Shown here: positions 1 through 64,000 of the stretch, in pieces | How positions within the stretch are numbered: position 1 is the stretch's first letter | Layout of the letters: every line of letters starts with the position of its first letter | Made by a program: the position numbers and the translations under genes | The notes under the pieces: generated by a model | What the model was told of the DNA's origin: nothing | The model's database searches: none | Seen by the model: only the letters and a program-made list of their open reading frames with translations | Origin: Armatimonadetes bacterium Uphvl-Ar1 | GTDB lineage: Bacteria > Armatimonadota > Fimbriimonadia > Fimbriimonadales > Fimbriimonadaceae | NCBI GenBank assembly: GCA_002162075.1 | Contig: CP021423.1 | Span: 682,001 to 746,000 of the forward strand | DNA length: 64,000 bases | Direction of reading: 5' to 3'

Positions 1-2
1 GT

Positions 3-254
3 ACGGTTGAGGAGGGGGTGGGGATGTATACGCATGGGGGAGCAGTGGCGAATTTCGATGGGGAGTGGTTGGGCCGGATCGAGTCAGGATTTGGGGCGGA
101 TTTTCAGATTTATGATCGGGGGGCCTTAGCGGATTTTTGTCGGGCAACCCCACCCGGCTCCAATGGAGCCACCCTCCCCAAACTTGGGGAGGGAAAGACG
201 AGCGAGTTTCCGAAACCAGTTGCGGTATATCGGGGAGGGGAGCGGGTGGTTTAG
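3..254 (+). CDS. C-terminal end of an unidentified protein (cut by left edge)
   Basis: An open frame enters from the left edge with no stop before position 254, so this is probably the last 83 codons of a longer gene. Codon use resembles the neighbouring genes. I do not recognise the family. The frame runs straight through a GC-rich double palindrome (156-193) that would encode a proline/glycine-rich insert, after which about 20 residues follow before the TAG stop. A GTG at 18 could be a start but has no convincing ribosome-binding site. It could also be chance open sequence. Confidence 0.4.
   Translation, partial: TVEEGVGMYTHGGAVANFDGEWLGRIESGFGADFQIYDRGALADFCRATPPGSNGATLPKLGEGKTSEFPKPVAVYRGGERVV
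156..193. repeat. Two adjacent GC-rich palindromes inside a reading frame
   Basis: GGCTCC (156-161) pairs with GGAGCC (165-170), and CCCTCCCCAA (172-181) pairs perfectly with TTGGGGAGGG (184-193). The C-rich then G-rich build resembles the palindromes at 15757-15784 and 53707-53742, so these may be copies of a dispersed REP-like element. Unlike those, this copy lies within an apparent coding frame. Confidence 0.55.
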
Positions 255-309
255 GATTGAAATGATTTGACTTTGCAACTCATTGGCGAAAGGAGGAGTG
301 AGAAACCAT

Positions 310-690
310 ATGGAAATTTTTATGATGATTGCCCATCATCTTTACTGGGCACCGGCAGTGGTTGGGAGCATATTGTTTATACGAGGAATGCGTTGTGGTG
401 ATCTTGTGAAAGAGCATTACATTGTGTTACTAGCCTCGTCTATTGGGGGACTCGGAATATCAGTCCTTTACCTAAGTTGGGCGTTTGTGGTCTTGATACC
501 GTTTGGCATGCTCATATCAGTGGCGTGTATTCCTCTGACCTTGTTGGGATTAATTTTTTGTTTCTTGCCGGTAAGGATTGAGGAGGCGAAGCGTGTTCGT
601 TCTAGTTGGAGTTTCTTGGGATTGGGTTGGCTTGCAGCGGGAATCTGCTACCTGATGTTGTATGCGGGCATTGGAGCCGTTGCGAGTTGA
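310..690 (+). CDS. Small multi-pass membrane protein, unknown function
   Basis: A 126-residue, strongly hydrophobic protein with about four predicted membrane segments (roughly residues 5-25, 40-60, 62-85 and 98-122). I chose the ATG at 310, behind GGAGG at 291, over an in-frame TTG at 283 because the TTG has no ribosome-binding site. The stop codon overlaps the next start (TGATG), so the two small membrane proteins are probably translationally coupled and may act together. I do not recognise a family. Confidence 0.6.
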   Translation: MEIFMMIAHHLYWAPAVVGSILFIRGMRCGDLVKEHYIVLLASSIGGLGISVLYLSWAFVVLIPFGMLISVACIPLTLLGLIFCFLPVRIEEAKRVRSSWSFLGLGWLAAGICYLMLYAGIGAVAS

Positions 691-1112
691 TGATTGAATT
701 TTTGCGCCTAATGCCAGAAATTTTTGGAGCTTGGATGGGTGCTCCAGTTTTGATGGCAATTATATTTTGGATGAACGAGCGACCTTCACTGACCGTTAGT
801 CGACGGGCTTTCATGAGTTTGCTGGCGGGGATGGCTGTTTCATGCCATGGGTTGCTTCGGTATTTAAGTTGGGCGGTCTTTTCGTCAGTCCGACCGGAAA
901 GTGAAGGGCTTTACAGGTGGTTTGTGAATGATTCAGATTGGTTTTGGTGCTTGTTGCTCGTGGGGCTTACGATATGGGGTTTGAAAAAACAAGGCGATGA
1001 AAGTAATAGGATATTGATTCTTCCGAGGGATTTGATTGCATTGTCGTTGGCATTTTGGGTAGGAGTTTTTCCGCTGGTGGTGATTGCGGTGTTGGCGACA
1101 TTGGTGAGCTAG
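690..1112 (+). CDS. Small multi-pass membrane protein, unknown function
   Basis: A 140-residue protein whose ATG at 690 shares a base with the stop of the upstream membrane gene. This coupling decides the start, because an earlier in-frame start at 606 would lie inside the upstream gene. Hydrophobic segments fall at about residues 10-28, 42-62, 85-103 and 115-138. No catalytic motif is visible and I do not recognise the family. It forms a two-gene unit with the preceding gene, about 100 bp upstream of rpoB. Confidence 0.6.
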   Translation: MIEFLRLMPEIFGAWMGAPVLMAIIFWMNERPSLTVSRRAFMSLLAGMAVSCHGLLRYLSWAVFSSVRPESEGLYRWFVNDSDWFWCLLLVGLTIWGLKKQGDESNRILILPRDLIALSLAFWVGVFPLVVIAVLATLVS

Positions 1113-1212
1113 GAGAGGGGTATTTCAAAGGGCCTAGAGAGGGTGGGACAGTCTTGGGAATGAGGGGGGTTGACAGGTATAGTTTTGAGTCCCCGTTTAC
1201 GTTCGGAGCACT

Positions 1213-4200
1213 ATGAGAGTTATTCAACCGTCAGCAAAGCGCATTGGTCGTGCGCTCGACGTCCCCAACCTGATTGAACTTCAGCTGAACAGCTACCGAT
1301 GGTTTTTGGAAGAAGGCTTGCCTGAGCTTTTCCAGACTTTCAGCCCGATTTGGGACTTTACCCAAAGCACGTACATTGAGTTTGTTGATTTTGTTTTGGG
1401 TGAACCGAAGTACGGAATGCAAGATTGTCGCGATCGGGATTTGATTTATGAAGCTCCGATCAAGGCGAAGGTACGGTTTGGTGGGAAAGACCGCGAAGTT
1501 ATTGAATCCGAAGTTTATTTGGGCGATTTGCCTTTGATGACAGACAAGGGAACCTTCATCATCAATGGTCGGGAGCGGGTCATTGTCAGCCAGCTCAGCC
1601 GGTCGCCGGGGATTTATTTTGAAGAAGACGTTGATACGTCAATGCAGATGATCGCGCGGGCACGATGTATTCCGATGGAAGGGCCGTGGCTTGAGGTTGA
1701 GAACGATGCGAACGGGGTTGTCAATACGCAGATTTCCCAAACGAAGAAGTTGCCGATCACGCAGCTGATGAAGGCGTTGCACGGGTTTGACCTTGGTCGA
1801 GCGCGAAACATGCGCAAGCTCGGGGATAGCTTGGGCAAGCGGTTCAGCGAGCCGTGTGCAGATCCGGATACGGGCGAGGTTTTGTTCGATAAGGGTGTGA
1901 TCATTACTCAGTCAGTTTTTGAAGCGATGACCGACGAGCAGAAGCAGCTTGAGTGCTTGATGGAAAGTCCGCTTGGTTCAACGGAGGACATGTATTGGTA
2001 CTTCGGGAAAGAAGAGTGGATCGAAAAGCCGACGGCGGATGCCCTTGAAGGTGCGCGGACGGTTGAAGAAATTCGCGAAGGCAAGAAGGTCGTGATTGCT
2101 CCGATGCAGCGGATTGATCGGGACACGGCGGTTAAGTTGGAAAGCCTGGAACTGGAAAAGATTCATGTTCTGCGATTGCCGGAATACATCGAGACGACGA
2201 TTGGAGCGGATAAGGTCTCGAACACTCGGGAAGCGATTTTGGACATCTATAAGCGGATGCGGCCGGGCGAAGCGGCGAATGACGATGCGGCCAAGCAGCT
2301 TGTCTTCAGCTTGTTCTTTGATCGTCGCCGTTACGATCTTGGGAAGGTCGGTCGCCGATTCTTGAACAACCGGTTGAAGCTTGATGTTGAGAAGAACGTT
2401 CGTAACTTGACCAGCGATGACCTGGCGCGAACTTTGATCGAGATGGAGCCTTACTTGAAGAAAGAGGCCGATCACGACGACATTGACGACTTGCGGAACA
2501 AGCGAGTCCGAAGCATTGGTGAGCTTTTGGCAAGCCAGTTGCGCCTTGGTTTCGTTCGGATGGAGAAGGTTGCTCGGGAGCGGATGACCTCGGCGGATCA
2601 GGAGAATTTGTTGCCGTCAATTATCCTTTCGGTGAAGCCGGTGAGTGCGAGCATTAAGAGCTTCTTTAGTAGCAACCAGCTTTCGACGTTTATGGATCAG
2701 ACGAACCCGCTGAGCGAGTTGACGAACAAGCGCCGTCTCTCGAGCCTTGGACCGGGTGGTTTGCAACGGAACAGTGCGAAGCTTGAGGTTCGCGATGTTC
2801 ACCGTAGTCACTACGGTCGAATTTGTCCGATTGAGACTCCGGAAGGTCCGAACATTGGTTTGATTTCTCAGTTGACGACCCATGGTCGCATTGATGAATA
2901 TGGATTCATCATGACCCCATATCGCAAGATTGTTGATGGTCGAGTGACGGATGAAGTTGTTTACTTGACCGCTCAGGAAGACTTCCACTTGCGGATCGCT
3001 CCAGCTGACCTTGAAATTGACAGCGAAGGCAACATTTTGACGGATCGAGTTGTTGTTCGCTGTCCGGGAGGCGACAAGCAGTTTGGTGGAGCAAGCTATC
3101 CGGCGGTTCCGCCCAACCGGGTTGATTTGATGGACGTGAGTCCGGTGCAGATCATTTCGGTTGCTACGAGTTTGATTCCATTCCTTGAGAACGACGACGC
3201 GAACCGGGCGCTGATGGGTGCGAACATGCAACGTCAGGCGGTTCCGACATTGCGGAGCTCGGCTCCGGTTGTTGGGACGGGTCACGAGCGGCGAGCAGCG
3301 ATTGACAGTGGCGCATCGGTGATAGCGCGGCGAGCAGGAAAAGTTGTTTCAGTAACTTCGAAACAGATCATCATTGAAACTGCAGAAGGCGAGCAGGATC
3401 ACTACGAGCTGTTGCACATGTTCCAGAGCAACAAGTCCACATGTTTCACTCACCGACCGATTGTGTTCCCGGGTCAAAAAGTCTTGAAAGGGGATGCTTT
3501 GGCGGATGGTGCGAATACGGACGATGGCCGATTGGCACTCGGAAAGAACTTGATCGTTGCGTTTATGCCCTGGGGCGGATACAACTACGAAGACGCGATC
3601 TTGCTGAGCGAGCGGTTGGTAAAGGATGACGTTTATACGTCTATTCACATTGAGCGACACGAAGCAGAAGCAGTTGACACCAAGCTTGGGCCGGAAGAAA
3701 TCACACGCGACATTCCCAACGTGGGTGAGGATGCTCTTCGCGATTTGGACGAAAACGGAATCATCCGGGTCGGAGCTGAGGTTCGACCGGAAGATTTGTT
3801 GGTAGGAAAGGTTGCGCCGAAGGGCCAGACCGAGATGACGGCTGAAGAGCGGCTGATCATTGCGATTTTTGGTAAGAAGGCAGAAGAAACTCGCGACGTG
3901 AGTTTGACCTTGCCGCACGGTGAGAAGGGTACGGTTATTGACGTGAAGGTGTTTAGCCGGTACAAGTATCTGAGCCCGAGCATTAACCATATCTACAAGG
4001 AGTCGAAGAAGCGCGACCGACTGATTTGTGATCGAACCGAGGAGCCGCTCTTGCAGATTGCGGGCGATGAGCTTCCGGCGGGCACGAACATGACGGTTCA
4101 GGTTTATACGGCTCAGAAACGCAAGATCATGGTCGGAGATAAGATGGCAGGTCGCCACGGTAACAAAGGGGTTATTTCCCGAATCTTGCCGGTCGAGGAC

Positions 4201-5232
4201 ATGCCGATGCTTGCGGACGGGACTCCAGTTGATATCATTCTGAACCCGCTTGGGGTTCCGAGCCGGATGAACATTGGTCAGATTTTGGAGACGCACCTGG
4301 GCTATGTGGGTTACCACATGGGTTGCCGGTACGAATGTCCGGCATTTGAAGGGGCGACTGAGCACGAAATCTTGGAAGAGATGGATCGCTTGGCTCACCA
4401 CTTGCGACGTAAGGCACTTTCGGCTTATGTCAACCGTGAATTGCGACTCGCAGTGAAATTTGCTGAAGATGCAACGGTTGATTCAATGTTTGAATTGCTG
4501 GAAGCTAAGTTGCGATCGCTTGACCAAGACAGTTTGGAGCGAATCAGTCGAATTGTAGCGGCACCTTCAACACACTCGATGGAAGAGTTGATGGAGATTG
4601 ATGCAGAAAACTTTGTTCCGGAAGAGTTGAACGAAGTTCCGGGCAAGGCGTTCAAAGCAGCCGACGAAGTTTACGCGGGCATTCTTGAGAATGTGCAAAC
4701 AAACGTGTTCCGCCGAGCGGGTCTTGATCCGGAGTCGTGCAAGTCAATCGTACGAGATGGCTTGACCGGAGATGAGTTGCCGAACAAGATTACGGTGGGC
4801 TGTATTTACATGCTAAAACTGGAACACTTGGCCGACGAAAAGATTCACGCTCGTTCGATTGGACCGTACTCCTTGGTTACTCAACAGCCGTTGGGTGGAA
4901 AGGCGCAGTTCGGTGGTCAGCGCTTTGGTGAAATGGAAGTCTGGGCACTTGAAGCATATGGTGCGGCTTACACTTTGCAAGAGTTGTTGACGATTAAGTC
5001 TGACGACGTGATGGGCCGGGTGAAGGCTTACGAATTGATCGTTAAAGGCGAGACCATTCAAGAGCCGGGGATTCCGGAGTCGTTCAAGATCCTGGTTAAC
5101 GAGCTTCGATCGCTTTGTATGAAGGTTGCGGTTGAAGACAAGTCGAACAAGGAATTGAGTTTGAAGGATCTGGATGAGTTGACGGGCAACGATGATGTCC
5201 GATTGGCTCGTTCGGTTGGGTTCTTCAACTAA
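1213..5232 (+). CDS. rpoB: DNA-directed RNA polymerase subunit beta
   Basis: The beta subunit forms half of the RNA polymerase active cleft and carries the rifampicin pocket. The 1339-residue length is normal for a bacterial RpoB. Clear signatures include CPIETPEGPNIGLI after the Rif region and the MVGDKMAGRHGNKGVIS block near the C-terminus. The ATG follows GGAG at 1205-1208. A TTGACA lies at 1170-1175, but no good -10 box follows at the right distance. Two Rif-pocket positions differ from Escherichia coli: the equivalent of Q513 is Thr (residue 492) and that of H526 is Asn (residue 505), whereas D516, R529 and S531 are kept. Unusually, rpoC does not follow: the gene ends in a terminator and a convergent glycosyltransferase, and no rplJ/rplL precede it. 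Confidence 0.98.
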   Translation: MRVIQPSAKRIGRALDVPNLIELQLNSYRWFLEEGLPELFQTFSPIWDFTQSTYIEFVDFVLGEPKYGMQDCRDRDLIYEAPIKAKVRFGGKDREVIESEVYLGDLPLMTDKGTFIINGRERVIVSQLSRSPGIYFEEDVDTSMQMIARARCIPMEGPWLEVENDANGVVNTQISQTKKLPITQLMKALHGFDLGRARNMRKLGDSLGKRFSEPCADPDTGEVLFDKGVIITQSVFEAMTDEQKQLECLMESPLGSTEDMYWYFGKEEWIEKPTADALEGARTVEEIREGKKVVIAPMQRIDRDTAVKLESLELEKIHVLRLPEYIETTIGADKVSNTREAILDIYKRMRPGEAANDDAAKQLVFSLFFDRRRYDLGKVGRRFLNNRLKLDVEKNVRNLTSDDLARTLIEMEPYLKKEADHDDIDDLRNKRVRSIGELLASQLRLGFVRMEKVARERMTSADQENLLPSIILSVKPVSASIKSFFSSNQLSTFMDQTNPLSELTNKRRLSSLGPGGLQRNSAKLEVRDVHRSHYGRICPIETPEGPNIGLISQLTTHGRIDEYGFIMTPYRKIVDGRVTDEVVYLTAQEDFHLRIAPADLEIDSEGNILTDRVVVRCPGGDKQFGGASYPAVPPNRVDLMDVSPVQIISVATSLIPFLENDDANRALMGANMQRQAVPTLRSSAPVVGTGHERRAAIDSGASVIARRAGKVVSVTSKQIIIETAEGEQDHYELLHMFQSNKSTCFTHRPIVFPGQKVLKGDALADGANTDDGRLALGKNLIVAFMPWGGYNYEDAILLSERLVKDDVYTSIHIERHEAEAVDTKLGPEEITRDIPNVGEDALRDLDENGIIRVGAEVRPEDLLVGKVAPKGQTEMTAEERLIIAIFGKKAEETRDVSLTLPHGEKGTVIDVKVFSRYKYLSPSINHIYKESKKRDRLICDRTEEPLLQIAGDELPAGTNMTVQVYTAQKRKIMVGDKMAGRHGNKGVISRILPVEDMPMLADGTPVDIILNPLGVPSRMNIGQILETHLGYVGYHMGCRYECPAFEGATEHEILEEMDRLAHHLRRKALSAYVNRELRLAVKFAEDATVDSMFELLEAKLRSLDQDSLERISRIVAAPSTHSMEELMEIDAENFVPEELNEVPGKAFKAADEVYAGILENVQTNVFRRAGLDPESCKSIVRDGLTGDELPNKITVGCIYMLKLEHLADEKIHARSIGPYSLVTQQPLGGKAQFGGQRFGEMEVWALEAYGAAYTLQELLTIKSDDVMGRVKAYELIVKGETIQEPGIPESFKILVNELRSLCMKVAVEDKSNKELSLKDLDELTGNDDVRLARSVGFFN

Positions 5233-5251
5233 GATTCTCATTGGGCGACAT

Positions 5252-5285
5252 GCGGGCTTTGCTGTTGAAGTGAAGCCCGCTTTTT
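5252..5285 (+). terminator. Rho-independent terminator of rpoB
   Basis: GCGGGCTT (5252-5259) and AAGCCCGC (5273-5280) form a perfect 8-bp stem followed by TTTTT. It sits 20 bp after the rpoB stop and touches the stop of the convergent glycosyltransferase gene. It shows that rpoB is the last gene of its transcript. Confidence 0.9.
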
Positions 5286-6171
5286 ATTGTGCGTCGGTCG
5301 GGAGTGTTGGGCCTCCAAACGGAGTAACGAGTACCTGGAGCCATTGCTTGGCTTGGCGGGGTTTGATCACAAGGCGAAGAAGGGCACCCGCTCTATTGAT
5401 GATAAAGCAAAGTGTTTGGTGGATCGGGCTGTGATGAATCTGGAAGTAGAGTTCTTTTCCTCGGTTGTACATGGCGATAGACCACCAGCGGTTTTGAGTT
5501 GATGAAGCACCTAAGGCATGGACGAATTTCGACTCTGGTATGTAAAGGATTTGGCCATGAGTTTGTACCCTTCGGCATAGCTCGGTATCTTCGCAGTAGA
5601 GAAAGAACCTTTCGTCGAATCGCTCAATGGGACGAAGCATGAGACATGCTCCCATGACTTGGGATACGGGTGCAGGATCAAGTGATCTGTCTATGATCTT
5701 TCGGCTGATCCAGTACGGATTGAAGAACGATGAATTGGGAAAAAGTTTTTCCAGGAGGAGTTGTTCGCACAGGACAGCCCAGAGGGTCAGGTTGTTGCAA
5801 GCGGACTGTTGATGGGTGCCGTCGGGGTTGAGGAGCTGTCCGCCAGCGGCGATGACGTTGGGGTCTTGGAATGCTTGGACGAGAGAAGCGATCGCGTTTG
5901 GTTCGGGGAAGCAGTCGGAATTGAGGAGGAGGGCTAGATCGCCGGTCATGTGGTCTAGCCCCTGATTGTTGGCGGCTCCGAATCCACGGTTCTGTGGGTT
6001 TTGAATGAGGTTGACGTCGGGGTGGAGCTTTTGTATGAAAGATGTTGTTTCGTCGATGGATGCGTTGTCGATGACGATAACTTCGTGAACCGGGTGGGAT
6101 TTGAGAGCGGCTAATAGTTTGAGGGTGTGGCTCGCGGTGTTGTAGCTGACGATGATGACTGAGAGTTTCAT
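5284..6171 (-). CDS. Family 2 glycosyltransferase (rhamnosyltransferase-like)
   Basis: A 295-residue GT-A fold glycosyltransferase. The N-terminus begins with the typical VIIVSYNT strand, followed by IDNAS and the donor/metal site region LLLNSDC, then a FFLYCEDTELCRR acceptor segment near residue 195. This arrangement is typical of WbbL-like rhamnosyltransferases that build surface polysaccharide from nucleotide sugars on the cytoplasmic side. I placed the start at the ATG directly before KLSVII; in-frame GTG (6198) and ATG (6192) codons are possible but lack a ribosome-binding site. It converges on rpoB and stands alone, with no other polysaccharide genes next to it. The sugar and acceptor cannot be deduced. 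Confidence 0.85.
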   Translation of the reverse strand: MKLSVIIVSYNTASHTLKLLAALKSHPVHEVIVIDNASIDETTSFIQKLHPDVNLIQNPQNRGFGAANNQGLDHMTGDLALLLNSDCFPEPNAIASLVQAFQDPNVIAAGGQLLNPDGTHQQSACNNLTLWAVLCEQLLLEKLFPNSSFFNPYWISRKIIDRSLDPAPVSQVMGACLMLRPIERFDERFFLYCEDTELCRRVQTHGQILYIPESKFVHALGASSTQNRWWSIAMYNRGKELYFQIHHSPIHQTLCFIINRAGALLRLVIKPRQAKQWLQVLVTPFGGPTLPTDAQ

Positions 6172-6271
6172 TGAATTGGCGTTCTCAATCATCGTCACAA
6201 TTATGACTCAAGGGCGAACTTTCAGCCTAAATTGAAAATTCGCTGAATTTGGGGAGTAGAATTGGAATGAC

Positions 6272-7363
6272 ATGGCAACGACGGTGAGTCCAGAAATCTC
6301 AATTGACACGATTGCAGATAAGGTTTATGGCGGGGAGCGGATTTCGGCGGCAGATGCTTTGTTCCTGTTTCACCATCCGAACTTGAATGAATTGGCAACG
6401 CTTGCGAACTATCGTCGCGAGCAAGCTTCGGATCCGAAGACGGTGACCTATATTGTCGGGCGGATTTTGAACTACACCAATGTTTGTTGGGTGAGGTGTA
6501 AGTTCTGTGCGTTTTATCGGGTGCCGGGGAATGAAGAGGGCTATACGTTGGACACAGAGGAAACTCTGGCGAAGGTTCAGGATACGGTTGATAAGGGCGG
6601 GGTTGAGATTTTGTTCCAGGGTGGTCTGAATCCGAAATTGAAAATTGACTACTATGAGCATATCTTTGGCTTGATTAAGGAGAAGTTTCCGCAGGTGATC
6701 TTGCACGCATTGAGTCCGGCGGAGATCATCTATATTGCACACATCAGTAAGCTTACGCTTGAAGATTGCTTGAAGCGGCTCAAGGCTGCTGGACTGCACT
6801 CAATTCCGGGGGCGGGGGGTGAAATCCTGGTTGATCGAGTAAGGAAGATTATTGCGCCTTATAAAGATACGACGGATGAATGGTTGGCGTGTATGCGGAC
6901 GGCAAGTGGACTCGGGATAAAGAGCACGGCGAGCATGATGTTTGGTCACGTGGAGACGCTTGAAGATCGAGTTGAGCATTTGGGTCGGATTCGAGATTTG
7001 CAAGATGAGTGCGAGCCGTTCCGCGCATTTGTCACGTGGAATTTCCAGCCGGAAGAGACAAATTTGCCAATTGACAAGAAGGCTACGAGTTTTGATTACT
7101 TGCGCACTGTGGCGGTGAGCAGGATCTTTTTGGATAACTTTGCCAACGTGCAGTTGTCCATTCTGACTCAGGGGCCGAGGGTGGCGCAGATCGCTCTTGG
7201 TTATGGAGCGAATGATTTTGGTTCGACAATGATCGAGGAAAACGTTGTCAGCGCGGCAGGGAACAAGTTTATTCTAAGCTCCGAGGAGTTTGAGCGATTG
7301 ATTCGAGACGCAGGATATGAACCGCGACGCCGGAATACTCGCTACGAACTTTTGGAAGTTTGA
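6272..7363 (+). CDS. mqnC: Cyclic dehypoxanthinyl futalosine synthase (menaquinone synthesis)
   Basis: A radical SAM enzyme that cyclises dehypoxanthine futalosine in the futalosine route to menaquinone. The 363-residue protein has the cluster motif CWVRCKFC with cysteines at residues 72, 76 and 79, followed by FQGGLNPKLKIDYY and the HALSPAEI segment that distinguishes MqnC from MqnE. It stands alone between a divergent glycosyltransferase and a convergent small membrane protein; other mqn genes are not in the window. Its presence implies menaquinone made without the classical men pathway. Confidence 0.93.
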   Translation: MATTVSPEISIDTIADKVYGGERISAADALFLFHHPNLNELATLANYRREQASDPKTVTYIVGRILNYTNVCWVRCKFCAFYRVPGNEEGYTLDTEETLAKVQDTVDKGGVEILFQGGLNPKLKIDYYEHIFGLIKEKFPQVILHALSPAEIIYIAHISKLTLEDCLKRLKAAGLHSIPGAGGEILVDRVRKIIAPYKDTTDEWLACMRTASGLGIKSTASMMFGHVETLEDRVEHLGRIRDLQDECEPFRAFVTWNFQPEETNLPIDKKATSFDYLRTVAVSRIFLDNFANVQLSILTQGPRVAQIALGYGANDFGSTMIEENVVSAAGNKFILSSEEFERLIRDAGYEPRRRNTRYELLEV

Positions 7364-7366
7364 GAC

Positions 7367-7831
7367 TTACCAATAGGGCGGGAAGGTAACACCGTCTTTT
7401 CCGCGATCAAATGAGTCGACGAATTGGAATTTGTCGGGTCGCCAACCTTTTTTGGGGTCATTTTTGAGGGTGGCGTCGATCACGCAAGATTCAGCGTCGT
7501 TCGTGGTGGTTTTTTCTTTGACGACGATAATGACTTTGGCGGAAGTTTCGTCGGCTTTTTGGACTTTGAAATAGGCGAGTTTCCCTTTGACTTTGGCGGA
7601 TTTGATGGTGGCTTCAACCGCTTTTTGCATGTCAGCAGCGTGCAGGTGGGTCTGATATTCGGCCCATCCGTATGGGGCAAAGGCTACGATAACGCTGAAT
7701 AGGCCAATGAATCGCCAGGAGCGAAAGTTATCATGCTCTTTGACTTTTCGGAAGATACTGTAGAAAACGGTGATGAGTGTCCCTACGATCAGGGCGGCCA
7801 CCATATATGCGATCATTCCGAGTGCACTCAT
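7367..7831 (-). CDS. Small membrane protein with soluble C-terminal domain, unknown
   Basis: A 154-residue protein with two hydrophobic segments at about residues 4-25 and 40-58, then a charged soluble domain of about 95 residues containing one cysteine (CVIDATL) and ending in PPYW. The soluble part shows alternating beta-strand-like stretches. The family is not recognised. It converges on mqnC, with only 3 bp between the stops, and is divergent from the zinc-ribbon gene at 7953, so it is probably monocistronic. Confidence 0.65.
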   Translation of the reverse strand: MSALGMIAYMVAALIVGTLITVFYSIFRKVKEHDNFRSWRFIGLFSVIVAFAPYGWAEYQTHLHAADMQKAVEATIKSAKVKGKLAYFKVQKADETSAKVIIVVKEKTTTNDAESCVIDATLKNDPKKGWRPDKFQFVDSFDRGKDGVTFPPYW

Positions 7832-7952
7832 TTATCGACTCCTTGGGGAGATTATCGGTGAAAGTTGAGGCGACAATTAGGGGTTTAAAAATGCTAGCAA
7901 TTTTGCTGAGGATTGAGAATTGTGATTCCAACCATTGAAAGTAAGGTTTTTC

Positions 7953-8261
7953 ATGCGGCAGGTTCATTTGGTTCGGACGACAATGGCTCATATGCGGGAT
8001 TGGGCTTCAATTCAAAAATTGAAGTCTTGTCCACTGTGTGGGGCATTGAATGTCCGTCAGAACAGTGAGTGCTTTTGCTGCGGCTGGAGCGGTGAATTTG
8101 ACTCTGATGAGCGACTTTTGCAGTTGCGAGTTGCCGAACTCGCTTTGGTGCGTCCGGAGTTGAGAAGTTTGTGGCAACTGAAGCCAAGCGGAAGTTGGTG
8201 GTCGAATCGGAAGAACTGGTTGAAGGGGCTATTGCGCCGCAAAGTTGATCTTCGGGCCTAG
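7953..8261 (+). CDS. Small zinc-ribbon protein, unknown function
   Basis: A protein of about 102 residues with two cysteine pairs, CPLC near residue 26 and CFCC near residue 41, spaced as in a rubredoxin-type zinc ribbon. The remainder is basic with several tryptophans. I chose the ATG at 7953 because GTAAGG lies 6 bases upstream; the in-frame TTG at 7935 lacks such a site. A nucleic-acid or protein-binding role is plausible but not shown. Confidence 0.6.
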   Translation: MRQVHLVRTTMAHMRDWASIQKLKSCPLCGALNVRQNSECFCCGWSGEFDSDERLLQLRVAELALVRPELRSLWQLKPSGSWWSNRKNWLKGLLRRKVDLRA

Positions 8262-8303
8262 TTGTCTTTTTAGCTCATCGGGGTGGCTGAGTATTCTTTA
8301 CAC

Positions 8304-9347
8304 ATGAGATTTCAGCGGTTGGGTGGGCTTTTGTTGTTAGGTGCTTGTGGTGCGATGAGCTTGGCCCAAACGCCATTTCCCAGCAAACAAAGCGACTACA
8401 CGCGGTTAATGACTTATAACATTCAGTGGTTTCACGCGGGAGATGATGCGAAGCGGATTGGGAGTATCAAGGAGATTCTGGATCAGACGAAGCCGGACAT
8501 CGTTTGCGTTCAAGAGATTGAAGGACGAGCGGCTTTGCGCCAGATATTTGATGGACAGTGGCAAATTGCGATGGTGGATGCGCCGGACGAATTTCAGGAA
8601 ACAGGGGTGGCGGTACGGCGACCGTACGTTTTGGAGAGCTATGAGTTAGTTTTTACAGGTAAGGAGTTGGATTATGCGTTTCCGGGTAAGCGCGATGTGA
8701 TGCGAGCGATCGTAAAGACCCCGAGCGGGAAGACGATGGTGGTCTATTCGCACCATATGAAGAGTCGAAGTGGGGGACGAATGCAAACGGACTGGCAAAG
8801 GCAGATGGCGGCGGGAATGCTGGCGAGTTTGATTGCGAATCGTCGGGATGAGAATGTGATTGTGGCGGGGGACTGGAACGATGCGCCGAATGATGCGAGT
8901 GCGAACATTTTGGAGAGTGGAAATGTTCTTGCGAAAGGCGGGGATGACAAGAATTATCTTCTCATGGCAAATGTCACTGAGGAGTTAGCGGATCAGGATT
9001 TTGTGACGATTGGGTTACATGATTTGTACTTTGGTGAGCCGGGGGTGACGGCGAAGGTTCCAGGTTCTAAGGCGGACAACGACCGATTGAGAGGTAGGGA
9101 TTACCGATTCCCGCAAGATGTGAAAGTTCCTCAGACATTCTTTGATCAGATTTTCTGTTCACCGAACTTGTTTGCCCGAGGAGCGAAAGCTTATGTATAT
9201 GATCATGCACCGGCGATTAGAGGGCTCAGTGGTCGAGTCCAGGTGAGCGAAGATGAGACAACGGGCGCACGCACGGTGAAATACACGGAAAAAGGGACGA
9301 GGGCAAGTGATCACCTGCCGGTTTTTGCGGACATCCGGATCAATTAG
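8304..9347 (+). CDS. Secreted endonuclease/exonuclease/phosphatase-family protein
   Basis: A protein of 347 residues with a short signal peptide (MRFQRLGG followed by a Leu-rich core and a cleavage-like site near SLAQ). The fold signatures are LMTYNIQW (first strand with catalytic Asn), VCVQEIEG (metal-binding Glu), VAGDWNDAP (Asp/Asn pair) and the C-terminal SDHLPVFADI (catalytic Asp-His). These are the DNase I-like residues for hydrolysing a phosphodiester or phosphomonoester. The substrate could be extracellular DNA, a sphingolipid or an inositol phosphate. The ATG at 8304 is preferred over a GTG at 8283 because it begins the signal peptide cleanly. Confidence 0.85.
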   Translation: MRFQRLGGLLLLGACGAMSLAQTPFPSKQSDYTRLMTYNIQWFHAGDDAKRIGSIKEILDQTKPDIVCVQEIEGRAALRQIFDGQWQIAMVDAPDEFQETGVAVRRPYVLESYELVFTGKELDYAFPGKRDVMRAIVKTPSGKTMVVYSHHMKSRSGGRMQTDWQRQMAAGMLASLIANRRDENVIVAGDWNDAPNDASANILESGNVLAKGGDDKNYLLMANVTEELADQDFVTIGLHDLYFGEPGVTAKVPGSKADNDRLRGRDYRFPQDVKVPQTFFDQIFCSPNLFARGAKAYVYDHAPAIRGLSGRVQVSEDETTGARTVKYTEKGTRASDHLPVFADIRIN

Positions 9348-9350
9348 CGG

Positions 9351-11164
9351 TCAGGCTTCTTCGAGCGCAAATCGAAGTTCTTGAAGTGCGAATTCAACGA
9401 TTGTGGGTAACGGTTCGTTGTTGATGTAGTTGGTTTGATCATTCACAAGACCTGGGGGAGAGTCTGTTGGATGATGAAATCGTCAAGCGGGACACGCGGA
9501 GTGCCATTTTTCTCTCGAGTTGATTGGGCGGCTTCAAGAATCCAGAGCCCGGGGGTTGGGTTTGGTGTGTTGGAGATGGCGAGCCCGGCTGCTTCCAACG
9601 CACCGATAATGAGTAGGGGACGATTCCCGGAGTAGGTTTCGGTGAGGGCTTCCTGGGCTAATTGAAGACCGATTTGAGTTTCGCCGAGTCGGAGGGATGC
9701 GGTGGCGGCGATTGCTTTCGCAATGCTGTGCATATTTTGGGTGCCGCCCTTTGTTGCAAGTGAGATTGCCTCCTCGGCTGCAACTTTTGCCTCATGGAAT
9801 TGGCTTTGTGCGAGGTGGGCGACGGCAATGTTTGAGACAACTGATGCGAGGCGCTCGGGGTTGTTTTCGTGGTTGATCAGCTGGTCTTTGACGCCATGGA
9901 GTGTATCAAGAACATTGTCGCAGTTGAGTTGGCGCAGTTTGATATTGGCGAGGCCGACTTGGCTACTGAGTTTTTCAATGATATATCCTTTCTCGGTCGC
10001 GGTCGCAAGAGCCCGATTGTATAAGGCTTCCGCTTCTGTCCAATTTCGTTGATCAAGATGAATGATTGCCAAGAATGTTAGAACGGCGACATGGATTTGA
10101 TCATCTGGTTTGGTGCTGTCGAGAACGAATTGTCCCCAGTGGAATGCTTTTTCGGGTTGATTTGAGAAACTGGCATAGCCGCTGGCCATTCTTGCGGCGC
10201 GAATTCTCTGAGGGGAGGTCCCAGTTGTTTCGGTGAGAGCAATTTCCAAAAGGGCGAGATGGTCGGTCATGTGATCAATGGCGATGGGGGATGGTGATTG
10301 ATCGCAGAGAATTTGCAAGGCTAGTTCGGGATTTTGCGCAAGAGTTTGCTCGAAATAAGCCGTGATAAGAAGTTGTTGTCCGGTGCTTGTGAACTTTGAA
10401 CGCAGATTTGTTTTTGCTCGATAGGCTCCTGATTGAATTTCGGCCACGAGATCTAGCACAGAGCGGGGAAGGGGAGCTTGAATAATCGCTTTGTATTGTT
10501 TGGCGATATCTTCAGTGGTGGGTCGGACGTGGTGGGATTGTTGGGTTTCGGCAAGAAGCTCTATGACCGCGATCAAAGCCGGCTCGCTGAGAGGGTCAAT
10601 GTGGAGGGCGTTTTGAGCAATTTTGAGCGCTTCGTTGAGATGATTTTGCTTGCGAAGAGTTTCGACCAGCTGAAGCATTGCCTGGTGTCGATCTAATATC
10701 CATGTTTCTCGTTCTTGGTTGATGCGGTCTATCGTCAAGTGGGGGAGGAGGGGGAGGTGGGTAAGGTGAATGAGGAGTTCGAGCTGTTGGCGGCGGTCGG
10801 AATCTACGGACGTGATTCTTGCTAAGTCGCGCGCTGCGATTGCGTCCCAGAGGTCGCACCGGATTGCGAGACGGTTGATTTGAATTGTTGTCTTGTCGGC
10901 GACAATTGCTTGATTTCCTATGGCGGATTTGATTTGGGCGATCGCGTTTCTTAGACTGGTGAGAGCAGGAATTGAATCAGCATCGGGCCAAAGTTCTTCG
11001 GCGAGGGTTGAGCGGAAATGGACACGGGGGGAAATGAGGAGCAGGGCGAGGAGTGCTAGGGCGGGTTTGGTAAGGGGTTTTCGTTCGGGAATTGATGGGT
11101 TGTTGAAGACTAGTGAGCCGAATAGTTTGATATAGGGTACGAGATTTGAAGAACCATCGGTCAT
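9351..11164 (-). CDS. BTAD/TPR transcriptional regulator (apparent frameshift near 3' end)
   Basis: A SARP-like regulator. Residues 1-110 form an OmpR-type winged helix (LLLISPRVHFRSTLAEELWP segment), followed by a bacterial transcriptional activator domain up to about residue 230 and a long array of TPR-like helical repeats. It starts at the ATG at 11164; a longer frame would run into murQ. As given, the frame stops at 9443. Adding one base to the G5 run at 9454-9458 continues it for 31 more codons with a natural ending (FALQELRFALEEA) to a TGA at 9351, giving 604 residues. It lies 25 bp downstream of murQ on the same strand, so control of amino-sugar recycling is possible but not shown. Confidence 0.8.
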
Positions 11165-11189
11165 GGCTCTTATTTTAGCCGAGGTGAGA

Positions 11190-12002
11190 TTACGCTTCCT
11201 GTTTGAGGGCTTCCATTGCCCGGCGGACGTTCCAGTCGTTTTTCTCGAGCAATTCTCGGGCTTCTTCTTGAGTTGTTGGCGAGAGATCGCAGAGAATTCT
11301 GATGCACCGATCTTTGAGCTTATGGTTCGTTGCTTTGACATCGACCATAAGGTTTTCGATGACCTTGCCTGAGAGAACCATGGCTCCGGTTGAGATTCGA
11401 TTGAGGACGAGTTTTTGAGCGGTTCCAGCTTTGAGTCGGGTTGATCCGGTGAGAACTTCGGGGCCAGTTTCGATCAGGATGCTGTGGTCGACTTGGTCGA
11501 AGAGTGCGGCTTTGGCGTTATTGGCGATCCCGCATGTCCAAATTCCTTTTTGGCGAGCATGGCGGCAGGCGGCGATAACGAATGGAGTTCGGCCGGAAGC
11601 GGCGAGTCCGATGACGATGTCGTTTTTGGTGAGATGAAGGCTATTGAGGGCTTGGATTGCGGTGTGCTCTTCATCTTCAGCGTTTTCGATTGCGGCGGTT
11701 CCGGCTTGTTCGCCTCCGGCAATGATGGCAATGAATTTGGAATGATCGATGCCAAATGTTGGGGGCATTTCGGCGGCATCCATCGTAGCTATTCGACCGG
11801 AGGTTCCAGCTCCAACGTAGATGATGCGTCCGTTGTTTTGGAAAGCGGTTGCGGCATGTTCGATTGCAACGGCTATCGCGTTTTCGGCTTTCGTCAATGC
11901 CCGCATGACATTTTGCTCTTCTTCGTTCATAAGACGAACGATTTCATTGGCGGTCATTTTATCGAGGCCAATTGAGCGGGGGTTGCGGGCTTCGGTGTTC
12001 AT
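11190..12002 (-). CDS. murQ: N-acetylmuramic acid 6-phosphate etherase
   Basis: Cleaves the lactyl ether of MurNAc-6-phosphate to give GlcNAc-6-phosphate during peptidoglycan recycling in the cytoplasm. The 270-residue protein has the SIS-domain core: YVGAGTSGRIATMDAAEMPP near residue 60, GLAASGRTPF near residue 130 and TGSTRLKAGTAQK near residue 185, all hallmark MurQ blocks. It is slightly shorter than the usual 300 residues. Its ATG overlaps the stop of the upstream BadF-type kinase (ATGA), which suggests a coupled pair in which the kinase supplies the phosphorylated sugar. Confidence 0.95.
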   Translation of the reverse strand: MNTEARNPRSIGLDKMTANEIVRLMNEEEQNVMRALTKAENAIAVAIEHAATAFQNNGRIIYVGAGTSGRIATMDAAEMPPTFGIDHSKFIAIIAGGEQAGTAAIENAEDEEHTAIQALNSLHLTKNDIVIGLAASGRTPFVIAACRHARQKGIWTCGIANNAKAALFDQVDHSILIETGPEVLTGSTRLKAGTAQKLVLNRISTGAMVLSGKVIENLMVDVKATNHKLKDRCIRILCDLSPTTQEEARELLEKNDWNVRRAMEALKQEA

Positions 12003-12931
12003 TTTGAAATGTGGATTTGTCCGAGTTCTCGAGCGAGATGGGTTGCGCCGATTACGGGTTCGACAGTGAGCTTTTCCACGTTGACATCGAGTTCAACGTT
12101 GCGGGGTTTGAGTGCTTTGAGCTGGGTTCTAAATTCTTCGATGAGGATTCCTTCATCGATTTCCCAAGTACCACCGGCGAGGCGAAGATTGAGGCTTGGT
12201 TGATCGGTGGAATCTTTGGGATGGAAGACGGAAATGTGATGCCAAGTTGTGACGGCGAGATGAGCGAGGGCCTGATCTACGGATTGTCGTGCGTAATCGA
12301 GTCCCCGAGTCGCATCCATAACGACGACTTGGGCGAGTTTGGCGACGCGTGCGGCGGGTGAAACAGATCGGTAGACGCTCGCGAGAATTTGGTTGGGTTC
12401 ATCACTGCCAAAGAGTTCGACGATTGTTTCCCAGAAAATGGGACTTGCTTCGGCTCGGGTGGGACTGAGGACCGTTTTGGCGAGGGCTCTCCGACCGAGA
12501 TCGAATGCGGAACCATGGTCTCCGAGAAGTGGACCACCGCCACCAGATTTCCGTACGCCTTGGATGGTATTTGAAGCGACCAGGGCACCAGTTCCGGAAA
12601 TCACTATGATATCGGTATCGGGAGATGCGGCAAGACTTGCTCGGTAGTCGGGGAAAGCAGCAATGGTTTTGCCTTGGGTGACCGACTCGACGAGAGCGAT
12701 CGCTCTGATTCGATCAGCTTCGGTGAGCAGTCCGGCAAAGCACCCAGCAACGAAGTCAGTCGGAGGTGCGACATCCAGCGATTCGCGGATGTGTCGTTCA
12801 ATTTCGACTTGGGGAGTTGAGGCAAGGTTGCCGGGGCCGGATTGACCTCGGTGGAGGACAGTTCCGTCCTGATCTACGATGCAGGTTCGGGTTGTGGAAC
12901 CGCCGCAATCTATTCCCAAGTAAGTGGGCAT
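11999..12931 (-). CDS. BadF/BadG-family sugar kinase (GlcNAc/MurNAc kinase-like)
   Basis: A 310-residue ASKHA-fold ATPase. The N-terminal phosphate-1 loop YLGIDCGGSTTR, the DIIVISGTGA segment near residue 110 and the GGGGPLLGDHGSAFDLGRRA block near residue 130 match GlcNAc-kinase and MurK-like members of the BadF family. It ends by overlapping the murQ start, so it probably phosphorylates MurNAc and/or GlcNAc released from the wall. The ATG at 12931 is chosen because it precedes the first strand; a longer frame would overlap the divergent gene at 12986. Substrate specificity is inferred from the neighbour. Confidence 0.87.
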   Translation of the reverse strand: MPTYLGIDCGGSTTRTCIVDQDGTVLHRGQSGPGNLASTPQVEIERHIRESLDVAPPTDFVAGCFAGLLTEADRIRAIALVESVTQGKTIAAFPDYRASLAASPDTDIIVISGTGALVASNTIQGVRKSGGGGPLLGDHGSAFDLGRRALAKTVLSPTRAEASPIFWETIVELFGSDEPNQILASVYRSVSPAARVAKLAQVVVMDATRGLDYARQSVDQALAHLAVTTWHHISVFHPKDSTDQPSLNLRLAGGTWEIDEGILIEEFRTQLKALKPRNVELDVNVEKLTVEPVIGATHLARELGQIHISK

Positions 12932-12985
12932 TGAACTCGGGAAATTTACCTGAGGGGGCGGTTGTTCCGTGATAGACTGGGGCAT

Positions 12986-14011
12986 ATGCACCGTTACATG
13001 GGGGAAGGGTTGAAGCTAGGTTCCCGGATTGCTCTGATTGCGAATGATGCTCTGGGTAATTTTGCGGTTTCCAGCCCGGTTGCTCAGGTTCTTCGGACGA
13101 TGTATCAGCCATCGGTTTTGGATGGTTTTACGGGGAGTCGGGTGATGGAAATTGCCACGGAGTGCTCGTGGTTTGATGAAGTTGTTTCGGTTTATGGGGA
13201 TGGGCCAAGAGTGGTTGCGGAGCGTATTTTGGCGCGAGAGCCATATGATTTGGTTGTAAACATTGAGAACGCGGCTTGGGCGAAGAGTTTGGTTCCGCTC
13301 TTGGCTGGCGAGGATGGAGGAGCGATTGGTCCGGCGGCAAATCGGGATGGTCGGGGGGATTTGGATTACGGGAATTCTCCTGAGGGGAGGTTGTGGGCTG
13401 ATCCGAAGTGGACAAGAGACAGTTTGCGGATTGACTTTCCTTTTTTGAGTACGGGCCACATTAGTGAGATTGTTTGTCGCTGTTGCTATTGGGATGGGCG
13501 GATTCCGGCTTATAATTTGCCGAAACACGATCCGGGTCGGGAGATTCCGGACGTTTTGATTTCGGCGACCGCGAGCTTGCCGGATAAGCTTTGGCCAGTT
13601 GACCGATGGATTGACTTGATGAACCTGATTGCGGCGGATGGGCGGACGATTGGACTATTGGGAGCTAAGCCGAAGGCAGGAAGCGAGTTTTGGCGTGGCG
13701 TTGATGACGAGACGAGAATTGTGGAGGAGTCACCAGTTGAAGATTTGCGGGGCGAGTTTACGCTTCCTCAGGTAGTGGGTGCATTGGATCAAGCTCAGCT
13801 TGTAGTGACCTTGGATAATGGGATTTTGCATTTTGCGTGTTCGACGGATACTCCAGTTGTTGGGCTCTTCCGGAACGGTATCCACCGCTTGTGGGCACCT
13901 CCGGTGCCGAATTTGAAGGTGGTTGAGCCAGGGGTGGGGGGGCACGTGAGTGATTTGAGTTTGGAGCGGGTCTGGGATGGTATTAAGAATTTTCAGATAC
14001 AATTGGCCTAG
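12986..14011 (+). CDS. Family 9 glycosyltransferase (heptosyltransferase-like)
   Basis: A protein of about 341 residues with the GT-B architecture of ADP-heptose:LPS heptosyltransferases: an N-terminal ALIANDALGNFAVSSPVAQ segment (GT9 usually GDxxLxxPxL), an inter-domain region around residue 195 and a C-terminal donor-binding part with LLGAKPKAG and STDTPVVGLFRN near residue 290. It probably adds a sugar to lipopolysaccharide core or another surface glycan. The start may be the ATG at 12986 or the one at 12998. It is divergent from the sugar kinase with a 54-bp gap that must hold both promoters. Confidence 0.8.
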   Translation: MHRYMGEGLKLGSRIALIANDALGNFAVSSPVAQVLRTMYQPSVLDGFTGSRVMEIATECSWFDEVVSVYGDGPRVVAERILAREPYDLVVNIENAAWAKSLVPLLAGEDGGAIGPAANRDGRGDLDYGNSPEGRLWADPKWTRDSLRIDFPFLSTGHISEIVCRCCYWDGRIPAYNLPKHDPGREIPDVLISATASLPDKLWPVDRWIDLMNLIAADGRTIGLLGAKPKAGSEFWRGVDDETRIVEESPVEDLRGEFTLPQVVGALDQAQLVVTLDNGILHFACSTDTPVVGLFRNGIHRLWAPPVPNLKVVEPGVGGHVSDLSLERVWDGIKNFQIQLA

Positions 14012-14070
14012 TTTTTGAAAATTCTGAGAATGGCACGCATCTTCGTGCAGAGAATCTTAGTAGAAGGAGC

Positions 14071-14487
14071 ATGGTGTGCAAGATGGGTAAGAACGAATTA
14101 CTTGCGATTCCGAAGGTTTGTCCGGTGACGGGCGAGTCACTTTATGTGAGCGAATTGACTTCGGCAAAGAGTGAGGTGGTGATCCGGGGCAAGTTCGCTT
14201 TGCCGGAGCAGGATGAACTGAGCGAGGAAATGCGGGACTTTTTGGTCGTTTTTTTGCGAGCTAGGGGCGTGATTAGTACGATGGAGAAGGAATTGGGCAT
14301 TAGTTATCCGACAGTTCGCAATAAGATTGATGCTTTGTTGGAAGCGATGAAGTTGGAGCCGTTTAAGCATGATAAAAAGAGCGAGGCGAAGGCGGAAGAT
14401 CGGGCAAAGATTTTGAAGCAATTAGAAGACGGCGAAATTTCCGCCGCAGAAGCGAAAGAGATGTTGAAGAAGGCAGGTGCGAAATGA
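14071..14487 (+). CDS. DUF2089-family protein
   Basis: A protein of about 138 residues. The N-terminal part has CPVTGESL near residue 17, a relic of the zinc-binding motif in this family. The middle (FLRARGVISTMEKELGISYP) looks like a helix-turn-helix, and the C-terminus carries a short amphipathic DGEISAAEAKEML helix that reappears in the next gene. AAGGAG at 14064-14069 sits close to the ATG at 14071; GTG 14074 or ATG 14083 may be the true start. Its stop overlaps the start of the DUF4097 gene (ATGA), so the two are co-translated, and a regulatory role over its partner is likely but unproven. Confidence 0.75.
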   Translation: MVCKMGKNELLAIPKVCPVTGESLYVSELTSAKSEVVIRGKFALPEQDELSEEMRDFLVVFLRARGVISTMEKELGISYPTVRNKIDALLEAMKLEPFKHDKKSEAKAEDRAKILKQLEDGEISAAEAKEMLKKAGAK

Positions 14488-15710
14488 AAGACGAAGTAAG
14501 ACGAATCATGCAATTGGTGAAAGATGGGAAGTTGTCGCCGGAGGATGCGGCGGAGCTGATTGAGGCTTTCCAAGATGCGCCGGATGAAGAGCCAGCAGTT
14601 TCTGTTGAGGAGCCAGCGGTTGAAGAGCAGGCTGGAGATTCCAAGAAGTCCGATGATCCTTTTGCGAAATTGATTGGATCGATTGAGAAGGTGACAAAAG
14701 AAGTTGCGGGCTCGATTGATTGGAAAGACATTTCAAATCAGGTTCGTTTGGGGGTTGGCAAGGGTGTAGACGCGATTAAAGAAGCGGCGAATGAGGCTTC
14801 CAAAGGGAAGGGGCCATTCGGGTCTATCTTTACGCCTCAAGTCTCGCGAACAGTTGAGTTGCCATTACAAGTTCCGGAAGGGAAGTTGTTTAAGGTTGAG
14901 GCGTTCCATGGCGATATCCGGATCGAGGGAGGACATGACATTGGATCGGTCTTGATTGAAGCGGGTTTCCGGAGTTTCAACAACCAAGAAGCGCAAGAGA
15001 TGGCGGATCGCTTTACGCCGAGTTTGGAGGAGAGCGACGATGCGGTGACGCTGAAGCAAATGGAGCAGAACGGAGTGATCGCGGACATCGTGGTGAAACT
15101 GGCCAAGGGAACAGCGGTGAGTGTTCGTTCGGCGACGGGTGATATCCACGTCAGTGATACTGGGGCGAGTGTCAAGGTGACTTCAAGCAGCGGTGACGTT
15201 CGGATTGAGCAAGCGGGAGGCGCGGTCGAAGTGAATTTGAGTTCAGGTGAAGTTCGGGTTCGGCACTCGGACTTGAAAAGCTCGACGATTGAGACGAAGT
15301 CCGGCGATGTGTTGCTAGATCATGTGAATGGATCGGCGAATGTCCGAACGGCGAGTGGTGACGTGACGCTCTACGGATTCCGAGGGACTTCTTTGGCGAT
15401 TGAAGCGGCGAGCGGCGACGTGACGGCGGATTTGTTGGTTCCGGTCACCGGAACGACGAATATCCGCACGGTGAGCGGGGATGTGACGTTGCATGTTCCG
15501 GATGGATCTGACGCTCGAGTGAGCGTGAGTACGTTGCGGGGCGAAGTGAATTGCTCGTTGCCGTTGATTGATGAGGTTAAGGAGCCGATGAAGGTGACCG
15601 GTCGGTTGGGCGAAGGTTCAGGCTTGCTTGATGTTAGTGCGGTGAACGGTGATTTGTTTGTTGCGTTGGCGGGGAGCGAGGTTAAGGCGGACGAAGAGAC
15701 AGCGACGTAG
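14484..15710 (+). CDS. DUF4097 beta-strand repeat protein with SHOCT-like N-terminus
   Basis: A 408-residue protein. Residues 5-30 (IMQLVKDGKLSPEDAAELIE) form a short helical SHOCT-like module, followed by an acidic linker. From about residue 130 it is a right-handed beta-repeat domain with many SGDV-type turns (SATGDIH, SSSGDVR, KSGDVLL, TASGDVT, AASGDVT, TVSGDVT), the hallmark of DUF4097/YvlB and LiaX-like proteins. Family members are linked to cell-envelope stress in other bacteria. There is no signal peptide. It is co-translated with the DUF2089 gene and ends just before a GC-rich palindrome. Confidence 0.85.
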   Translation: MKDEVRRIMQLVKDGKLSPEDAAELIEAFQDAPDEEPAVSVEEPAVEEQAGDSKKSDDPFAKLIGSIEKVTKEVAGSIDWKDISNQVRLGVGKGVDAIKEAANEASKGKGPFGSIFTPQVSRTVELPLQVPEGKLFKVEAFHGDIRIEGGHDIGSVLIEAGFRSFNNQEAQEMADRFTPSLEESDDAVTLKQMEQNGVIADIVVKLAKGTAVSVRSATGDIHVSDTGASVKVTSSSGDVRIEQAGGAVEVNLSSGEVRVRHSDLKSSTIETKSGDVLLDHVNGSANVRTASGDVTLYGFRGTSLAIEAASGDVTADLLVPVTGTTNIRTVSGDVTLHVPDGSDARVSVSTLRGEVNCSLPLIDEVKEPMKVTGRLGEGSGLLDVSAVNGDLFVALAGSEVKADEETAT

Positions 15711-15740
15711 ATTTTTGCGACAGCGTTGTCGAATTTGTCG

Positions 15741-15790
15741 TTAACCTCACCCCCAACCCCCTCTCCATTTACACGGAGAGGGGGCATTCA
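15741..15790. repeat. GC-rich palindromic repeat (CCTCACCCC type)
   Basis: CCCCCTCTCC (15757-15766) pairs perfectly with GGAGAGGGGG (15775-15784), preceded by a CCTCACCCCCAA lead. It lies between convergent genes. The same lead appears at 53559, which suggests a dispersed REP-like element. It may also end transcription. Confidence 0.6.
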
Positions 15791-15803
15791 TTTACTGTCG
15801 ATT

Positions 15804-16933
15804 TTAGTTTGCTTTTCGACGGGAGAACCACCAGATTCCGGCGGCGATGGGGAGCCAGAAGGGGGCGAGGACGAGGAGGTTGATGGCGAAGCTGACGACC
15901 GTTCGACCGAGGCTATTGAGTCGGCTGAGGGCTTGAACCCAGGTGTTGCTGAGCCAGTCACGGCGGGGGGCGGTGGCGACTTGCTCACGCTGTTCCAGAT
16001 TGACGGTGATGGTGCTGAGTGATGCAAGGCTCTTGAGGGATTTCAGCTGAGCTTCGATTGATTCGATGTTCTGGCGGACTTCGGACAGGTATTTGCGGAC
16101 TTGCAGGATATCGCTGACCTTCGTCGTCTTTTTGAGAATCTCTTCGTACTGCTGCTCTTCGAGTCTCATTTGCCGGAGTCGGGCTTCGTTATCGGCAACT
16201 TGGGTTGTAACATCTTGTCCGGATGTTGATTCTGAGATCACGTCGCCGAACGAGCGCAGATCGTTGAACGATGTGTCGTAATTGGCGGCATCGATGCGAA
16301 TAGTGAGGTAGGCGTTTTTGACTTGGTAGCCGGAGGATCGGGACGAAGACTCGACAAATCCACCGTACTTTTTGGCGAGGGATTCGACTTTGGGGAGGGT
16401 GGCTTCGAGAGATTTGACACGGAGCGAGATATCGCCGGTTTTGATGATGAGGCGATTGGTACCTGAGACATTTGGGGGCTCGGCATTCACGGATCCGGGA
16501 TTTGGGGCAGAAGTTGCGGGCATTTCCGCGGACTCGTAATTTTCTGCCGTTCCAGAAGCCGACTTTGATCGAGAAGCAACATCGGCAGAGGCAGAAGGGG
16601 CACTTGTTGGGGCGACCATTTCGGCGGCGACGTAACGGGTTCCCATTGGTCGCGGGGTGATGATGATCGCGGCGATGACGGTGCAGGCGGCGAGGATCGC
16701 GTAGGGTGATCGGTAGAAGGGTGATTTCATTTTCTTGGGTTTGAGGGCGGAAAGGGTGGCTTCGAGGCCAGCGATTTCAATCGGTTTTGCGGAAGTTTCG
16801 AGGTAGGTTGTCGTGGCTTTTATCTCATCGAGCTCGGTTTGAAGAGCAGGATTTGAGGCGAGAGCAGCTTCGACTTCGGTGCGTTCGGTGGGGTTAGCTC
16901 GTTGTCGAGATAGGCTTTGAGGCGGTCGGTCAT
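15804..16933 (-). CDS. DUF4349 transmembrane anti-sigma factor (apparent frameshift)
   Basis: The cytoplasmic N-terminus begins MTDRLKAYLDNELT, typical of anti-sigma factors, at the ATG at 16933 that overlaps the sigma-factor stop (ATGA). The frame is then lost at the G4 run 16890-16893. Adding one base joins it to the long downstream frame (TERTEVEAALASNP onward), giving 376 residues. A membrane segment follows near residue 95, then an extracytoplasmic DUF4349 domain (KTGDISLRVKSLEATLPKVE) with a coiled coil (residues about 230-320) and a second membrane helix near the C-terminus with a basic tail. It should sequester the neighbouring ECF sigma factor and release it on an envelope signal. 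Confidence 0.85.
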
Positions 16934-17433
16934 CGGGGGTCTCCTTGGCGGCGGAGGGCTTGGAAAGCGTGGTGGAGTCGGGACTTGACGGTGCCTTCGG
17001 GCACGCCGGTGAGTTCTGAGATTTCGGCGTAGGAGAGACCATCGAGTTCGTGGAGGACTATGACTTCCCGGTGTTCTTCGGAGAGTTTGGCGAGGGCTTG
17101 GGAGATGAATTCGGCGTTGATGACATCTGATTCGAATTGGGTGGTGGGTTCGTGCCAGTTTTCGAGGGCGAGCCATTGGGACTTGGCTTTTCGGGAGTAG
17201 TTGCGGCAGTGATTGGTGGCGATGCCGAGGAGCCAGGTTCGGAAACTTGATTTGGCTTGGAATCGGCGGAGGGACTGGTGCATGGTGATGAACACTTCTT
17301 GGGTGATGTCGGCGGCAGCTTGTTCCCCGATGCGGCGGGTACAGAACCGGTAGACCTGAGCGTAGTTCTCGCAGACGAGTTGCCGCAGGGCTTCGGGGTT
17401 GCCAGATTTGGCTTGTTCCGCAGTGGAGGTCAT
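16930..17433 (-). CDS. ECF-family RNA polymerase sigma factor
   Basis: A 167-residue group 4 sigma-70 factor. Region 2 spans about residues 18-85 (VYRFCTRRIG, ADITQEVFI, FRTWLLGIATN), and region 4 spans about residues 110-160 with REVIVLHELDGLSYAEIS and the VPEGTVKSRLHHA recognition helix. Its stop overlaps the start of the anti-sigma gene, so the two form a sigma/anti-sigma operon controlled by an envelope signal. The target promoter is not identified. Confidence 0.95.
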   Translation of the reverse strand: MTSTAEQAKSGNPEALRQLVCENYAQVYRFCTRRIGEQAAADITQEVFITMHQSLRRFQAKSSFRTWLLGIATNHCRNYSRKAKSQWLALENWHEPTTQFESDVINAEFISQALAKLSEEHREVIVLHELDGLSYAEISELTGVPEGTVKSRLHHAFQALRRQGDPR

Positions 17434-17477
17434 TCGAGCCGTTCCAGTAAGTTAGTGTTTGGGACGGAAAGAATGGT

Positions 17478-18451
17478 TCAAAGAGTTTTTAGATTTTTTT
17501 CGAGATCGGTGCGGATGCGGAGAGTTTTGGTTGCGGAGATTAAGAGTTTGAGAGAGAACGCGAAGAGTACGACATGGAGAAGAGTGCACAGGATTGCGAA
17601 TCCTTGCGTTGTGGCGGAAAAGTTGACTCCGATGTTCATGGCCCCAATGATCACCGCATTTGCGGCGGTGAGAACCGCAGCGGCATAGAGAGGTTCGCGG
17701 CTGGTGCGTGTGGTTTGGAATCCGGGGTGGAGATCGGTGGGGGGAGGAGGGATTCGAGGCTTCCTTCGGGTCGGTTTCTCAGCCAGTCGAGGAGATTCGA
17801 TTGGAAAAGGTGGGTTTTGCGCCGTGTGCCGAAATCTTCATGGGAATCAAGAATGGAGAAATGGAGTTTGAGGAGCCGATTTTCGACGGGGACGAGAAGT
17901 GTATCGGGCAGTTTGTTCATGCCGGGGTTAGGGCGGTCCCGTTTGGGCCAAGTGCTTAGCGGCGGAATGTCATCTCGATTGAGACGGAAGACGGTTTGAC
18001 GGCCTTTATAAAAAATTGTGCCCTCTTCGAGCCACATGTAGCCTTCATCGATTCCGGTGACGCCGTCATTTTGGGTGATTGTAATGCGGACGGGGAGGGC
18101 ATCGTCGTTGGGGATTTTGAGCCGAAGTTTTTTGAGTCCGGGCCCGAGATGGAGGTGATTGAGAAGTCGTCGGTAAATGTAGAACAGACCGGCGTTGATG
18201 AAGGCGATGACCAGGTAGCCCTTGAGGTGGAGAATCCAGGCGATTTCGTCGCTTAGACTTGGGCGCCGGAGGAAGGCGATCACATAAATGACGCTTATTG
18301 AGAGAAGGATCCAGAACACGGAACGGATGTAAATGCTTTCGTTCTGACCGGTTAGGAGGTGATCTTCAACGCGGCTGCTGACCCGCCAGTAGCTGGTGGG
18401 ACGGACAGGTGAATCGGAGGTTTGGAGTCCAAGGCCTTCGGTTAGCCGCAC
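17478..18451 (-). CDS. Membrane protein of unknown function (apparent frameshift)
   Basis: The intact frame (18451 to 17651) has two membrane helices near residues 45-62 and 75-93 and a cytoplasmic domain, then turns into low-complexity sequence. Adding one base to the G6 run at 17739-17744 gives a 324-residue protein with two more hydrophobic stretches (AAAVLTAANAVIIGAMNIGV and AILCTLLHVVLFAFSLKLLI), ending at a TGA at 17478. The reconstructed end looks far more like a membrane protein. The start is a GTG without a strong ribosome-binding site. It lies 44 bp upstream of the sigma-factor gene on the same strand and might be its operon partner. Confidence 0.6.
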
Positions 18452-18469
18452 AGGTTCATTCTAACTGAT

Positions 18470-18793
18470 TTAGGTGGGAAGAGTCTGTCCGAGGCGGTAC
18501 AGTTGTGAGCCCCATAGCCCAAAGTAAGCGATGAAAGCGATCCAGGTGCCGGCTTCGGCGCTGTGAGGGCTTTTGGTTCGGGCGTATTCCAGGATTGCGA
18601 TTGGGCCGGCCATGAAGGCGATTTTTGCGAGAGTGAAGGTCGGAATCCCGTGGGCGAGGAATTGGCGGAAAAGGGGGTTACCTTCGGCTCCGCCGAGGTT
18701 GAGCCATGCGATCGTGCTGAGAAGATCGACAATGCCGAGGATGACGAGCAGGGCGGTGCTGAGGTGAATTCTTTGGTTGAGGATTGTTGTCAT
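18470..18793 (-). CDS. DUF5658-like small membrane protein
   Basis: A 107-residue protein with three membrane segments (about residues 12-30, 50-70 and 82-100). The features LLVILGIVDLLSTIAWLNLG and the GAEGNPLF motif after the first helix are characteristic of the DUF5658 group. Function is unknown. It lies 18 bp upstream of the membrane protein reconstructed at 17478-18451, on the same strand. Confidence 0.7.
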   Translation of the reverse strand: MTTILNQRIHLSTALLVILGIVDLLSTIAWLNLGGAEGNPLFRQFLAHGIPTFTLAKIAFMAGPIAILEYARTKSPHSAEAGTWIAFIAYFGLWGSQLYRLGQTLPT

Positions 18794-18853
18794 CTTGTTG
18801 GTTTCAAGGAGTTGATGAGTGGATTGGTTCCGAGGGTTGGGTAAAAGGAGTCC

Positions 18854-19864
18854 ATGGATTATCGAATGCTGGGTCGAACGGGAGTGAAGGTGAGCAACCC
18901 TTGCTTGGGGACTATGACTTTTGGATGGGAGCCGGATGATTGGGGATCAAGTGAGAAAGATGCCTTTGGGGTGGCAGATGCGGCGGTGAAGCTCGGCATT
19001 AACTTTTTTGATACGGCGGATGTTTATGCTCGGGGAGTGAGCGAGGAGATTTTGGGTCGTTGGATGAAAGAGCGGGGGAATCGGTCGGAGCTTGTCGTTG
19101 CGAGTAAGTGTCACGGCAAGATGAGTGATACGGATCCGAATGCTTGGGGGAATTCTCGGAAGCATGTTGTTGAAGCTAGCGAGGCGAGTTTGCGGAGGTT
19201 GGGGACAGAGTGGATAGACCTTTATCAGATTCATCGTCCTCAGCCGGAAATCCCGATTGATGAGACTTTGCGAGGGTTAGAGGACTTGGTGAGAGCGGGA
19301 AAGATTCGGTACGCAGGGTGTTCGACCTTTGCGGCCTGGCAAGTTGCGGAAGCGCACTATGTGGCGAAGATGCTGGGAAGCGCAGGTTTTGTGAGTGAGC
19401 AACCCCCTTATAACTTGTTGGATCGGCGGATTGAGCGGGAGTTGATTCCGTTTTGCCAGACTTATAACTATGCGGTTTTGCCTTGGTCTCCTTTGGCGGG
19501 AGGTCAGTTGACGGGTAAGTACTTGGATCAGAAGCCATTAGACGGACGGTATAGCAAGAGCGATCCCATGGGGCGGTTGAATCCGAATGCGATGAAAGTG
19601 ATTCAGAAACTCCAGGCGATTGCACGAAAATTTGATTTGACTTTGACGGAGATGAGTTTGGCTTGGGTTGCGGGTCAGCCGGGGGTGACAGTGCCGATTG
19701 TTGGGGCGAAATCAGCAGATCAGCTAACGGCTACGGTGAAAGCTTGTCAGATTGTTTTGCCAGCGAAGTGCCGAGAAGCGATTGATAAGGTCGTCGAGCC
19801 GGGGAGCTATGTAACGGACTATTACAAGGCGAATTTTGGTCCGGGAGCGCGGCCCAATGTCTGA
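18854..19864 (+). CDS. Aldo/keto reductase
   Basis: A 336-residue NADPH-dependent TIM-barrel oxidoreductase of the YajO/voltage-channel-beta-like subgroup. Catalytic residues are visible: Asp and Tyr in INFFDTADVYARG (near residues 50-60), Lys in VVASKCHGK (near 85) and His in DLYQIHRP (near 125). The C-terminal VPIVGAKSADQL binds NADPH. AAAAGGAG lies 5 bases before the ATG. Its end overlaps the next gene, with which it is probably co-transcribed. The substrate is unknown. Confidence 0.93.
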   Translation: MDYRMLGRTGVKVSNPCLGTMTFGWEPDDWGSSEKDAFGVADAAVKLGINFFDTADVYARGVSEEILGRWMKERGNRSELVVASKCHGKMSDTDPNAWGNSRKHVVEASEASLRRLGTEWIDLYQIHRPQPEIPIDETLRGLEDLVRAGKIRYAGCSTFAAWQVAEAHYVAKMLGSAGFVSEQPPYNLLDRRIERELIPFCQTYNYAVLPWSPLAGGQLTGKYLDQKPLDGRYSKSDPMGRLNPNAMKVIQKLQAIARKFDLTLTEMSLAWVAGQPGVTVPIVGAKSADQLTATVKACQIVLPAKCREAIDKVVEPGSYVTDYYKANFGPGARPNV

Positions 19865-20438
19865 ATTGACGAAGCTTGCGAAGGCTCTTGACTTCTGTGT
19901 TCAGGCTCACCGGGGGCAGTTCCGGGATGGGGAGGCGGCCGTGCCATATGCTTGTCATCCAGTAGAGGTCATGCTGACCCTTCGACACCAAGCGGGAGTG
20001 ACGGACGAGGAGCATTTGTGTGCTGCACTTCTGCACGACACGGTTGAGGATACGGAAGTAACGCTTTTGGATATTCGCAAGGAGTTTGGCGAACGGGTGG
20101 CGGAGATAGTTGGTGAAGTGACAAGAGATGAGCCTGAGCGACCGGAGGGAATGGATAAGCATGAGCACTGGATGATGAAAACGGGGCTGTTTTTGGAAGA
20201 GATTCGAGGAATGAGTTGGGAAGCGCGAATGATCAAATTGAGTGATCGGTTGAGCAACATTCGTGAGAGTGAGATGACGCGTTCGGGATACAAGCTAGAG
20301 CGTTATCGGATGCAAACAGTTTGGATTTTGCAAGAGATTCCGGGCGAGACTCATCCGGGGTTGTGGGATGCGATTGCGGCGGTGATTGGCCAGGACGCTG
20401 CGAGCGTAGCATTGGCTCCTCGGTATCCCGAATCTTAA
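19857..20438 (+). CDS. HD-domain hydrolase (SpoT-like, (p)ppGpp hydrolase family)
   Basis: A 193-residue single-domain protein with the metal-binding HD signature of RelA/SpoT hydrolases: AHRGQ with YACHPVEV near residue 35, ALLHDTVEDT near residue 58 and KLSDRLSNIRE near residue 125. There is no synthetase or TGS domain, so it fits a stand-alone Mesh1/SAH-like hydrolase that could degrade (p)ppGpp. The ATG at 19857 overlaps the end of the aldo/keto reductase by 8 bp and has GGGAG upstream. Another nucleotide substrate is possible. Confidence 0.85.
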   Translation: MSELTKLAKALDFCVQAHRGQFRDGEAAVPYACHPVEVMLTLRHQAGVTDEEHLCAALLHDTVEDTEVTLLDIRKEFGERVAEIVGEVTRDEPERPEGMDKHEHWMMKTGLFLEEIRGMSWEARMIKLSDRLSNIRESEMTRSGYKLERYRMQTVWILQEIPGETHPGLWDAIAAVIGQDAASVALAPRYPES

Positions 20439-20455
20439 ATTAGGGACATAAAAAG

Positions 20456-20499
20456 GCACCGATCAACTGGAGAGGACAAGGTTGATCGGTGCAATTTTT
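20456..20499 (+). terminator. Strong rho-independent terminator
   Basis: GCACCGATCAAC (20456-20467) and GTTGATCGGTGC (20481-20492) form a perfect 12-bp stem, followed by AATTTTT. It ends the aldo/keto reductase-HD operon. Confidence 0.9.
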
Positions 20500-20582
20500 G
20501 CACTTCTCCGGTGCAACTGTCAGATTGCGAGTATTTGTCTCTGGTGACTCGCAAAGACTCCTTCTTCCGTGAGGAGTTTTTC
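20500..20582 (+). ncRNA. Candidate small structured RNA with its own terminator
   Basis: After the strong terminator come two more perfect hairpins on the + strand: TTGCGAGT (20525-20532) with ACTCGCAA (20547-20554), then ACTCCT (20557-20562) with AGGAGT (20572-20577) running into a T-tract. A second terminator-like end 80 bp after the first suggests a short independent transcript. No promoter was identified and no known family is recognised. The rest of the gap up to 20682 shows nothing clear. Confidence 0.3.
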
Positions 20583-20681
20583 CATGAATCGGATCCTTTT
20601 GGGAGAGGGCAATATCCCGCAGTTCCGATGTATATTTAGATGAAAATATTGGGTTAAGTGTTCGGGGGGCCTATCTTGAAG

Positions 20682-20720
20682 AAAAAAAACACCCGAGAGA
20701 GTGGTTCTCTTGGGTGTTTT
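20682..20720 (-). terminator. Terminator of rpsT
   Basis: AAAACACCCGAGAGA (20686-20700) and TCTCTTGGGTGTTTT (20706-20720) pair almost perfectly; on the minus strand the stem is followed by eight T. It lies 26 bp beyond the rpsT stop. Confidence 0.88.
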
Positions 20721-20745
20721 CAGTTGGGGCTAACCGAAATTGAGT

Positions 20746-21018
20746 TTAGCTGGCTTGAGCGGCCTTGTTGGCGGCTTTTGCGACTCGGCTTTTTCGACGA
20801 GCGGCTTGGTTCTTGTGGATGATTCCACGCTGTGCGGCTTTATCAATCTTTTTAGAAGCGGTCACGAGAGCGGCCTTTGCGGCAGCTTGATCACCGGAAT
20901 CAGCGGCGGTTCGGACTTTCTTGATGAAGGTCTTAATTTCGGTTTTGACGCCTTTGTTAACGGCTTGTCGTCGCGTGGCGCGCTTGATGTCTTTCTTCGA
21001 TGCTTTGAGGTTAGCCAT
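20746..21018 (-). CDS. rpsT: 30S ribosomal protein S20
   Basis: A 90-residue, lysine/arginine-rich helical protein that binds 16S rRNA in the small subunit. The start MANLKASKKDIKRATRRQ and the later IDKAAQRGIIHKNQAARRKS are diagnostic for S20. It is transcribed alone on the minus strand with its own terminator. Confidence 0.97.
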   Translation of the reverse strand: MANLKASKKDIKRATRRQAVNKGVKTEIKTFIKKVRTAADSGDQAAAKAALVTASKKIDKAAQRGIIHKNQAARRKSRVAKAANKAAQAS

Positions 21019-21102
21019 GTTGTTTGTTTTCGGTTAGCCTAGAGATGATGGCAGAGGGTTGACATTAAGTCAACCCTCTTGGGGCATTGGTCGGTCGTCT
21101 GG

Positions 21103-22995
21103 TTAGGACTTAATGAATTTCTTCTTCGATTTATCGAAGCCTTGCTCGACTTTCTTGTGGTCGAAGTGCCAGACGGGTGAACCAGACCGTTGGTAGAAGC
21201 AGACGTAGCTGCTGAGAATTGAAGCAAGCATTCGCCGACTTGTTCTTCGCACAACGTTGAGTTCCCAGAGCACGGTAAGGAAATCGGCGCCTTTTGGCCA
21301 GTGGGCCATGACTTCGGTGAGAAGTTCAAAAGTTGACTTCCCAACGGAATTGTCGGCGATGACTCGGAGTTCTTCGATCCGCTGGTTACTGATGTAGACG
21401 ACGGGGTCGGTTTGGTCAAGCCATGTGAATTCCAGGACATTGGGCTCGTCGGTCTTGGTGAGCTGGAAGACTGAGCCGGATTCGACGGGTTGGTCAAGCC
21501 ACCAGTCGAACAAGTTGAAGAGGAGTCGGGCTTCATGGTTGAGCCAGACTTGGAGTTCTTTGCCTTGACTATCTCGGAATGTGATTTCCTGGATATTTGG
21601 TTCTTGATCGAACCATCCTGTCGGGAATTGGCTGAGGGGGAATGTTCCAAGTTCTCGGTGAATGGGTTTGAGAACCAAACGCATTGATTCCGGCATGGTT
21701 TTAGGTGCCGGCATGATTTCCTCGTCAACGACGTCGGTTGCAAGGGGGTGAACCATGAGCTTGCGGAGGGAACTGCTGAGGCCCTCGTCGGTGAGCTCGA
21801 TGTCGACGGGGTCGCCATCTTCTTGCTTGTGATCGGTCTGGACAAAGTGGAATGGCTCGGGAACTTCGTTGATGAAATCGGGAGCAGTGTTCGGCTGTCG
21901 GAACCGGTCTCCACCGACCCACCAGACTCGCTTGTCTCCTTTAAGGACATTCATGACGTTAGCCAGATCATCTGGGAATGTCTTGATGTTGGGAGTGACT
22001 TCAAATATTTCTGAGAGGATGTCGGTCGCGGCGACGGCCTCTTCGGTTGAAAGGATTGCCTTAACGCATGTTTCGATGTCTTCCGGTTTGAGCTCGAGCG
22101 GAGTGGCGTCTTCAATTTCGATGACGGCGTCAAGTTTGCCAGCAACTTTGGCGGAAGCGGCGATCCATTTTGCGGCTTCGGACTCGGGGTAGAGGGTTCC
22201 GTCTACGCTGAGAATGAATCCCGGAATGCTGAGGAGTTCAGCGTTGAATTGTCGCCACTTGTAGAGGTGAACCGCGAACGGGTCTTGGCTGTTCAGTTCG
22301 AGCCAGGCGGCGGCTCCAAGAGCCTTGATGCTTACGGGAGCAGCTTTTTCGACCGCTTTGACGATGGCATCTTGCTCGCGCCAATCAAATTTACCGAGAG
22401 CTTTGGTGACTTCTTCGACGTCCTCGGTGGTGATTTCGTTGACGGCATAAGCTCGCTCGATGGATTCGTCTGTGCCAGTGAAAACGAGTTCGGCGTCCAC
22501 AACTTGATCATCGAGGGTGAGGAAGAATCGGGGGTCTCGCTTGGCGTGGGCTCGAACGATATCTTCAGCTTCTTCTTCTGAAGGGACGTTGTTGGAGCGG
22601 GTGAGTTCGATTGCGATGAGGCTGACGGGCATCGGAGCGGCGAATCGAGAGACCATATTGAAGATGGCTTCGGCGATGGGTCGGTCTTCTGATTCAACTC
22701 GGGCGGCGGGAACCCATCGTCGTTCGGCGTAGGCGAAGCGCTCGGGGTTGCTGGCGAGTAGAGCGCGAACAGTTGCCAGGCTCAAACCTTGGCTCGTAAG
22801 TTCTTCGGAAATTTCACTTGGTTTGACGACTTCGTACAGCTCGGTAAGCTTTTGTAGTACAAGTCGGTCTGCGTAATCACGCGCGATGCTGTCTTGAAGG
22901 TTCGTCTTCTTGGCCAAAATACGGACTCCGCCTCGTTCAATGAGGCTGTGTATTTTGGCACGTTTGGTTAAGTGTAGGTTAGGACTGGACACCAA
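21103..22995 (-). CDS. Large cytoplasmic protein of unknown function
   Basis: A protein of about 630 residues, acidic overall with a lysine-rich tail (KSKKKFIKS). No signal peptide or membrane helix. The first 220 residues contain repeated helical segments resembling winged-helix pairs (KPSEISEELTSQGLSLATVRALL near 58-78; MPVSLIAIELTRSNNVPSEEE near 121-141). The C-terminal third is beta-rich with several tryptophans. I recognise no catalytic motif. The start is probably the TTG at 22995 (or GTG at 22992) behind AAGGAG at 23004-23010. It lies upstream of rpsT on the same strand. Confidence 0.7.
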   Translation of the reverse strand: MVSSPNLHLTKRAKIHSLIERGGVRILAKKTNLQDSIARDYADRLVLQKLTELYEVVKPSEISEELTSQGLSLATVRALLASNPERFAYAERRWVPAARVESEDRPIAEAIFNMVSRFAAPMPVSLIAIELTRSNNVPSEEEAEDIVRAHAKRDPRFFLTLDDQVVDAELVFTGTDESIERAYAVNEITTEDVEEVTKALGKFDWREQDAIVKAVEKAAPVSIKALGAAAWLELNSQDPFAVHLYKWRQFNAELLSIPGFILSVDGTLYPESEAAKWIAASAKVAGKLDAVIEIEDATPLELKPEDIETCVKAILSTEEAVAATDILSEIFEVTPNIKTFPDDLANVMNVLKGDKRVWWVGGDRFRQPNTAPDFINEVPEPFHFVQTDHKQEDGDPVDIELTDEGLSSSLRKLMVHPLATDVVDEEIMPAPKTMPESMRLVLKPIHRELGTFPLSQFPTGWFDQEPNIQEITFRDSQGKELQVWLNHEARLLFNLFDWWLDQPVESGSVFQLTKTDEPNVLEFTWLDQTDPVVYISNQRIEELRVIADNSVGKSTFELLTEVMAHWPKGADFLTVLWELNVVRRTSRRMLASILSSYVCFYQRSGSPVWHFDHKKVEQGFDKSKKKFIKS

Positions 22996-23143
22996 TGGTC
23001 TTTCTCCTTGTATTTTTGCGAGGTTTGTCCGGATTTTGGGTTGGACTTTTTGCTCGGAGTCAGGTGTTTGAGATAGACTAGGAGTTCGGTTTGAATTCGA
23101 TTGCGAATTTGCCGTGATCCATCTTTGAAGGATTGAGGAAAAA

Positions 23144-23872
23144 ATGAAGATTCAAATGACCCTTGGGGTTTTTGCGGCGGCGGCTTCGGCATTGGCTTTT
23201 CCAGTTAACACGAGTTTTGAAGCACCAGGTTATTCGCTCGGAACTCTGGACGGCCAGAACAATTGGCAGAACGTAACGGGGAATTATCAGGTTGTTTCTG
23301 GTGGTGCTCGAACTGGTTCACAGGCTGTTGCTTTTAATGATAATACGGGAGTTGCGATTCCCTGGGCTGGTCCGGCGGGTGATGCGGCAACAACGAACGC
23401 TCGAGGTTCAGTATGGGTAAATGTATTGGGGAACAGTTCGCTGGACTACGGATTTGGGCTCGATGTGATTTACGATGGCCTGAGCTTGGATTATTCGACG
23501 GTTTTGGTTCGGCGAGATGGAGCAGTTTTTGTGACTTCCGGAAGTCAGAATCCCAATCTGGCGCAAGTTGGGAACGTGGGTGCAATATTTGACCAGTACG
23601 TGAATGTCACGGTGACGACCGACGCAGTGACCAAGGCGGTTTCAGCATCGGTGAACGGGGTTAATTTTGCTCTGCCGAGCCTCACGAATACGGGATCGAT
23701 ACGGAGCATTTACATGACTGCGTTTAACATTTCTGGTTCAACGACGGCCGTGAGTGGTCAGGCTCGATTTGATGATTATTCATTTGAAGCGGTTCCGGAG
23801 CCGGGATCAATGTTGGTTTTGAGTGCTTTGGGTGCGGGAATTTTTGCCCGACGAAAAGCACGTCGCTCGTGA
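23144..23872 (+). CDS. PEP-CTERM secreted protein
   Basis: A 242-residue exported protein with a signal peptide at residues 1-18, a jelly-roll-like beta domain (residues 20-215) and a C-terminal sorting signal: VPEPGSM, a hydrophobic helix and a basic ARRKARR tail. Such signals are processed by an exosortase, which is not in this window. It is a clear paralogue of the next gene (shared TSFEAP start, SVNG.FALP motif). GAGGAAAA precedes the ATG. It probably sits on the cell surface or in extracellular matrix. Confidence 0.88.
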   Translation: MKIQMTLGVFAAAASALAFPVNTSFEAPGYSLGTLDGQNNWQNVTGNYQVVSGGARTGSQAVAFNDNTGVAIPWAGPAGDAATTNARGSVWVNVLGNSSLDYGFGLDVIYDGLSLDYSTVLVRRDGAVFVTSGSQNPNLAQVGNVGAIFDQYVNVTVTTDAVTKAVSASVNGVNFALPSLTNTGSIRSIYMTAFNISGSTTAVSGQARFDDYSFEAVPEPGSMLVLSALGAGIFARRKARRS

Positions 23873-23893
23873 GTTGAGAGAGAGGAGAAAACA

Positions 23894-24625
23894 ATGAAGA
23901 ACAGTACTAAAACAGTTGCCGTTGCCCTAGTGAGCTTGAGTTTGAACGCGGTTGCAGCGGCGTTTCCCTACACTACGAGCTTTGAGGCTCCGACTTTTAC
24001 TGCAGGTTCTGCCCTGAACAATCAGGATGGTTGGGCGGCTGGCACCGCTTGGACGGTTGTGAACGGAATTTCTCGAACCGGGAGTCAGTCGGTGCAGTGG
24101 ACAAATTCGGGCGGAGCCTCCGGAGTTGATGCGTTTGTTGATCTTGGCGGGGTGAATCAAGTGATGGCATCGGTATTCGTTCAGATTTCTTCAAACAGCG
24201 ACGCCGGATATTACTTCGGTTTGCGGCCATTTTTTGACAATTCGTTTTCTGAGTTTGCGGATGTCGTTGTGAACAAGAACGGTGACGTCCGTGCAACGAC
24301 TGGATCCTCGAGTAATTCGGGTGTGAGCACGGTTGCGAATGTCGGCAACATTGCGGATCAGTGGGTTGAAGTGAAGTTGACGATTGACTTGTTGTCTAAC
24401 CAAGTGATGGGTTCGGTTAATGGGACTTCATTTGCGCTACCCGATGTAACGGTAGCGAGTTCAATCTTTGACGTGGATTTGTATAGCCGGCCGATTTCTC
24501 CGACGAGCGGCACTTTTGGAACGGCGTTTTTTGATGACTATTCGGCGGAAGCAGTTCCGGAGCCTGCGACCCTTGCGGTCTTGGCAGCCAGCGCATTGGC
24601 AATGGCTCGCCGGCGGAAGAATTAA
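23894..24625 (+). CDS. PEP-CTERM secreted protein (tandem paralogue)
   Basis: A 243-residue paralogue of the preceding gene: signal peptide (about residues 1-22), TTSFEAPTF, a concanavalin-like beta domain with DQWVEVKLTIDLLSN and SVNGTSFALP, and a C-terminal VPEPATLAVLAAS sorting helix with RRRK tail. The 21-bp spacing and AGAGGAG ribosome-binding site indicate one operon born of tandem duplication. The ligand and role are unknown. Confidence 0.88.
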   Translation: MKNSTKTVAVALVSLSLNAVAAAFPYTTSFEAPTFTAGSALNNQDGWAAGTAWTVVNGISRTGSQSVQWTNSGGASGVDAFVDLGGVNQVMASVFVQISSNSDAGYYFGLRPFFDNSFSEFADVVVNKNGDVRATTGSSSNSGVSTVANVGNIADQWVEVKLTIDLLSNQVMGSVNGTSFALPDVTVASSIFDVDLYSRPISPTSGTFGTAFFDDYSAEAVPEPATLAVLAASALAMARRRKN

Positions 24626-24646
24626 GTCTCGGATCAAAAATGCAAT

Positions 24647-24677
24647 GAGCCCCGTTTCCTTTCGGAAGACGGGGCTC
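24647..24677. terminator. Convergent hairpin terminator
   Basis: GAGCCCCGT (24647-24655) pairs with ACGGGGCTC (24669-24677). It lies between the convergent PEP-CTERM and GNAT genes. Neither flank has a strong T-tract, so efficiency is uncertain. Confidence 0.6.
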
Positions 24678-24706
24678 AACTGCGTTACCCTCAAGGAAAA
24701 GTCGCT

Positions 24707-25252
24707 TTAGGATTGTTGAGGGATTTGGATACGAATGGGTGCTCGTTCGGATGCAGATGGGCGGGCGGCTGGGGATCGGAATTCAAAAATTTCGGCCTTA
24801 CTCTCCTGCCATTTGAGGTGTCGGAAGTTGTCTCCGGTGTAGCGGTAGATGACCTTTGTCCAGAATTTAGTCGCTTCTTCAAATTGCGGTTGGATTTCGA
24901 TGTGCCAGAGTCCGGGGGCTTGGTCAAAAGTGAGACGAGCAACTTCTTCGCCGATTCCGAATCCCCGGTAGTTGTGCAAGATAAAAAGGTCCGATACTGA
25001 TCGCGTCACGATTTCGCCATTTTGGATGCGAGGTTGGGTAATGATGAAGCCAGCGAGGTGGCCCTTGATTCGCACCAGGTTGGCTTCCAGAGCTCCCGAT
25101 TTGATATTATCGGTGATGATTGTTGTGTCGTAGCGACCTGTTTCTTCGATCATTTTTGGAGAGTACATTGAAGTTTCATGCAGGTAAAGCTGCAGCAGGT
25201 TATCTAAAACTGCTGTCTCCTCCTGGTTCACCTGATGAATGGTCAGTGGCAT
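24707..25252 (-). CDS. GNAT-family N-acetyltransferase
   Basis: A 181-residue GCN5-related acetyltransferase. The order is the usual one: helix 1/2 (EETAVLDNLLQLYLHETS), a beta4 strand with LAGFIITQPRI, VSDLFILHNYRGFGIGEEVA (motif A; acetyl-CoA loop RGFGIG near residue 97), then IEIQPQFEEATKFWTKV (motif B). The last 25 residues are polar and Ser/Arg/Pro-rich. It resembles members annotated as putative acetyltransferases with unknown substrates. It appears monocistronic. Confidence 0.85.
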   Translation of the reverse strand: MPLTIHQVNQEETAVLDNLLQLYLHETSMYSPKMIEETGRYDTTIITDNIKSGALEANLVRIKGHLAGFIITQPRIQNGEIVTRSVSDLFILHNYRGFGIGEEVARLTFDQAPGLWHIEIQPQFEEATKFWTKVIYRYTGDNFRHLKWQESKAEIFEFRSPAARPSASERAPIRIQIPQQS

Positions 25253-25340
25253 GCGACGCTCCTCAATGCACTCCCGCTATTGGGCTTGGACATGGATTGA
25301 GCAGGTTTTGTTCCACTGCATGCGAGTTTTTGTGACTTTT

Positions 25341-26635
25341 TTATTTGAATGCCACATCAAGTGCTTCCTCAAGGTCTCGGAGGATGTCTCGGACGTCTTC
25401 GAGCCCTAGGGAGAGTCGAACCCCGCCGGGGTTGATTCCGGCTTTGAGTTGGTCTTCGGGGGAATTACGGAGTGGGTCATTGAAGCGGGGTGTTCGATGA
25501 GAGACCGGATTTGACCAAGTGAGACGGCGAGGGTGATACTTAGTGAGTTTTGTGCGATGTGGTTGATGAGCTTGATCGCTCGGTAGTAGCTTTCTGCGGG
25601 CGTTCCGGGGAGCTCAAAGTAAATCATTGCGCCGGGAGCAAAGTCGCCATCAATGTCGCGCATTTGACGCAGGGCGATTTCCTTTTGGGGGAATGAATCC
25701 AGTCCAGGGTAGGCGACCCGAGCAACTTTTCCGTTGAGGTCGAGGAATTCTGCTACTCGTTGGGCGGAGGTTTGTTGACGTTCCATTCGGACGGCGAGAG
25801 TGGGAATACCGTAGGTGAGGATGTGCCATGCGGCGTCGGGGCTGAGAGAACCGCCAAAGTCTTTTCGGTAGAGGAGAAGGGGAGTTTCGGCGGATTTTGG
25901 GCCAATGACGACTCCGCCCATCGTGGCTCCGAAGCCGCCGATATGTTTGGTTAAAGAATGGACGACGAAATCAATTCCATGCTCAATGGGTCGCTGGCCG
26001 TACGGGGATGCAAAAGTGTTGTCGATAATGGTTACGATTTGGCTTTCTTGATCGCGGGTTGAGTTGATTTCCTTGACGAGGGTGGTTATCGCCTTGAGGT
26101 CGATCAGTTCCATGGTTGGGTTGCATGGAGTTTCAAAGTAGATGACTTTGGTATTGGGTTGAATGGCCGAAATGAGTTGATCGGTATGGTTGAGATTGAT
26201 ATTTGTGGCTTCTACACCGAAGCGAGCGAGCCACATATGGATATGACCGTGGGTGCAGCCATAGATTGCGGGGTGGTGGATGATGTGGTCACCGGCTTTA
26301 ACGTGGATGTCGATTGCGGCGGCTACGGCGGCCATTCCAGTTGCGAATGATACGGCACATTCGCCTTTTTCACTAAACGCGAGGGTTTCTTCGAGGAGGC
26401 CTTGGCAGGGCTCATCGAGTCGGTCGTAGATGTAGATGGGGGTTGCGGACGCGCGGTCGATTTCGGGATTGGCAAACTGTTGGAATCCTTGGGCACCTCG
26501 CTCGGCGGACCGCAGGCGGAAAGATACTGCAGTTGTGATGGGGGGAATGATGTGGTCTTGGAAGTCCCACTTTTCTGATCGGAATTTGCCGTGAATGAGG
26601 ACAGAACGATCGCGGTAGTTATTTTCGTGGGCCAC
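25341..26635 (-). CDS. Cys/Met-metabolism PLP enzyme (methionine gamma-lyase/cystathionine gamma-synthase type; apparent frameshift)
   Basis: A fold-type I PLP enzyme for trans-sulfuration or methionine breakdown. Visible signatures are [13 protein letters not shown] near residue 90, the PLP aspartate in [12 protein letters not shown], and the Schiff-base lysine in [12 protein letters not shown] near residue 235. Near the C-terminus [12 protein letters not shown] is followed by out-of-frame sequence ending at 25406. Adding one base to the G5 run at 25458-25462 restores the normal family ending ([20 protein letters not shown]) to a TAA at 25341, 431 residues in all. Gamma-lyase and gamma-synthase cannot be told apart here. 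The GTG start has a weak ribosome-binding site. Confidence 0.87.
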
Positions 26636-26755
26636 GGGGATATTATTGGCGGATTATTGTTTGGTAAACAAGGGGTGCGAGTGTTGAGTTCGTTCACAGC
26701 TTTTGAGTTATGCAGAAGATTATGAGGGTGAATATTGATTTGCTCTATAAAAGTA

Positions 26756-26784
26756 AATCCCCCAAGTGTTTGACTTGGGGGATT
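26756..26784 (-). terminator. Terminator downstream of rpmE
   Basis: AATCCCCCAAGT (26756-26767) and ACTTGGGGGATT (26773-26784) form a perfect 12-bp stem; on the minus strand it is followed by a TTTACTTTT stretch. It lies 29 bp after the rpmE stop. Confidence 0.85.
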
Positions 26785-26812
26785 GCTAAACGTCTGAGCG
26801 TTTTTGAGAAAA

Positions 26813-27058
26813 TTATTTTTTCTTGACGTTGGCGTAGCGTCGCATAAATTTCTCGACTCGGCCAGCGGTGTCAACAATTTTCTTTTGTCCGGTATAGAAG
26901 GGGTGGCTGAAAGCGGAGATTTCTACTTTAACGACATAGTGATCAATTCCATCGATGGAGCGGATTTCGTTGCTCTTCATGGTTGAGATACCTTGCCATT
27001 CGTTTTCACCGTCGACGAAGAGGACGGGGTGGTTGACGGGGTGAGTTTCGGTTTTCAT
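26813..27058 (-). CDS. rpmE: 50S ribosomal protein L31 type B
   Basis: An 81-residue ribosomal protein. The start [20 protein letters not shown] and the block [25 protein letters not shown] are diagnostic for L31. It lacks the zinc-binding cysteines of type A L31, so it is the zinc-independent form (often called rpmE2 or ykgM). The ATG at 27058 with AAGGA upstream is preferred over a longer frame that would reach the divergent gene. Confidence 0.95.
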
Positions 27059-27160
27059 TGGATAGTCCTTAAGTTTGCTCAAACGCGGCCCTCTATTATG
27101 ACTGACTGAGATTGATCTGAATCTTGCTGGATGGGACCTGAGTTGGTTGTAGGTGGAAAT

Positions 27161-27190
27161 TTGGATTTTTCGGCATAGGAAAAGTGTAAT
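27161..27190 (+). promoter_or_regulatory. Possible sigma-70 promoter of the HD-GYP gene
   Basis: TTGGAT (27161-27166), an 18-base spacer and TGTAAT (27185-27190) lie 32 bases upstream of the start codon. The match is moderate and was found by eye. Confidence 0.4.
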
Positions 27191-27221
27191 GGCTTCCGAT
27201 AATTTCTGCGGGAGGTGACGC

Positions 27222-28293
27222 ATGCATGAGCTAGATAAGAGCAAGATTTTGATTATTGATGATTCGTTCGTTGGTCAATCGGCGATTGAAGAGCATCTCG
27301 ATATGGAGGAGTCGGTTGTTATCTCTGAGCCCGATCCTTGCCGTGGATTAGATTTAATCATGGCGGACAGGCCTGATCTTTTGATTGTTGACGTAGCTTA
27401 TGCTGATTGTTGACGTAGCTTATGCGGGGATTGATGCTTGGGCATTGATTGACAAGATTCGTCGGACACAGGATATTGCCGAGCTTCCGGTTGTCATGGT
27501 GACGGGGGTAGCGGACATTGAGATGCGCATTCGGTCCTTTGAGATGGGGGCGGACGCAGTTGTCCAGAAGCCATACAACAAAGCTGAGTTACGGGCGATG
27601 GTCAAGAATGTGACGCGGTTGAATCGGTTTCGAAAGTTGGCAGAGCACCGGTTTGAAGTTCAGCGTTCGTTGGTAGCAATTCAACAGGCGTATGATAAGA
27701 CTATCCAGGGGTGGGTGAAGGCTTTGGACTTGCGTGACCACGAGACGGAAGGTCATTCGGTACGGGTTGCGCAAATGACTGTCCATTTGGCGCGCGCTTT
27801 TGAAATTCCGCAAGCGCAGTTATCTCATATTTGGCGGGGTGCTTTGCTCCATGACATTGGTAAGTTGGCGGTGCCTGATTCGATTTTGCGTAAGCAAGGA
27901 CCACTGACGGAGGAAGAGCGGCGAATTATGGAGAAGCATCCGATGCATGCGCATGAGATGCTCTATCCGATTGAGTATTTGAAAGATGCCTTGCCTATTC
28001 CGGTGTATCACCATGAGCGGTTTGATGGTACGGGTTATCCGTTTAAGATTAAGGGCGAGAACATTCCATTTGAAGCTCGAATATTCTCGGTTGTGGACGT
28101 CTGGGATGCATTAAGTTTTAACCGTCCTTATCGAAAAGCCTTGCCCCAGTCGGAAGTTCGGAGGATTATTTTGGAGGGAAGTGGGAATCATTTTCAACCG
28201 GAGTGTGTGTCGGTCTTTTTGGAGATGCTCGATTATTTTGAGGAGAACGTGCCTTCGATCAGTGAGCAGTGGCTCGGTCGGAAGTCGGCTTAA
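27222..28293 (+). CDS. Response regulator with HD-GYP domain (frame broken by 22-bp duplication)
   Basis: A c-di-GMP phosphodiesterase-type response regulator. The N-terminal receiver domain has ILIIDDS near residue 10, the phosphoacceptor in LLIVDVAYA near residue 55 and the conserved lysine in VVQKPYN. A helical linker leads to the HD-GYP domain with [13 protein letters not shown] and [12 protein letters not shown] 22-bp tandem duplication (27382-27425) shifts the frame just after the phosphoacceptor. Removing one copy gives an uninterrupted 349-residue protein. As given, only a truncated receiver or an internally started HD-GYP part could be made. GGAGGTG precedes the ATG. Confidence 0.85.
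27382..27425 (+). repeat. 22-bp perfect tandem duplication within a gene
   Basis: Positions 27382-27403 and 27404-27425 are identical 22-mers starting TGATTGTTGACG. The unit is not a multiple of three, so the second copy shifts the reading frame of the response regulator. Confidence 0.95.
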
Positions 28294-28297
28294 AATG

Positions 28298-28329
28298 AGT
28301 TTGCCCGCCAAATATTTGGCGGGCAAACT
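28298..28329. terminator. Bidirectional terminator, perfect 32-bp palindrome
   Basis: AGTTTGCCCGCCAAAT (28298-28313) is followed directly by its exact complement (28314-28329). It lies between the convergent HD-GYP and PEP-CTERM genes. Confidence 0.75.
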
Positions 28330-28348
28330 TGATTTGCGGTTTTGAGCC

Positions 28349-29032
28349 TTACTTGCGTTTGCGTCGAGCGGCTACGGCGGCGAGGCCACCCAGCACAAGA
28401 AGGGTAGCGGGTTCGGGGACAGCTTCGTAGCTGACGGTATCGAGACCGATATAGTCTGAGTTTGCTCCGCTTGGACCACCATTTTCGACGAAGTATCGGA
28501 AGGCAAAGCGACCAGTTGTGGGTGCGCCGAGACCTGATACGTTCACCGTAAATTGTGTCCAGACATCTGGATAGCCACCATTTGCAGTTGAGAGATAGGT
28601 CGGGTTGATGTCGAGGAGTACATTTGTGAAGTCACCGATACCGGTTATACCGGCCCCCGTATTTGTACTAGAACCTGCTGTGCTCATTCGTACTTGAAGT
28701 CTGTCGGCAAAGTTACTGGTCGCCTTCCTAGTCCAAAAACTTAGGGTACTTCCATTTACTAACGCAACCTCGGGTGTTACTAACCAATTGCTGATCGTAC
28801 CTGCGCCCGTTGTATTGTTAAAGTTGGCTCCAATGTATGCATTCGCGGCACCAGCTTGAGAGGTGAACACGGTGTCGTTCCCTTGAAACCATCCGATCGT
28901 ACCGACGGGGTTGCTTTGATTACTGGTTGACCAGCCAGCCGCACCGAGCGTGGTGATGTCATTGAAGTCTTGGGTGAATGCAAAAGCTGACGCCGAGGCA
29001 GCGAGGGTTGCGATGAGCAGAACGTTTTTCAT
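28349..29032 (-). CDS. PEP-CTERM protein with choice-of-anchor J-type domain
   Basis: A 227-residue secreted protein: signal peptide (residues 1-18, MKNVLLIATLAASASAFA), then a beta-sandwich typical of the cleaved-adhesin/choice-of-anchor J group (FNDITTLGAAGWSTSNQS, SNWLVTPEVAL, LSFWTRKAT), and a C-terminal VPEPATLLVLGGLAAVAARR sorting signal. It is not closely related to the two PEP-CTERM paralogues upstream. An exosortase elsewhere in the genome would be needed. Confidence 0.88.
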   Translation of the reverse strand: MKNVLLIATLAASASAFAFTQDFNDITTLGAAGWSTSNQSNPVGTIGWFQGNDTVFTSQAGAANAYIGANFNNTTGAGTISNWLVTPEVALVNGSTLSFWTRKATSNFADRLQVRMSTAGSSTNTGAGITGIGDFTNVLLDINPTYLSTANGGYPDVWTQFTVNVSGLGAPTTGRFAFRYFVENGGPSGANSDYIGLDTVSYEAVPEPATLLVLGGLAAVAARRKRK

Positions 29033-29311
29033 ATCGTTTTCCTTCTCCGAAAAAGAGGCCCTCTCAATACGAAGGCACTCAGTTCCCTTTATGGTAACAG
29101 CTATTTGTGATGAAAAGCACTAGAATTGTTCCCAGGTGTTGGCACATAGCCACAAATTTCCCCTTGAACTAGCAAATATACGGTGTTCATTAAGGTTTGG
29201 GAGGCCCGTGGATGTTACGGGGGAGGTGGTTATACTCGGCTTCAAGTTCCCACCGTTTTGTCAATGTCGCCAGGGCGAGTGGGCTTTCCAGTTGAGATAC
29301 AGGAACGACCC

Positions 29312-32008
29312 ATGAGCGAAAAACGAGTTTATCTTTTCCGAGAAGGAAATCAGACGATGCGCGACCTCCTTGGTGGTAAGGGCGCAAACCTTGCAGAAAT
29401 GACCAACATTGGTCTTCCGGTTCCTCCGGGATTCACGATCACGACCGACGTTTGCCGGGAGTACTACGCGACGGGGAAACAGTTGCCAGCGGCATTGCGT
29501 GCCGAATTGGAAACAGCGGTGGCAGATGTTGAAAAAGAAATGGGCCGCACATTTGGTGGTTCAGAAAAGCCATTGCTCGTGTCGGTTCGGTCTGGTTCAA
29601 AGTTCTCGATGCCGGGGATGATGGATACGGTTTTGAACCTTGGTTTGAATGAGACGACGGTTGCGGCGATGATCAAGGAAACGGGCAACGCTCGATTTGT
29701 CTATGATAGCTACCGCCGCTTGATCATGATGCTCAGTGATGTTGCTTTTGGTTTGAGCAAGCACCATTTTGACAACGAGATTTTTTCAGCTTACAAGCGC
29801 AAAGTTGGCGCGAAAGGCGACCTTGATTTGACGGCTGATGACTTGCGGAATGTTTGCGACGAGTTTTTGGCTTATGTGAAAGAAAAGACTGGACATGACT
29901 TCCCCAGCGATCCTTGGGAGCAGTTGATGGCGGGGATTGAGGCGGTGTTCCGTAGCTGGGACAACGATCGGGCGAAAGTATATCGGCGAACGGAGAAGAT
30001 TCCGGACGAGATTGGTACGGCCGTGAACATTCAGTCCATGGTTTATGGAAACGCGGGTGAGGATTGCGGCACGGGGGTTGCGTTTACGCGAGACCCGAGT
30101 ACGGGCGAGAAGTATCTCTTTGGTGAGTATTTGATGAATGCCCAGGGTGAGGATGTTGTTGCGGGGGTGAGAACTCCGGTTCCGATCAGCGAATTGGAAA
30201 AGCAGAATCCGGAGGTTTACAATAAGTTCATTGAGACCTGCGATAAGTTAGAAGCTCATTACAAGGAGATGCAGGATCTGGAGTTTACGATTGAGCACGG
30301 GAAGCTGTTTATGCTTCAGTGCCGAACGGGTAAACGCACTGGCCCGGCGGCAGTTCGGATTGCCGTTGAAATGGTGAAAGAGGGGTTGATCAGTCGCGAG
30401 GAAGCAATTCAGCGTGTTTCAGGATCACATCTTGACCAGTTGCTTCACCCGCGTATTGATCCGGATGTCTTGGACAAAGCGGTTGAACTGGCAAAAGGCT
30501 TGCCGGCATCTCCGGGTGCGGCGGTTGGGAAGGTCGTTTTCACGGCAAACAAGGCGGCCGAGATTGGCGTTCATGGAGGGGCAGGTGAAAAGGTCTTGCT
30601 TGTTCGTGAAGAAACGAATCCGGATGACGTTCATGGAATGCTGGCGGCTCAAGGTGTTTTGACGGCACGCGGTGGCAAAACAAGCCACGCCGCAGTTGTT
30701 GCTCGTGGATTTGGGATTCCTTGTGTTGCGGGGGCCGAGTCAATTCACATTGATGAGAAGGCGCATTACTTTGAAGTCAATGGTCACACGGTGAAGGAAG
30801 GCGATGTGATCACGATGGATGGTTCGAGCGGAAAGGTCTATTTGGGTGAGCTGAAGCTGATCGCACCGGAAGTCAGCGGTTCATTTGGTGAATTGATGGC
30901 CTGGGCCGACGAATTCCGTACCTTGAAGGTGCGCACCAATGCGGACAATCCTCGGGATGCTCAGCAGGCTCTTGAATTTGGTGCCGAAGGAATTGGTCTA
31001 TGCCGTACGGAGCACATGTTCTTTGAAGCAGACCGGTTGCCGCTGGTTCAGGAGTTGATCTTGAGCAAGGATCCGGCAGTTCAGCAAGAAATGTTGGATA
31101 AGCTGCAAGTTGTTCAGCAGGGCGACTTTGAAGGGATTTTCGAAGCGATGGACGGCAAGCCAGTCACGATTCGTTTGATTGACCCGCCGCTCCATGAATT
31201 TCTGCCGAGCAAAGACGAATTGATTCGAGAAGTTTCTGATTTGTCGCATCGAGCGCAGACGAATTCCGAACTGAAATCAAAGTTGGAAGAGAAGCAGAAA
31301 TTGCTCCATGAAGTTGAGGCAATGAGCGAAGCGAACCCGATGATGGGCTTACGGGGCGTTCGGCTTTCGATTATTCTTCCGGGCTTGGTTGTGATGCAGA
31401 CGCGGGCAATTTTGCAAGCTGCATGCAAGCTGACCAAGGCGGGCAAGACGGTTTTGCCAGAGATTATGATTCCGCTTGTTTCGACCGTAAATGAGCTTCG
31501 GGTTGTTCAGAATCAGTTGGAAGCGGAAGCGAAGAAGATCATGAGTGAGCAAGGGATTGACGTTGCTTACCAGTTTGGAACTATGATCGAAATTCCTCGG
31601 GCGGCATTGACCAGTGGTGAGATTGCGGAGTATGCGCAGTTCTTTAGCTTTGGCACGAACGACTTGACTCAGATGACCTTTGGATACAGTCGGGATGATG
31701 CGGAAGGGAAGTTCTTGCAGACTTACGTAGAGAAGAAAATCTTGGCCACGAATCCGTTTGAATCGATTGATCAGACGGGGGTTGGTCGCCTGATGAAGTT
31801 GTCCGTTGCGGAAGGACGGGCGGCTCGTCCGGGCTTGAAGTGTGGCATTTGTGGCGAGCACGGTGGTGATCCGGAATCGGTTCACTTCTGCCATGAGATT
31901 GGCTTGGATTATGTGAGTTGTTCACCGTTCCGAGTTCCGATTGCACGATTGGCGGCGGCACAGGCGGCGGTTAAAGATCGGGTTAAGGTCGGCGCGGCGG
32001 ACAAGTAA
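29312..32008 (+). CDS. ppdK: Pyruvate, phosphate dikinase
   Basis: Interconverts pyruvate, ATP and phosphate with PEP, AMP and pyrophosphate. The 898-residue protein has the complete domain order: an ATP-grasp domain starting RVYLFREGNQTMRDLLGGKG, the phosphohistidine domain with GGKTSHAAVVARG near residue 455, and the C-terminal PEP/pyruvate barrel ending with CGICGEHGGDPESV. The ATG at 29312 has AGGA upstream; earlier in-frame starts would add 43 atypical residues. A diverged copy of its last codons is found at 32853-32895. The 280-bp gap upstream holds the promoters of this and the divergent PEP-CTERM gene, but I could not place them. Confidence 0.97.
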   Translation: MSEKRVYLFREGNQTMRDLLGGKGANLAEMTNIGLPVPPGFTITTDVCREYYATGKQLPAALRAELETAVADVEKEMGRTFGGSEKPLLVSVRSGSKFSMPGMMDTVLNLGLNETTVAAMIKETGNARFVYDSYRRLIMMLSDVAFGLSKHHFDNEIFSAYKRKVGAKGDLDLTADDLRNVCDEFLAYVKEKTGHDFPSDPWEQLMAGIEAVFRSWDNDRAKVYRRTEKIPDEIGTAVNIQSMVYGNAGEDCGTGVAFTRDPSTGEKYLFGEYLMNAQGEDVVAGVRTPVPISELEKQNPEVYNKFIETCDKLEAHYKEMQDLEFTIEHGKLFMLQCRTGKRTGPAAVRIAVEMVKEGLISREEAIQRVSGSHLDQLLHPRIDPDVLDKAVELAKGLPASPGAAVGKVVFTANKAAEIGVHGGAGEKVLLVREETNPDDVHGMLAAQGVLTARGGKTSHAAVVARGFGIPCVAGAESIHIDEKAHYFEVNGHTVKEGDVITMDGSSGKVYLGELKLIAPEVSGSFGELMAWADEFRTLKVRTNADNPRDAQQALEFGAEGIGLCRTEHMFFEADRLPLVQELILSKDPAVQQEMLDKLQVVQQGDFEGIFEAMDGKPVTIRLIDPPLHEFLPSKDELIREVSDLSHRAQTNSELKSKLEEKQKLLHEVEAMSEANPMMGLRGVRLSIILPGLVVMQTRAILQAACKLTKAGKTVLPEIMIPLVSTVNELRVVQNQLEAEAKKIMSEQGIDVAYQFGTMIEIPRAALTSGEIAEYAQFFSFGTNDLTQMTFGYSRDDAEGKFLQTYVEKKILATNPFESIDQTGVGRLMKLSVAEGRAARPGLKCGICGEHGGDPESVHFCHEIGLDYVSCSPFRVPIARLAAAQAAVKDRVKVGAADK

Positions 32009-32023
32009 GTTCGGTCATTTATG

Positions 32024-32057
32024 GGCTCCCCGTTCACTTTTTGGTGGACGGGGAGCC
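32024..32057 (+). terminator. Hairpin after ppdK
   Basis: GGCTCCCCGT (32024-32033) pairs with ACGGGGAGCC (32048-32057). The T-tract is weak, so termination may be partial. Confidence 0.65.
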
Positions 32058-32083
32058 AGTTATTAGGGTAATTTTTTGAGACT

Positions 32084-32617
32084 ATGAATACTCGAGTTGG
32101 AGATGACTATCCGCAACAGTTAATTGGCGAATTGAATCTAGTTTCAGGAAAAGTTCACGTTGGCGATGGACAGTTCATTCCCGGTGATCCTTCTTTTATT
32201 GGAATGCTTGACAGCGCTGTTTATGAAGTTTGGGTAAAAGTAGCATCGACGGAGGACGGAGATCGAGTCAGATGCCTTTGGATGGTTCGACCAGGGTTTG
32301 TTACTACTCAGAAAGCGGAAGCTGGATCGACTTGGGCAGATACGGCAACTATTGGCTTTTGTGATTCATCTTTGGCAGAGCCTGAGTATACGGTAGAGCA
32401 AAACGACGAGTACTTAGACAGGCTTTGGAAAGCAACAGAGTCCGCTCAGTATGCAGCATTTACGCCCTTGGAAGGTGTCGTTGGAAAGGTGTTTGTCGCT
32501 TCGAGTGGCTTTGGCGACGGCGATTTTCTCGTCGAGTACCTCTTAGATAGCCAAGGTGGTAAAGGCGGACTGATCGTTACCTTTTTCAAATGGGGTCAGT
32601 TGTATAGCTCTGAGTAG
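32084..32617 (+). CDS. Hypothetical cytoplasmic protein
   Basis: A 177-residue acidic protein with no signal peptide or membrane segment. It begins MNTRVGDDYPQQLIGELNLV and has a central VYEVWVKVAS strand and a C-terminal GKGGLIVTFFKWG. I do not recognise the family. Its base composition looks more AT-rich than its neighbours. It sits inside a duplicated, partly decayed segment between ppdK and the HNH gene, so it may be an insertion or relic cargo. The start has no strong ribosome-binding site. Confidence 0.5.
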   Translation: MNTRVGDDYPQQLIGELNLVSGKVHVGDGQFIPGDPSFIGMLDSAVYEVWVKVASTEDGDRVRCLWMVRPGFVTTQKAEAGSTWADTATIGFCDSSLAEPEYTVEQNDEYLDRLWKATESAQYAAFTPLEGVVGKVFVASSGFGDGDFLVEYLLDSQGGKGGLIVTFFKWGQLYSSE

Positions 32618-32769
32618 TTGATTTGAAGACGAAGCCGGAGCGAGTTTTCTGGAATATTTGAACAAGTCACTAGTGCCCTAAAGCAAACCATAGAGAATAC
32701 AATGCTTGCGAATTTGCAGAGCAAGGTGGAAAGGATTGATAAGGTAATCCCAGTCTACACTCAGAGATG

Positions 32770-32835
32770 ATTAGTTCACAGTTATCTGTTGAAACTCTTT
32801 GAAGATGAGTGAAGTAGTATGTCCATTTCTCTGTC
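32770..32835 (-). pseudogene. Relic of the 3' end of an HNH endonuclease gene
   Basis: On the minus strand this region matches the last 20 or so codons of the intact HNH gene (33352-33420): both share TTCAAAGAGTTTCAACA and the GTGAACTA ending, with many substitutions and a one-base insertion that breaks the frame. No upstream part of the gene remains. Confidence 0.8.
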
Positions 32836-32852
32836 CTAGGGAACGCCACGTT

Positions 32853-32942
32853 CAATATGCGGCGGTTCAGGATCGAGTTAAGGTTGGGGCCCTGGAGAAG
32901 GAAGCTCGGTTAGTGGCTGCGATCCCCGCTGGGCTTTACTGA
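32853..32942 (+). pseudogene. Relic of the 3' end of ppdK
   Basis: The reading AAVQDRVKVGA matches the ppdK C-terminus AAVKDRVKVGA, and the DNA shares most bases over about 32 positions (GCGGCGGTT..GATCG.GTTAAGGT). The remaining frame ends at TGA 32942, directly before a terminator. No start codon or upstream ppdK sequence is present. Confidence 0.8.
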
Positions 32943-32961
32943 GCATCGGGTTTTTTTTTTT
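32923..32961 (+). terminator. Terminator after the ppdK relic
   Basis: An imperfect GC stem (CCCGCT with AGCATCGGG) is followed by eleven T (32951-32961). It may be what is left of an ancestral ppdK terminator. Confidence 0.7.
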
Positions 32962-32998
32962 GTTAGTGCAAAGATGTAGCGGGTATTCTTAGCCCGTC

Positions 32999-33355
32999 AT
33001 GAGCTTTAAAGTGGAGAGTATAGCGGCGATGGTTCCCTCCACCGATTTGGAAAGATCAGTTGGATTTTTGGTTGATAGGTTGGGTTTTGAGTTAGTGTTT
33101 TCAACTGAAACGTACTGCATTTTGGTTCGAGATGGGTTTGAGTTTCATTTGCAACGAGCGGGTGAAGGCGTTGGGCAGATAGCAATTTATATTAAGGTTG
33201 ATGACGTTGAGGCAGTATGGGACCGTTTACAGGGCCATTTGGACGGGATTCGGCACAAGGCTCCGTTTGACCAGGAGTACCAGATGCGGGAAATCCATGT
33301 TGATCTTCCTTCGACTCAGGCTTCGTTCTTTATCGGTCAGCCGATTGGTGATTAG
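32999..33355 (+). CDS. VOC-family (glyoxalase/bleomycin-resistance fold) protein
   Basis: A 118-residue single vicinal-oxygen-chelate module. The typical layout is visible: VPSTDLERSVGFLVDRLGFEL in the first half, FEFHLQRA, then IAIYIKVDDVEAVWDRL and a final strand VDLPSTQASFFIGQP. Such proteins bind metals or small hydrophobic ligands as lyases, dioxygenases or resistance proteins. The substrate is unknown. Its 3' end overlaps the convergent HNH gene by 4 bp, within the duplicated ppdK/HNH junction. Confidence 0.85.
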   Translation: MSFKVESIAAMVPSTDLERSVGFLVDRLGFELVFSTETYCILVRDGFEFHLQRAGEGVGQIAIYIKVDDVEAVWDRLQGHLDGIRHKAPFDQEYQMREIHVDLPSTQASFFIGQPIGD

Positions 33356-33888
33356 TTCACTGTTTTTTGTTGAAACTCTTTGAAGATGGGGAGGTAGTAC
33401 GCCCATTGTTCTTTTTCGATGGCGGTCATGTAGGATTGGAGGCTAAGGTACGGGACGTAATGGGGTTGTTTTGGCTGCTTTTTGAGTTTCATGCCAGCTT
33501 GGAGCGGGGTTTTGTCGGCTTTTTTGAGGTTGCATTTACGACAGCAGGTGACGAGGTTTTCCCATGTGTGGGGGCCGCCGCACCAACGCGGGACAACGTG
33601 GTCGAGGGTGAGGTCGCGGGTTGACCCGCAGTATTGGCATTCGTAGTTATCGCGAGCGAGGATGCTGTGGCGGGAGAGACGCAACCGAGGTAGTGGGCGC
33701 TTGACTTGGTAGCGCATTCGGACGACGGACGGCATGGTGTGTTCGCCGGCGAAAGTTTTGTATTCTCGCCCCGCATCTTCGATGATTTCGGCTTTGCCGA
33801 GGATGAGGAGCGTGACGGCACGCCTGAGGTTGCAGACGTTCAGCGGCTCATAGTTGGCGTTGAGCAGAAGGACTTCATGTTTGGCCAT
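33352..33888 (-). CDS. HNH endonuclease family protein
   Basis: A 178-residue protein. N-terminal VLLLNANYEPLNVCNLRRA followed by the HNH core: CQYCGSTRDLTLDHVVPR near residue 82 and ENLVTCCRKCNLKKADKTP near 110. The four cysteines (CxxC twice) hold a structural zinc, and the DHVVPR His with the later Asn build the metal site. This is the common stand-alone housekeeping HNH type of unknown physiological role. The ATG at 33888 has GAGGTG upstream; a longer upstream frame lacks homology-like features. A decayed copy of its 3' end lies at 32770. Confidence 0.92.
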   Translation of the reverse strand: MAKHEVLLLNANYEPLNVCNLRRAVTLLILGKAEIIEDAGREYKTFAGEHTMPSVVRMRYQVKRPLPRLRLSRHSILARDNYECQYCGSTRDLTLDHVVPRWCGGPHTWENLVTCCRKCNLKKADKTPLQAGMKLKKQPKQPHYVPYLSLQSYMTAIEKEQWAYYLPIFKEFQQKTVN

Positions 33889-33929
33889 TGGGTTCACCTC
33901 GTTCGATGGGGGTTTGCGGGTTCTGGTAC

Positions 33930-34035
33930 AAAAAAACCCGCGTGTCTCACCGAAACGCGGGTTGGAGTGACACCAAGACGTTGGTGTATTAGGGTGTCGA
34001 ATTGAGTCGGAGGACACCCGCAATGTTTCACCAAG
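33930..34035 (-). ncRNA. Candidate structured RNA or attenuator with three hairpins
   Basis: Read on the minus strand, three hairpins follow each other: GGGTGTC/GACACCC (34019-34013 with 33998-33992), ACACCAA/TTGGTGT (33987-33981 with 33976-33970) and AACCCGCG/CGCGGGTT (33963-33956 with 33942-33935), the last running into seven T. This is a terminator 42 bp upstream of the HNH start. It may be a small RNA or a leader that attenuates the HNH gene. No known family is recognised, and no clear promoter was found in the remaining gap to murA. Confidence 0.45.
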
Positions 34036-34246
34036 TTCTGATCGCAAACTTGCATCACTTGCTATTAAAACGGATTTCCCGAATGTTTTGGCGCAGTTTT
34101 TTTCATCTCTTAACAAAAAAATTGATTTCGGGTGGAATTTGCGGGTGAGCATCCTTTGCCCGAGGCATAACGTCCGGTAAAATGCGCAGGTTAATCGGCT
34201 GGGTGTGCCTGGTTGGTTGTAACGCCATGGATGGTGAGTGACTGAG

Positions 34247-35539
34247 ATGAATGTTTTGCGAATTGAGGGTGGACGACCTTTGCGGGGGTCGGTTGACATT
34301 GCGGGCAGCAAGAATGCGGCTTTGGCGATTTTGGCATCTGTGCCCTTGGTGGATGGCACGGTAGTTTTGACCAATGTGCCGGAGATTAGTGACATTCACA
34401 TCAAGTTGAATTTGCTTCGGCGGTTGGGGGTGGAGTCGGAGTTTCGGGAAGGAACGCTTTTTATTGATACCAAAGGCTTGAAAGCGGCGGAGCTTCCGGA
34501 GGAAGAAGTCCGGAAAATTCGGACGGGGTTTTATATGTTGGGGCCGTTGCTTATGCGGCTGGGATCAATTTCGTTGCCGATGCCGGGGGGATGCAAAATT
34601 GGGGCCCGTCCAGTTGATTTTCACTTGAAAGGGCTTCGGGCACTTGGGGCAACTATTGAAACTTTATCGGGGAACTATGTGGCGAATTCGACAGGGGTCG
34701 AAGGGACGGAGATTTATCTGGATGCTCCGAGTGCAGGGGCGACTCAGCATTTGCTTGCAACGGCAACGCTTGTTCCGGGTCATACGGTGATTCAAAATGC
34801 TTCGATTGAGCCGGAAGTCGTGAGCTTGGCGGGCTTTTTGCAATCGGCGGGGGCGAAGATTGAAGGTGCGGGTACGAGCACGATTACGGTAACGGGAGTT
34901 GAGAAACTCACAGATTGTCGGTATTCGGTGCCAGCCGACCGGATGCAGGCGGGGACTTATTTGCTTGCGGCGGCGATCACGGGGGGAGACGTTACTGCGC
35001 GGGGAATTTTGCCCGAAGAACAGACGGCATTGGTGAATAAGCTCCGGGAAGCGGGCTTTTTTGCTGAAGAGGGTAACGATTGGGTGCGCGTTTGGGCGGA
35101 AGGCCGAGGCCGGGGAATCCGGGTCAAGACAATGCCCTATCCTGGGTTTCCAACTGATATTCAGCAGCCGATGGCAGCGGTGCTGGCGTTGGCAGATGGT
35201 CCAAGCTCGATTGAAGAGACGATCTATGAGAGTCGGATTGGTCATATTTCTGAGCTAGAGCGGATGGGGGCAAATGTCCGGGTTGAAGGGCGATCGACTT
35301 TGATTGAAGGCGTTAAGCAATTGCAAGGTGCGGTTGTCGAGGCGAGCGATTTGCGGGCAGGGGCGGCTTTGTGTTTGGCGGCGTTTGCGGCAAGTGGCGA
35401 GACGGTGATCCGGAATGTGATCTATATTGATCGTGGCTACCAGGATTTGGAAAAGAACTTTACGCAACTGGGTGGCAAGATTGAACGTTTGAGTGAAGAG
35501 GAGTGGGCTCGTCAAAGCGAGTCTGTAGAGCAGAAATAA
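34247..35539 (+). CDS. murA: UDP-N-acetylglucosamine 1-carboxyvinyltransferase
   Basis: Catalyses the first committed step of peptidoglycan synthesis, adding enolpyruvate from PEP to UDP-GlcNAc. About 430 residues with the inside-out alpha/beta barrel blocks [12 protein letters not shown] at the N-terminus, [15 protein letters not shown] with the catalytic cysteine at residue 116, and [13 protein letters not shown] near residue 300. The cysteine predicts fosfomycin binding. I chose ATG 34247 over GTG 34238. It is followed one base after its stop by mreB, an arrangement common in diderm bacteria. Confidence 0.97.
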
Positions 35540-35540
35540 A

Positions 35541-36553
35541 TTGAGATTAGTACCGCAGATCGGCATCGACTTGGGGACAGCGAACATTTTGGTGTTTCGT
35601 CGTGGAAAAGGCATTGTTTTGAATGAGCCAACGGTTGTTGCGATCAACACGAAAACGAAGCGTGTTTTGGCGGTTGGGAACGATGCGCGTGAGATGCTGG
35701 GCCGGACTCCGGGGAACATTACGGCGATTCGACCGATGCGAGACGGGGTGATTGCTGAGTACACGGTGACGGAGAAGATGCTTGAGTACATCCGGAAGAA
35801 AACCGTTCCGGGGCCGGGTTTTGTGAAACCAGTGGCGTTGATTTGTGTTCCTAGCGGTGTGACCAACGTTGAGCGCCGGGCGGTTTTGAAGGCAGCCCAT
35901 GCGGCAGGATTTCAGCGGGCGAGCACGATTGAAGAACCGATGGCCGCGGCGATTGGGGCTGGTTTACCGATTTCGACTGCAGGCGGAAATATGGTGGTGG
36001 ATATTGGGGGTGGAACCACAGATATTGCGGTCATTAGCTTGGGGGGAATTGTCAAATCTGCAAGTCTTCGGATTGGGGGAACAAGATGGATGAGGCGATC
36101 ATTCGCCATATCCGGAATGTATACAATTTGGGGATTGGGGAACCGACAGCCGAGGAACTGAAAATTAGGATTGGCAGTGCTTTTCCGCTAGATCCAGAAC
36201 TGCAAATGGAAGTTCGGGGTCGGGATATGGTTGCGGGGCTTCCGAAGACGGTGGAAGTTTCTAGCGTTGAGATTAGGGAGGCATTGAGTGAGCCAGTGCG
36301 CCAGATTGCAGAAAAGCTGTGTCAGGTTTTGGAAGAGACTCCGCCGGAGTTGAGTAGCGACGTGATTGAGCGCGGAATTGTTCTGACTGGGGGTGGGGCA
36401 CTTTTGAGAGGGCTGAGCACGCTGTTGGAGAACATCACACAGATTCCAGTCAGGGTTGCTGACAATGCATTAGATTGCGTAGCAATAGGGACTGGTCGGG
36501 CCTTGGAACAGATGGATGCGATTGAGAAATCAGGGGCAGTAACACGAATATGA
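35541..36553 (+). CDS. mreB: Rod-shape-determining protein MreB (apparent frameshift)
   Basis: An actin-like cytoskeletal ATPase that guides lateral wall growth. The start is TTG directly after murA. Phosphate-1 loop [28 protein letters not shown], then [13 protein letters not shown] and [19 protein letters not shown] are intact. The frame is lost at the G5 run 36075-36079 in the sequence for SLRIGG. Adding one base joins it to [20 protein letters not shown] and the rest, with [14 protein letters not shown] near the end, giving a normal 337-residue MreB. A truncated MreB would be non-functional, so an assembly error is likely. Confidence 0.95.
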
Positions 36554-37044
36554 AGCGGTTGGCGAGTCTTGGATTGATGGGAGTTTTGTTAGGCGGTATC
36601 GGGGTTGCCGAACAACCGGTGCCTCAGGCTCTACATAACGATTTTGTGACGGTTGTCACGGAACTCGATAAGGCTTCTTCAAAGCGACTCGGGCTGCAGC
36701 CAACTCAGTTTTCAACTCGTGATGGGGTTATTTCTCGTAAGGAATTTGTTGCGACATTGTTTGATTTGGACAAAAAATATTCGGCAAAGTACCGAGTGAC
36801 GTCTCGACCGTTTGATACTTATCCGGATGTTGTTGCTCAGTTCAATAAGGGGGTGACGGTTGACCAGTTGTTGAAATTGAGTCGATGGGGGATGATCGCT
36901 CCAGTGGGGCCGATTGTCGTGAATCCTGGAGACAAGATGAGTAATGAAGAAGTTGGGGATGCTCTCGGTTACTTTTTTTCCAGAGTGGCAGTTTATTCTC
37001 ACCAGCCTGATCCGAAATGGACACCCGAATTACAAGGTTTTTGA
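36550..37044 (+). CDS. Exported protein of unknown function (SLH-like features)
   Basis: A 164-residue protein with a signal peptide (residues 1-20, ending near GVAEQ). The mature part has segments reminiscent of S-layer homology motifs (ISRKEFVATLFDLDKKY; FDTYPDVVAQFNKGVTVDQLLKL), but no complete SLH domain can be claimed. Its ATG overlaps the mreB stop (ATGA), so it is probably translated with mreB and may act at the envelope. Confidence 0.65.
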   Translation: MKRLASLGLMGVLLGGIGVAEQPVPQALHNDFVTVVTELDKASSKRLGLQPTQFSTRDGVISRKEFVATLFDLDKKYSAKYRVTSRPFDTYPDVVAQFNKGVTVDQLLKLSRWGMIAPVGPIVVNPGDKMSNEEVGDALGYFFSRVAVYSHQPDPKWTPELQGF

Positions 37045-37081
37045 GCCTGACGATTCGTGATTAGATTGCCGATATTGTTGA

Positions 37082-38582
37082 GTGGTGGCTGCTCAACCGC
37101 GATGGTCGCAAGACGACCTTTGGGATTTGTTTGACCTTAGCCCGGTCTCAGATTCGGATATTCAGAAGTACTTGGACGTGACTCTTGCCAAGTGCGTGAG
37201 TTGGTTTCGTGCGAGTGGCGGTTCGATTTTTTTACAGGATGGGGCGGATGGGTTTGTGTTGCGGGCGAAGTTTGGCGAGCAAAAACGGTTGCCGCACGAT
37301 GCGACAATTGAGAAGGGGCAGGGAATTGCGGGGATTGTGGCGATGAGCGGGGTTGCCCGGTTGATTGATGACCCGTCCCTATATCCGGACATGGCTGGAG
37401 TTGAGGGGAACCAAGGGATTTCGAGTTCGATGGTTATTCCACTGGCGGATCCGCGGCGGGTGGTGATTGGGGTTTTGAACATCAGCCGTAAGATGGGCGA
37501 GCCAGCTTTTCGAGAGATTGATTTGGATCAGGCAGTGGCTTTGGCGGCGCATGTTTCTTTGGCAGTCGGGAACGCGGAGTTGGTGAACCGGTTGAAGTCA
37601 AGTTGGGAGCAAACGGCGGTGGCTAACGAGCAACTTGTTGCGGTTTTGGACTCGGTGGGGGGGCGGTTTGGGTCGTTGATGGTGGGGGTCGGGTGGTTAA
37701 TCAGAATTTTCCAGCGGCGGAGCTTGAGAGTGAAGCGGGAGTCATGGAAGTTGGGTTGGCGATGCCTCGGTTGGTTGAATCGGCTTTGGCGGACAGCGAT
37801 ACAATTCGGGCTCAAGTTTATGATTCAGGGGTAGACAGGACTTGGTTGATGCGGGCGACGCCATTGGAGAGTGGGGGGCGGTTGTTGCGGCACAAGAGAT
37901 CACTGAGCATGAGCGGCAGCAACGAGAGTTGGGTCGGGTTCGGCGTTTGGCGGAGATCGGGCAGATGACGGCGGCAATTGCCCATGAAATTCGGAATCCA
38001 TTGACGGGTATTCGAAGTGCGGCTCAGATGATTCGACAGCATCCGGAAGTTGGGGCGGAGTTTAGCGATTTGATTGAAGAAGAGGCGATGAAGTTGAATT
38101 CGCTTTGTGATGAGTTTTTGGAGTTTGCGCGGCCATTCCAGCTCAATTTGAATCCGGAATCACTCGGTGGAATCGTGGAGTCGGTGGTTCGGTTGATTGG
38201 GGCTCAATCAAGGGAGTCCGGAGTTGAACTCGATCTGACGATTGACGAAGCTGGAGGAGAGCTTATGCTCGATGGTCGCAGGATGGGGCAAGTTGTCCAT
38301 AACTTAGTGAGGAATGCGATTGAAGCTTCGTCACCGGGGCAAAAAGTAATAGTGAAAGTGGGTGAGGGTTGGTTTGAGGTGGAAGATTTTGGAGGTGGGA
38401 TGGATGAGGAGACGGTTGAGAAACTGTTTTCACCATTCTTTACGACTAAGGCAGATGGAACGGGCCTTGGTTTATGTACGAGCCGGAAAATTGTGGATGC
38501 ACATGGTGGGGACATGGTTGTGCGTTCGGAATTGGGGGTTGGTACGACGTTTACCGTTCGACTAGATTGGGAACAGAAATGA
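37082..38582 (+). CDS. GAF-domain sensor histidine kinase (two apparent frameshifts)
   Basis: An NtrB-like kinase. Residues about 25-175 form a GAF sensor domain (GGSIFLQDGADGFVLRAKFG; EKGQGIAGIVAMSG), followed by a PAS-like linker (VNQNFPAAELES), a HisKA domain with the phosphoacceptor in AAIAHEIRNPLTGIRSAAQ, and an HATPase with VVHNLVRNAIEASSPG, FGGGMDEETVEKLFSPFFTT and GTGLGL. The frame breaks at the G7 run 37657-37663 and again at the G6 run 37873-37878. One added base at each site restores a continuous 500-residue kinase. The start is GTG. The stop overlaps the regulator gene, so this is a two-component pair. Confidence 0.9.
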
Positions 38583-39772
38583 GCAGTAAGAAGCGCGTGT
38601 TGATTGTTGACGACGAATTGAACATTCGACGTATTTTGCAAGCGTCGTTTGACAAAAACGGCTGGGTTGCATTGACGTCGGAGAGTGGTCACGAGGCTTT
38701 GCGCTTGCTGGAGCGCGAGCACGTTGACTGTGTTTTAACTGACGTCACGATGCCGGGGATGAGTGGTTACGACTTACAAAAAGAGATCAGTGCGATCTAT
38801 CCAGATTTGCCAGTTGTGATCATGACTGCATTCGGGACAATTCCCCAGGCGATTGAAGCGATTCGGCACGGAGCGTTTGAATTCGTAACGAAGCCGTTTG
38901 ATTTGGATTTAGTCAAGAAGATTATTCAGAACGCACTGGATGGTGTTGAGCCTGGCCAGAAGAAATCGTCCAAGGTCAAGAAGAAGGTGAAGTCGGGTGA
39001 GACCGCCCGAGCATTCATTGCGGAATCTCCGGCGATGAAAGAGATTTTGGAGATGGTTCAGCAGGTTGCAGACAGCCGGGCTACGGTTTTGGTTACCGGT
39101 GAAAGTGGCACGGGTAAAGAAGTTGTTGCTCGGCTGATCCACACTTATTCGGATCGAAAGGAGAACCCCTTTGTGGCGATCAGTTGTGCGGCTCTGCCGG
39201 AGACTTTGCTTGAAAGTGAGCTTTTTGGCCACGAGAAGGGGGCTTTTACTGGAGCTGATCAAGCGAAAGCTGGGCGATTTGAACTTGCTGATTCAGGCAC
39301 GTTCTTTTTGGATGAGGTCGGGGATATTCCGATGCCGATCCAGATTAAGTTGCTTCGGGTTTTGCAGGAGCGGGAGTTTGAGCGATTGGGTTCTACCAAG
39401 CCAACCCGGGTGGATGTTCGGTTGGTAACAGCAACGAATCGGGATTTGCAAGAAGCAGTTGATGACGGGTCGTTCCGACTCGACTTGCTGTATCGGTTGC
39501 AGGTTGTGGAGATTATGTTGCCGCCGCTTCGGGATCGGCGCGAGGACATTGTTCCGCTTTGTGAGCACTTTTTGGCGAAGTATGCGGCGGAAAACAACCG
39601 CAAACTAGCATCGGTTGGAGCGGAAGCACTGGCTTTGCTTGAGGGATACGGTTGGCCGGGGAACGTGCGTGAGCTAGAGAACACGATGGAACGAGCTACG
39701 GTAATGGCGGGGCCGGATGAAATGGAACTCTTGCCTAAGCACTTGCCACCGAAAATGCGATCAGCGGCTTGA
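38579..39772 (+). CDS. Sigma-54-dependent response regulator lacking a DNA-binding domain
   Basis: A 397-residue NtrC-type protein. The receiver domain has D11/D12, phosphoacceptor D55 (VLTDVTMPG) and K105. The AAA+ domain has Walker A GESGTGKE (174-181), the sigma-54 contact loop GAFTGA (221-226) and GTFFLDEVGDI (Walker B). The sequence ends about 20 residues after GWPGNVRELENTMERA, so there is no Fis-type helix-turn-helix. It should activate sigma-54 polymerase from solution or through a partner. Its start overlaps the kinase stop (ATGA). The last bases overlap the convergent gene. Confidence 0.93.
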   Translation: MSSKKRVLIVDDELNIRRILQASFDKNGWVALTSESGHEALRLLEREHVDCVLTDVTMPGMSGYDLQKEISAIYPDLPVVIMTAFGTIPQAIEAIRHGAFEFVTKPFDLDLVKKIIQNALDGVEPGQKKSSKVKKKVKSGETARAFIAESPAMKEILEMVQQVADSRATVLVTGESGTGKEVVARLIHTYSDRKENPFVAISCAALPETLLESELFGHEKGAFTGADQAKAGRFELADSGTFFLDEVGDIPMPIQIKLLRVLQEREFERLGSTKPTRVDVRLVTATNRDLQEAVDDGSFRLDLLYRLQVVEIMLPPLRDRREDIVPLCEHFLAKYAAENNRKLASVGAEALALLEGYGWPGNVRELENTMERATVMAGPDEMELLPKHLPPKMRSAA

Positions 39773-40266
39773 GCGGGGTACAGGTTTGTAGACCCAAATG
39801 GTGCCGGATTTAACTCCGGCAAGGTTAATCGTGTCGCGAGTGACGTACTTTCGACCGTTGCTGTTTTGTTGAAGTACGGTGGCGACTTTGGTTTCGGAAT
39901 TAAATTTTTCGATGATTGACGTGTGTTGCTGGGTTGTGTATGTGAAAGTCGTGTTGCCGGACCTGGTGACGATTCTGACATTGCGGAATTGAAGAATGTC
40001 TCCGGTTTTGAGTTCAATTTCTTTGGTAGAGGGGTTATGGTTGCTTTGCGATTTCCCCACACATAGTCACCGCTGGATGGTGAGTCGGGCCATGTGCCGT
40101 ACGGTTTGGCTTTGATGGCATCGAGAGCTTCAGCGGACAGTTCGGCACATTCTCCGCGACCGACTTGCTTCCCCAGTTGTTGGCGCGCGAAATCCGCGAC
40201 ACCTTCTTGCCAGGCGTCGGATGCTTGGGTTTCCAGTAACACAATTGAGCAGAGCACTGAGAGCAT
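39761..40266 (-). CDS. Exported CHAP-like protein (apparent frameshift)
   Basis: The N-terminus MLSVLCSIVLLETQASDAWQ looks like a signal peptide. The following GKQVGRGECAELSAEAL holds a cysteine in the context of CHAP/NlpC-type cysteine peptidases. The frame is lost at the C4 run 40055-40058; one added base joins it to KTGDILQFRNVRIV and TTQQHTSIIEKF, where the His of such folds is expected, giving 168 residues. It could cut peptidoglycan, or be a non-catalytic relative. It converges on the NtrC-type gene with 12 bp of overlap. Confidence 0.65.
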
Positions 40267-40478
40267 GGAATTTCTTCCCTAGGATACGACTTTGCGCGGC
40301 TGATTGGTACCAATGGCTGGTTAAATTTCCTGAATCAATGAGTTTCGCCTCTGTTTAGTCGGTTGTTGAGTAGGTAATGTTATTGGGTGGGCTCTTGATT
40401 GTTGGAGTCACGCCAGCCGAGATGACAACGGCGTTTCTCGGCGTAGAAAAGTGGTGGGGAGCCTGAGGAGATTGCCGC

Positions 40479-41546
40479 ATGTTGAATTACGACAAGTCCA
40501 TCGTTGAAGAGTTAGAAGAGAGCCGGCCGAAGATTCCGGTTGGATTGCTTTCCCGGCAGGAGAAAGACCGGTTGATTGAGCGGGGATTTTTGGCTTTGTA
40601 TCGGTGGTATGTGGATCGGAGCCAGGCTTTGCGGAATTGGAGTCCGGATCGGGATGTTTTGTGGAAGAACATTCGGCAGGATCATTCGTATGAAGTGAAT
40701 CGGATTTTAGAGGGATTTTTTGCGGTTGAGCAGTATGTGCCGGACTATGTTGAGAATATTGTGAACTTGATTCGGGGGAGCCACGGTCGTTCGCATTTTC
40801 AGATTCGGTGGGGGAGTGAGGAGGCCAAGCACGCGGATTTGTGGCATAACGCCTGTTTGTTTAGTCGGTTCCGGAGTCCGGATTGGCTCCGCAAGTACAT
40901 GGGCGAACTGAGGTCGAACCAATGGACTTTGCCTTGGGAGGGCGACCCGATGCGGATGATTTTTTATACGGTTTTTCAGGAGCGTGCGACACAGATCAAC
41001 TACTTGGGGATGGGCGTCATTGCGAAAGGGCAGTCGAAAAAGGAGGAGTTTAAGGACTCAGCTGATCCCGTTTTGGTGCAGGCTTCGCGATTGATTGCGA
41101 TTGACGAAGCGGCGCATTACAACTTCTTTTTGGAGGGGGCGCGATTGTTCCTCTACTACTATCCTGCTCAGGCGATTGAGGCGATGCACGATGTGATCAA
41201 GTACTTTTCGATGCCGGCGGGAGCGATTATTCCGGACTACGATGAGTTTTCGACCATTGTTCACAAGGCAGGGATTTACGGGCCGCGGGAACATGCGAAG
41301 GATGTGATCCAGGTGGCATTGAACAATCTGGGGATGGCGAGTAAGAAGATGTTGGAAGAAGGGATTCGGAAGACTCGTTTGGTGCCGGATGAGGACGGGA
41401 ATTTGCGGGAAACGGCGATTTTTCCTGGGTTGGACTTTTCTCATATTGAGGATGCGGTTAGGCGGATGTTTGACCGGACGGGCAAATTTGAGGCGGAGAT
41501 CGGGTTTGACGAGGTTGATCCGCTGGAGTTTAAGCCGGGGTATTGA
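40479..41546 (+). CDS. Acyl-ACP desaturase (ferritin-like di-iron)
   Basis: A 355-residue soluble di-iron enzyme of the stearoyl-ACP desaturase type, which introduces a cis double bond into acyl-ACP with O2 and ferredoxin. Iron ligands can be placed: E84 (FAVEQY), the E-x-x-H motif in SEEAKH with H118, E168 (VFQERA) and the second motif DEAAH with H213. GAGGAG lies upstream of the ATG. The next gene starts inside its stop codon (TGATG). This would give oxygen-dependent control of membrane fluidity. Confidence 0.9.
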   Translation: MLNYDKSIVEELEESRPKIPVGLLSRQEKDRLIERGFLALYRWYVDRSQALRNWSPDRDVLWKNIRQDHSYEVNRILEGFFAVEQYVPDYVENIVNLIRGSHGRSHFQIRWGSEEAKHADLWHNACLFSRFRSPDWLRKYMGELRSNQWTLPWEGDPMRMIFYTVFQERATQINYLGMGVIAKGQSKKEEFKDSADPVLVQASRLIAIDEAAHYNFFLEGARLFLYYYPAQAIEAMHDVIKYFSMPAGAIIPDYDEFSTIVHKAGIYGPREHAKDVIQVALNNLGMASKKMLEEGIRKTRLVPDEDGNLRETAIFPGLDFSHIEDAVRRMFDRTGKFEAEIGFDEVDPLEFKPGY

Positions 41547-41845
41547 TGAGTTTGGATGATGGCTCTCTGCGTGATCAAGTGCGGGAAGCTTGGTGGCGGT
41601 TTGACCCGATCGGAGTTCGGGAGGCTCGGAGTTCCTGCGCGGATGAGTACGACACCTACATTGCCTGGACGGTGAATGCACTCTTTGGTGCGGGGGATGT
41701 TGAGGGGGTTGTGAGGAGGGCAGTAGAGGCGATGGGTGGGTTGAGTTGGTTGGGGGTGGATCATATTGAGGGGTTCTTAGGGGAGTTGAGGCCGTTGCAG
41801 TCGAGTCGCAATGACTCCGACGGAGGGGGGGAGTGTGACAAGTGA
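41546..41845 (+). CDS. Hypothetical protein coupled to the desaturase
   Basis: A 99-residue acidic protein. The ATG at 41546 shares a base with the desaturase stop, which fixes the start. A central DEYDTYIAWTVNALFGAGDVEGVVRRA segment resembles the small helical DUF1871-type proteins, but this is only a loose resemblance. The C-terminus is polar and could be altered by an undetected frameshift at the G7 run near 41825. Function unknown. Confidence 0.55.
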   Translation: MSLDDGSLRDQVREAWWRFDPIGVREARSSCADEYDTYIAWTVNALFGAGDVEGVVRRAVEAMGGLSWLGVDHIEGFLGELRPLQSSRNDSDGGGECDK

Positions 41846-41916
41846 TCATGCCTTCCCCGACCCTTACTTCAAATTCTCTGAAGAATTTCTAGTTTTCGTT
41901 TTCCGTCATTGCTTCA

Positions 41917-42675
41917 TCAGGCTAAAGAGGTTGTCCTGGCAGGGCTGGGTGAATTGGCAATCGGGGGGAGGAGTTCTCCGAGGTTGTGGGGTTTGAACAG
42001 AGATTCATCGAGACCGTAGCCAAACGATCCGGCGCGGAGGGTGGGGCGGCGGCGGGAGGCGTGGGAGTCGGTCCAGACGATGAGGGCTTGCTGGTTCGCG
42101 CGGCCGTGGACGGTGGGGTATTCGGCGGAAGGGGGTTCGAGGTAGGAGTTTGACTCGAATGTTGGTGTGGAAGCGAACGTGTTGATTCGGGCCGAAGTGG
42201 CGAAGGCAATTGTGTTGCTGGATTCTTCGATTTGGGTGCTTGTGACGGGAATTGGGATTTCTTGGTAGGTGGGGGCAGGGAAGTTGCTCGGGCTGAGGTA
42301 ACTGTAGTTGTAGGCATAGCCAGTATCGCCGAGGGCAGGTCGGTTTTTGAGTTGGAGTAGAGGATCGGCTTGGATTTGCCCGCTGCGCATGTAGGTATGG
42401 AGAAGGGCTTCTTCTTTGCGCAGGGTAATTCCGTCGTAGCTTCCCCACCAGTAGTAAGTTTTGCCGGGAGCGGAGGTGCTTGCCCGCATGAGGGTGTCAT
42501 CGTAATCGGCGGCGTAGAGTGTCCAGGCGAGACCAATTTGCTTGAGATTGCTTAAAGATTGCGTGGCTTTGGCGGCGGTTTTTGCTTGGGCAAAAACGGG
42601 GAAGAGGATAGCGGCGAGGATCGCGATGATGGCGATGACGACGAGAAGCTCGATGAGCGTGAATGCGCTTTTCAT
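41917..42675 (-). CDS. Prepilin-type (DUF1559-like) secreted protein under a cobalamin riboswitch
   Basis: A 252-residue protein with a type IV pilin-like N-terminus: [20 protein letters not shown] with the Glu at position 5 of the mature chain, followed by [14 protein letters not shown] globular domain follows with [21 protein letters not shown] (the usual DUF1559 segment) and a late [17 protein letters not shown] stretch related to the H-X9-DG motif. AGGAAA lies before the ATG. The roughly 50 bp upstream adjoin a cobalamin riboswitch in the same orientation, and no other gene follows on this strand. It is presumably processed by a prepilin peptidase and exported through a type II/IV-pilus machine. 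A role in B12 capture is my speculation. Confidence 0.85.
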
Positions 42676-42727
42676 TTTTTGGTTTCCTATGCTCGTAGGG
42701 GTTGGCCTATTGAGTTGTTGTTTTGAA

Positions 42728-42850
42728 GCGCGGCAGGCATTCGGACTTCTCGTTTGAGTTGAGTTACCGTTGCGGCACAGTGCCGGATTTTCACCGGTCT
42801 TCCCCTGTTCGCCTTTTGTGAGGCGCGCGATCCACGACAGATCGCTCGGG
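42728..42850 (-). promoter_or_regulatory. Cobalamin (B12) riboswitch
   Basis: Read on the minus strand, the core is almost consensus: AACAGGGGAAGACCGGTGAA, then AATCCGGCACTGTGCCGCAA and CGGTAACTC, followed by the closing GAGAAGTCCGAATGCCTGCC element near 42735-42754. A GCCTCACAAAAGGC hairpin precedes the core. About 50 bases separate the aptamer end from the ATG of the prepilin-like gene, enough for a translational or terminator-type expression platform, which I could not resolve. Confidence 0.93.
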
Positions 42851-42960
42851 CTTCTGAGGCTGAGTATGGTCTTGGGGCGGGAATGCAAGTGGGCTTTTTG
42901 GGGTGCTTCGATAGGCTCAAGTGGGGTGAGTGGGTTTGGGTAGAGTTATGGGATTACAGG

Positions 42961-44385
42961 ATGAGCAACTCCTCAATGGTAGAGATGCAGGTAAAGCGAG
43001 AAGATTTGAACCCGGCAACAGTTCAGTTGGCGGTTGAGTGCAGTGAAGACCAGATCAAAGCGGGTTTCGACCGTGCTTTGCGTGACTTGAGCAAGAAGGT
43101 CAAGGTTCCGGGCTTCCGCCCAGGGAAGGCCCCGAAGAAGATGGTTGAGGAGGCGATTAATCCTCAGGCACTTTATGAGACGGCGGCGGAGAATATTGTT
43201 CGTAAGGCTTATGAAGAAGCGGCGAAAGCAGAGGATTTGAAGCCAGCGGGTCAGCCGAGTGTGGACATTTTGGAATTTTATCGCGGAGGCGAGCCGCTCG
43301 AAGATGGCAAGATTGCTGACCCGGCGTTCAAGTTTAGTGTGAAGGTTCCGCTGGAGCCGGTGGTCGAGCTGGCGGAGTACAAAGGTTTGGAAGCCAATCG
43401 TCCTGGAGTTGCGGTGAGCGACGAGGAGATTGATCACCAGATTGAAGAGCTTCGCCGGGGCCAAGGTAAGAAGAGCGAAGTTTCCGATCGGGGTATCCAA
43501 GAAGGCGATGCAGTTGTCCTCTCGTTGACCGCCGATGACGATGAATCGCGCAGCTTTATGGTGATCGCAGGTCAGACTTTCGACGGTTTGGACAAGGCGA
43601 TGATGGGGATGGTCGCGGACGATGTGAAGGCGGTGACTTTGGAGTATCCGGAGAACTTCCAGCATGAAGGTTGGAAGGGCCAGAAGAAGAAAACCAAGCT
43701 CTCGATCAAGTCTGTGAGTGCGTTCCAACTTCCGGCTTTGGACGATGAATTTGCAAAGGGTTACAACTTTGACAATGTTGATGCGCTTCGGGAGCGAGTT
43801 CGCCAAGGCATCACTGAAGTCAAAGAGAACGCAGCAAAGGACATGGTTCGCGATCAATTGCTTGATGCTTTGCTGAGTAAGAGCACGGTTCACGTTGCCG
43901 AAAACACTTGGGAAAGTGTTGTGGATCGCCGTTTGCGCGAGATGGGACAGGAACTACAGGCTCGCGGAGCGAAGTTTGAGGATTACTTCAAGCAGAACGG
44001 ATTGACGGAAGAAGAGTTCATTGAGCAACTTAAATCGGATGCGAAAGTGAATGTCGAGCGTGCGGTTGTGATCCAGAAGTTGTTCCAGGACAACAAGATG
44101 GAGATCAAGCAGGACGATTTGAATAGTTTCTTCAACCAAGTGATTGCGGAGAACAATGTTCCTCACGACCAGGTTGAAGCCTTTGCGAAGGAATATGGCG
44201 CGCAGATTCGCGAGGAAGTGATTTTCCGCGCGATGACGAGCAAGGTGACAGATTTGTTGATTGAACATGCAAAGATCACCGAGGGTGCGGCACCGGCGGC
44301 CAAAAAGTCAACGGCGAAAAAGGCTGATGGTGAAAAAGCTCCGGCGAAAAAGGCAACTAAGGCAACAAAGAAGTCAGAAAAGTAG
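42961..44385 (+). CDS. tig: Trigger factor
   Basis: A ribosome-bound chaperone with peptidyl-prolyl isomerase domain. About 474 residues: the N-terminal ribosome-binding domain has KKVKVPGFRPGKAPKKMVE (signature loop FRP), an FKBP-type domain spans about residues 170-270 (EGDAVVLSLTADD), and a long helical C-domain follows. The lysine/alanine-rich tail is an extension. Start choice is uncertain (ATG 42961, 42976 or 42985). It is divergent from the riboswitch-controlled gene and leads the tig-clpP-clpX cluster. Confidence 0.95.
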   Translation: MSNSSMVEMQVKREDLNPATVQLAVECSEDQIKAGFDRALRDLSKKVKVPGFRPGKAPKKMVEEAINPQALYETAAENIVRKAYEEAAKAEDLKPAGQPSVDILEFYRGGEPLEDGKIADPAFKFSVKVPLEPVVELAEYKGLEANRPGVAVSDEEIDHQIEELRRGQGKKSEVSDRGIQEGDAVVLSLTADDDESRSFMVIAGQTFDGLDKAMMGMVADDVKAVTLEYPENFQHEGWKGQKKKTKLSIKSVSAFQLPALDDEFAKGYNFDNVDALRERVRQGITEVKENAAKDMVRDQLLDALLSKSTVHVAENTWESVVDRRLREMGQELQARGAKFEDYFKQNGLTEEEFIEQLKSDAKVNVERAVVIQKLFQDNKMEIKQDDLNSFFNQVIAENNVPHDQVEAFAKEYGAQIREEVIFRAMTSKVTDLLIEHAKITEGAAPAAKKSTAKKADGEKAPAKKATKATKKSEK

Positions 44386-44397
44386 TAACGTTAAATT

Positions 44398-44425
44398 GGG
44401 CCTGCACGGATGACGCTTCAGGCCC
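44398..44425 (+). other. Intergenic hairpin between tig and clpP
   Basis: GGGCCTG (44398-44404) pairs with CAGGCCC (44419-44425) without a T-tract. It may stabilise an mRNA end or partly reduce read-through into clpP. Confidence 0.5.
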
Positions 44426-44458
44426 GACAACTCCATTAAAGGTACAGGGATTGACAGA

Positions 44459-45058
44459 ATGAATGAAATGAATGTTGGAGTCCCGTTTGTCATTGAGCAA
44501 ACGGCCCGTGGTGAGCGCAGTTACGACATCTGGTCACGTCTTCTCAAAGATCGGATTGTGTTTTTGGGGACTCCGGTTGATGACTATGTGGCCAATCTTT
44601 TGATTGCCCAATTCTTGTTCCTGGAAAAAGAAGATCCGGACAAGGATATTGATTTTTACATTCACAGCCCGGGCGGGAGCGTGAGTGCGGGTCTGGCAAT
44701 TTATGACACGATGAAGATGATCAAGCCAGATGTTGCGACGATTTGTGTCGGTCAAGCGGCTTCAATGGGCGCGGTTTTGCTTTCAGGCGGGACAAAGGGG
44801 AAGAGGTACTGCTTGAACAATGCTCGTGTGATGATCCACCAGGTGAGTGGTGGGGCTCAGGGTCAATTGACGGATATGAAAATTGCGATCCAGGAAGCTG
44901 ACCGATACATGAGTATTTTGATGGGGATTCTTGCTGAAGCAACTGGCAAACCAATTGAAGAAGTGACCAAGGACTGTGACCGAGACCACTTCATGTCGGC
45001 AGAAGAAGCGACGAATTATGGAATCGTGGATAAAGTTCTGAAGCCAGGCGAACGATAA
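44459..45058 (+). CDS. clpP: ATP-dependent Clp protease proteolytic subunit
   Basis: A 199-residue serine peptidase that forms the barrel of the Clp protease. The N-terminal [20 protein letters not shown], the oxyanion segment [17 protein letters not shown], the catalytic serine S102 in GQAASMGA and histidine H127 in MIHQ are all present, with the [11 protein letters not shown] block near residue 174. It lies between tig and clpX with short gaps, as in many bacteria, so ClpX is the likely unfoldase partner. Confidence 0.98.
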
Positions 45059-45072
45059 TAAAGGGAAGGAAC

Positions 45073-46386
45073 ATGGCTAAACAAGACGAGCGCCGGGATC
45101 GTTGTTGTCTCTGCGGAAAGAAAAAGGAACAAGTTCCGAAGCTGATTGTTGGACTGCATGGAGCGGTTTGTTCGGATTGCGTTGAACTCTGCAAAGAGAT
45201 TCTGAGCAATGAAGGATCAAAGCGTGATGTTGCGCCGACGGCGGCTGCGGCGTCTTTGGAAGCGATTGGTTCGGGTTCATTCTCTGGTTCTGATTCGCGT
45301 AATTTGCCGAAGCCGAAGGAAATCGTTGAGTTCTTGGACAATTATGTGATTGGTCAAGAACACGCAAAGCGAGCCCTTTCGGTCGCGGTTTATAATCACT
45401 ACAAGCGCGTGAGCCACAAGGGTGGTGATCAAGATGTTGAATTGCAAAAGAGCAACATTTTGATGATTGGCCCGACGGGGAGTGGAAAGACGCTCTTGGC
45501 TCAGACTTTGGCGCGGATGCTTGAGGTCCCTTTCGCGATTGCGGATGCGACGGCTTTGACCGAAGCAGGCTATGTTGGGGAAGATGTTGAGAACATCTTG
45601 CTCAAGTTGTGGCAATCGGCAGAGAACATGGATTCGCGTGATCCAAAGTCACTTTGTGAGCGCGGAATCATTTATGTTGACGAGATTGACAAAGTCAGCC
45701 GCAAGAGCGACAATCCTTCGATTACACGCGATGTAAGTGGAGAAGGGGTTCAGCAAGCGTTACTCAAGATTTTGGAAGGTACGGTTGCGAATGTTCCGCC
45801 CCAAGGTGGACGAAAGCATCCTCAGCAGGATTACATCCAAGTTGACACGAGCAATATTCTCTTTATCTGCGGCGGTGCTTTTGATGGTCTGGAAGAGATT
45901 GTTATGCGCCGGCAGAAGGAGAATGTGATGGGCTTCCGGAGTGAACCGCAGAGCAAGACGGAGCGCAAGAAAGACGTTCTGCAGGATGCGAACCCCGAGG
46001 ATTTGATGAAATTCGGGTTGATTCCCGAATTCATTGGTCGATTGCCGGTTGTGACCGCCTTGAATCAGCTTGATGAAGAAGCATTGGTCGAGATTTTGAC
46101 CGGTCCGAAGAATGCGATTATGAAGCAATACGCTCGGTTCTTTGAACTGGATGGCGTTGAGCTTCAGGTTGCCTCAGAAGCCTTGCGTGAAATTGCTCAG
46201 GAAGCGATGAAGCGAAAGACGGGGGCTCGAGCATTGAGGGCGATCATTGAGCAGATCATGCTGGAAGTGATGTACGAGGTTCCGAGCAAGACGGATGTGA
46301 AACGAGTGGTTATTCCTCCGGGAGTGATCAGCGAGAAGAAGCAGCCGATTTTGATGACTCAGGAACAGATAAAAGAAGCGAGCTAG
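45073..46386 (+). CDS. clpX: ATP-dependent Clp protease ATP-binding subunit ClpX
   Basis: A 437-residue AAA+ unfoldase. The N-terminal zinc-binding domain has CLCGKKKEQ and [10 protein letters not shown], followed by [20 protein letters not shown], Walker A GPTGSGKT, Walker B IIYVDEID and the sensor/arginine-finger region [18 protein letters not shown]. It starts 14 bp after clpP behind AAGGAA and is the last gene of the operon, ending in a strong terminator. Confidence 0.98.
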
Positions 46387-46409
46387 TTTCGCGGATTTGT
46401 TGAGAAATT

Positions 46410-46440
46410 GGGCTAGGAGTTTGACTCCTGGCCCGATTTT
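46410..46440 (+). terminator. Terminator of the tig-clpP-clpX operon
   Basis: GGGCTAGGAGT (46410-46420) and ACTCCTGGCCC (46424-46434) form an 11-bp stem with one T-G wobble and a 3-base loop, followed by GATTTTG. Confidence 0.88.
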
Positions 46441-46534
46441 GTTGCTGGCTGGTAGGGTTTGCGGCTAGTAAGTGTGCGATCAGTAGGGTTGCCGGATTGG
46501 TTGGGCCCTGTTAATTTTGGTAGTGAAAGAATGC

Positions 46535-46592
46535 ATTCAACTGTTGAATAAGATCAGTGTGCCGGAATGCTCCATCCCTGGAGAGTGGCACA
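46535..46592 (+). promoter_or_regulatory. Palindrome and leader hairpin upstream of 46623 gene
   Basis: ATTCAAC-T-GTTGAAT (46535-46549) is a 15-bp dyad that could be an operator. Just after it TGTGCC (46558-46563) and GGCACA (46587-46592) enclose CTCCA/TGGAG, forming a nested hairpin that may lie in the mRNA leader of the next gene. Both were found by eye. Confidence 0.35.
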
Positions 46593-46622
46593 GTTTGAAT
46601 TGAGATTGAGGCGAGAACTCTG

Positions 46623-46964
46623 ATGTACTTACTGACTTGGAACCACATAGATCGACAAATTGAAGCCAGCTTTGGCGGAAAAGTGACGCTTGCTGAGGCA
46701 AACGTTTTTATGGAAGAGCTGCGAGAATTGCTTGCGGACAAAAGTGATCGGCATTTTGACGTGATGATGGATTATTCGACTTCGAGTCCGATGGCGGAGG
46801 ATGTTGCGCGGACTTTGGAAGAAGCACGAGAAATGTGCTTGTTCGGGGGAGCCTCGCGGATCACCTTTGTGACGCGAACCCAGAATGAAGCGGCGGTCTT
46901 GACGAATGCGCGCCTGCAAGGCGTGTTGGAAGGTCGCGAGCGCTACATGGCTTTTGCTGCATAA
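46623..46964 (+). CDS. Hypothetical protein, STAS-like
   Basis: A 113-residue protein of alternating strands and helices. MYLLTWNHIDRQIEASFGGK opens like the beta hairpin of a STAS or SpoIIAA-like domain; the SITFVT-like strand (ASRITFVTRTQ) lies near residue 77. No phosphoacceptor serine can be assigned. It stands alone with its own leader structure and terminator, which suggests independent control. Confidence 0.6.
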   Translation: MYLLTWNHIDRQIEASFGGKVTLAEANVFMEELRELLADKSDRHFDVMMDYSTSSPMAEDVARTLEEAREMCLFGGASRITFVTRTQNEAAVLTNARLQGVLEGRERYMAFAA

Positions 46965-47023
46965 GAGAGCGATTTTTATGGGCAGCTGGCTTGCTGGATG
47001 CCCACCATTCCTCTCCTCAACGC

Positions 47024-47049
47024 AACCCCGACGATGATGTCGGGGTTTT
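47024..47049 (+). terminator. Terminator after 46623 gene
   Basis: AACCCCGAC (47024-47032) and GTCGGGGTT (47039-47047) form a 9-bp stem with a T-tract. It abuts the convergent RNHCP gene. Confidence 0.88.
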
Positions 47050-47056
47050 ATTGTGT

Positions 47057-47410
47057 TCATAGGCCCTCTATCCTCTCGATTGGAAATGGGCTTTCGACCA
47101 ATGGCTTTGCAGCGAGCTTGAGCAAAACGTACGGATTATCGTCCGCCGCTGTGCGGTTACTTTTGAACGCACCGCATCCAGTGCATCGGTGGATGATGGC
47201 CCATTCGGTTCCTTTCCGCACCCAAATGGCGACGGGCTCCATGTCGGATTGACACGGACTTGTTCGGTCCCCCGGTTTGTGATCGACGTGAAGAGAATGA
47301 AGGCAATTGGGGCAGTGATTGCGGTGATTTGATCCAGCGCCATCGGGATAGACGAGGGTGCGGCAGTTGACGCACCGAAACGGCTTGTTAAGTTGTTTTT
47401 GTTTGTTCAA
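47057..47410 (-). CDS. RNHCP-domain zinc-finger protein
   Basis: A 117-residue protein named for its core: CVNCRTLV near residue 13, then NHRNHCPNCLHSLHVD and PGDRTSPC, and a second CTGCG near residue 76. These cysteine and histidine pairs should bind zinc. The family is widespread in bacteria but its function is unknown; a nucleic-acid-binding role is often assumed. It appears to be transcribed alone. Confidence 0.9.
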   Translation of the reverse strand: MNKQKQLNKPFRCVNCRTLVYPDGAGSNHRNHCPNCLHSLHVDHKPGDRTSPCQSDMEPVAIWVRKGTEWAIIHRCTGCGAFKSNRTAADDNPYVLLKLAAKPLVESPFPIERIEGL

Positions 47411-47436
47411 TTGATCCTAGTTGTTGTTAAACAGTG

Positions 47437-47453
47437 CCACCAGATGCTGGTGG
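47437..47453. other. Short hairpin between the phosphotransferase and RNHCP genes
   Basis: CCACCAG (47437-47443) pairs with CTGGTGG (47447-47453). It may mark the end of the upstream minus-strand transcript, but a T-tract is missing. Confidence 0.3.
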
Positions 47454-47535
47454 TGAAGAGATTTTTGTGGGCTCCAAGATTTGCACTTGGGCAACTTAGG
47501 ATCGGGCGGTCTTCATACGATTTCCGTCGCAGAGT

Positions 47536-48528
47536 TTAGTCCGGGGCATCGAGTCGTGAGTAGGACCCAGACTGTTCGAGTCGCTGGAATTGTTCGGCGG
47601 TGGCTTCGGTGTATTTGGGAGTGAGAGCCCGAATCTCGGGATTTGCGATGGTCAGAATCTCGTTTGCGAGGAGGAGACGCCGGGAGGCAATCAGGTACTC
47701 CCAGTCTGTCCACGAGACACCGAAATCTGGGGGTGAATAGGGGAAGCATTTCCAGAACTGGGCTTCTCGTTTGCGCCAGCCTGGTTGGGAGCGGAAGTAG
47801 AAGAATGCGGTGCTGATGTCGAATAATGGCGGGGCATAACAACAATCGTCGAAATCGAGGATGTGAATTTGATCGCCAGTACGTTTCATATTTCCCATGT
47901 GCAGATCGTAGTGAATAATCTGAGTAGATTGAGATTGTTGTAAGTTGACATAAATGGAATTGGCTTTATCGAAAATACTCTTGAACAGCGGTGTATAGGT
48001 TTTGTACCCACTCTCGGAAAAGTTAAGGGTTTGACCGAGAATCACATCGTTAATCGTTGGGAGCTCGGCGTTTTGGGGAAGTTGAGGTGGGTTTTCATGG
48101 AGCAAATACATCGTTTCTGCATAACTTTTAACGAGCTTAAGAGACGGGCGAGTTGGGTAGGGGGTTCCGGGGAGCCAGTGGTAACACACGGCATGGAGCG
48201 GTCGGTCGAAGCTGGGGAGGTCGCCGGTCAAGATGTATTCGCCTGTGGGTGTGCAATGAGGGATGGCAGCGGAAATTTTGGGGTTCTCGGCGAGTTGGGA
48301 TGTCCAAGCGATTTCGCCCCGGATGTTTTCAAGCGTCCGAGGTGAGTTGATATTGATGCGGAGGGCGAATGTGCCTCGTGCTGACTCAATCCGGAATGTT
48401 GTGTTGTATCCGTGGTTGGCGAGTCGGATGGAGGTTGGGTCGAGTCCGAATTCGGCGGCGAATTTCTGAGCGAAGGGCCGGAGGGTGGCGACTTGGCTTT
48501 GTTTGGAGAGATCGTTGAAAGGTTTCAC
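47536..48528 (-). CDS. APH-family phosphotransferase (kinase-like)
   Basis: A 330-residue protein with the aminoglycoside/choline-kinase fold. N-lobe NTTFRIESARGTFALRIN resembles the ATP-binding lysine strand; the catalytic loop is IIHYDLHMGNMK near residue 210 and the metal-binding ILDFDDC follows 16 residues later. This is the usual Brenner motif. Substrates in the family include homoserine, choline, sugars and antibiotics, and cannot be deduced here. It is divergent from pruA. Confidence 0.87.
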   Translation of the reverse strand: MKPFNDLSKQSQVATLRPFAQKFAAEFGLDPTSIRLANHGYNTTFRIESARGTFALRININSPRTLENIRGEIAWTSQLAENPKISAAIPHCTPTGEYILTGDLPSFDRPLHAVCYHWLPGTPYPTRPSLKLVKSYAETMYLLHENPPQLPQNAELPTINDVILGQTLNFSESGYKTYTPLFKSIFDKANSIYVNLQQSQSTQIIHYDLHMGNMKRTGDQIHILDFDDCCYAPPLFDISTAFFYFRSQPGWRKREAQFWKCFPYSPPDFGVSWTDWEYLIASRRLLLANEILTIANPEIRALTPKYTEATAEQFQRLEQSGSYSRLDAPD

Positions 48529-48599
48529 GGGAGGAATTCGGTCGGGTCGTGGTCACTTTGGACGAGGGAGTCAGGCAGTTGGCTCGGTAGACTGCGGAT

Positions 48600-50228
48600 A
48601 TGAAAGTGGGCAATTTCCGTTACCCGATGCCAGTCAACGAACCGATCTTGAATTATGGGCCAGGAAGTCCAGAAAAGGCACGGCTTAAAGAGGTTTTAAG
48701 TGAGCTGAAGGGGCAGGTGATGGACATTCCGATGGTGATTTGCGGGAAAGAAGTCCGGAGTGGTGATACGAAAGAGATTCGGCCACCGCACGAAATCAGC
48801 CATTTGTTGGGACACTTTCATGCAAGCGATGAGAGTCATGTCCGGGCAGCGATTGATGCGGCTTTGGCGGCGCGAAAGAGCTGGGCGGCAATGGATTGGG
48901 AAACGCGGGCGGCGATTTTTCTGAAAGCGGCGGATCTGATTGCGACGAAGTATCGACCTTACATGAACGGTACCACGATGCTGGGTCAGAGCAAGAACGC
49001 ATTTCAAGCAGAGATTGATGCGGCTTGCGAAATCATCGACTTTTTGCGGTTCAACGTTCACTTTTTGGACGAGATTTATCGTGGTCAGCCGATCAGTGGG
49101 CCGATGATGCATAACCGCATGGAGTACCGAGGACTTGAAGGGTTTGTGCTGGCGGTGACGCCGTTCAACTTTACGGCGATTGGCGGGAATCTCCCGACTT
49201 GTGTTGCGATGTGCGGCAACGTTGTGGTTTGGAAGCCGGCGAATACTCAGGTGTATTCGGCTTACATGTTCATGAAGATTTTGCAAGAGGCAGGGTTGCC
49301 GGACGGGGTCATCAATTTGATCTATCCGAGCGGGCCCGTTGCGGGAGAGATTTGCACGAGTCACCCGGACTTTGCGGGGGTTCACTTTACGGGCTCTACG
49401 GGTGTTTTCAATTACTTCTGGAAGACGATTGGTGAACGAATTGCGACTTACAAGGGTTACCCACGGATTGTTGGAGAGACGGGCGGTAAGGACTTTGTGA
49501 TTGCGCACAAATCGGCGAATCCAGATGAAGTTGTGACGGCTTTGCTCCGCGGGGCTTTTGAATATCAAGGCCAGAAATGTTCGGCGGCGAGTCGGGCTTA
49601 CATTCCTTCCAATATGGCGGCGGAAGTCAAGGAGAAGCTGATTGCAGGGGTTAAGAGCTTTAAGATGGGGCCGGTGGACGACTTCCGGAACTTTGTTAAT
49701 GCAGTCATTGATGAGAAAGCGTTTGACTCAATTGCGGGTTACATTGACCAGGCGAAGGCGGACGGACAGGATATTTGGGTGGGCGGTGGTCACGACAAGT
49801 CGGTGGGTTATTTCATTGAGCCGACGGTAATTGAAGCGAAGGATCCGAAGTACCGGACGATGTGTGAGGAGATTTTTGGGCCGGTTTTGACGGTGCATGT
49901 TTATGATGCGGAGAAGTTTGAGGAGACTTTGGATTTGGTTGATTCGACTTCGCCTTATGCTTTGACCGGTGCGGTGCTGAGCAAGGATCGCGCGGCGGTG
50001 GAGCTTGCGGTTGAAAAGCTCCGGCACGCGGCGGGGAACTTCTACATCAACGATAAACCGACGGGGGCAGTGGTTGGTCAGCAACCGTTTGGTGGCGCGC
50101 GGGCGAGCGGGACGAATGATAAGGCGGGGTCGCCTTTGAATTTGTATCGGTGGCTGAGCGCCCGGACGATTAAGGAAACATTTGTCACTCCAACGGACTA
50201 CCGCTATCCGTTTTTGGGCGAAGAGTAA
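48600..50228 (+). CDS. pruA: L-glutamate gamma-semialdehyde dehydrogenase (1-pyrroline-5-carboxylate dehydrogenase)
   Basis: An NAD-dependent aldehyde dehydrogenase converting glutamate semialdehyde to glutamate, the second step of proline catabolism. 542 residues; catalytic C327 in FEYQGQKCSAASR, general base E293 in GETGGKDFV, substrate-binding VTPFNFTAIGGNL, and the C-terminal GAVVGQQPFGGARASGTNDK are typical of the single-domain PruA group. No proline dehydrogenase is in the window. A convergent hairpin follows. Confidence 0.95.
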   Translation: MKVGNFRYPMPVNEPILNYGPGSPEKARLKEVLSELKGQVMDIPMVICGKEVRSGDTKEIRPPHEISHLLGHFHASDESHVRAAIDAALAARKSWAAMDWETRAAIFLKAADLIATKYRPYMNGTTMLGQSKNAFQAEIDAACEIIDFLRFNVHFLDEIYRGQPISGPMMHNRMEYRGLEGFVLAVTPFNFTAIGGNLPTCVAMCGNVVVWKPANTQVYSAYMFMKILQEAGLPDGVINLIYPSGPVAGEICTSHPDFAGVHFTGSTGVFNYFWKTIGERIATYKGYPRIVGETGGKDFVIAHKSANPDEVVTALLRGAFEYQGQKCSAASRAYIPSNMAAEVKEKLIAGVKSFKMGPVDDFRNFVNAVIDEKAFDSIAGYIDQAKADGQDIWVGGGHDKSVGYFIEPTVIEAKDPKYRTMCEEIFGPVLTVHVYDAEKFEETLDLVDSTSPYALTGAVLSKDRAAVELAVEKLRHAAGNFYINDKPTGAVVGQQPFGGARASGTNDKAGSPLNLYRWLSARTIKETFVTPTDYRYPFLGEE

Positions 50229-50240
50229 GGAGAGGAATTT

Positions 50241-50266
50241 GGGGCGACATATTCTTGTGTCGCCCC
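50241..50266. terminator. Bidirectional terminator between pruA and the HerA-like gene
   Basis: GGGGCGACA (50241-50249) pairs with TGTCGCCCC (50258-50266) between the two convergent stops. T-tracts are short. Confidence 0.7.
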
Positions 50267-50272
50267 AGTTCC

Positions 50273-51793
50273 TTAGCGGCCCTTGAAAAGGCCGCCGAGG
50301 ATTCCTCGAATGATTTTGCCGCTGTTCTTGCTGAGCTCGCGGCCGATTTGGGAGCCGGCGGAGCGCATGGCGGATTTCATCATGGCTTCTCCAGCGGTCT
50401 CGCGGGTCCGGGGTCGTGAGGTTGTTCTTTGGGCCCGAGCGGCTTCTTTTGCGGCTTTTTCTTCGGCTTCGGCTTTTGCTTCGGCGGCTTCAAGATCGGC
50501 AGCTTCAGCGGCGGCTTGTTCGGCGCGTGTGGTGAGGACTTCGTAGGCGGACTCTCGGTCTACGGTTTTGTCGTAAAGGGCGGCAACGGGGGAATTGGCC
50601 ATGATTTTCGCGCGCTCTTCTGGAGTTGCGGGGCCAAGTCGGGAGCTGGGTGGGCGGATCAGGGTTTGCTGGACGATGATGGGGGTTCCTTTGCCTTCCA
50701 GAGTACTGACGAGGGCTTCACCGACTCCGAGTTGGGTGATGACTTCTTCGGTGCTGAATGAGGGATTGACGCGGAATGTGGTAGCGGCGGCTTTGACGGC
50801 TTTTTGGTCGCGGGGGGTGAAGGCGCGAAGGGCGTGTTGATAGCGGTTGCCGAGTTGGCCGAGGACGCTGTCGGGGATATCCAGAGGATTTTGGGTGACG
50901 AAGTAAACGCCGACGCCTTTTGAGCGAATCAGTCGGACAACTTGCTCGACTTTATCGACGAGGGGTTTGGGGGCGTCGTTGAAGAGGAGGTGAGCTTCGT
51001 CGAAGAAGAAGACGAGCTTGGGTTGGTCGGGATCTCCGACTTCGGGGAGTTCTTCAAAGAGTTCGGAGAGAAGCCAGAGGAGGAATGTGGAGTAGAGCTT
51101 GGGGCTCTGCATGAGCTTGTCAGCGGCAAGGATGTTGATGAAGCCTTCGCCAGTGTGGGTGGTGCGCATGAAATCTTTGAGATCCAGAGCTGGTTCGCCG
51201 AAGAATTTTTCACCGCCTTGCTGTTCGAGCACGAGGAGGGCGCGTTGGATTGCGCCGACGGATGCGGAGCTGACCTGTCCGTATTCGGTTTGGATTTCTT
51301 TGGCGTTGTCGCCGATGAAGTTGAGCATGCTTTTGAGATCTTTGAGATCAAGCATCAGGAGGTCTTGGTCGTCGGCGATGGCGAAGGCGATGTTGAGGAC
51401 GCCTTCTTGGGTTTCATTGAGTTGGAGGAGTTGGGCGAGGAGAAGGGGGCCCATCTCGGAGACAGTGGTTCGGATTTGGTGGCCTTGATCGGCGAACAGA
51501 TCCCAGAAGATGACGGGAGCGGGTTTGTATGTGTAGTTTTGGAGATCGATGACCTGGGCGCGTTCTTCGAGTTTGGAGTTTCCGCCGCCGGTTTGTGAGA
51601 GTCCGCTGAGGTCGCCTTTGACATCGGCCATGAAGACGGGGACACCCATTTGGGAGAATTGCTCGGCGAGGATTTGGAGGGTGACGGTTTTTCCGGTTCC
51701 GGTTGCTCCAGCGATGAGTCCGTGGCGGTTGGAGAGTTTGGGGAGTTGGTAGACGGATTCGGTTGATTTTCCGACGAAGATGGGATCGGCCAT
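50273..51793 (-). CDS. HerA-like ATPase/helicase (DUF853)
   Basis: A 506-residue P-loop ATPase. Walker A GATGTGKT lies at residues 29-36, Walker B in [12 protein letters not shown] near residue 270, and [20 protein letters not shown] is the sensor-like segment typical of the DUF853 (YjgR-type) branch of HerA-like proteins. The C-terminus is an alanine/glutamate-rich coiled coil and a glycine-rich end ([15 protein letters not shown]). Its cellular role is not established; relatives have been linked to DNA processing. Confidence 0.9.
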
Positions 51794-51871
51794 TTCTTTT
51801 CTCTTTTTGGTTAGGGATTAGGTTACCGCAGGGGCGGGGACTTGGTGGTTCTTGGTAAGATTGGGTTCGAT

Positions 51872-52948
51872 ATGGCGAAGAAGATCAAAGTTGGTGTGAT
51901 TGGGACGGGGATGATTGCGAATCATGCGCACTTGCCGGGGTATTTCTCGATTCCGGAAGAAGTGGAAGTTGTTTGGCTTTGTGACAAGAAGTCGGATCGG
52001 CTGGCGGAAAACGCAACGAAGTGGGGGGTGAGCAAGACGACGGAGAATTATCACGACTTGCTGAATGATCCGGAAATTGATGCGGTGAGCGTGGCAACGC
52101 CGAATTTGGAGCACATGCAGATGACGGTGGATGCTCTGAAGGCAGGCAAGCACGTTTTGTGTGAGAAGCCGCTTTCAATGAATGCCGATCAGAGTAAGGC
52201 GATGTGCCGCGCGGCGAAGGAAAGCGGGAAGGTGTTGCAGGTTGGCTTGCAATACCGGTTCTGTGGTCCGGGGATGTTCATGAAAGACTATATCGCGAAT
52301 GGACATATGGGCGATATTTACTATGGTCGGGCCCAGGCGATGCGCCGACGGGGTGTTCCGGGTTGGGGGGTTTTTACGAACAAGGAGAAGCAGGGCGGTG
52401 GCCCGCTGATTGATATTGGGGTGCACATTTTGGACTTCACCCTGCATTTGATGGGTTATCCGAAGCCGGTGGCGGCGACGGGGAAGACCTGGGACATGCT
52501 CGGAAAGAATCCTGAGATCACGAACTTCATGGGCGACTATGACCGTTCGACTTTTACGGTTGAGGATATGGCGGTGGGGATGATTCGGTTTGAGGATGGT
52601 CAGATGGTGCTTTTGGAAAGCTCATTTATGGCGAATATTGAGCAGGAGTTCTTTAAGACGACATTGATGGGTACGAAGAGCGGGGCGGAAGTTTGTCCGG
52701 GCTTTAGTGAGGATCCGATTGTGATCTTTAGTGAGCGAGACAAGCAGGTTTTCAATGAGCGCCCGGTGAACATTCCGGATGTGAAGAGTTCGCATGTTAA
52801 GGAAGTTCAGGAGTTTGTGCGGACGATTCGGGAGGGCGGTGAGTCGCTGGTTCCGGGTGAGCACGGGTTGATTTTGAATGCGATTTTTGACGCGGTTTAT
52901 AAGAGTTCGGAGACGGGTCAAGAAGAGCGGATTGATCTGAGTTACTGA
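51872..52948 (+). CDS. Gfo/Idh/MocA-family oxidoreductase
   Basis: A 358-residue NAD(P)-dependent sugar or cyclitol dehydrogenase. Rossmann motif VGVIGTGMIANHAHLPGY at the N-terminus, then VSVATPNLEHMQM, the EKPL motif (HVLCEKPLSMNADQ, catalytic Lys) near residue 98, and GGGPLIDIGVHILD with the active-site aspartate and histidine near residue 185. The ATG at 51872 directly precedes the first strand; a GTG 30 bases earlier is less likely. The substrate is unknown. Confidence 0.93.
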   Translation: MAKKIKVGVIGTGMIANHAHLPGYFSIPEEVEVVWLCDKKSDRLAENATKWGVSKTTENYHDLLNDPEIDAVSVATPNLEHMQMTVDALKAGKHVLCEKPLSMNADQSKAMCRAAKESGKVLQVGLQYRFCGPGMFMKDYIANGHMGDIYYGRAQAMRRRGVPGWGVFTNKEKQGGGPLIDIGVHILDFTLHLMGYPKPVAATGKTWDMLGKNPEITNFMGDYDRSTFTVEDMAVGMIRFEDGQMVLLESSFMANIEQEFFKTTLMGTKSGAEVCPGFSEDPIVIFSERDKQVFNERPVNIPDVKSSHVKEVQEFVRTIREGGESLVPGEHGLILNAIFDAVYKSSETGQEERIDLSY

Positions 52949-52969
52949 TTGAGGTTCGATTAAGTAAGA

Positions 52970-53005
52970 TCCCCCTAAGGCATTGCTCTTCGGGGGATTT
53001 CTTTT
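52970..53005 (+). terminator. Terminator of the oxidoreductase gene
   Basis: ATCCCCC (52970-52976) pairs with GGGGGAT (52993-52999), with further AAG/CTT pairing inside, and is followed by TTCTTTTT. Confidence 0.85.
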
Positions 53006-53017
53006 TAGTAGAAAGGG

Positions 53018-53488
53018 TTAATTCCAGTGGACGTCGGTGTCACCGTCGAGGGCTTGGATGTAGTTGAGCTGGGCGGTGTGGTACATCATGTGGACGGATG
53101 CGAGGCCGACCATTCCGCTGAACGATGTTTCTCGTTCGCCGATTTTGAATTTTTCGTTAAATTTTTCGCTGGGGATGGGGGCCATGGCGGCGATGATGGC
53201 ATCGGCTGATTCTTTGAGCTGGGCGATGGCGGTTTCTTTGTTCCGGTCTGAGTCGGGGCAGACGGCCCAATCGTCGTTGAAGGGCCATGGGCCGGGATCT
53301 TCGCCGCGGAGTTGGGCGGCGATGCGATGGTTGACGACGATGACTTCGTGGGTGAAGTCGTAGCCGGAGCGAGCTTTTCCGCCGGGTGATTTTTCCAGTT
53401 GTTCGTGGGAGAGGGCTTCGAGGTCTTGGGTGTAGAAGTTGGCGGATTGGTTGATTCGTTCGTGGAGGAAGTCTTTGATTTCGGACAT
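53018..53488 (-). CDS. DinB-family protein
   Basis: A 156-residue four-helix-bundle protein of the DinB/YfiT type, a putative metal-dependent thiol-transferase fold. The metal-binding histidines can be matched to FTHEVIVVNHRIA near residue 50 and VHMMYHTAQLNYIQAL near the C-terminus. In other bacteria such proteins are stress- or thiol-related (for example bacillithiol transferases), but the cofactor here is unknown. Confidence 0.82.
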   Translation of the reverse strand: MSEIKDFLHERINQSANFYTQDLEALSHEQLEKSPGGKARSGYDFTHEVIVVNHRIAAQLRGEDPGPWPFNDDWAVCPDSDRNKETAIAQLKESADAIIAAMAPIPSEKFNEKFKIGERETSFSGMVGLASVHMMYHTAQLNYIQALDGDTDVHWN

Positions 53489-53556
53489 GGGCGTGAGTTT
53501 ACTTGAATAATCTGAGTTTCATTTTCTTGCGAGACGGGATCAAATTTGCTATTTCT

Positions 53557-53600
53557 GCCTCACCCATTACCCTTCCCCCCCGGGGAGGGAAGAACGAGGA
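53557..53600. repeat. GC-rich repeat, partial palindrome
   Basis: A CCTCACCC lead (53559) is followed by CCCTTCCCC and, three bases later, GGGGAGGGA. It shares its lead with 15745. It is separated by about 100 bp from a second palindrome at 53707. Confidence 0.5.
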
Positions 53601-53706
53601 TGGTCTGGTAAATCAAAATTTCTGGGGTTTAAGAGCCAAAAAAAATTGAATTGCAAATCCATCCTAGTACTTGTCGTAATTATCAGGCGAGACCCCTATC
53701 CCCCGG

Positions 53707-53742
53707 CCCCCTTCCCCCTAAAAGAATTTAGGGGGAAGGGGG
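53707..53742. repeat. Perfect 16-bp inverted repeat of dispersed type
   Basis: CCCCCTTCCCCCTAAA (53707-53722) is the exact reverse complement of 53727-53742, with a 4-base loop and a preceding GAGACCCCTATCCCCCGG lead. It overlaps the reconstructed end of the metallophosphoesterase gene. Confidence 0.75.
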
Positions 53743-54608
53743 TTCCAGAGTTAGAATTGCGACTTCGGGGGGCAGAAGAGGCGGGAGGGGAAGAAGGTGG
53801 TGGCGAGGCCCCGGGTGACATAGAGGGGGGTGGGGGCATTGGGATAGTAGCCTCGGATGTATTTGCGCCCGTTGGACGTTTTCTTGGGTGCCCAGCCCCA
53901 AGGGGTGAGGAATTGTCCGCCGTGAGAGTGACCGGCGAGCATGAGTTCAGGGCCGATGGGGAGTTGTTCAACCATATCAGGCTCGTGCCAAAGGATGACG
54001 ATGGGGTTTTGGGGGTTGGATTTTTCGAGGGTTGTGTAGGGAGCGGGGGTGCCACCGTTGGCGGAGTCAATGCCGACCCACTCGATGCCGTCTTGGTGAT
54101 GAACTTGATTGAGGAGAAATCGGGCACCGAGGTCTTCGACGATGGATTTGACTTGGTTGACATCTCCTCGGTCGTGGTCGCGATTGCCGGGGATTATCAG
54201 GCATTTCCCGGCGAAATGGGGGAGGTCTTGGAGCGCGAACTGGAGGAGGTGGCGGTAGTAGGGGGTGTTTCGGTCGACAAGATCACCGCCGATTACGAGG
54301 ATATTGGGGTTCTGATCGGCGAGCCAGGACAGTGCGGCTCGGGCGAGGGTGATGGTTTGCTGGTCGCGGATATGGAGGTCGGCGATGAACCCGATGCGAT
54401 AGCCAGCGAGGGAGGCGGGCCAGCGAGGGATGGTTAGGGTTCGTTGCTCGGCAACGAGGCGATTTGCTTCGACAAAATGTCCATATGCAAGCGCGGCGGC
54501 TCCGAATCCGGAGGCGGCAGTGAGCAAATTCGAAAGGGCTTTCAAGTCTGGGGGTTTACCTGGTTCGGATGAAAGCCCTTTGGTATTAGGGTTATCTGGT
54601 TTTCGCAA
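53728..54608 (-). CDS. Metallophosphoesterase (apparent frameshift at 3' end)
   Basis: A calcineurin-like phosphoesterase of the YaeI-like membrane-anchored group. After an N-terminal hydrophobic segment come GFIADLHIRD (metal Asp, His), VIGGDLVDRN, IPGNRDHDR and LAGHSHGGQF. As given the frame stops at 53751. Adding a base to the G6 run 53767-53772 restores the family ending RLFCPPEVAILTL and moves the stop to 53728, inside the adjacent inverted repeat, giving 293 residues. Family members hydrolyse lipid-linked phosphates such as UDP-diacylglucosamine; the substrate here is unknown. Confidence 0.88.
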
Positions 54609-55311
54609 CCAGACAAGCTTGGGTGATCTGCTTGGCTTCGGATCGAGCTTCCCGAATCGCTGATAGTTCTCGCTCGCTGAGTTTGGTTACGGGGCTTTTG
54701 AGGTAGAGAGGCCCCATAATGTCGCCAAAAGTGGGGCTATCCCAGAGGCCAAGGACGTGTCCAATTTCGTGAGCGGCGGTGTGCACCATGGCGTCTTTTG
54801 GCATGAGTCGTCCGGTGGGGGTTTGGGAACGAAGTTTGATATCGGCGGTGATGTTGCTGGTGAAGTTATTGTTGCCCCAGTCAAAGACTTGCCGTTGCCA
54901 AACAGCGAATCCGGCGATGTTTGTGCCCATGTTGCGGACTTCAGTTTGGAAGTTGATGCGGACGTTAGCTTTTCGTGATTCGACTTCAACGAAATGGACT
55001 TCACCGTTGAGAGCTTCGCTCCAGAGGGCGATGGCTTGATCGGCGGCGGCGCGGGCTTCGGCGCGTTGGGCATCGGGAATACCATCGGTGTTTATGGAGA
55101 ACTTGATATCTCCGTCAACAAGTACGGAGTTTGAATAGGCTATAGCGCGTTCATAATCGCCAGACATCATTGCGGTGTTGGCTGTCCGAAGCATTTCCCG
55201 AAGCTTGGGTTGAATGAGGTCGGGTTGGTTAGCTAGTCCAAACTGGGACGCGGTCGCCATGCCCGCGACAAGGAGGAGGGTCAATCCGGACAGGGATTTG
55301 AGGTTTTTCAT
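54592..55311 (-). CDS. Secreted matrixin-type metalloprotease
   Basis: A 239-residue secreted metzincin. The signal peptide covers residues 1-21 (ends near MATASQ). The zinc site HEIGHVLGLWD lies at residues 181-191, with Asp in place of the usual third histidine, and a Met-turn follows at DIMG (residue 199). It would act outside the cytoplasm on protein substrates. It overlaps the metallophosphoesterase start by 17 bp, so the two may be co-transcribed. Confidence 0.85.
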   Translation of the reverse strand: MKNLKSLSGLTLLLVAGMATASQFGLANQPDLIQPKLREMLRTANTAMMSGDYERAIAYSNSVLVDGDIKFSINTDGIPDAQRAEARAAADQAIALWSEALNGEVHFVEVESRKANVRINFQTEVRNMGTNIAGFAVWQRQVFDWGNNNFTSNITADIKLRSQTPTGRLMPKDAMVHTAAHEIGHVLGLWDSPTFGDIMGPLYLKSPVTKLSERELSAIREARSEAKQITQACLVAKTR

Positions 55312-55452
55312 AGTCAGCCCTTCGTGGGGTGCGACAGTTCACACCCTTCTCAGCAAGGGTGGTTTTCCAGGTTGATGTGGACAAAATTCCCGTGAGGCTT
55401 GCGGGGATGAGCTTTTTCCGGTGGGATTGCGGGGGTGGGGTACAAGGAGGTT

Positions 55453-56355
55453 GTGAGCGGGCCGAAATTGGTTGCGGTGATGGGGCCGACGGGGTCGGGG
55501 AAGAGTGCGGTTGCGGAGCGGCTTGCGGATAAATGGGGGGCGGTCTTGGTGAATGCGGACGCTTTTCAGGTTTATCAGGGTTTTGACATTGGCACAAATA
55601 AGCCGGAGAACCGTGAGAGATATGAGCTGATCGATATTTGTGAGGCTGAGGAACAGTTTGGGGTTGGGGAATGGCTTAGGAGAGTCGAGGGGATGCTGCA
55701 AACGGCTTGGGATGCTCAGCAGGACGTGATTGTTGTGGGGGGGACGGGGCTATATATTCGGGCGTTGTTTGAGGGGTATGCGGAGATGTCGGGGCCGCCT
55801 GATCCGGAGTTGAGACAAGAGTTGATGCGGCGAGAAGCGGAAGAGGGGCTTGGGAAGTTAGTTGAGCAGCTCGAGGCCGTTGATCCTGAGATGGCGGGGC
55901 GAGTTGATTTGCGCAATGGAGTGCGCGTGAGGCGAGCGCTGGAGAAGGTTTTGGGAGGAGGAGAACGGATTCAGATTGAGGTTCCTGACTTTCGTAAGTT
56001 CAAGTTTGGGCTTGATGTGGAAGTCGAGGCGTTGCGCCAACGGTTGGAGAAGCGACTTCTGGAGATGGTTGATGGGGGTTGGATTGAAGAAGTTCGGAAA
56101 TTGAATGATATAAACGTGAGCGAAAATGCCCCGGCGATGCGGGCTATCGGGTATCACAGTTGGAGATGTTACTTGTCGGGCGCAACGACGTTCGATGAGG
56201 CGTTCGCCGAGGTTTTGAAGTTGACGGTGCAATATGCAAAGCGTCAGCGGACTTGGATGCGGAGAGAACCGAATCTGAAGATGATTGCGCTGCAGTCTTG
56301 GGATGAAGCGGGGATAGAAGCGGCAGTTTCGGCGATCAGGACGTCAATTGATTAA
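55453..56355 (+). CDS. miaA: tRNA dimethylallyltransferase
   Basis: Adds a dimethylallyl group to A37 of tRNAs that read U-starting codons. About 300 residues: P-loop MGPTGSGKSAVAERLA, NADAFQVYQGFDIGTNKP (Asp/Gln substrate site), GGTGLYIRAL and RAIGYHSW at the C-terminal side. The start is uncertain: AGGAGG at 55442-55447 is close to GTG 55453, and GTG 55435 is also in frame. It is followed 15 bp later by hfq, as in many Proteobacteria. Confidence 0.95.
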   Translation: MSGPKLVAVMGPTGSGKSAVAERLADKWGAVLVNADAFQVYQGFDIGTNKPENRERYELIDICEAEEQFGVGEWLRRVEGMLQTAWDAQQDVIVVGGTGLYIRALFEGYAEMSGPPDPELRQELMRREAEEGLGKLVEQLEAVDPEMAGRVDLRNGVRVRRALEKVLGGGERIQIEVPDFRKFKFGLDVEVEALRQRLEKRLLEMVDGGWIEEVRKLNDINVSENAPAMRAIGYHSWRCYLSGATTFDEAFAEVLKLTVQYAKRQRTWMRREPNLKMIALQSWDEAGIEAAVSAIRTSID

Positions 56356-56370
56356 TACGAGAGCGACACA

Positions 56371-56625
56371 ATGGGCAAAGCAATCAATCTTCAAGACATG
56401 TTCTTGAATCAGGTTCGGAAGGAAGGGATTCAGGTCACGATTTATCTGATGGGGGGTGTTCAATTGCGGGGAAGCGTGAAGGGTTTTGATGCGTTTACGG
56501 TGCTTTTGGATTCACCGGGCAAGCCGACTCAATTGGTTTATAAGCATGCGATCACGAGCGTTGTTCCGAGTAAGCAAGTTGGACAGCGTGACGAAGAAGA
56601 TACTCCGGAAAAGTCCGAGGAGTAA
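56371..56625 (+). CDS. hfq: RNA chaperone Hfq
   Basis: An 84-residue Sm-like protein forming a hexamer that pairs small RNAs with mRNAs. Sm1 motif: [20 protein letters not shown]; Sm2: [12 protein letters not shown] with the conserved YKHAI. The C-terminal tail is short and acidic. It lies between miaA and dapF and is probably part of one operon. Its presence supports RNA-based control in this genome. Confidence 0.97.
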
Positions 56626-56628
56626 CGT

Positions 56629-57440
56629 TTGATTTTTGAGAAGTGGCACGGAATTGGGAATGATTTCGTGCTGCTTGGCTCGGTTCCTGGTGATTTGGAT
56701 CGGGCGGGATTGGCAGATCTGGCGATTGCGGTCTGTCGGCGGACGTTTGGAATTGGGGCGGACGGATTACTTTTAGGCTTTGAAAGCGAGTTAGGGGATG
56801 CTCGCATGGTGATGCTGAATCCCGACGGATCTGAAGCGGAGATGTGTGGAAACGGGTTGAGGTGCTTTGCTCGTTGGTTTCATGAGCAAAGTGGGGGAAG
56901 TGGTCAGTATCAGATTGAGACTGGGGCAGGGGTGTTGTTTTGCCGGATTGAGGGTGATCTGGTCGCAGTGGAGATGGGTCGGGCAACGGTTTTGGGTGAT
57001 AGTTTTCCGACTTTTGTGGAATTAGGTGGACGACGATTTGAATCGAGATGTGTGAATATGGGAAATCCACACTTGGTAGTTTTTTTAGAAGAGGGGGAGG
57101 AAGTGCCGCTGGAGAAATGGGGGCCGGAGTTGGAGGTTCATCCAGCGTTTCCGGATCGGACTAACGTTCATTTTTTGAGCCAAGTTGGCAAAGGTGAGCT
57201 TCGCCAGTTAACTTGGGAGAGGGGGCAGGAGTGACTTTGGCGTGTGGAACAGGGGCTTGTGCTTGTGCGGTGGCGGCTCGAGATTTTGGGTGGGTCGGTG
57301 ACAGGAGTTTGATTCATTTGCCCGGGGGCGATTTGGAAATTGAACTGTCCGAGATGGAGGTCACGATGACGGGGGGGGCGGAGCGGACGTTTCGAGGGAA
57401 ATGGTTGGGGAAGCGTGGCTGCTGGCCAGATGAAGATTAG
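56629..57440 (+). CDS. dapF: Diaminopimelate epimerase (apparent frameshift)
   Basis: Interconverts LL- and meso-diaminopimelate for lysine and peptidoglycan. The TTG start lies 3 bp after hfq behind GAGGAG. First half: KWHGIGNDFVLL, then the catalytic cysteine in EMCGNGLRCFARW near residue 73. The frame ends at 57234, but adding one base to the G5 run at 57221-57225 continues into ERGAGVTLACGTGACACAVA, which carries the second catalytic cysteine, giving 270 residues. Its stop overlaps that of the convergent smpB. An essential enzyme, so an assembly error is likely. Confidence 0.94.
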
Positions 57441-57907
57441 CGGTCGCGATCAAGGTCGCGTTTTTCGTCTTTGGCTTTGATTGATTCTCGTTTGTCGTAA
57501 TTTTTCTTCCCTCGGGCGAGGGCGATTGCAACCTTGGCCTTGCCGTTTTTGAAATAGATTTTGAAGGGGACGAGAGCGAGTCCTTTTTGTTCAGATTTTT
57601 TTTGGAGTTGAAAGATTTCGGCGCGGTGCATGAGGAGTTTGCGCGATCTTCGGCGATCTGGTTGGAATGCGGCGGTGAATTCGTATGGTTCAATGTCGAG
57701 GTTGAAGATGAATAGTTCGTCTTCTTTGACTTGACAGTATGCGTCGGTAAGGTTTGCTCTCCCGTTGTAAATCGCTTTTACTTCGGATCCGACGAGGACG
57801 ATGCCCGCTTCAAATGTTTCTTCAAAATGGTAGTCGAAGGAGGCTTTGCGATTTTGGATTGTAGCGGGGCCCTTATTTTGTTCTTTTTTGGAATTTTTTG
57901 CCCCCAT
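57437..57907 (-). CDS. smpB: SsrA-binding protein
   Basis: A 156-residue protein that carries tmRNA to stalled ribosomes. Diagnostic segments are NRKASFDYHFEETFEAGIVL, GSEVKAIYNGRANLTDAY, the RKLLMHRAEI block and the C-terminal GKKNYDKRESIKAKDEKRD tail that enters the mRNA channel. It converges on dapF with a 3-bp overlap and is divergent from the FKBP lipoprotein. The tmRNA gene itself was not found in the window. Confidence 0.97.
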   Translation of the reverse strand: MGAKNSKKEQNKGPATIQNRKASFDYHFEETFEAGIVLVGSEVKAIYNGRANLTDAYCQVKEDELFIFNLDIEPYEFTAAFQPDRRRSRKLLMHRAEIFQLQKKSEQKGLALVPFKIYFKNGKAKVAIALARGKKNYDKRESIKAKDEKRDLDRDR

Positions 57908-57951
57908 GGGTCGTTGAGTTTACCGTGAAGTTAGAGAGGTACCATTTGGCG

Positions 57952-58734
57952 ATGCGTGCTTGGACGATTGGCTTGATTGGATTATTGGCTTTGACGGCGG
58001 TAGGTTGTCAAGGTAAAGAAGCAGTCAAATCGGAATTTGATACGGGCCTGAAAGAGCTGAAAAAGATCGATGAGAAGGTTGGGACGGGCCGAGAGGTAGC
58101 TGTCGGTGACACAGCTTATGTTTTGTATCGCGGCACGTTGCTCAAGAATGGGAGTCAATTTGATGCGAATATGGACGATCCAACGGCCGGTCCTCCACTT
58201 TCATTTACGGCTGGCCCAACGGGAAATGTTATCAAGGGGTGGCAAGATGGGATCGTTGGCATGAAGGAAGGCGGACGACGGATATTGGAGATTCCCTATG
58301 CCCATGGGTACGGTGCAGCCGGTAACGGAGAGAAGATTCCACCTAATGCAGATTTGAAATTTGAGCTTGAGTTGCTTTATGTCTTGAAGGAAAGCGAGCG
58401 CGGGGTTTATGATGTGAGCGATCAGAAAGTGGGAACCGGAGCAGAGGTCAAGGAAGGTGACACGGTTACGATTGAATATAAAGGGACGTATTTGAGCGGC
58501 AAAGTCTTTGACGATTCCCGTGAGCGAGGGGAGCCTCTTGTCTTCAAGGTTGAAGATACTCCGGAAGCGATGCCAGGATTGATCGTTGGTATTCAAGGCA
58601 TGAAAGTTGGCGGCAAGCGTACGTTGGTGATTCCCCCAGACCTTGCTTTTGGATTGGCAGGGACGGAGAGTGTTCAGGGCAATCAGCCCATTAAGATCGA
58701 GATTGACCTGATTAAGGTCAACGGGAAGAGCTAA
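57952..58734 (+). CDS. Lipoprotein with two FKBP-type PPIase domains
   Basis: A 260-residue exported protein. The lipobox LTAVGC places the lipidated cysteine at residue 19. The first FKBP domain (about residues 40-150) has VLYRGTLLKNGSQFD, WQDGIVGMKEGGRRILEIP and AHGYGA; the second (about 160-260) has VTIEYKGTYLSGKVFDDS, GLIVGIQGMKVGGKRTLVIPP and LAFG. The ATG at 57952 is chosen because it begins the signal peptide; AGAGG lies upstream. It should assist folding of envelope proteins. Confidence 0.92.
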   Translation: MRAWTIGLIGLLALTAVGCQGKEAVKSEFDTGLKELKKIDEKVGTGREVAVGDTAYVLYRGTLLKNGSQFDANMDDPTAGPPLSFTAGPTGNVIKGWQDGIVGMKEGGRRILEIPYAHGYGAAGNGEKIPPNADLKFELELLYVLKESERGVYDVSDQKVGTGAEVKEGDTVTIEYKGTYLSGKVFDDSRERGEPLVFKVEDTPEAMPGLIVGIQGMKVGGKRTLVIPPDLAFGLAGTESVQGNQPIKIEIDLIKVNGKS

Positions 58735-58741
58735 GGAGTCG

Positions 58742-59449
58742 TTGAAGAAAGTGATGAATTTGCGCAGAAGAATTATGATGATGTCTGGCCTGTTGTTGGT
58801 CGGAGGAGTTGTATTGGTTGGGTCACCCGCATCGGAAGCCCAAGTGACCAAGTCAGGTTCCAAGTACCAGCTTAGGATGAAGTGGTCGAAGGGAGCGAAG
58901 CTTGGTTACAACCTGGAAATGAAACAAGTTGGAGGGAGTTCGGCTCCGATGAAGATGGGTATTGACTATGTCGTTTCTTCGGTTAAAGGCAATTCTGGTG
59001 TTGTTGATGTGACGGTTAAAGGGATGGGCCAAGAGCCACAGAAGGAAAAACTTACGATTGATAACCGGGGACGTTCCATAGGAGGCAGTACGAGTGGCTT
59101 TGGCAACATTTTGGAGTTTCCACAAGAAGCGGTTTCGATCGGCGGTACCTGGAAGACTAAGGCGAACCTGCCGGGAATGGGTGGCGGTTCGATGGCGGGC
59201 ACGGCAACAAACACGTTGAAAGGATTCAGGACGGAAGGGGGCAAGCAGTACGCTCACGTCGTAACCGATTTGAAAACAACCGGCGGTGGGGTTACCGGGG
59301 CGGGGACAACAAATACTTTAATTTCAATGTCGGATGGACACATTTTCCGGTCTTCAATGAACCTGAAAATGTCGGTTTCGATGAAGGACAGCAACGGGAA
59401 GCCGGTTAATCAGTCGGTTAACATGGCGATCACAATGACGCGCAAATGA
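58742..59449 (+). CDS. Exported protein of unknown function
   Basis: About 235 residues (or 231 from ATG 58754) with a basic start and hydrophobic signal segment (MMMSGLLLVGGVVLVG, cleavage near SEAQ). The mature part is glycine- and methionine-rich and beta-like: GYNLEMKQVGG, VVDVTVKGMGQEP, ISMSDGHIFRSSMNLKMSV, in the style of DUF6263-like proteins, though I cannot confirm the family. It follows the FKBP gene by 7 bp and overlaps the next start (ATGA). Confidence 0.65.
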   Translation: MKKVMNLRRRIMMMSGLLLVGGVVLVGSPASEAQVTKSGSKYQLRMKWSKGAKLGYNLEMKQVGGSSAPMKMGIDYVVSSVKGNSGVVDVTVKGMGQEPQKEKLTIDNRGRSIGGSTSGFGNILEFPQEAVSIGGTWKTKANLPGMGGGSMAGTATNTLKGFRTEGGKQYAHVVTDLKTTGGGVTGAGTTNTLISMSDGHIFRSSMNLKMSVSMKDSNGKPVNQSVNMAITMTRK

Positions 59450-60183
59450 GTTGGTTGGTTCGCCCTTCTATGGATGCAGAGTTCAATCGTTTGATTGAAG
59501 CCCACTCTGAGTTTGAAATGAAGGGCGAACCTGTTGAATCAGTTATCTTTGAAAAGGGTGATTGGAATCGGAAGCTAGTCGCGGGGCAACCGGGCAAGGA
59601 AGCGATTAATGGATCGCTGTATGGTTTGGTTGAGTTGGCGGATAACAACCCCTTGGTTTGTGCAGATTTTTTTAGTGTTCCGGGGCCAGTTGCTACGCTG
59701 GGTTTGATTGGATTGGGCCCGCTGGTGAGAGCGGGTTTAGTGCTGGATGATCCAGTTGTTCAGATTTCATTTGACCGTGATGCAATTGACTTGGCAGCGG
59801 GATTGCAGGAAATGGGTTGGCGGGGCGACGTCGTTTTACATGTTGATGTGCAAGAAGGACTTGGTTCAGTCCTCGCCGCGGTTTGTATGGCAGAGATTGC
59901 GGTCATGGACGATTATTCCGAGCTTGATGAGTTGTTCCATGAAGCTTACGGTCGATCATTTTTTGTTCGAGAAGCAGATGCTTTGCTTTGGGATGCGGAG
60001 CAGGTGCGCGGGAAGGATCATGCTTGTTACACCCTGCGGGTAAGTCCGTTTGAAGATCGGGCACTTGTGACGGTTTTGGTCATGGCGGATCGAGATGGGA
60101 AGTGTGGTGCTGCCCAACTGGTTCATGCCATGAATGTGATGTGTGGCTTTGAGGAAAGTTTGGGTTTGGATGTCCCTGCTTAA
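59446..60183 (+). CDS. ArgC-like protein lacking the catalytic cysteine
   Basis: A 245-residue protein that follows the C-terminal part of N-acetyl-gamma-glutamyl-phosphate reductase: SLYGLVELAD (ArgC: YGLPEL), VPGPVATLGLIGLGPLVRAG where ArgC has a PGCYPT segment, and near the end ADRDGKCGAAQLVHAMNVMC followed by GFEESLGL (ArgC: DNLVKGAAGQAVQ..N..FG). The catalytic cysteine is replaced by Pro in PGP, and the N-terminal NADP-binding Rossmann part is largely missing. It probably has a non-reductase role. It is coupled to the upstream exported protein by ATGA overlap. Confidence 0.65.
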   Translation: MSWLVRPSMDAEFNRLIEAHSEFEMKGEPVESVIFEKGDWNRKLVAGQPGKEAINGSLYGLVELADNNPLVCADFFSVPGPVATLGLIGLGPLVRAGLVLDDPVVQISFDRDAIDLAAGLQEMGWRGDVVLHVDVQEGLGSVLAAVCMAEIAVMDDYSELDELFHEAYGRSFFVREADALLWDAEQVRGKDHACYTLRVSPFEDRALVTVLVMADRDGKCGAAQLVHAMNVMCGFEESLGLDVPA

Positions 60184-61208
60184 GTCCTCGGATTTGGAGT
60201 GCGCTCTTGGGGATGAGCGTGCAGGATGACGGGATGATTGAGCCGAAAGAGTTTTGTCTGATAGTTGATCTCAGTTGCCTCGCCCTGGGCAGTTTTTAGT
60301 CCAGTTATCCGGACCGAATAAGTGGTGTTGGGTGCGTAGTTGATGCCAGTCGGTCGGAATGTAAATGCGGGGCCGTTTCCAAATTTCCTGCCGCAAAAGT
60401 TTGCGAAGAAATCGGTATCTGTTCGCTTGTTCCGGTTGTCATCCGGATGGAATATCCATATTTTATTGGTTGAATGGTCTTTGAGTTCGATGGTGATCAG
60501 ATCTGGGTTGGGTTTTGCAAAGTTCTTGGGATTGAGGCTGACCGACCAGGGAATGGACGGTGGGCAGAATTCGATGGGAAAAGCTTCGGGGGCGGGCCAG
60601 GCAACGAAGGGCGGATTCTTTGCGTTGAGCGCCGACTGGTCAGAGGCCATGATTGCGCCGTATGAAGTAGGGACTTGGCCGGATTGCACAAATCCGTAGC
60701 CGATTTTTTGGAGGCGGGGATTGAGGAACCATCGTCGGTGGCCGACGTTCCATACATTTGCTTTGTCGTCGACCATTTGAAGATGGATCATTTCGACCAG
60801 ATTGGTTCGGCGGCCCGACAGTCGGGTGATGTTGCTTTGGACGGTGCCTTGGCTTGCGGTCGCGTAATCATCAATATGAAAATTGGATGGCATTGGCAAT
60901 CTGTGTCCGACGGAGTTATTTGATTGGAGAAGGTGGGCTCCCCATTGGGCTTTGAAACTAAGGTTGTCTTCGATTGTCAAGTTTGAATCCAATTGAGCGG
61001 TGATTCGTACAAATTTGAGGAAATTGTGGGCATCCTTGACGAAGTCTTGGTTGAGTTCTCCGGGTTGTCGAAGAGCGATGTTCGGATTTGTTAGGAATGG
61101 TGAAGTTCTGTGAACGGGCTTGAGCTCGGCCCAGGCAGCTTGTAGAAGAGCCTCTTGGTTCGATGTTGTGCGGTTGATGAGGGAAGCAGCAAGGGCGGTT
61201 GTAATCAT
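60180..61208 (-). CDS. CAP-domain (SCP-like) protein
   Basis: About 342 residues. The N-terminal hydrophobic segment may be a weak signal peptide. The FLKFVRITAQLDSNLTIEDN helix, KAQWGAHLLQSNNSVGHRLP with its histidine, and NVWNVGHRRWFLNPRLQKIG with a second histidine match the CAP fold, as seen in secreted bacterial SCP-like proteins. The C-terminal part is a beta domain. The biochemical role is unknown. The gene lies tail-to-tail with the ArgC-like gene (4-bp overlap). Confidence 0.72.
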   Translation of the reverse strand: MITTALAASLINRTTSNQEALLQAAWAELKPVHRTSPFLTNPNIALRQPGELNQDFVKDAHNFLKFVRITAQLDSNLTIEDNLSFKAQWGAHLLQSNNSVGHRLPMPSNFHIDDYATASQGTVQSNITRLSGRRTNLVEMIHLQMVDDKANVWNVGHRRWFLNPRLQKIGYGFVQSGQVPTSYGAIMASDQSALNAKNPPFVAWPAPEAFPIEFCPPSIPWSVSLNPKNFAKPNPDLITIELKDHSTNKIWIFHPDDNRNKRTDTDFFANFCGRKFGNGPAFTFRPTGINYAPNTTYSVRITGLKTAQGEATEINYQTKLFRLNHPVILHAHPQERTPNPRT

Positions 61209-61344
61209 TTTGAGCCACGGACAGTGGTCGTTTCCCCTGTCTAAATATTACGGGACAATGAGGTTAAGAAAAGAGACAAGAACTTGCGCAAATTATGTAT
61301 TTTTGCTAGTGAACGATTGATGATCGGGGATGCGTCAGGCAGTT

Positions 61345-61492
61345 AGCAGAGCCGAATTTCCGGGGCATCCCTCTTCCCCAAAAAGACCATCTGGAGATTC
61401 ATTGTCGAGTCGTCGATAGGGATTGGCGTTGGTGTCACTTCCGTTGCGACGAAGCGTGGGACGACGCGAGAGGCGACGATGCAGGCTCTGCT
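61345..61492. repeat. Widely spaced inverted repeat in a non-coding stretch
   Basis: The gap 61209-61496 holds no gene. AGCAGAGCC (61345-61353) is the exact complement of GGCTCTGCT (61484-61492). A second pair, GGGATGC (61327-61333) and GCATCCC (61365-61371), overlaps it. Purpose unknown; they may shape the 3' end of the downstream minus-strand transcript. Confidence 0.35.
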
Positions 61493-61496
61493 TTTC

Positions 61497-62834
61497 CTAT
61501 TCTGTGATTGTAATTTCGATTGATGATGAGGTGTCGCGGGTAGTGGCGGTGACAGTGGCTTTTCCAGGTTTTAGTGGGTGAAGAGTTCCAGATTGATCGA
61601 TCCAAGCATCGCCTTGGGCTGTCCATATGATTGGTGAAATGTTTGCGGAGAGGGTGAGAGTTTGTTTGGTTGAGATGGTGGACTCGGGGGAAGTGACGGT
61701 GAGATTTTTCTGACTCTGAGATGGGTTGGCCGGAATATTGAACGTGACGGCGTTGGCGATTGCACGTTCGGATCCAGCACTGGGTTTGTTGAGGACGGTT
61801 TGGAAAAAGTTGATTGAACTACTTCCACCTCCGTCAAGGTTCATTGCTTGGGTACATCCCCAGTCTCGAAGCTTTGTGGCGAGGTCATTGAGCTTGATTC
61901 CCACACTTTGCGGCTGGCGGCCGTCCACGACGACGAGCCAAATTTTGCCGTCCGTGGTTGACCCGATTGCCGAGCGGGGGTGTTTGGTTTCGGCGAATGA
62001 ATCGGTGGTTGGAAAGGATTGAGGGTTTCCATTGACGACGAGGTCGGGGCCACCTCCGATGACGTTGGTCATTTTGTTGGGATCAAGTCCGGCGATGTTT
62101 ACCTTGATGCTGACTAGATCACCGATTTGCGGTTTGGTGAGGTTCTCGAATCTTGCCGTCGGCATCGTGAGCACCCATTCACCGTTTGGGATTTGGGCCT
62201 TTGATTGGGTGGATTTTATTGACTTTATTGTTAGTCGGAATTCGCGGTTTGTGGTGAGTTGTGCTTCTGGGGCTTGGAGATAGATCGCGGTTTGCGGTGT
62301 GGTGGCGTAGAAGTGGGCGGCGTCATTGGTGTGAAGAATGACTTCTGAATCATCGCTGCGGGCATTGATGTCGTCGATGGGGATGATTTGAGTCCCGATG
62401 GTTGCGGACGCTTCCCAGTCGAGGTCGAGGAGGGACAGAAGGGAGTTGCTATCCCAGCCGATTGCGTCTGCTCGACCACCCTTTGTTGGTCGGCTGAGGA
62501 GTTTGCCTAGATGGATCATGGCTCCGGATGGGTCGCCGCCGGGATCGTCGCCCCATTGAAAGAAATCGGCATTGATGCCACCGCTGGCTTTGGTTTGTTC
62601 AATGATTTTCGACAAGGTTGTTCGCCCGTTGAACGGAGACTCATCGTAGACCGTGCCTCCCGCTAAAGCGACATTGAGTTGAACAGTTTTGGGATCGAGC
62701 AGGAGACCGTAGGAGTTAGTGTTTTCCGCGGTGTTGCGTTCCATGCGGAATGTGACTTCGGGAGTGATGGGGACATCCCAAATTTGGATAGGATTCTGAA
62801 GGGCAACAGAGAGGGCGAGGGTTGCGACGAACAT
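61497..62834 (-). CDS. Secreted phosphodiester glycosidase-family protein with Ig-like tail
   Basis: A 445-residue exported protein (signal peptide residues 1-14). It has the NAGPA/DUF2233 domain: GGINADFFQWGDDP, GGPDLVVNGNP, HPRSAIGSTTDGKIWLVVVDGR and AMNLDGGGSSSI near residue 340, which holds the metal-binding Asp. Related enzymes remove N-acetylglucosamine attached through phosphodiesters. The last 85 residues form a bacterial Ig-like (BIG2-type) module. Substrate unknown; a wall or surface glycan is likely. Confidence 0.88.
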   Translation of the reverse strand: MFVATLALSVALQNPIQIWDVPITPEVTFRMERNTAENTNSYGLLLDPKTVQLNVALAGGTVYDESPFNGRTTLSKIIEQTKASGGINADFFQWGDDPGGDPSGAMIHLGKLLSRPTKGGRADAIGWDSNSLLSLLDLDWEASATIGTQIIPIDDINARSDDSEVILHTNDAAHFYATTPQTAIYLQAPEAQLTTNREFRLTIKSIKSTQSKAQIPNGEWVLTMPTARFENLTKPQIGDLVSIKVNIAGLDPNKMTNVIGGGPDLVVNGNPQSFPTTDSFAETKHPRSAIGSTTDGKIWLVVVDGRQPQSVGIKLNDLATKLRDWGCTQAMNLDGGGSSSINFFQTVLNKPSAGSERAIANAVTFNIPANPSQSQKNLTVTSPESTISTKQTLTLSANISPIIWTAQGDAWIDQSGTLHPLKPGKATVTATTRDTSSSIEITITE

Positions 62835-62881
62835 CGCCTACATTGTGAACCGTTATGCAATGAGATTCCGTTAACAGTTGA

Positions 62882-63487
62882 TTAGTTTGCGGGATTGTCG
62901 CGACGGTTGACGAATTCGGCGTACCAGGAATTCCAATCGTTACGCCGGAAGATTTTTTGCTGGTTCTTGTTGCTCTTTGTAAGACGGGCGGTGAGAGCTT
63001 GAAATTGCTCAAGGTCTTCCATGACTACTCCTTCGTGGGAGGCTGCGTTGTGGACGACCCATTGGCGGTTGTCATGCCAGACAACGACCCCTGTGTGCCC
63101 GCGCCATTCGTTATCATGATTTTTGTACCGGTAGACGAGGATGTCGCCGGTCTTGATGGTTTTTTCGGGGTTGAATCCTACTTCCCGCATGAATTTATCG
63201 CTCATCAGGGTTTCAGTGGTTGGCCGGAATGGAACAGGATTTCCGGTAGCGAGGATGTAGTCCATCACAAGGATGCTGCAATCATTGGTGCCCCAGATGT
63301 ACTCATTGCCTTTGCTCTGATACTGTCGATAGGCGACTTGGATTTCGGGCTGACGGCGCAAGACTTCGGCAGGGATTTTTTTGACGAGAAGGACTTTGGG
63401 AAAAAGGGCAGGATAGAGCAGAACTGCGCCGACAGTAGCACCAATGAGGCCAGTTGTGATGGCGATTGCTTTGACCCTGCGACTCAT
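62882..63487 (-). CDS. NlpC/P60- or CHAP-like cysteine peptidase family protein
   Basis: A 201-residue protein with a single N-terminal membrane anchor or signal (residues 8-32). GTNDCSILVMDYILATG carries the candidate catalytic cysteine near residue 69, and the TGDILVYRYKN and GHTGVVVWHDNRQWVVHNAA segments hold the histidine. It could cleave peptidoglycan peptides or be a catalytically inactive relative. It starts 38 bp before the reconstructed accA stop on the same strand. Confidence 0.72.
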   Translation of the reverse strand: MSRRVKAIAITTGLIGATVGAVLLYPALFPKVLLVKKIPAEVLRRQPEIQVAYRQYQSKGNEYIWGTNDCSILVMDYILATGNPVPFRPTTETLMSDKFMREVGFNPEKTIKTGDILVYRYKNHDNEWRGHTGVVVWHDNRQWVVHNAASHEGVVMEDLEQFQALTARLTKSNKNQQKIFRRNDWNSWYAEFVNRRDNPAN

Positions 63488-63525
63488 ATTAGTTGCTACT
63501 GGGACGTTTTTGATTGGGTTTCAGT

Positions 63526-64000
63526 TCACAGCCCTAGGACATGACCAAAGGCTCGGAAGCGGTCGTAGCGGTGTTGGCGGAGTTGTTCTCCGGTGAGTTT
63601 TTGGAGTTCAGTGAGGTGGGTGTTTATGGCATCACGAACAATTTGGGCCGCCTCAGCCGGATTTCGGTGAGCACTCCCAAATGGTTCTTTGAGGACTTGT
63701 TCGACGAGCCCAAGTTCGAGGGCAGAGTCGGAAGTGAGTTTGAGGGCGGCGGCGGCTTGGGCTTTTTTGGCGGGATCGCGCCAGAGGATTGCGGCGCATC
63801 CTTCGGGGGGATGACGCTATAGACGCTGTGTTCTTGCATGAGAACTCGGTTCGCAATGGCAATGCCGATTGCGCCGCCAGATCCGCCTTCGCCGATCACG
63901 ACGGAGACGATGGGAACTGTGAGCTCAAACATTTTGAGCATGGATGCGGCGATGGCTTCGGAGATTCCTCGGGATTCGGATTCAACACCCGGGTCGGCGG
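63526..64000 (-). CDS. accA: Acetyl-CoA carboxylase carboxyltransferase subunit alpha (partial; apparent frameshift)
   Basis: The C-terminal part of the carboxyltransferase alpha subunit, running off the right edge. Diagnostic are [35 protein letters not shown] and [13 protein letters not shown]. The frame is then lost at the G6 run 63805-63810. One added base restores [40 protein letters not shown] and RAFGHVLGL to a TGA at 63526. As part of an essential enzyme, it is unlikely to be truly broken. The 5' end is outside the window. Confidence 0.93.

Follow-up and report, generated by a model that had tools for sequence, protein, structure and literature searches.

Decayed gene ends between ppdK and a convergent HNH gene: probable traces of an old tandem partial duplication in a Fimbriimonadaceae genome

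Decayed copies of gene ends at the ppdK-HNH junction

The interval between the pyruvate phosphate dikinase gene (ppdK) and a convergent HNH endonuclease gene holds decayed copies of the 3′ ends of both genes, and very probably preserves some form of tandem partial duplication at this junction (Table 1). The order is ppdK, HNH relic, ppdK relic, HNH (that is, A-B′-A′-B), with the copies in direct orientation and only 7 nt between the two relics. The window (the whole stretch of DNA analysed, 64,000 nucleotides long) belongs to an uncultured Fimbriimonadaceae bacterium whose 2.99 Mb genome (G000) is a single contig; the relatives named below are metagenome-assembled genomes (MAGs) of Fimbriimonadaceae (Armatimonadota), among which G006 (MAG BC.035) is the sister species. 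In our view an old tandem partial duplication explains the locus well; it is a clear but unremarkable trace of how genomes evolve and involves no new system.

Table 1. Features of the ppdK-HNH interval and its surroundings, in window coordinates
Feature	Position	Strand	Remarks
ppdK, intact 3′ end	31964..32057	+	stop 32008; pyruvate phosphate dikinase, Pfam PPDK_N / PEP-utilizers
Terminator hairpin of intact ppdK	32024-32057	+	inverted repeat; strong hairpin, z -7.0
Accessory gene, 177 aa	32084..32617	+	weakly DUF4241-like; PF14025 E 0.0015, below cut-off
ORF remnant, start-less C-terminal part	32657..32770	+	FEQVTSALKQ...PVYTQR*; TGA overlaps the beginning of the HNH relic
HNH 3′ end relic	32768..32851	-	direct repeat, local alignment; 1-nt insertion and missense changes common to G006
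ppdK 3′ end relic	32859..32910	+	direct repeat, local alignment; AVQDRVKVGALEK vs AVKDRVKVGAADK (intact)
ppdK terminator region, decayed copy	32911..32962	+	alignment extends to CCCCG stem
VOC-superfamily gene, 118 aa	32999..33355	+	glyoxalase / bleomycin-resistance-like; PF00903 above cut-off
Recent inter-species recombination tract	33020..34140 (to about 34300)		VOC, HNH, murA upstream region
HNH endonuclease gene, intact, convergent, 179 aa	33352..33891	-	PF14279 / PF01844

A direct-repeat search paired 31964-32015 with 32859-32910 for ppdK (52 nt, 79%) and 32768-32807 with 33349-33388 for HNH (40 nt, 93%), and in a self-comparison of the window these two pairs were the sole local direct repeats scoring 45 bits or more. 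The local alignment score of the HNH relic is 87 (2000 dinucleotide shuffles reached at most 39, and 1587 window pieces at most 45), and that of the ppdK relic is 65 (maximum 43 in the shuffles and 44 in the window pieces); since both exceed the shuffle and genomic maxima, the relics are real and their order is as reported. The sequence-only reading had described a decayed HNH end (32770-32835) followed by a decayed ppdK end (32853-32895), and had proposed comparing them with shuffled sequence; the repeats and the alignments confirm both copies, at slightly greater length, and both clearly outscore the shuffles. By local alignment, the HNH copy extends to about 32851, and the ppdK copy passes the stop position into the terminator and reaches about 32942; with the decayed terminator region included, the ppdK copy runs to about 32962.

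The relics and the copied terminator are decayed, functionless DNA, with a frameshift, lost and new stop codons, and a collapsed hairpin. After the split of the two species the ppdK relic lost its stop codon in G000 and acquired a new, extra stop in G006, and the copied hairpin is about as stable as shuffled sequence (z of -1.1 in G000 and -0.65 in G006; the intact hairpins reach -7.0 and -3.7); the idea of an alternative terminator preserved behind the ppdK relic was dropped, its hairpin being no better than shuffled. Relic divergence between G000 and G006 is 0.15, and intergenic DNA outside exchange tracts diverges by 0.12-0.16. We had suspected from the coding dS of 0.4-0.6 that the relic was younger than the species split, and abandoned this view since the intergenic divergence matches that of the relic.

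The relics of both species have in common the 1-nt insertion in the HNH copy and eight base differences of the ppdK copy from the intact end, so the duplication is older than the species split. The HNH relic is nearest to the G000/G006 HNH end in 1997 of 2000 bootstraps and has lineage-specific bases in common with it, which places the origin of the duplication in this lineage or a close one. For the ppdK relic, the ends of G000, G006, and G007 are equally near and those of the other congeners farther away. Import of the ppdK end from a known congener was rejected, since none of G004, G003, G005, and G002 comes closer to the relic than the G000/G006/G007 group does.

Contents of the interval across the genus

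The HNH gene is present in 60 of 61 relatives, and its murA neighbour is conserved in many of them. Of the eight genomes of the genus examined, six have ppdK next to HNH; in G002 and G001 the two genes lie on separate contigs. Five content states of the ppdK-HNH interval are found in the six genomes: G006 matches G000 in its relics, their order, and its two cargo genes; G004 has an empty slot, with 74 bp between the ppdK and HNH stops; the G007 slot (L034 2286-2582) contains a decayed ORF ending flush at the HNH stop; the G003 slot (L035) contains a TspO/MBR gene and a 91-aa second ORF; and the G005 slot (L036) contains TspO/MBR alone, with about 10 nt left of the second ORF of G003. The last cargo ORF stops at or beside the HNH stop codon in G000, G006, G007, and G003, and no integrase or IS was seen in the interval. 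The ppdK-HNH interval is thus a small gene-turnover slot.

By the same alignment test the relics are absent from the slots of G004, G007, G003, and G005, so that the unduplicated junction which the sequence-only reading hoped to find in relatives exists in four of them; a different arrangement of the relics was not encountered, G006, the only other relic-bearing genome, having the same one. Together, the alignment scores and the junctions of the relatives support its proposal that a segment spanning the convergent junction was duplicated in tandem and the inner ends decayed. Its further suggestion, that the two small genes were possibly gained since the duplication, does not necessarily follow: several relatives hold other cargo in this slot, and each of the two cargo stretches finishes directly at the HNH stop.

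Within the genus the 177-aa gene occurs in G000 and G006 only, and homologues of 32-34% are found in two other Fimbriimonadaceae genera. Its protein contains the motifs TWADTxTxGxCD and GFGDG; searches returned no plasmid match, no NCBIfam family, and no PADLOC match, and the AlphaFold model (pLDDT 34) is unusable. The ORF remnant belongs to no Pfam family and has no homologue outside G000 and G006. The VOC gene is otherwise found in the genus only in G006, at the same locus, apart from a distant copy elsewhere in G002. These cargo genes and the remnant need no new kind of system. Over 32618-32783, from the ORF remnant into the first part of the HNH relic, divergence between the two species is only 2%, lower than in the adjacent relics, and reflects either exchange or constraint.

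Exchange between the sister species

The VOC-HNH half of the slot has recently been exchanged between the G000 and G006 lineages, which thus trade DNA at precisely this slot. There are 10 mismatches in the 1121 nt of 33020-34140, and identity to G006 is about 99% over 33020-34300 and about 90% in the surroundings. The dS between the two species is 0.041 for VOC and 0.043 for HNH, compared with 0.59 for most of ppdK, 0.37 for murA, and 0.37-0.64 for the flanking genes. The non-coding stretch upstream of HNH has an equally low divergence (0.008), so the similarity is due to exchange and not to constraint. The genome carries competence-type ComEC and DprA family genes; this gene content, from which alone competence is inferred, permits natural transformation without proving it. 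A second stretch of low divergence between G000 and G006 lies at 28400-29400 of the window, with a dS of 0.16 in a PEP-CTERM-type gene and an intergenic divergence of 0.02, and is possibly another exchange tract.

Hotspots of horizontal gene transfer without mobile elements, in which recombination in flanking core genes drives diversification, have been described (PMC5635113). The ppdK-HNH interval resembles them in lying between core genes, in holding different small genes across relatives without an integrase or IS, and in that its flanking core gene HNH sits in a recent recombination tract; it differs in that the slot is tiny (0 to 2 genes) and in that our comparison is between species rather than strains. 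In this locus-level comparison HNH has one clear recombination tract, and other tracts of low divergence lie nearby (28.4-29.4 kb).

Origin of the arrangement

Any route to the present order needs one off-register joint, of an HNH tail to a ppdK tail. At the joint (32852-32858) no clear microhomology is visible by eye, and the joint is heavily decayed. We favour a single off-register recombination at the junction between two versions of the locus, different alleles that already carried the DUF4241-like and the VOC cargo, and give this one-step reading about an even chance. Such an event would have fused one version's HNH 3′ end to the other's ppdK 3′ end and given ppdK - cargo A - HNH tail / ppdK tail - cargo B - HNH. 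The tails and the terminator left on the inside, being without function, would then have decayed and been inherited by both species. One possible route is transformation, with one end of the incoming fragment joined by homology and the opposite end illegitimately. Such joining of two alleles is plausible because the cargo of the slot differs among relatives, and the varied cargo, together with cargo lying flush at the HNH stop, makes it at least as likely as later gain of the cargo. A locus with a single cargo gene (ppdK-DUF-HNH only, or ppdK-VOC-HNH only) was not found among the genomes compared, so we infer the two-allele step rather than observe it. The shortness of the relics and the lack of visible microhomology at the joint also speak against it, as does the fact that decay by itself could account for the differences in the ppdK relic.

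Comparable mechanisms are known. Natural transformation via alternative pairing generates tandem duplications, possibly very large, at repeats common to donor and host (PMC3784515); the ppdK-HNH copy is likewise a tandem segment copy attributable to unequal recombination, but it is short and its joint has no visible repeat. One-sided homology-facilitated illegitimate recombination has also been described (PMC3240628), and the joint would arise in a single step if one end recombined homologously and the other illegitimately, although the mechanism at ppdK-HNH is not demonstrable from sequence.

The main competitor, which we hold to be a realistic though lesser candidate, is that an empty short junction, as in G004, was tandemly duplicated within one genome and then gained two small genes independently. 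The empty 74-bp junction is a known state, the HNH relic closely resembles the HNH gene of its own lineage, and the inner tails and terminator resemble neutral decay, with relic divergence near that of intergenic DNA; however, this history takes three events where joining of two alleles takes one, and each of the two insertions would have had to reach right up to an HNH stop, in one case the stop of a copy that no longer had any use. We therefore prefer the one-step joining of two alleles. Two successive fragment insertions, each bringing a piece of a flanking gene and without tandem duplication as such, would give the same order, and slot content does turn over, as the TspO and second ORF of G003 and the few nucleotides left in G005 illustrate; this course is less parsimonious, and the gap of only 7 nt between the relics is what a single joint predicts, so we think it quite unlikely. 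Chance similarity, or convergence in the composition of terminators or gene ends, is hardly credible even for relics as short as 84 nt (HNH) and 52 nt (ppdK), whose scores greatly exceed those of all 2000 shuffles and all 1587 genomic pieces in a test for which four relatives' slots are negative.

If alleles were indeed joined off register, relics of neighbour-gene tails can mark such recombination, which puts two accessory genes in one slot with no mobile element needed, and gene order at one small site can record the arrival of accessory genes. A broader reading, that ppdK-HNH is a hotspot that repeatedly adds alleles with different cargo side by side instead of replacing them, seems improbable to us; if true, decayed tails of neighbouring genes would be signs of gene capture by addition, with no mobile element involved. 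Apart from carrying two small genes, the organism is probably unaffected.

Among the local repeats inspected in 400 kb of other G000 stretches, which are mainly tandem paralogous genes, no junction relics were found. Prepilin-like genes in tandem at L116 14232-16484 (G000:C1, near 1.364 Mb) have starts that are 80% identical and two 47-nt terminators that are 100% identical, likewise in the order A-B′-A′-B. At L122 7009-8682 (G000:C1, near 2.507 Mb), two adjacent paralogous genes are 94% identical over their last 160 nt and diverged over the rest, a pattern that suggests local gene conversion.

Follow-up and report, generated by a model that had tools for sequence, protein, structure and literature searches.

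A conserved leader frame running through a covarying terminator upstream of an HNH endonuclease gene in Armatimonadota: a probable leader-peptide attenuator

The DNA directly upstream of a gene for a small HNH endonuclease in Armatimonadetes bacterium Uphvl-Ar1 carries a short open reading frame, which runs through an intrinsic terminator and ends at the start of the nuclease gene, and the conservation of this arrangement among relatives suggests that the element is probably a leader-peptide transcription attenuator of the HNH gene. The window, i.e. the whole stretch of 64,000 nucleotides that was analyzed, belongs to a genome of 2.99 Mb in a single contig, and the features under discussion are the following:

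33352..33888, minus strand: HNH endonuclease gene, 178 aa, presumed to be the regulated gene (Pfam HNH_5 and HNH)
33894..34055, minus strand: leader ORF, 53 codons plus TGA, MQVCDQNLVKHCGCPPTQFDTLIHQRLGVTPTRVSVRHAGFFVPEPANPHRTR (frame and codon tests)
33987..34013, minus strand: conserved motif PPTQFDTLI, family consensus PPxWxDTIIR (alignment of family leaders)
33987..33989, minus strand: rare AUA codon conserved in the family, 26 nt before the terminator stem and preceded here by a rare CTA
34019-33992, minus strand: hairpin 1, GGGTGTC/GACACCC, overlapping motif codons
33987-33970, minus strand: hairpin 2 (spacer), ACACCAA/TTGGTGT
33963-33935, minus strand: hairpin 3, continuing into T7 at 33936-33930
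33930..33963, minus strand: hairpin 3 with its U-tract, an intrinsic terminator within the leader ORF (hairpin call, fixed-offset z, covariation)
34064..34069, minus strand: candidate -10 box TTTAAT, 8 nt before the leader ATG, 5/6 to TATAAT

The leader frame and its distribution

An earlier note on this DNA had described three consecutive stems with a U-tract end as an RNA explained by no gene. The stems are located where it had placed them, with the end of the U-tract 42 nt from the ATG of the HNH gene (33888) on the same strand; the statement that no gene accounts for them was mistaken, as the 53-codon frame covers the stretch but is too short for the ORF list, which starts at 60 aa, a reminder that ORFs of fewer than 60 codons can hide within apparent RNA structures. 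In the window, the leader stop overlaps the Shine–Dalgarno-like AGGTGA of the HNH gene, an in-frame GTG immediately precedes the leader ATG, and the encoded peptide reads MQVCDQNLVKHCGCPPTQFDTLI..., with MTKRAPSRYLCHPPTWADTIIR... as an example from a relative.

Related leaders are found directly 5′ of the same HNH gene at 51 of 55 loci in the window's family and at 25 of 27 loci in sister families, which together form the set of 76 HNH-linked loci used here. The motif frames of the 51 family leaders were assigned via general patterns in 36 cases and, in the other 15, via patterns written after those sequences had been read. At L098, L099, and L115, which come from one genus, the leader frame is open and the motif is changed to RPGFYI, and L083, a family locus without an assigned motif, carries a diverged leader. 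The 27 sister-family loci show RWxTGxW at the same place in 24 cases and a variant assigned by eye at L073, with no leader motif found at L114 and L117; an intermediate form, RWSAHWADTMIR, is present in G038. At L058 the leader frame runs through the terminator, and in other classes of the phylum leaders were seen by eye only, those of L103 and L105 stopping before the terminator.

A family profile built from 17 leaders was searched against 61 genomes, 37 of them from the window's family, and at E <1e-4 it matched 19 genomes once each, always adjoining HNH; 11 of these 19 had contributed to the profile, with which divergent leaders score close to chance. Rows near an E of 0.003 in G061 and G030 fall away from HNH, and a candidate for a second leader copy in G023 did not stand up to inspection. 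The corresponding sister profile (12 leaders) matched 24 of 101 genomes at E <1e-10, none of them from the window's family; 23 of these matches adjoin HNH, and in the remaining genome, G087, no HNH gene was found. A DNA similarity search returned convincing matches in G006 and G007 only, the weaker ones being at chance level.

That this short conserved leader is probably translated is suggested by the way in which its codons change. Around the motif, the differences at codon positions 1/2/3 number 33/28/66 in the family and 23/19/60 in the sister families (11 independent pairs in each), and synonymous changes make up 41 of the 90 changed codons in frame as compared with 6/83 and 6/78 off frame in the family, the sister families giving 40/75 in frame against 7/74 and 20/70. 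Downstream of the motif, there is no third-position excess in the family (41/43/34, 4 pairs) and a slight one in the sister families (24/20/29, 6 pairs).

The frame itself stays open to ≤25 nt from HNH at 72 of the 76 loci, five near-identical rows being included in this test, as compared with 34 and 46 for the other two frames and with 43.3 ± 4.0 (maximum 55/76) for shuffles; an early leader stop is seen at 4 of the 76. A hairpin was called upstream of HNH at 73 of these loci, of which 57 were kept for counting stops, with 11 sister-family calls omitted as non-credible and the doubtful L202 retained by rule; L033, L037, L047, L065, and L075 were dropped as near-identical in this and most other counts and retained in the openness test and in the 49/51 and 7/291 AUA counts given below. 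Across these 57 loci, leader-frame stops amount to 1 in 1025 codons from the motif to the stem (off frame, 44/1006 and 19/989), 3/677 in the stem region (8/671 and 7/676), and 5/365 from the terminator to HNH (16/366 and 10/364), and then to 46/470 across the HNH start (15/480 and 12/475). No in-frame stop precedes the end of the terminator in 53 of the 57 leaders, and the first leader stop falls between -12 and +12 of the HNH start at 42 of them. In 15 of these 42, the stop is at +11 and thus within HNH, and conserved Asp/Glu codons of the nuclease may help to create it; the other 27 are spread over all three HNH-relative frames. Taken together, the codon-position and the frame and stop tests indicate selection on the peptide up to the motif, followed mainly by an open frame through the terminator and a stop at HNH.

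The same counts bear on a rather improbable alternative, according to which the leader would encode a functional small protein, translated from a non-stop mRNA in the manner of arfA/brfA, with HNH as a separate gene and the terminator serving tmRNA control. As described for arfA/brfA (PMC8012679), the terminator precedes the stop codon in those genes, too, so that the terminated transcript would be non-stop, a likeness to which the 53/57 leaders without an in-frame stop before the terminator end contribute, and the N-terminal peptide is under selection. However, a stand-alone gene needs neither a frame that is open past the terminator nor stops that favor the HNH start (46 vs 15 and 12), and the ORF here, unlike arfA/brfA, reaches the beginning of the following gene and remains associated with it. 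NCBIfam holds no match to the leader, and its strong profile matches adjoin HNH, except in the one genome without HNH found.

The terminator and the two upstream stems

The 121-nt RNA of the window is more stably folded than its dinucleotide shuffles, with a z of -2.67 and one equally good fold among 200 shuffles, and its minimum-energy fold contains hairpins 1 and 3 and omits hairpin 2, the CACCAA of which pairs instead with a TTGGTG farther upstream. A strong fold of the plus strand (z -4.19) was set aside as being largely a mirror of the minus-strand stems. Rfam gave no gathering-level match at the element and, at E up to 5 over 33700-34400, three chance-level matches, none of them to the minus-strand hairpins. 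A simple promoter/terminator scan reported no terminator and no minus-strand promoter here; its stem rules miss hairpin 3, and its result was therefore counted neither way.

Conservation was measured in 20 genomes including the window's by a fixed-offset test, in which 36-nt windows were placed from the leader motif with no hairpin selection. The mean z at the terminator is -5.75, with all 20 genomes below -1, and 14 of 14 terminator pairs show compensatory change among 44 family rows (L059 and L081 left out), with 88.1% of cells paired, values which none of 500 shuffles reach. It has to be noted that a hairpin search supplied these rows and thereby inflates the pairing, a bias of which the fixed-offset z is free. 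For hairpin 1, the mean z in the 20 genomes is -1.8 with the dinucleotide shuffle and -0.87 with the synonymous-codon shuffle, under which 4 of the 20 fall below 5%. It yields no consensus fold, its paired cells being 57.9% and 49.0% in two registers, and these two registers along with the consensus folding rule it out as a fixed conserved RNA fold; it may in part be a by-product of Pro and Trp codons, and it could also be an RNA polymerase pause hairpin. At the hairpin 2 offsets, the mean z lies between -0.5 and 0.3, i.e. this stem is not conserved in the relatives.

Of the three-stem RNA in the earlier note, hairpin 3 holds up well, since the comparison of relatives proposed there finds compensatory changes in it, whereas hairpin 2 gives no signal and hairpin 1 no conserved fold. 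The note's suggestion of a new, non-coding small RNA, which would consist of the three hairpins, can appeal to the fact that the stems exist, to the better-than-shuffled folding, and to the short terminated RNA that is predicted, but the frame, stop, and codon-position tests point to a conserved short ORF spanning the hairpins, and the state of hairpins 1 and 2 and the lack of an Rfam match likewise make this reading very improbable. The note's other suggestion, attenuation of the HNH gene by a leader, is in agreement with the data, a covarying terminator sitting between the conserved leader start and HNH.

A strict terminator search covering 220 nt upstream of HNH detected a terminator at 63 of 86 Armatimonadota loci. 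A second, partly overlapping set comprised the best 80 of at least 589 named HNH loci and, consisting of the best-scoring ones, is not a random sample; here, a terminator was found at 16 of the 24 loci titled Armatimonadota, related names, or plain 'bacterium' (L118-L138, L141, L154, and L158) and at 3 of the remaining 56, from Chloroflexota, Cyanobacteria, and other groups; one of these three is the unplaced 'Bacterium HR28'. Of these three terminators only that of L160 is close to HNH. At this locus (Chloroflexi), it lies 21 nt before the gene, and a possible short leader, VDNILLHIPWLCC, was noticed by eye.

The AUA codon and the proposed attenuation

An in-frame AUA is found 22-37 nt before the stem in 49 of the 51 motif-bearing family leaders (observed range 24-36), or in 44 of 46 when near-identical loci are removed. 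All 36 leaders from the general patterns have it, and the two that lack it, L045 and L057, were both assigned by eye. Within that interval, the isoleucine codons of the family leaders comprise 52 AUA, 7 AUC, and 0 AUU, and 4 of 46 leaders contain an ATA out of frame. AUA accounts for 7 of the 291 isoleucine codons in the HNH genes at the same loci and for 33 of 712 in 24 long stop-to-stop ORFs from the window, which makes it the second rarest sense codon there. The leaders are rich in AUA elsewhere, too (18 AUA, 21 AUC, and 8 AUU), so that only the pre-terminator AUA stands at a near-fixed place, its spacing to the stem being 29 ± 2.5 nt in the family, with 42.5 ± 23.3 nt from the stem to HNH. 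The RPGFYI leaders of L098, L099, and L115 likewise retain an AUA in frame, which, judged by eye, is roughly as far from the stem. The L083 leader is without this AUA, and in the sister RWSTGSWF leaders no AUA was seen by eye at a common place in the motif region; being absent from these as well as from L045 and L057, the AUA cannot be the whole mechanism. A loss of AUA decoding was also considered and rejected, as TilS, which makes the AUA-reading tRNA, scores above its cut-off in 59 of 61 genomes, and the codon is probably decoded normally.

The probable start of the transcript can be placed from sequence statistics. Over 71 loci, hexamers with at least 5/6 identity to TATAAT occur 27 times at the 8 offsets that lie 4-11 nt 5′ of the leader start and 9 times at the 32 other offsets tested, and a Shine–Dalgarno-like sequence precedes 4 of 71 leader starts vs 58 of 71 HNH starts. 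No -35 box was identified upstream of the leader in the window. The -10-like boxes at this distance and the scarcity of Shine–Dalgarno sequences suggest a near-leaderless transcript, whose 5′ end probably coincides with the leader start codon or lies no more than a few bases away from it.

In the attenuator proposed here, a promoter just upstream would give rise to an RNA beginning at or very near the leader start codon, and a ribosome would translate the leader, pass the motif (PPxWxDT-Ile in most of the family), and reach the AUA about 29 nt before the stem, where it would halt owing to the codon and probably to the nascent peptide as well. Should this pause outlast the time that the polymerase needs to form the hairpin, transcription would terminate and leave an RNA of about 125 nt lacking the leader stop codon. 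A ribosome that keeps up, because the polymerase is slow or the decoding fast, would instead cover the terminator stem, read on in the open frame, and stop at the HNH ribosome-binding site or start, allowing HNH to be transcribed and translated, a coupling to which the frame geometry of the loci points.

With a simulated ribosome at the AUA, the terminator has a mean probability of 0.926 in 45 genomes, exceeding 0.8 in 41 of the 45 with the AUA masked and in 38 without masking; a simulated ribosome on the stem abolishes it, by construction. Since the terminator still forms with a ribosome at the AUA, a pause there should favor termination, although the chances that such a pause turns HNH off are put at about even. 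This direction agrees with the effect of proline runs at the E. coli pyrL terminator (PMC5021804), where placing such a run ahead of the terminator reduced expression 26-fold in an efp mutant and less than 2-fold in wild-type cells. Even with no stall motif present, the pyrL hairpin lowered the reporter about 18-fold. In the window, the terminator stem starts 92 nt after the leader ATG, and E. coli terminators located no more than 100 bp into a coding region were nearly unimpaired, translation lowering them by ~10% (PMC4824070). Together, these distances and data imply that read-through needs polymerase pausing, for which the sole candidate, hairpin 1, is weakly conserved. The default state would probably be OFF, with read-through when the polymerase is slow or decoding is fast; as for the signal sensed, the best guesses are the speed of the polymerase or the decoding of AUA.

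A more detailed version of the attenuator is offered tentatively, and it is somewhat doubtful that all of it holds: an arrest peptide of a new class (W-x-D-T and variants) would slow isoleucine incorporation specifically at the single AUA, which is decoded by a lysidine-modified tRNA, and the pause would clock the polymerase and set the expression of HNH in the family, with the sister families using another peptide (RWSTGSWF) in the same device.

The opposite outcome of a stall, HNH being turned ON, would result from antitermination, in which a ribosome halted at the AUA or the motif by a shortage of isoleucine or tRNA-Ile2 or by an antibiotic frees an arm that pairs with the 5′ arm of the terminator. 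An arrest-like conserved motif at near-fixed spacing to the terminator would suit such a mechanism, and in the window the 5′ arm of hairpin 1 and the preceding bases can pair with the terminator arm (z -2.1). Across 45 loci (L059 left out), however, the pairing is barely above that of shuffles (mean z -0.13 to -0.43 for four upstream segments), cognate arms do no better than the arms of other genomes, and the high terminator probability with a masked ribosome at the AUA also speaks against it, making antitermination an unlikely reading.

The HNH protein and known systems

The HNH gene was found in 96 of 101 genomes including its own, with weak or partial matches in two of them (G020 and G057). 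Below the curated cut-offs, the encoded protein is similar to the HNH domains of IscB and Cas9d: it scores 63.4 bits against guided_IscB of NCBIfam (cut-off 175). A PDB profile match to TbaIscB has an E of 8.3e-15, and no match to RuvC was obtained in Pfam and NCBIfam scans of the 178-aa protein. RRXRR, the N-terminal family of IscB, is matched weakly by 4 of 10 relatives (best E 0.0067), and the protein possibly has an IscB-like N-terminus and is possibly IshB-like.

The guide RNA of IscB is encoded upstream of the IscB gene. By analogy, the element might be an omega-RNA-like guide for the HNH protein, and what the two systems have in common is a similar HNH domain, an element immediately 5′ of the gene, and possibly the type of N-terminus; the resemblance to guided_IscB and TbaIscB and the weak RRXRR matches are what would commend this idea. 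It differs from IscB/OMEGA, however, in that the protein has only 178 aa and no RuvC match, the upstream element is coding, and a single chromosomal leader copy is present, no second strong one having been found in the genomes searched. A terminator is, furthermore, rare before the HNH gene in other phyla, and with no Rfam match at the element a guide RNA is extremely improbable. IshB-like proteins are named in PMC12477157.

For a leader-peptide attenuator, two types of precedent are relevant. In E. coli pyrBI, the leader ORF spans an intrinsic terminator and ends near the structural gene. In attenuators of the trp/his/ilv type, a leader ORF with regulatory codons and a terminator precede the structural gene. 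The element shares with pyrBI a leader frame that is open across the terminator (53/57) and ends close to the start of the structural gene (42/57), and it differs from pyrBI in being near-leaderless, in its conserved peptide motif and rare AUA, and in the HNH nuclease gene downstream. Its geometry is closer to the E. coli pyrBI attenuator than to trp-type antitermination. With the trp/his/ilv type and with Salmonella mgtP (PMC3641672), it has in common the leader ORF, the terminator before the structural gene, and regulatory codons, but no antiterminator was detected here, there is no run of a single amino acid, and the terminator lies within the ORF, which extends beyond it. In the pyr leader, termination is inhibited by a ribosome advancing toward the terminator (PMC5021804).

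In the open-licence literature, nothing was found on an HNH endonuclease with leader-peptide attenuation, which does not by itself establish that none is in print, and among the papers listed there for AUA codons and leader-peptide attenuation, none is listed as dealing with a leader of this kind. If the proposal is correct, it would provide a natural attenuator with one strongly conserved rare codon, rather than an amino-acid run, at a near-fixed distance from the terminator family-wide, in which an arrest-like peptide differs between families while the terminator and gene order persist. It would also be a test bed for ribosome pausing vs polymerase speed and give a first clue to the control of a protein present in nearly all genomes searched and resembling the HNH part of IscB and Cas9.

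Two minor observations were made alongside. Elsewhere in the window, at 42727-42815 on the minus strand, there is a match to the AdoCbl-II cobalamin riboswitch of 37 bits (gathering score 36.5). At L138 and L110, from other Armatimonadota, different Trp-containing leader peptides, IWPPKPTI and VWDSYF, respectively, were seen by eye before the terminator.
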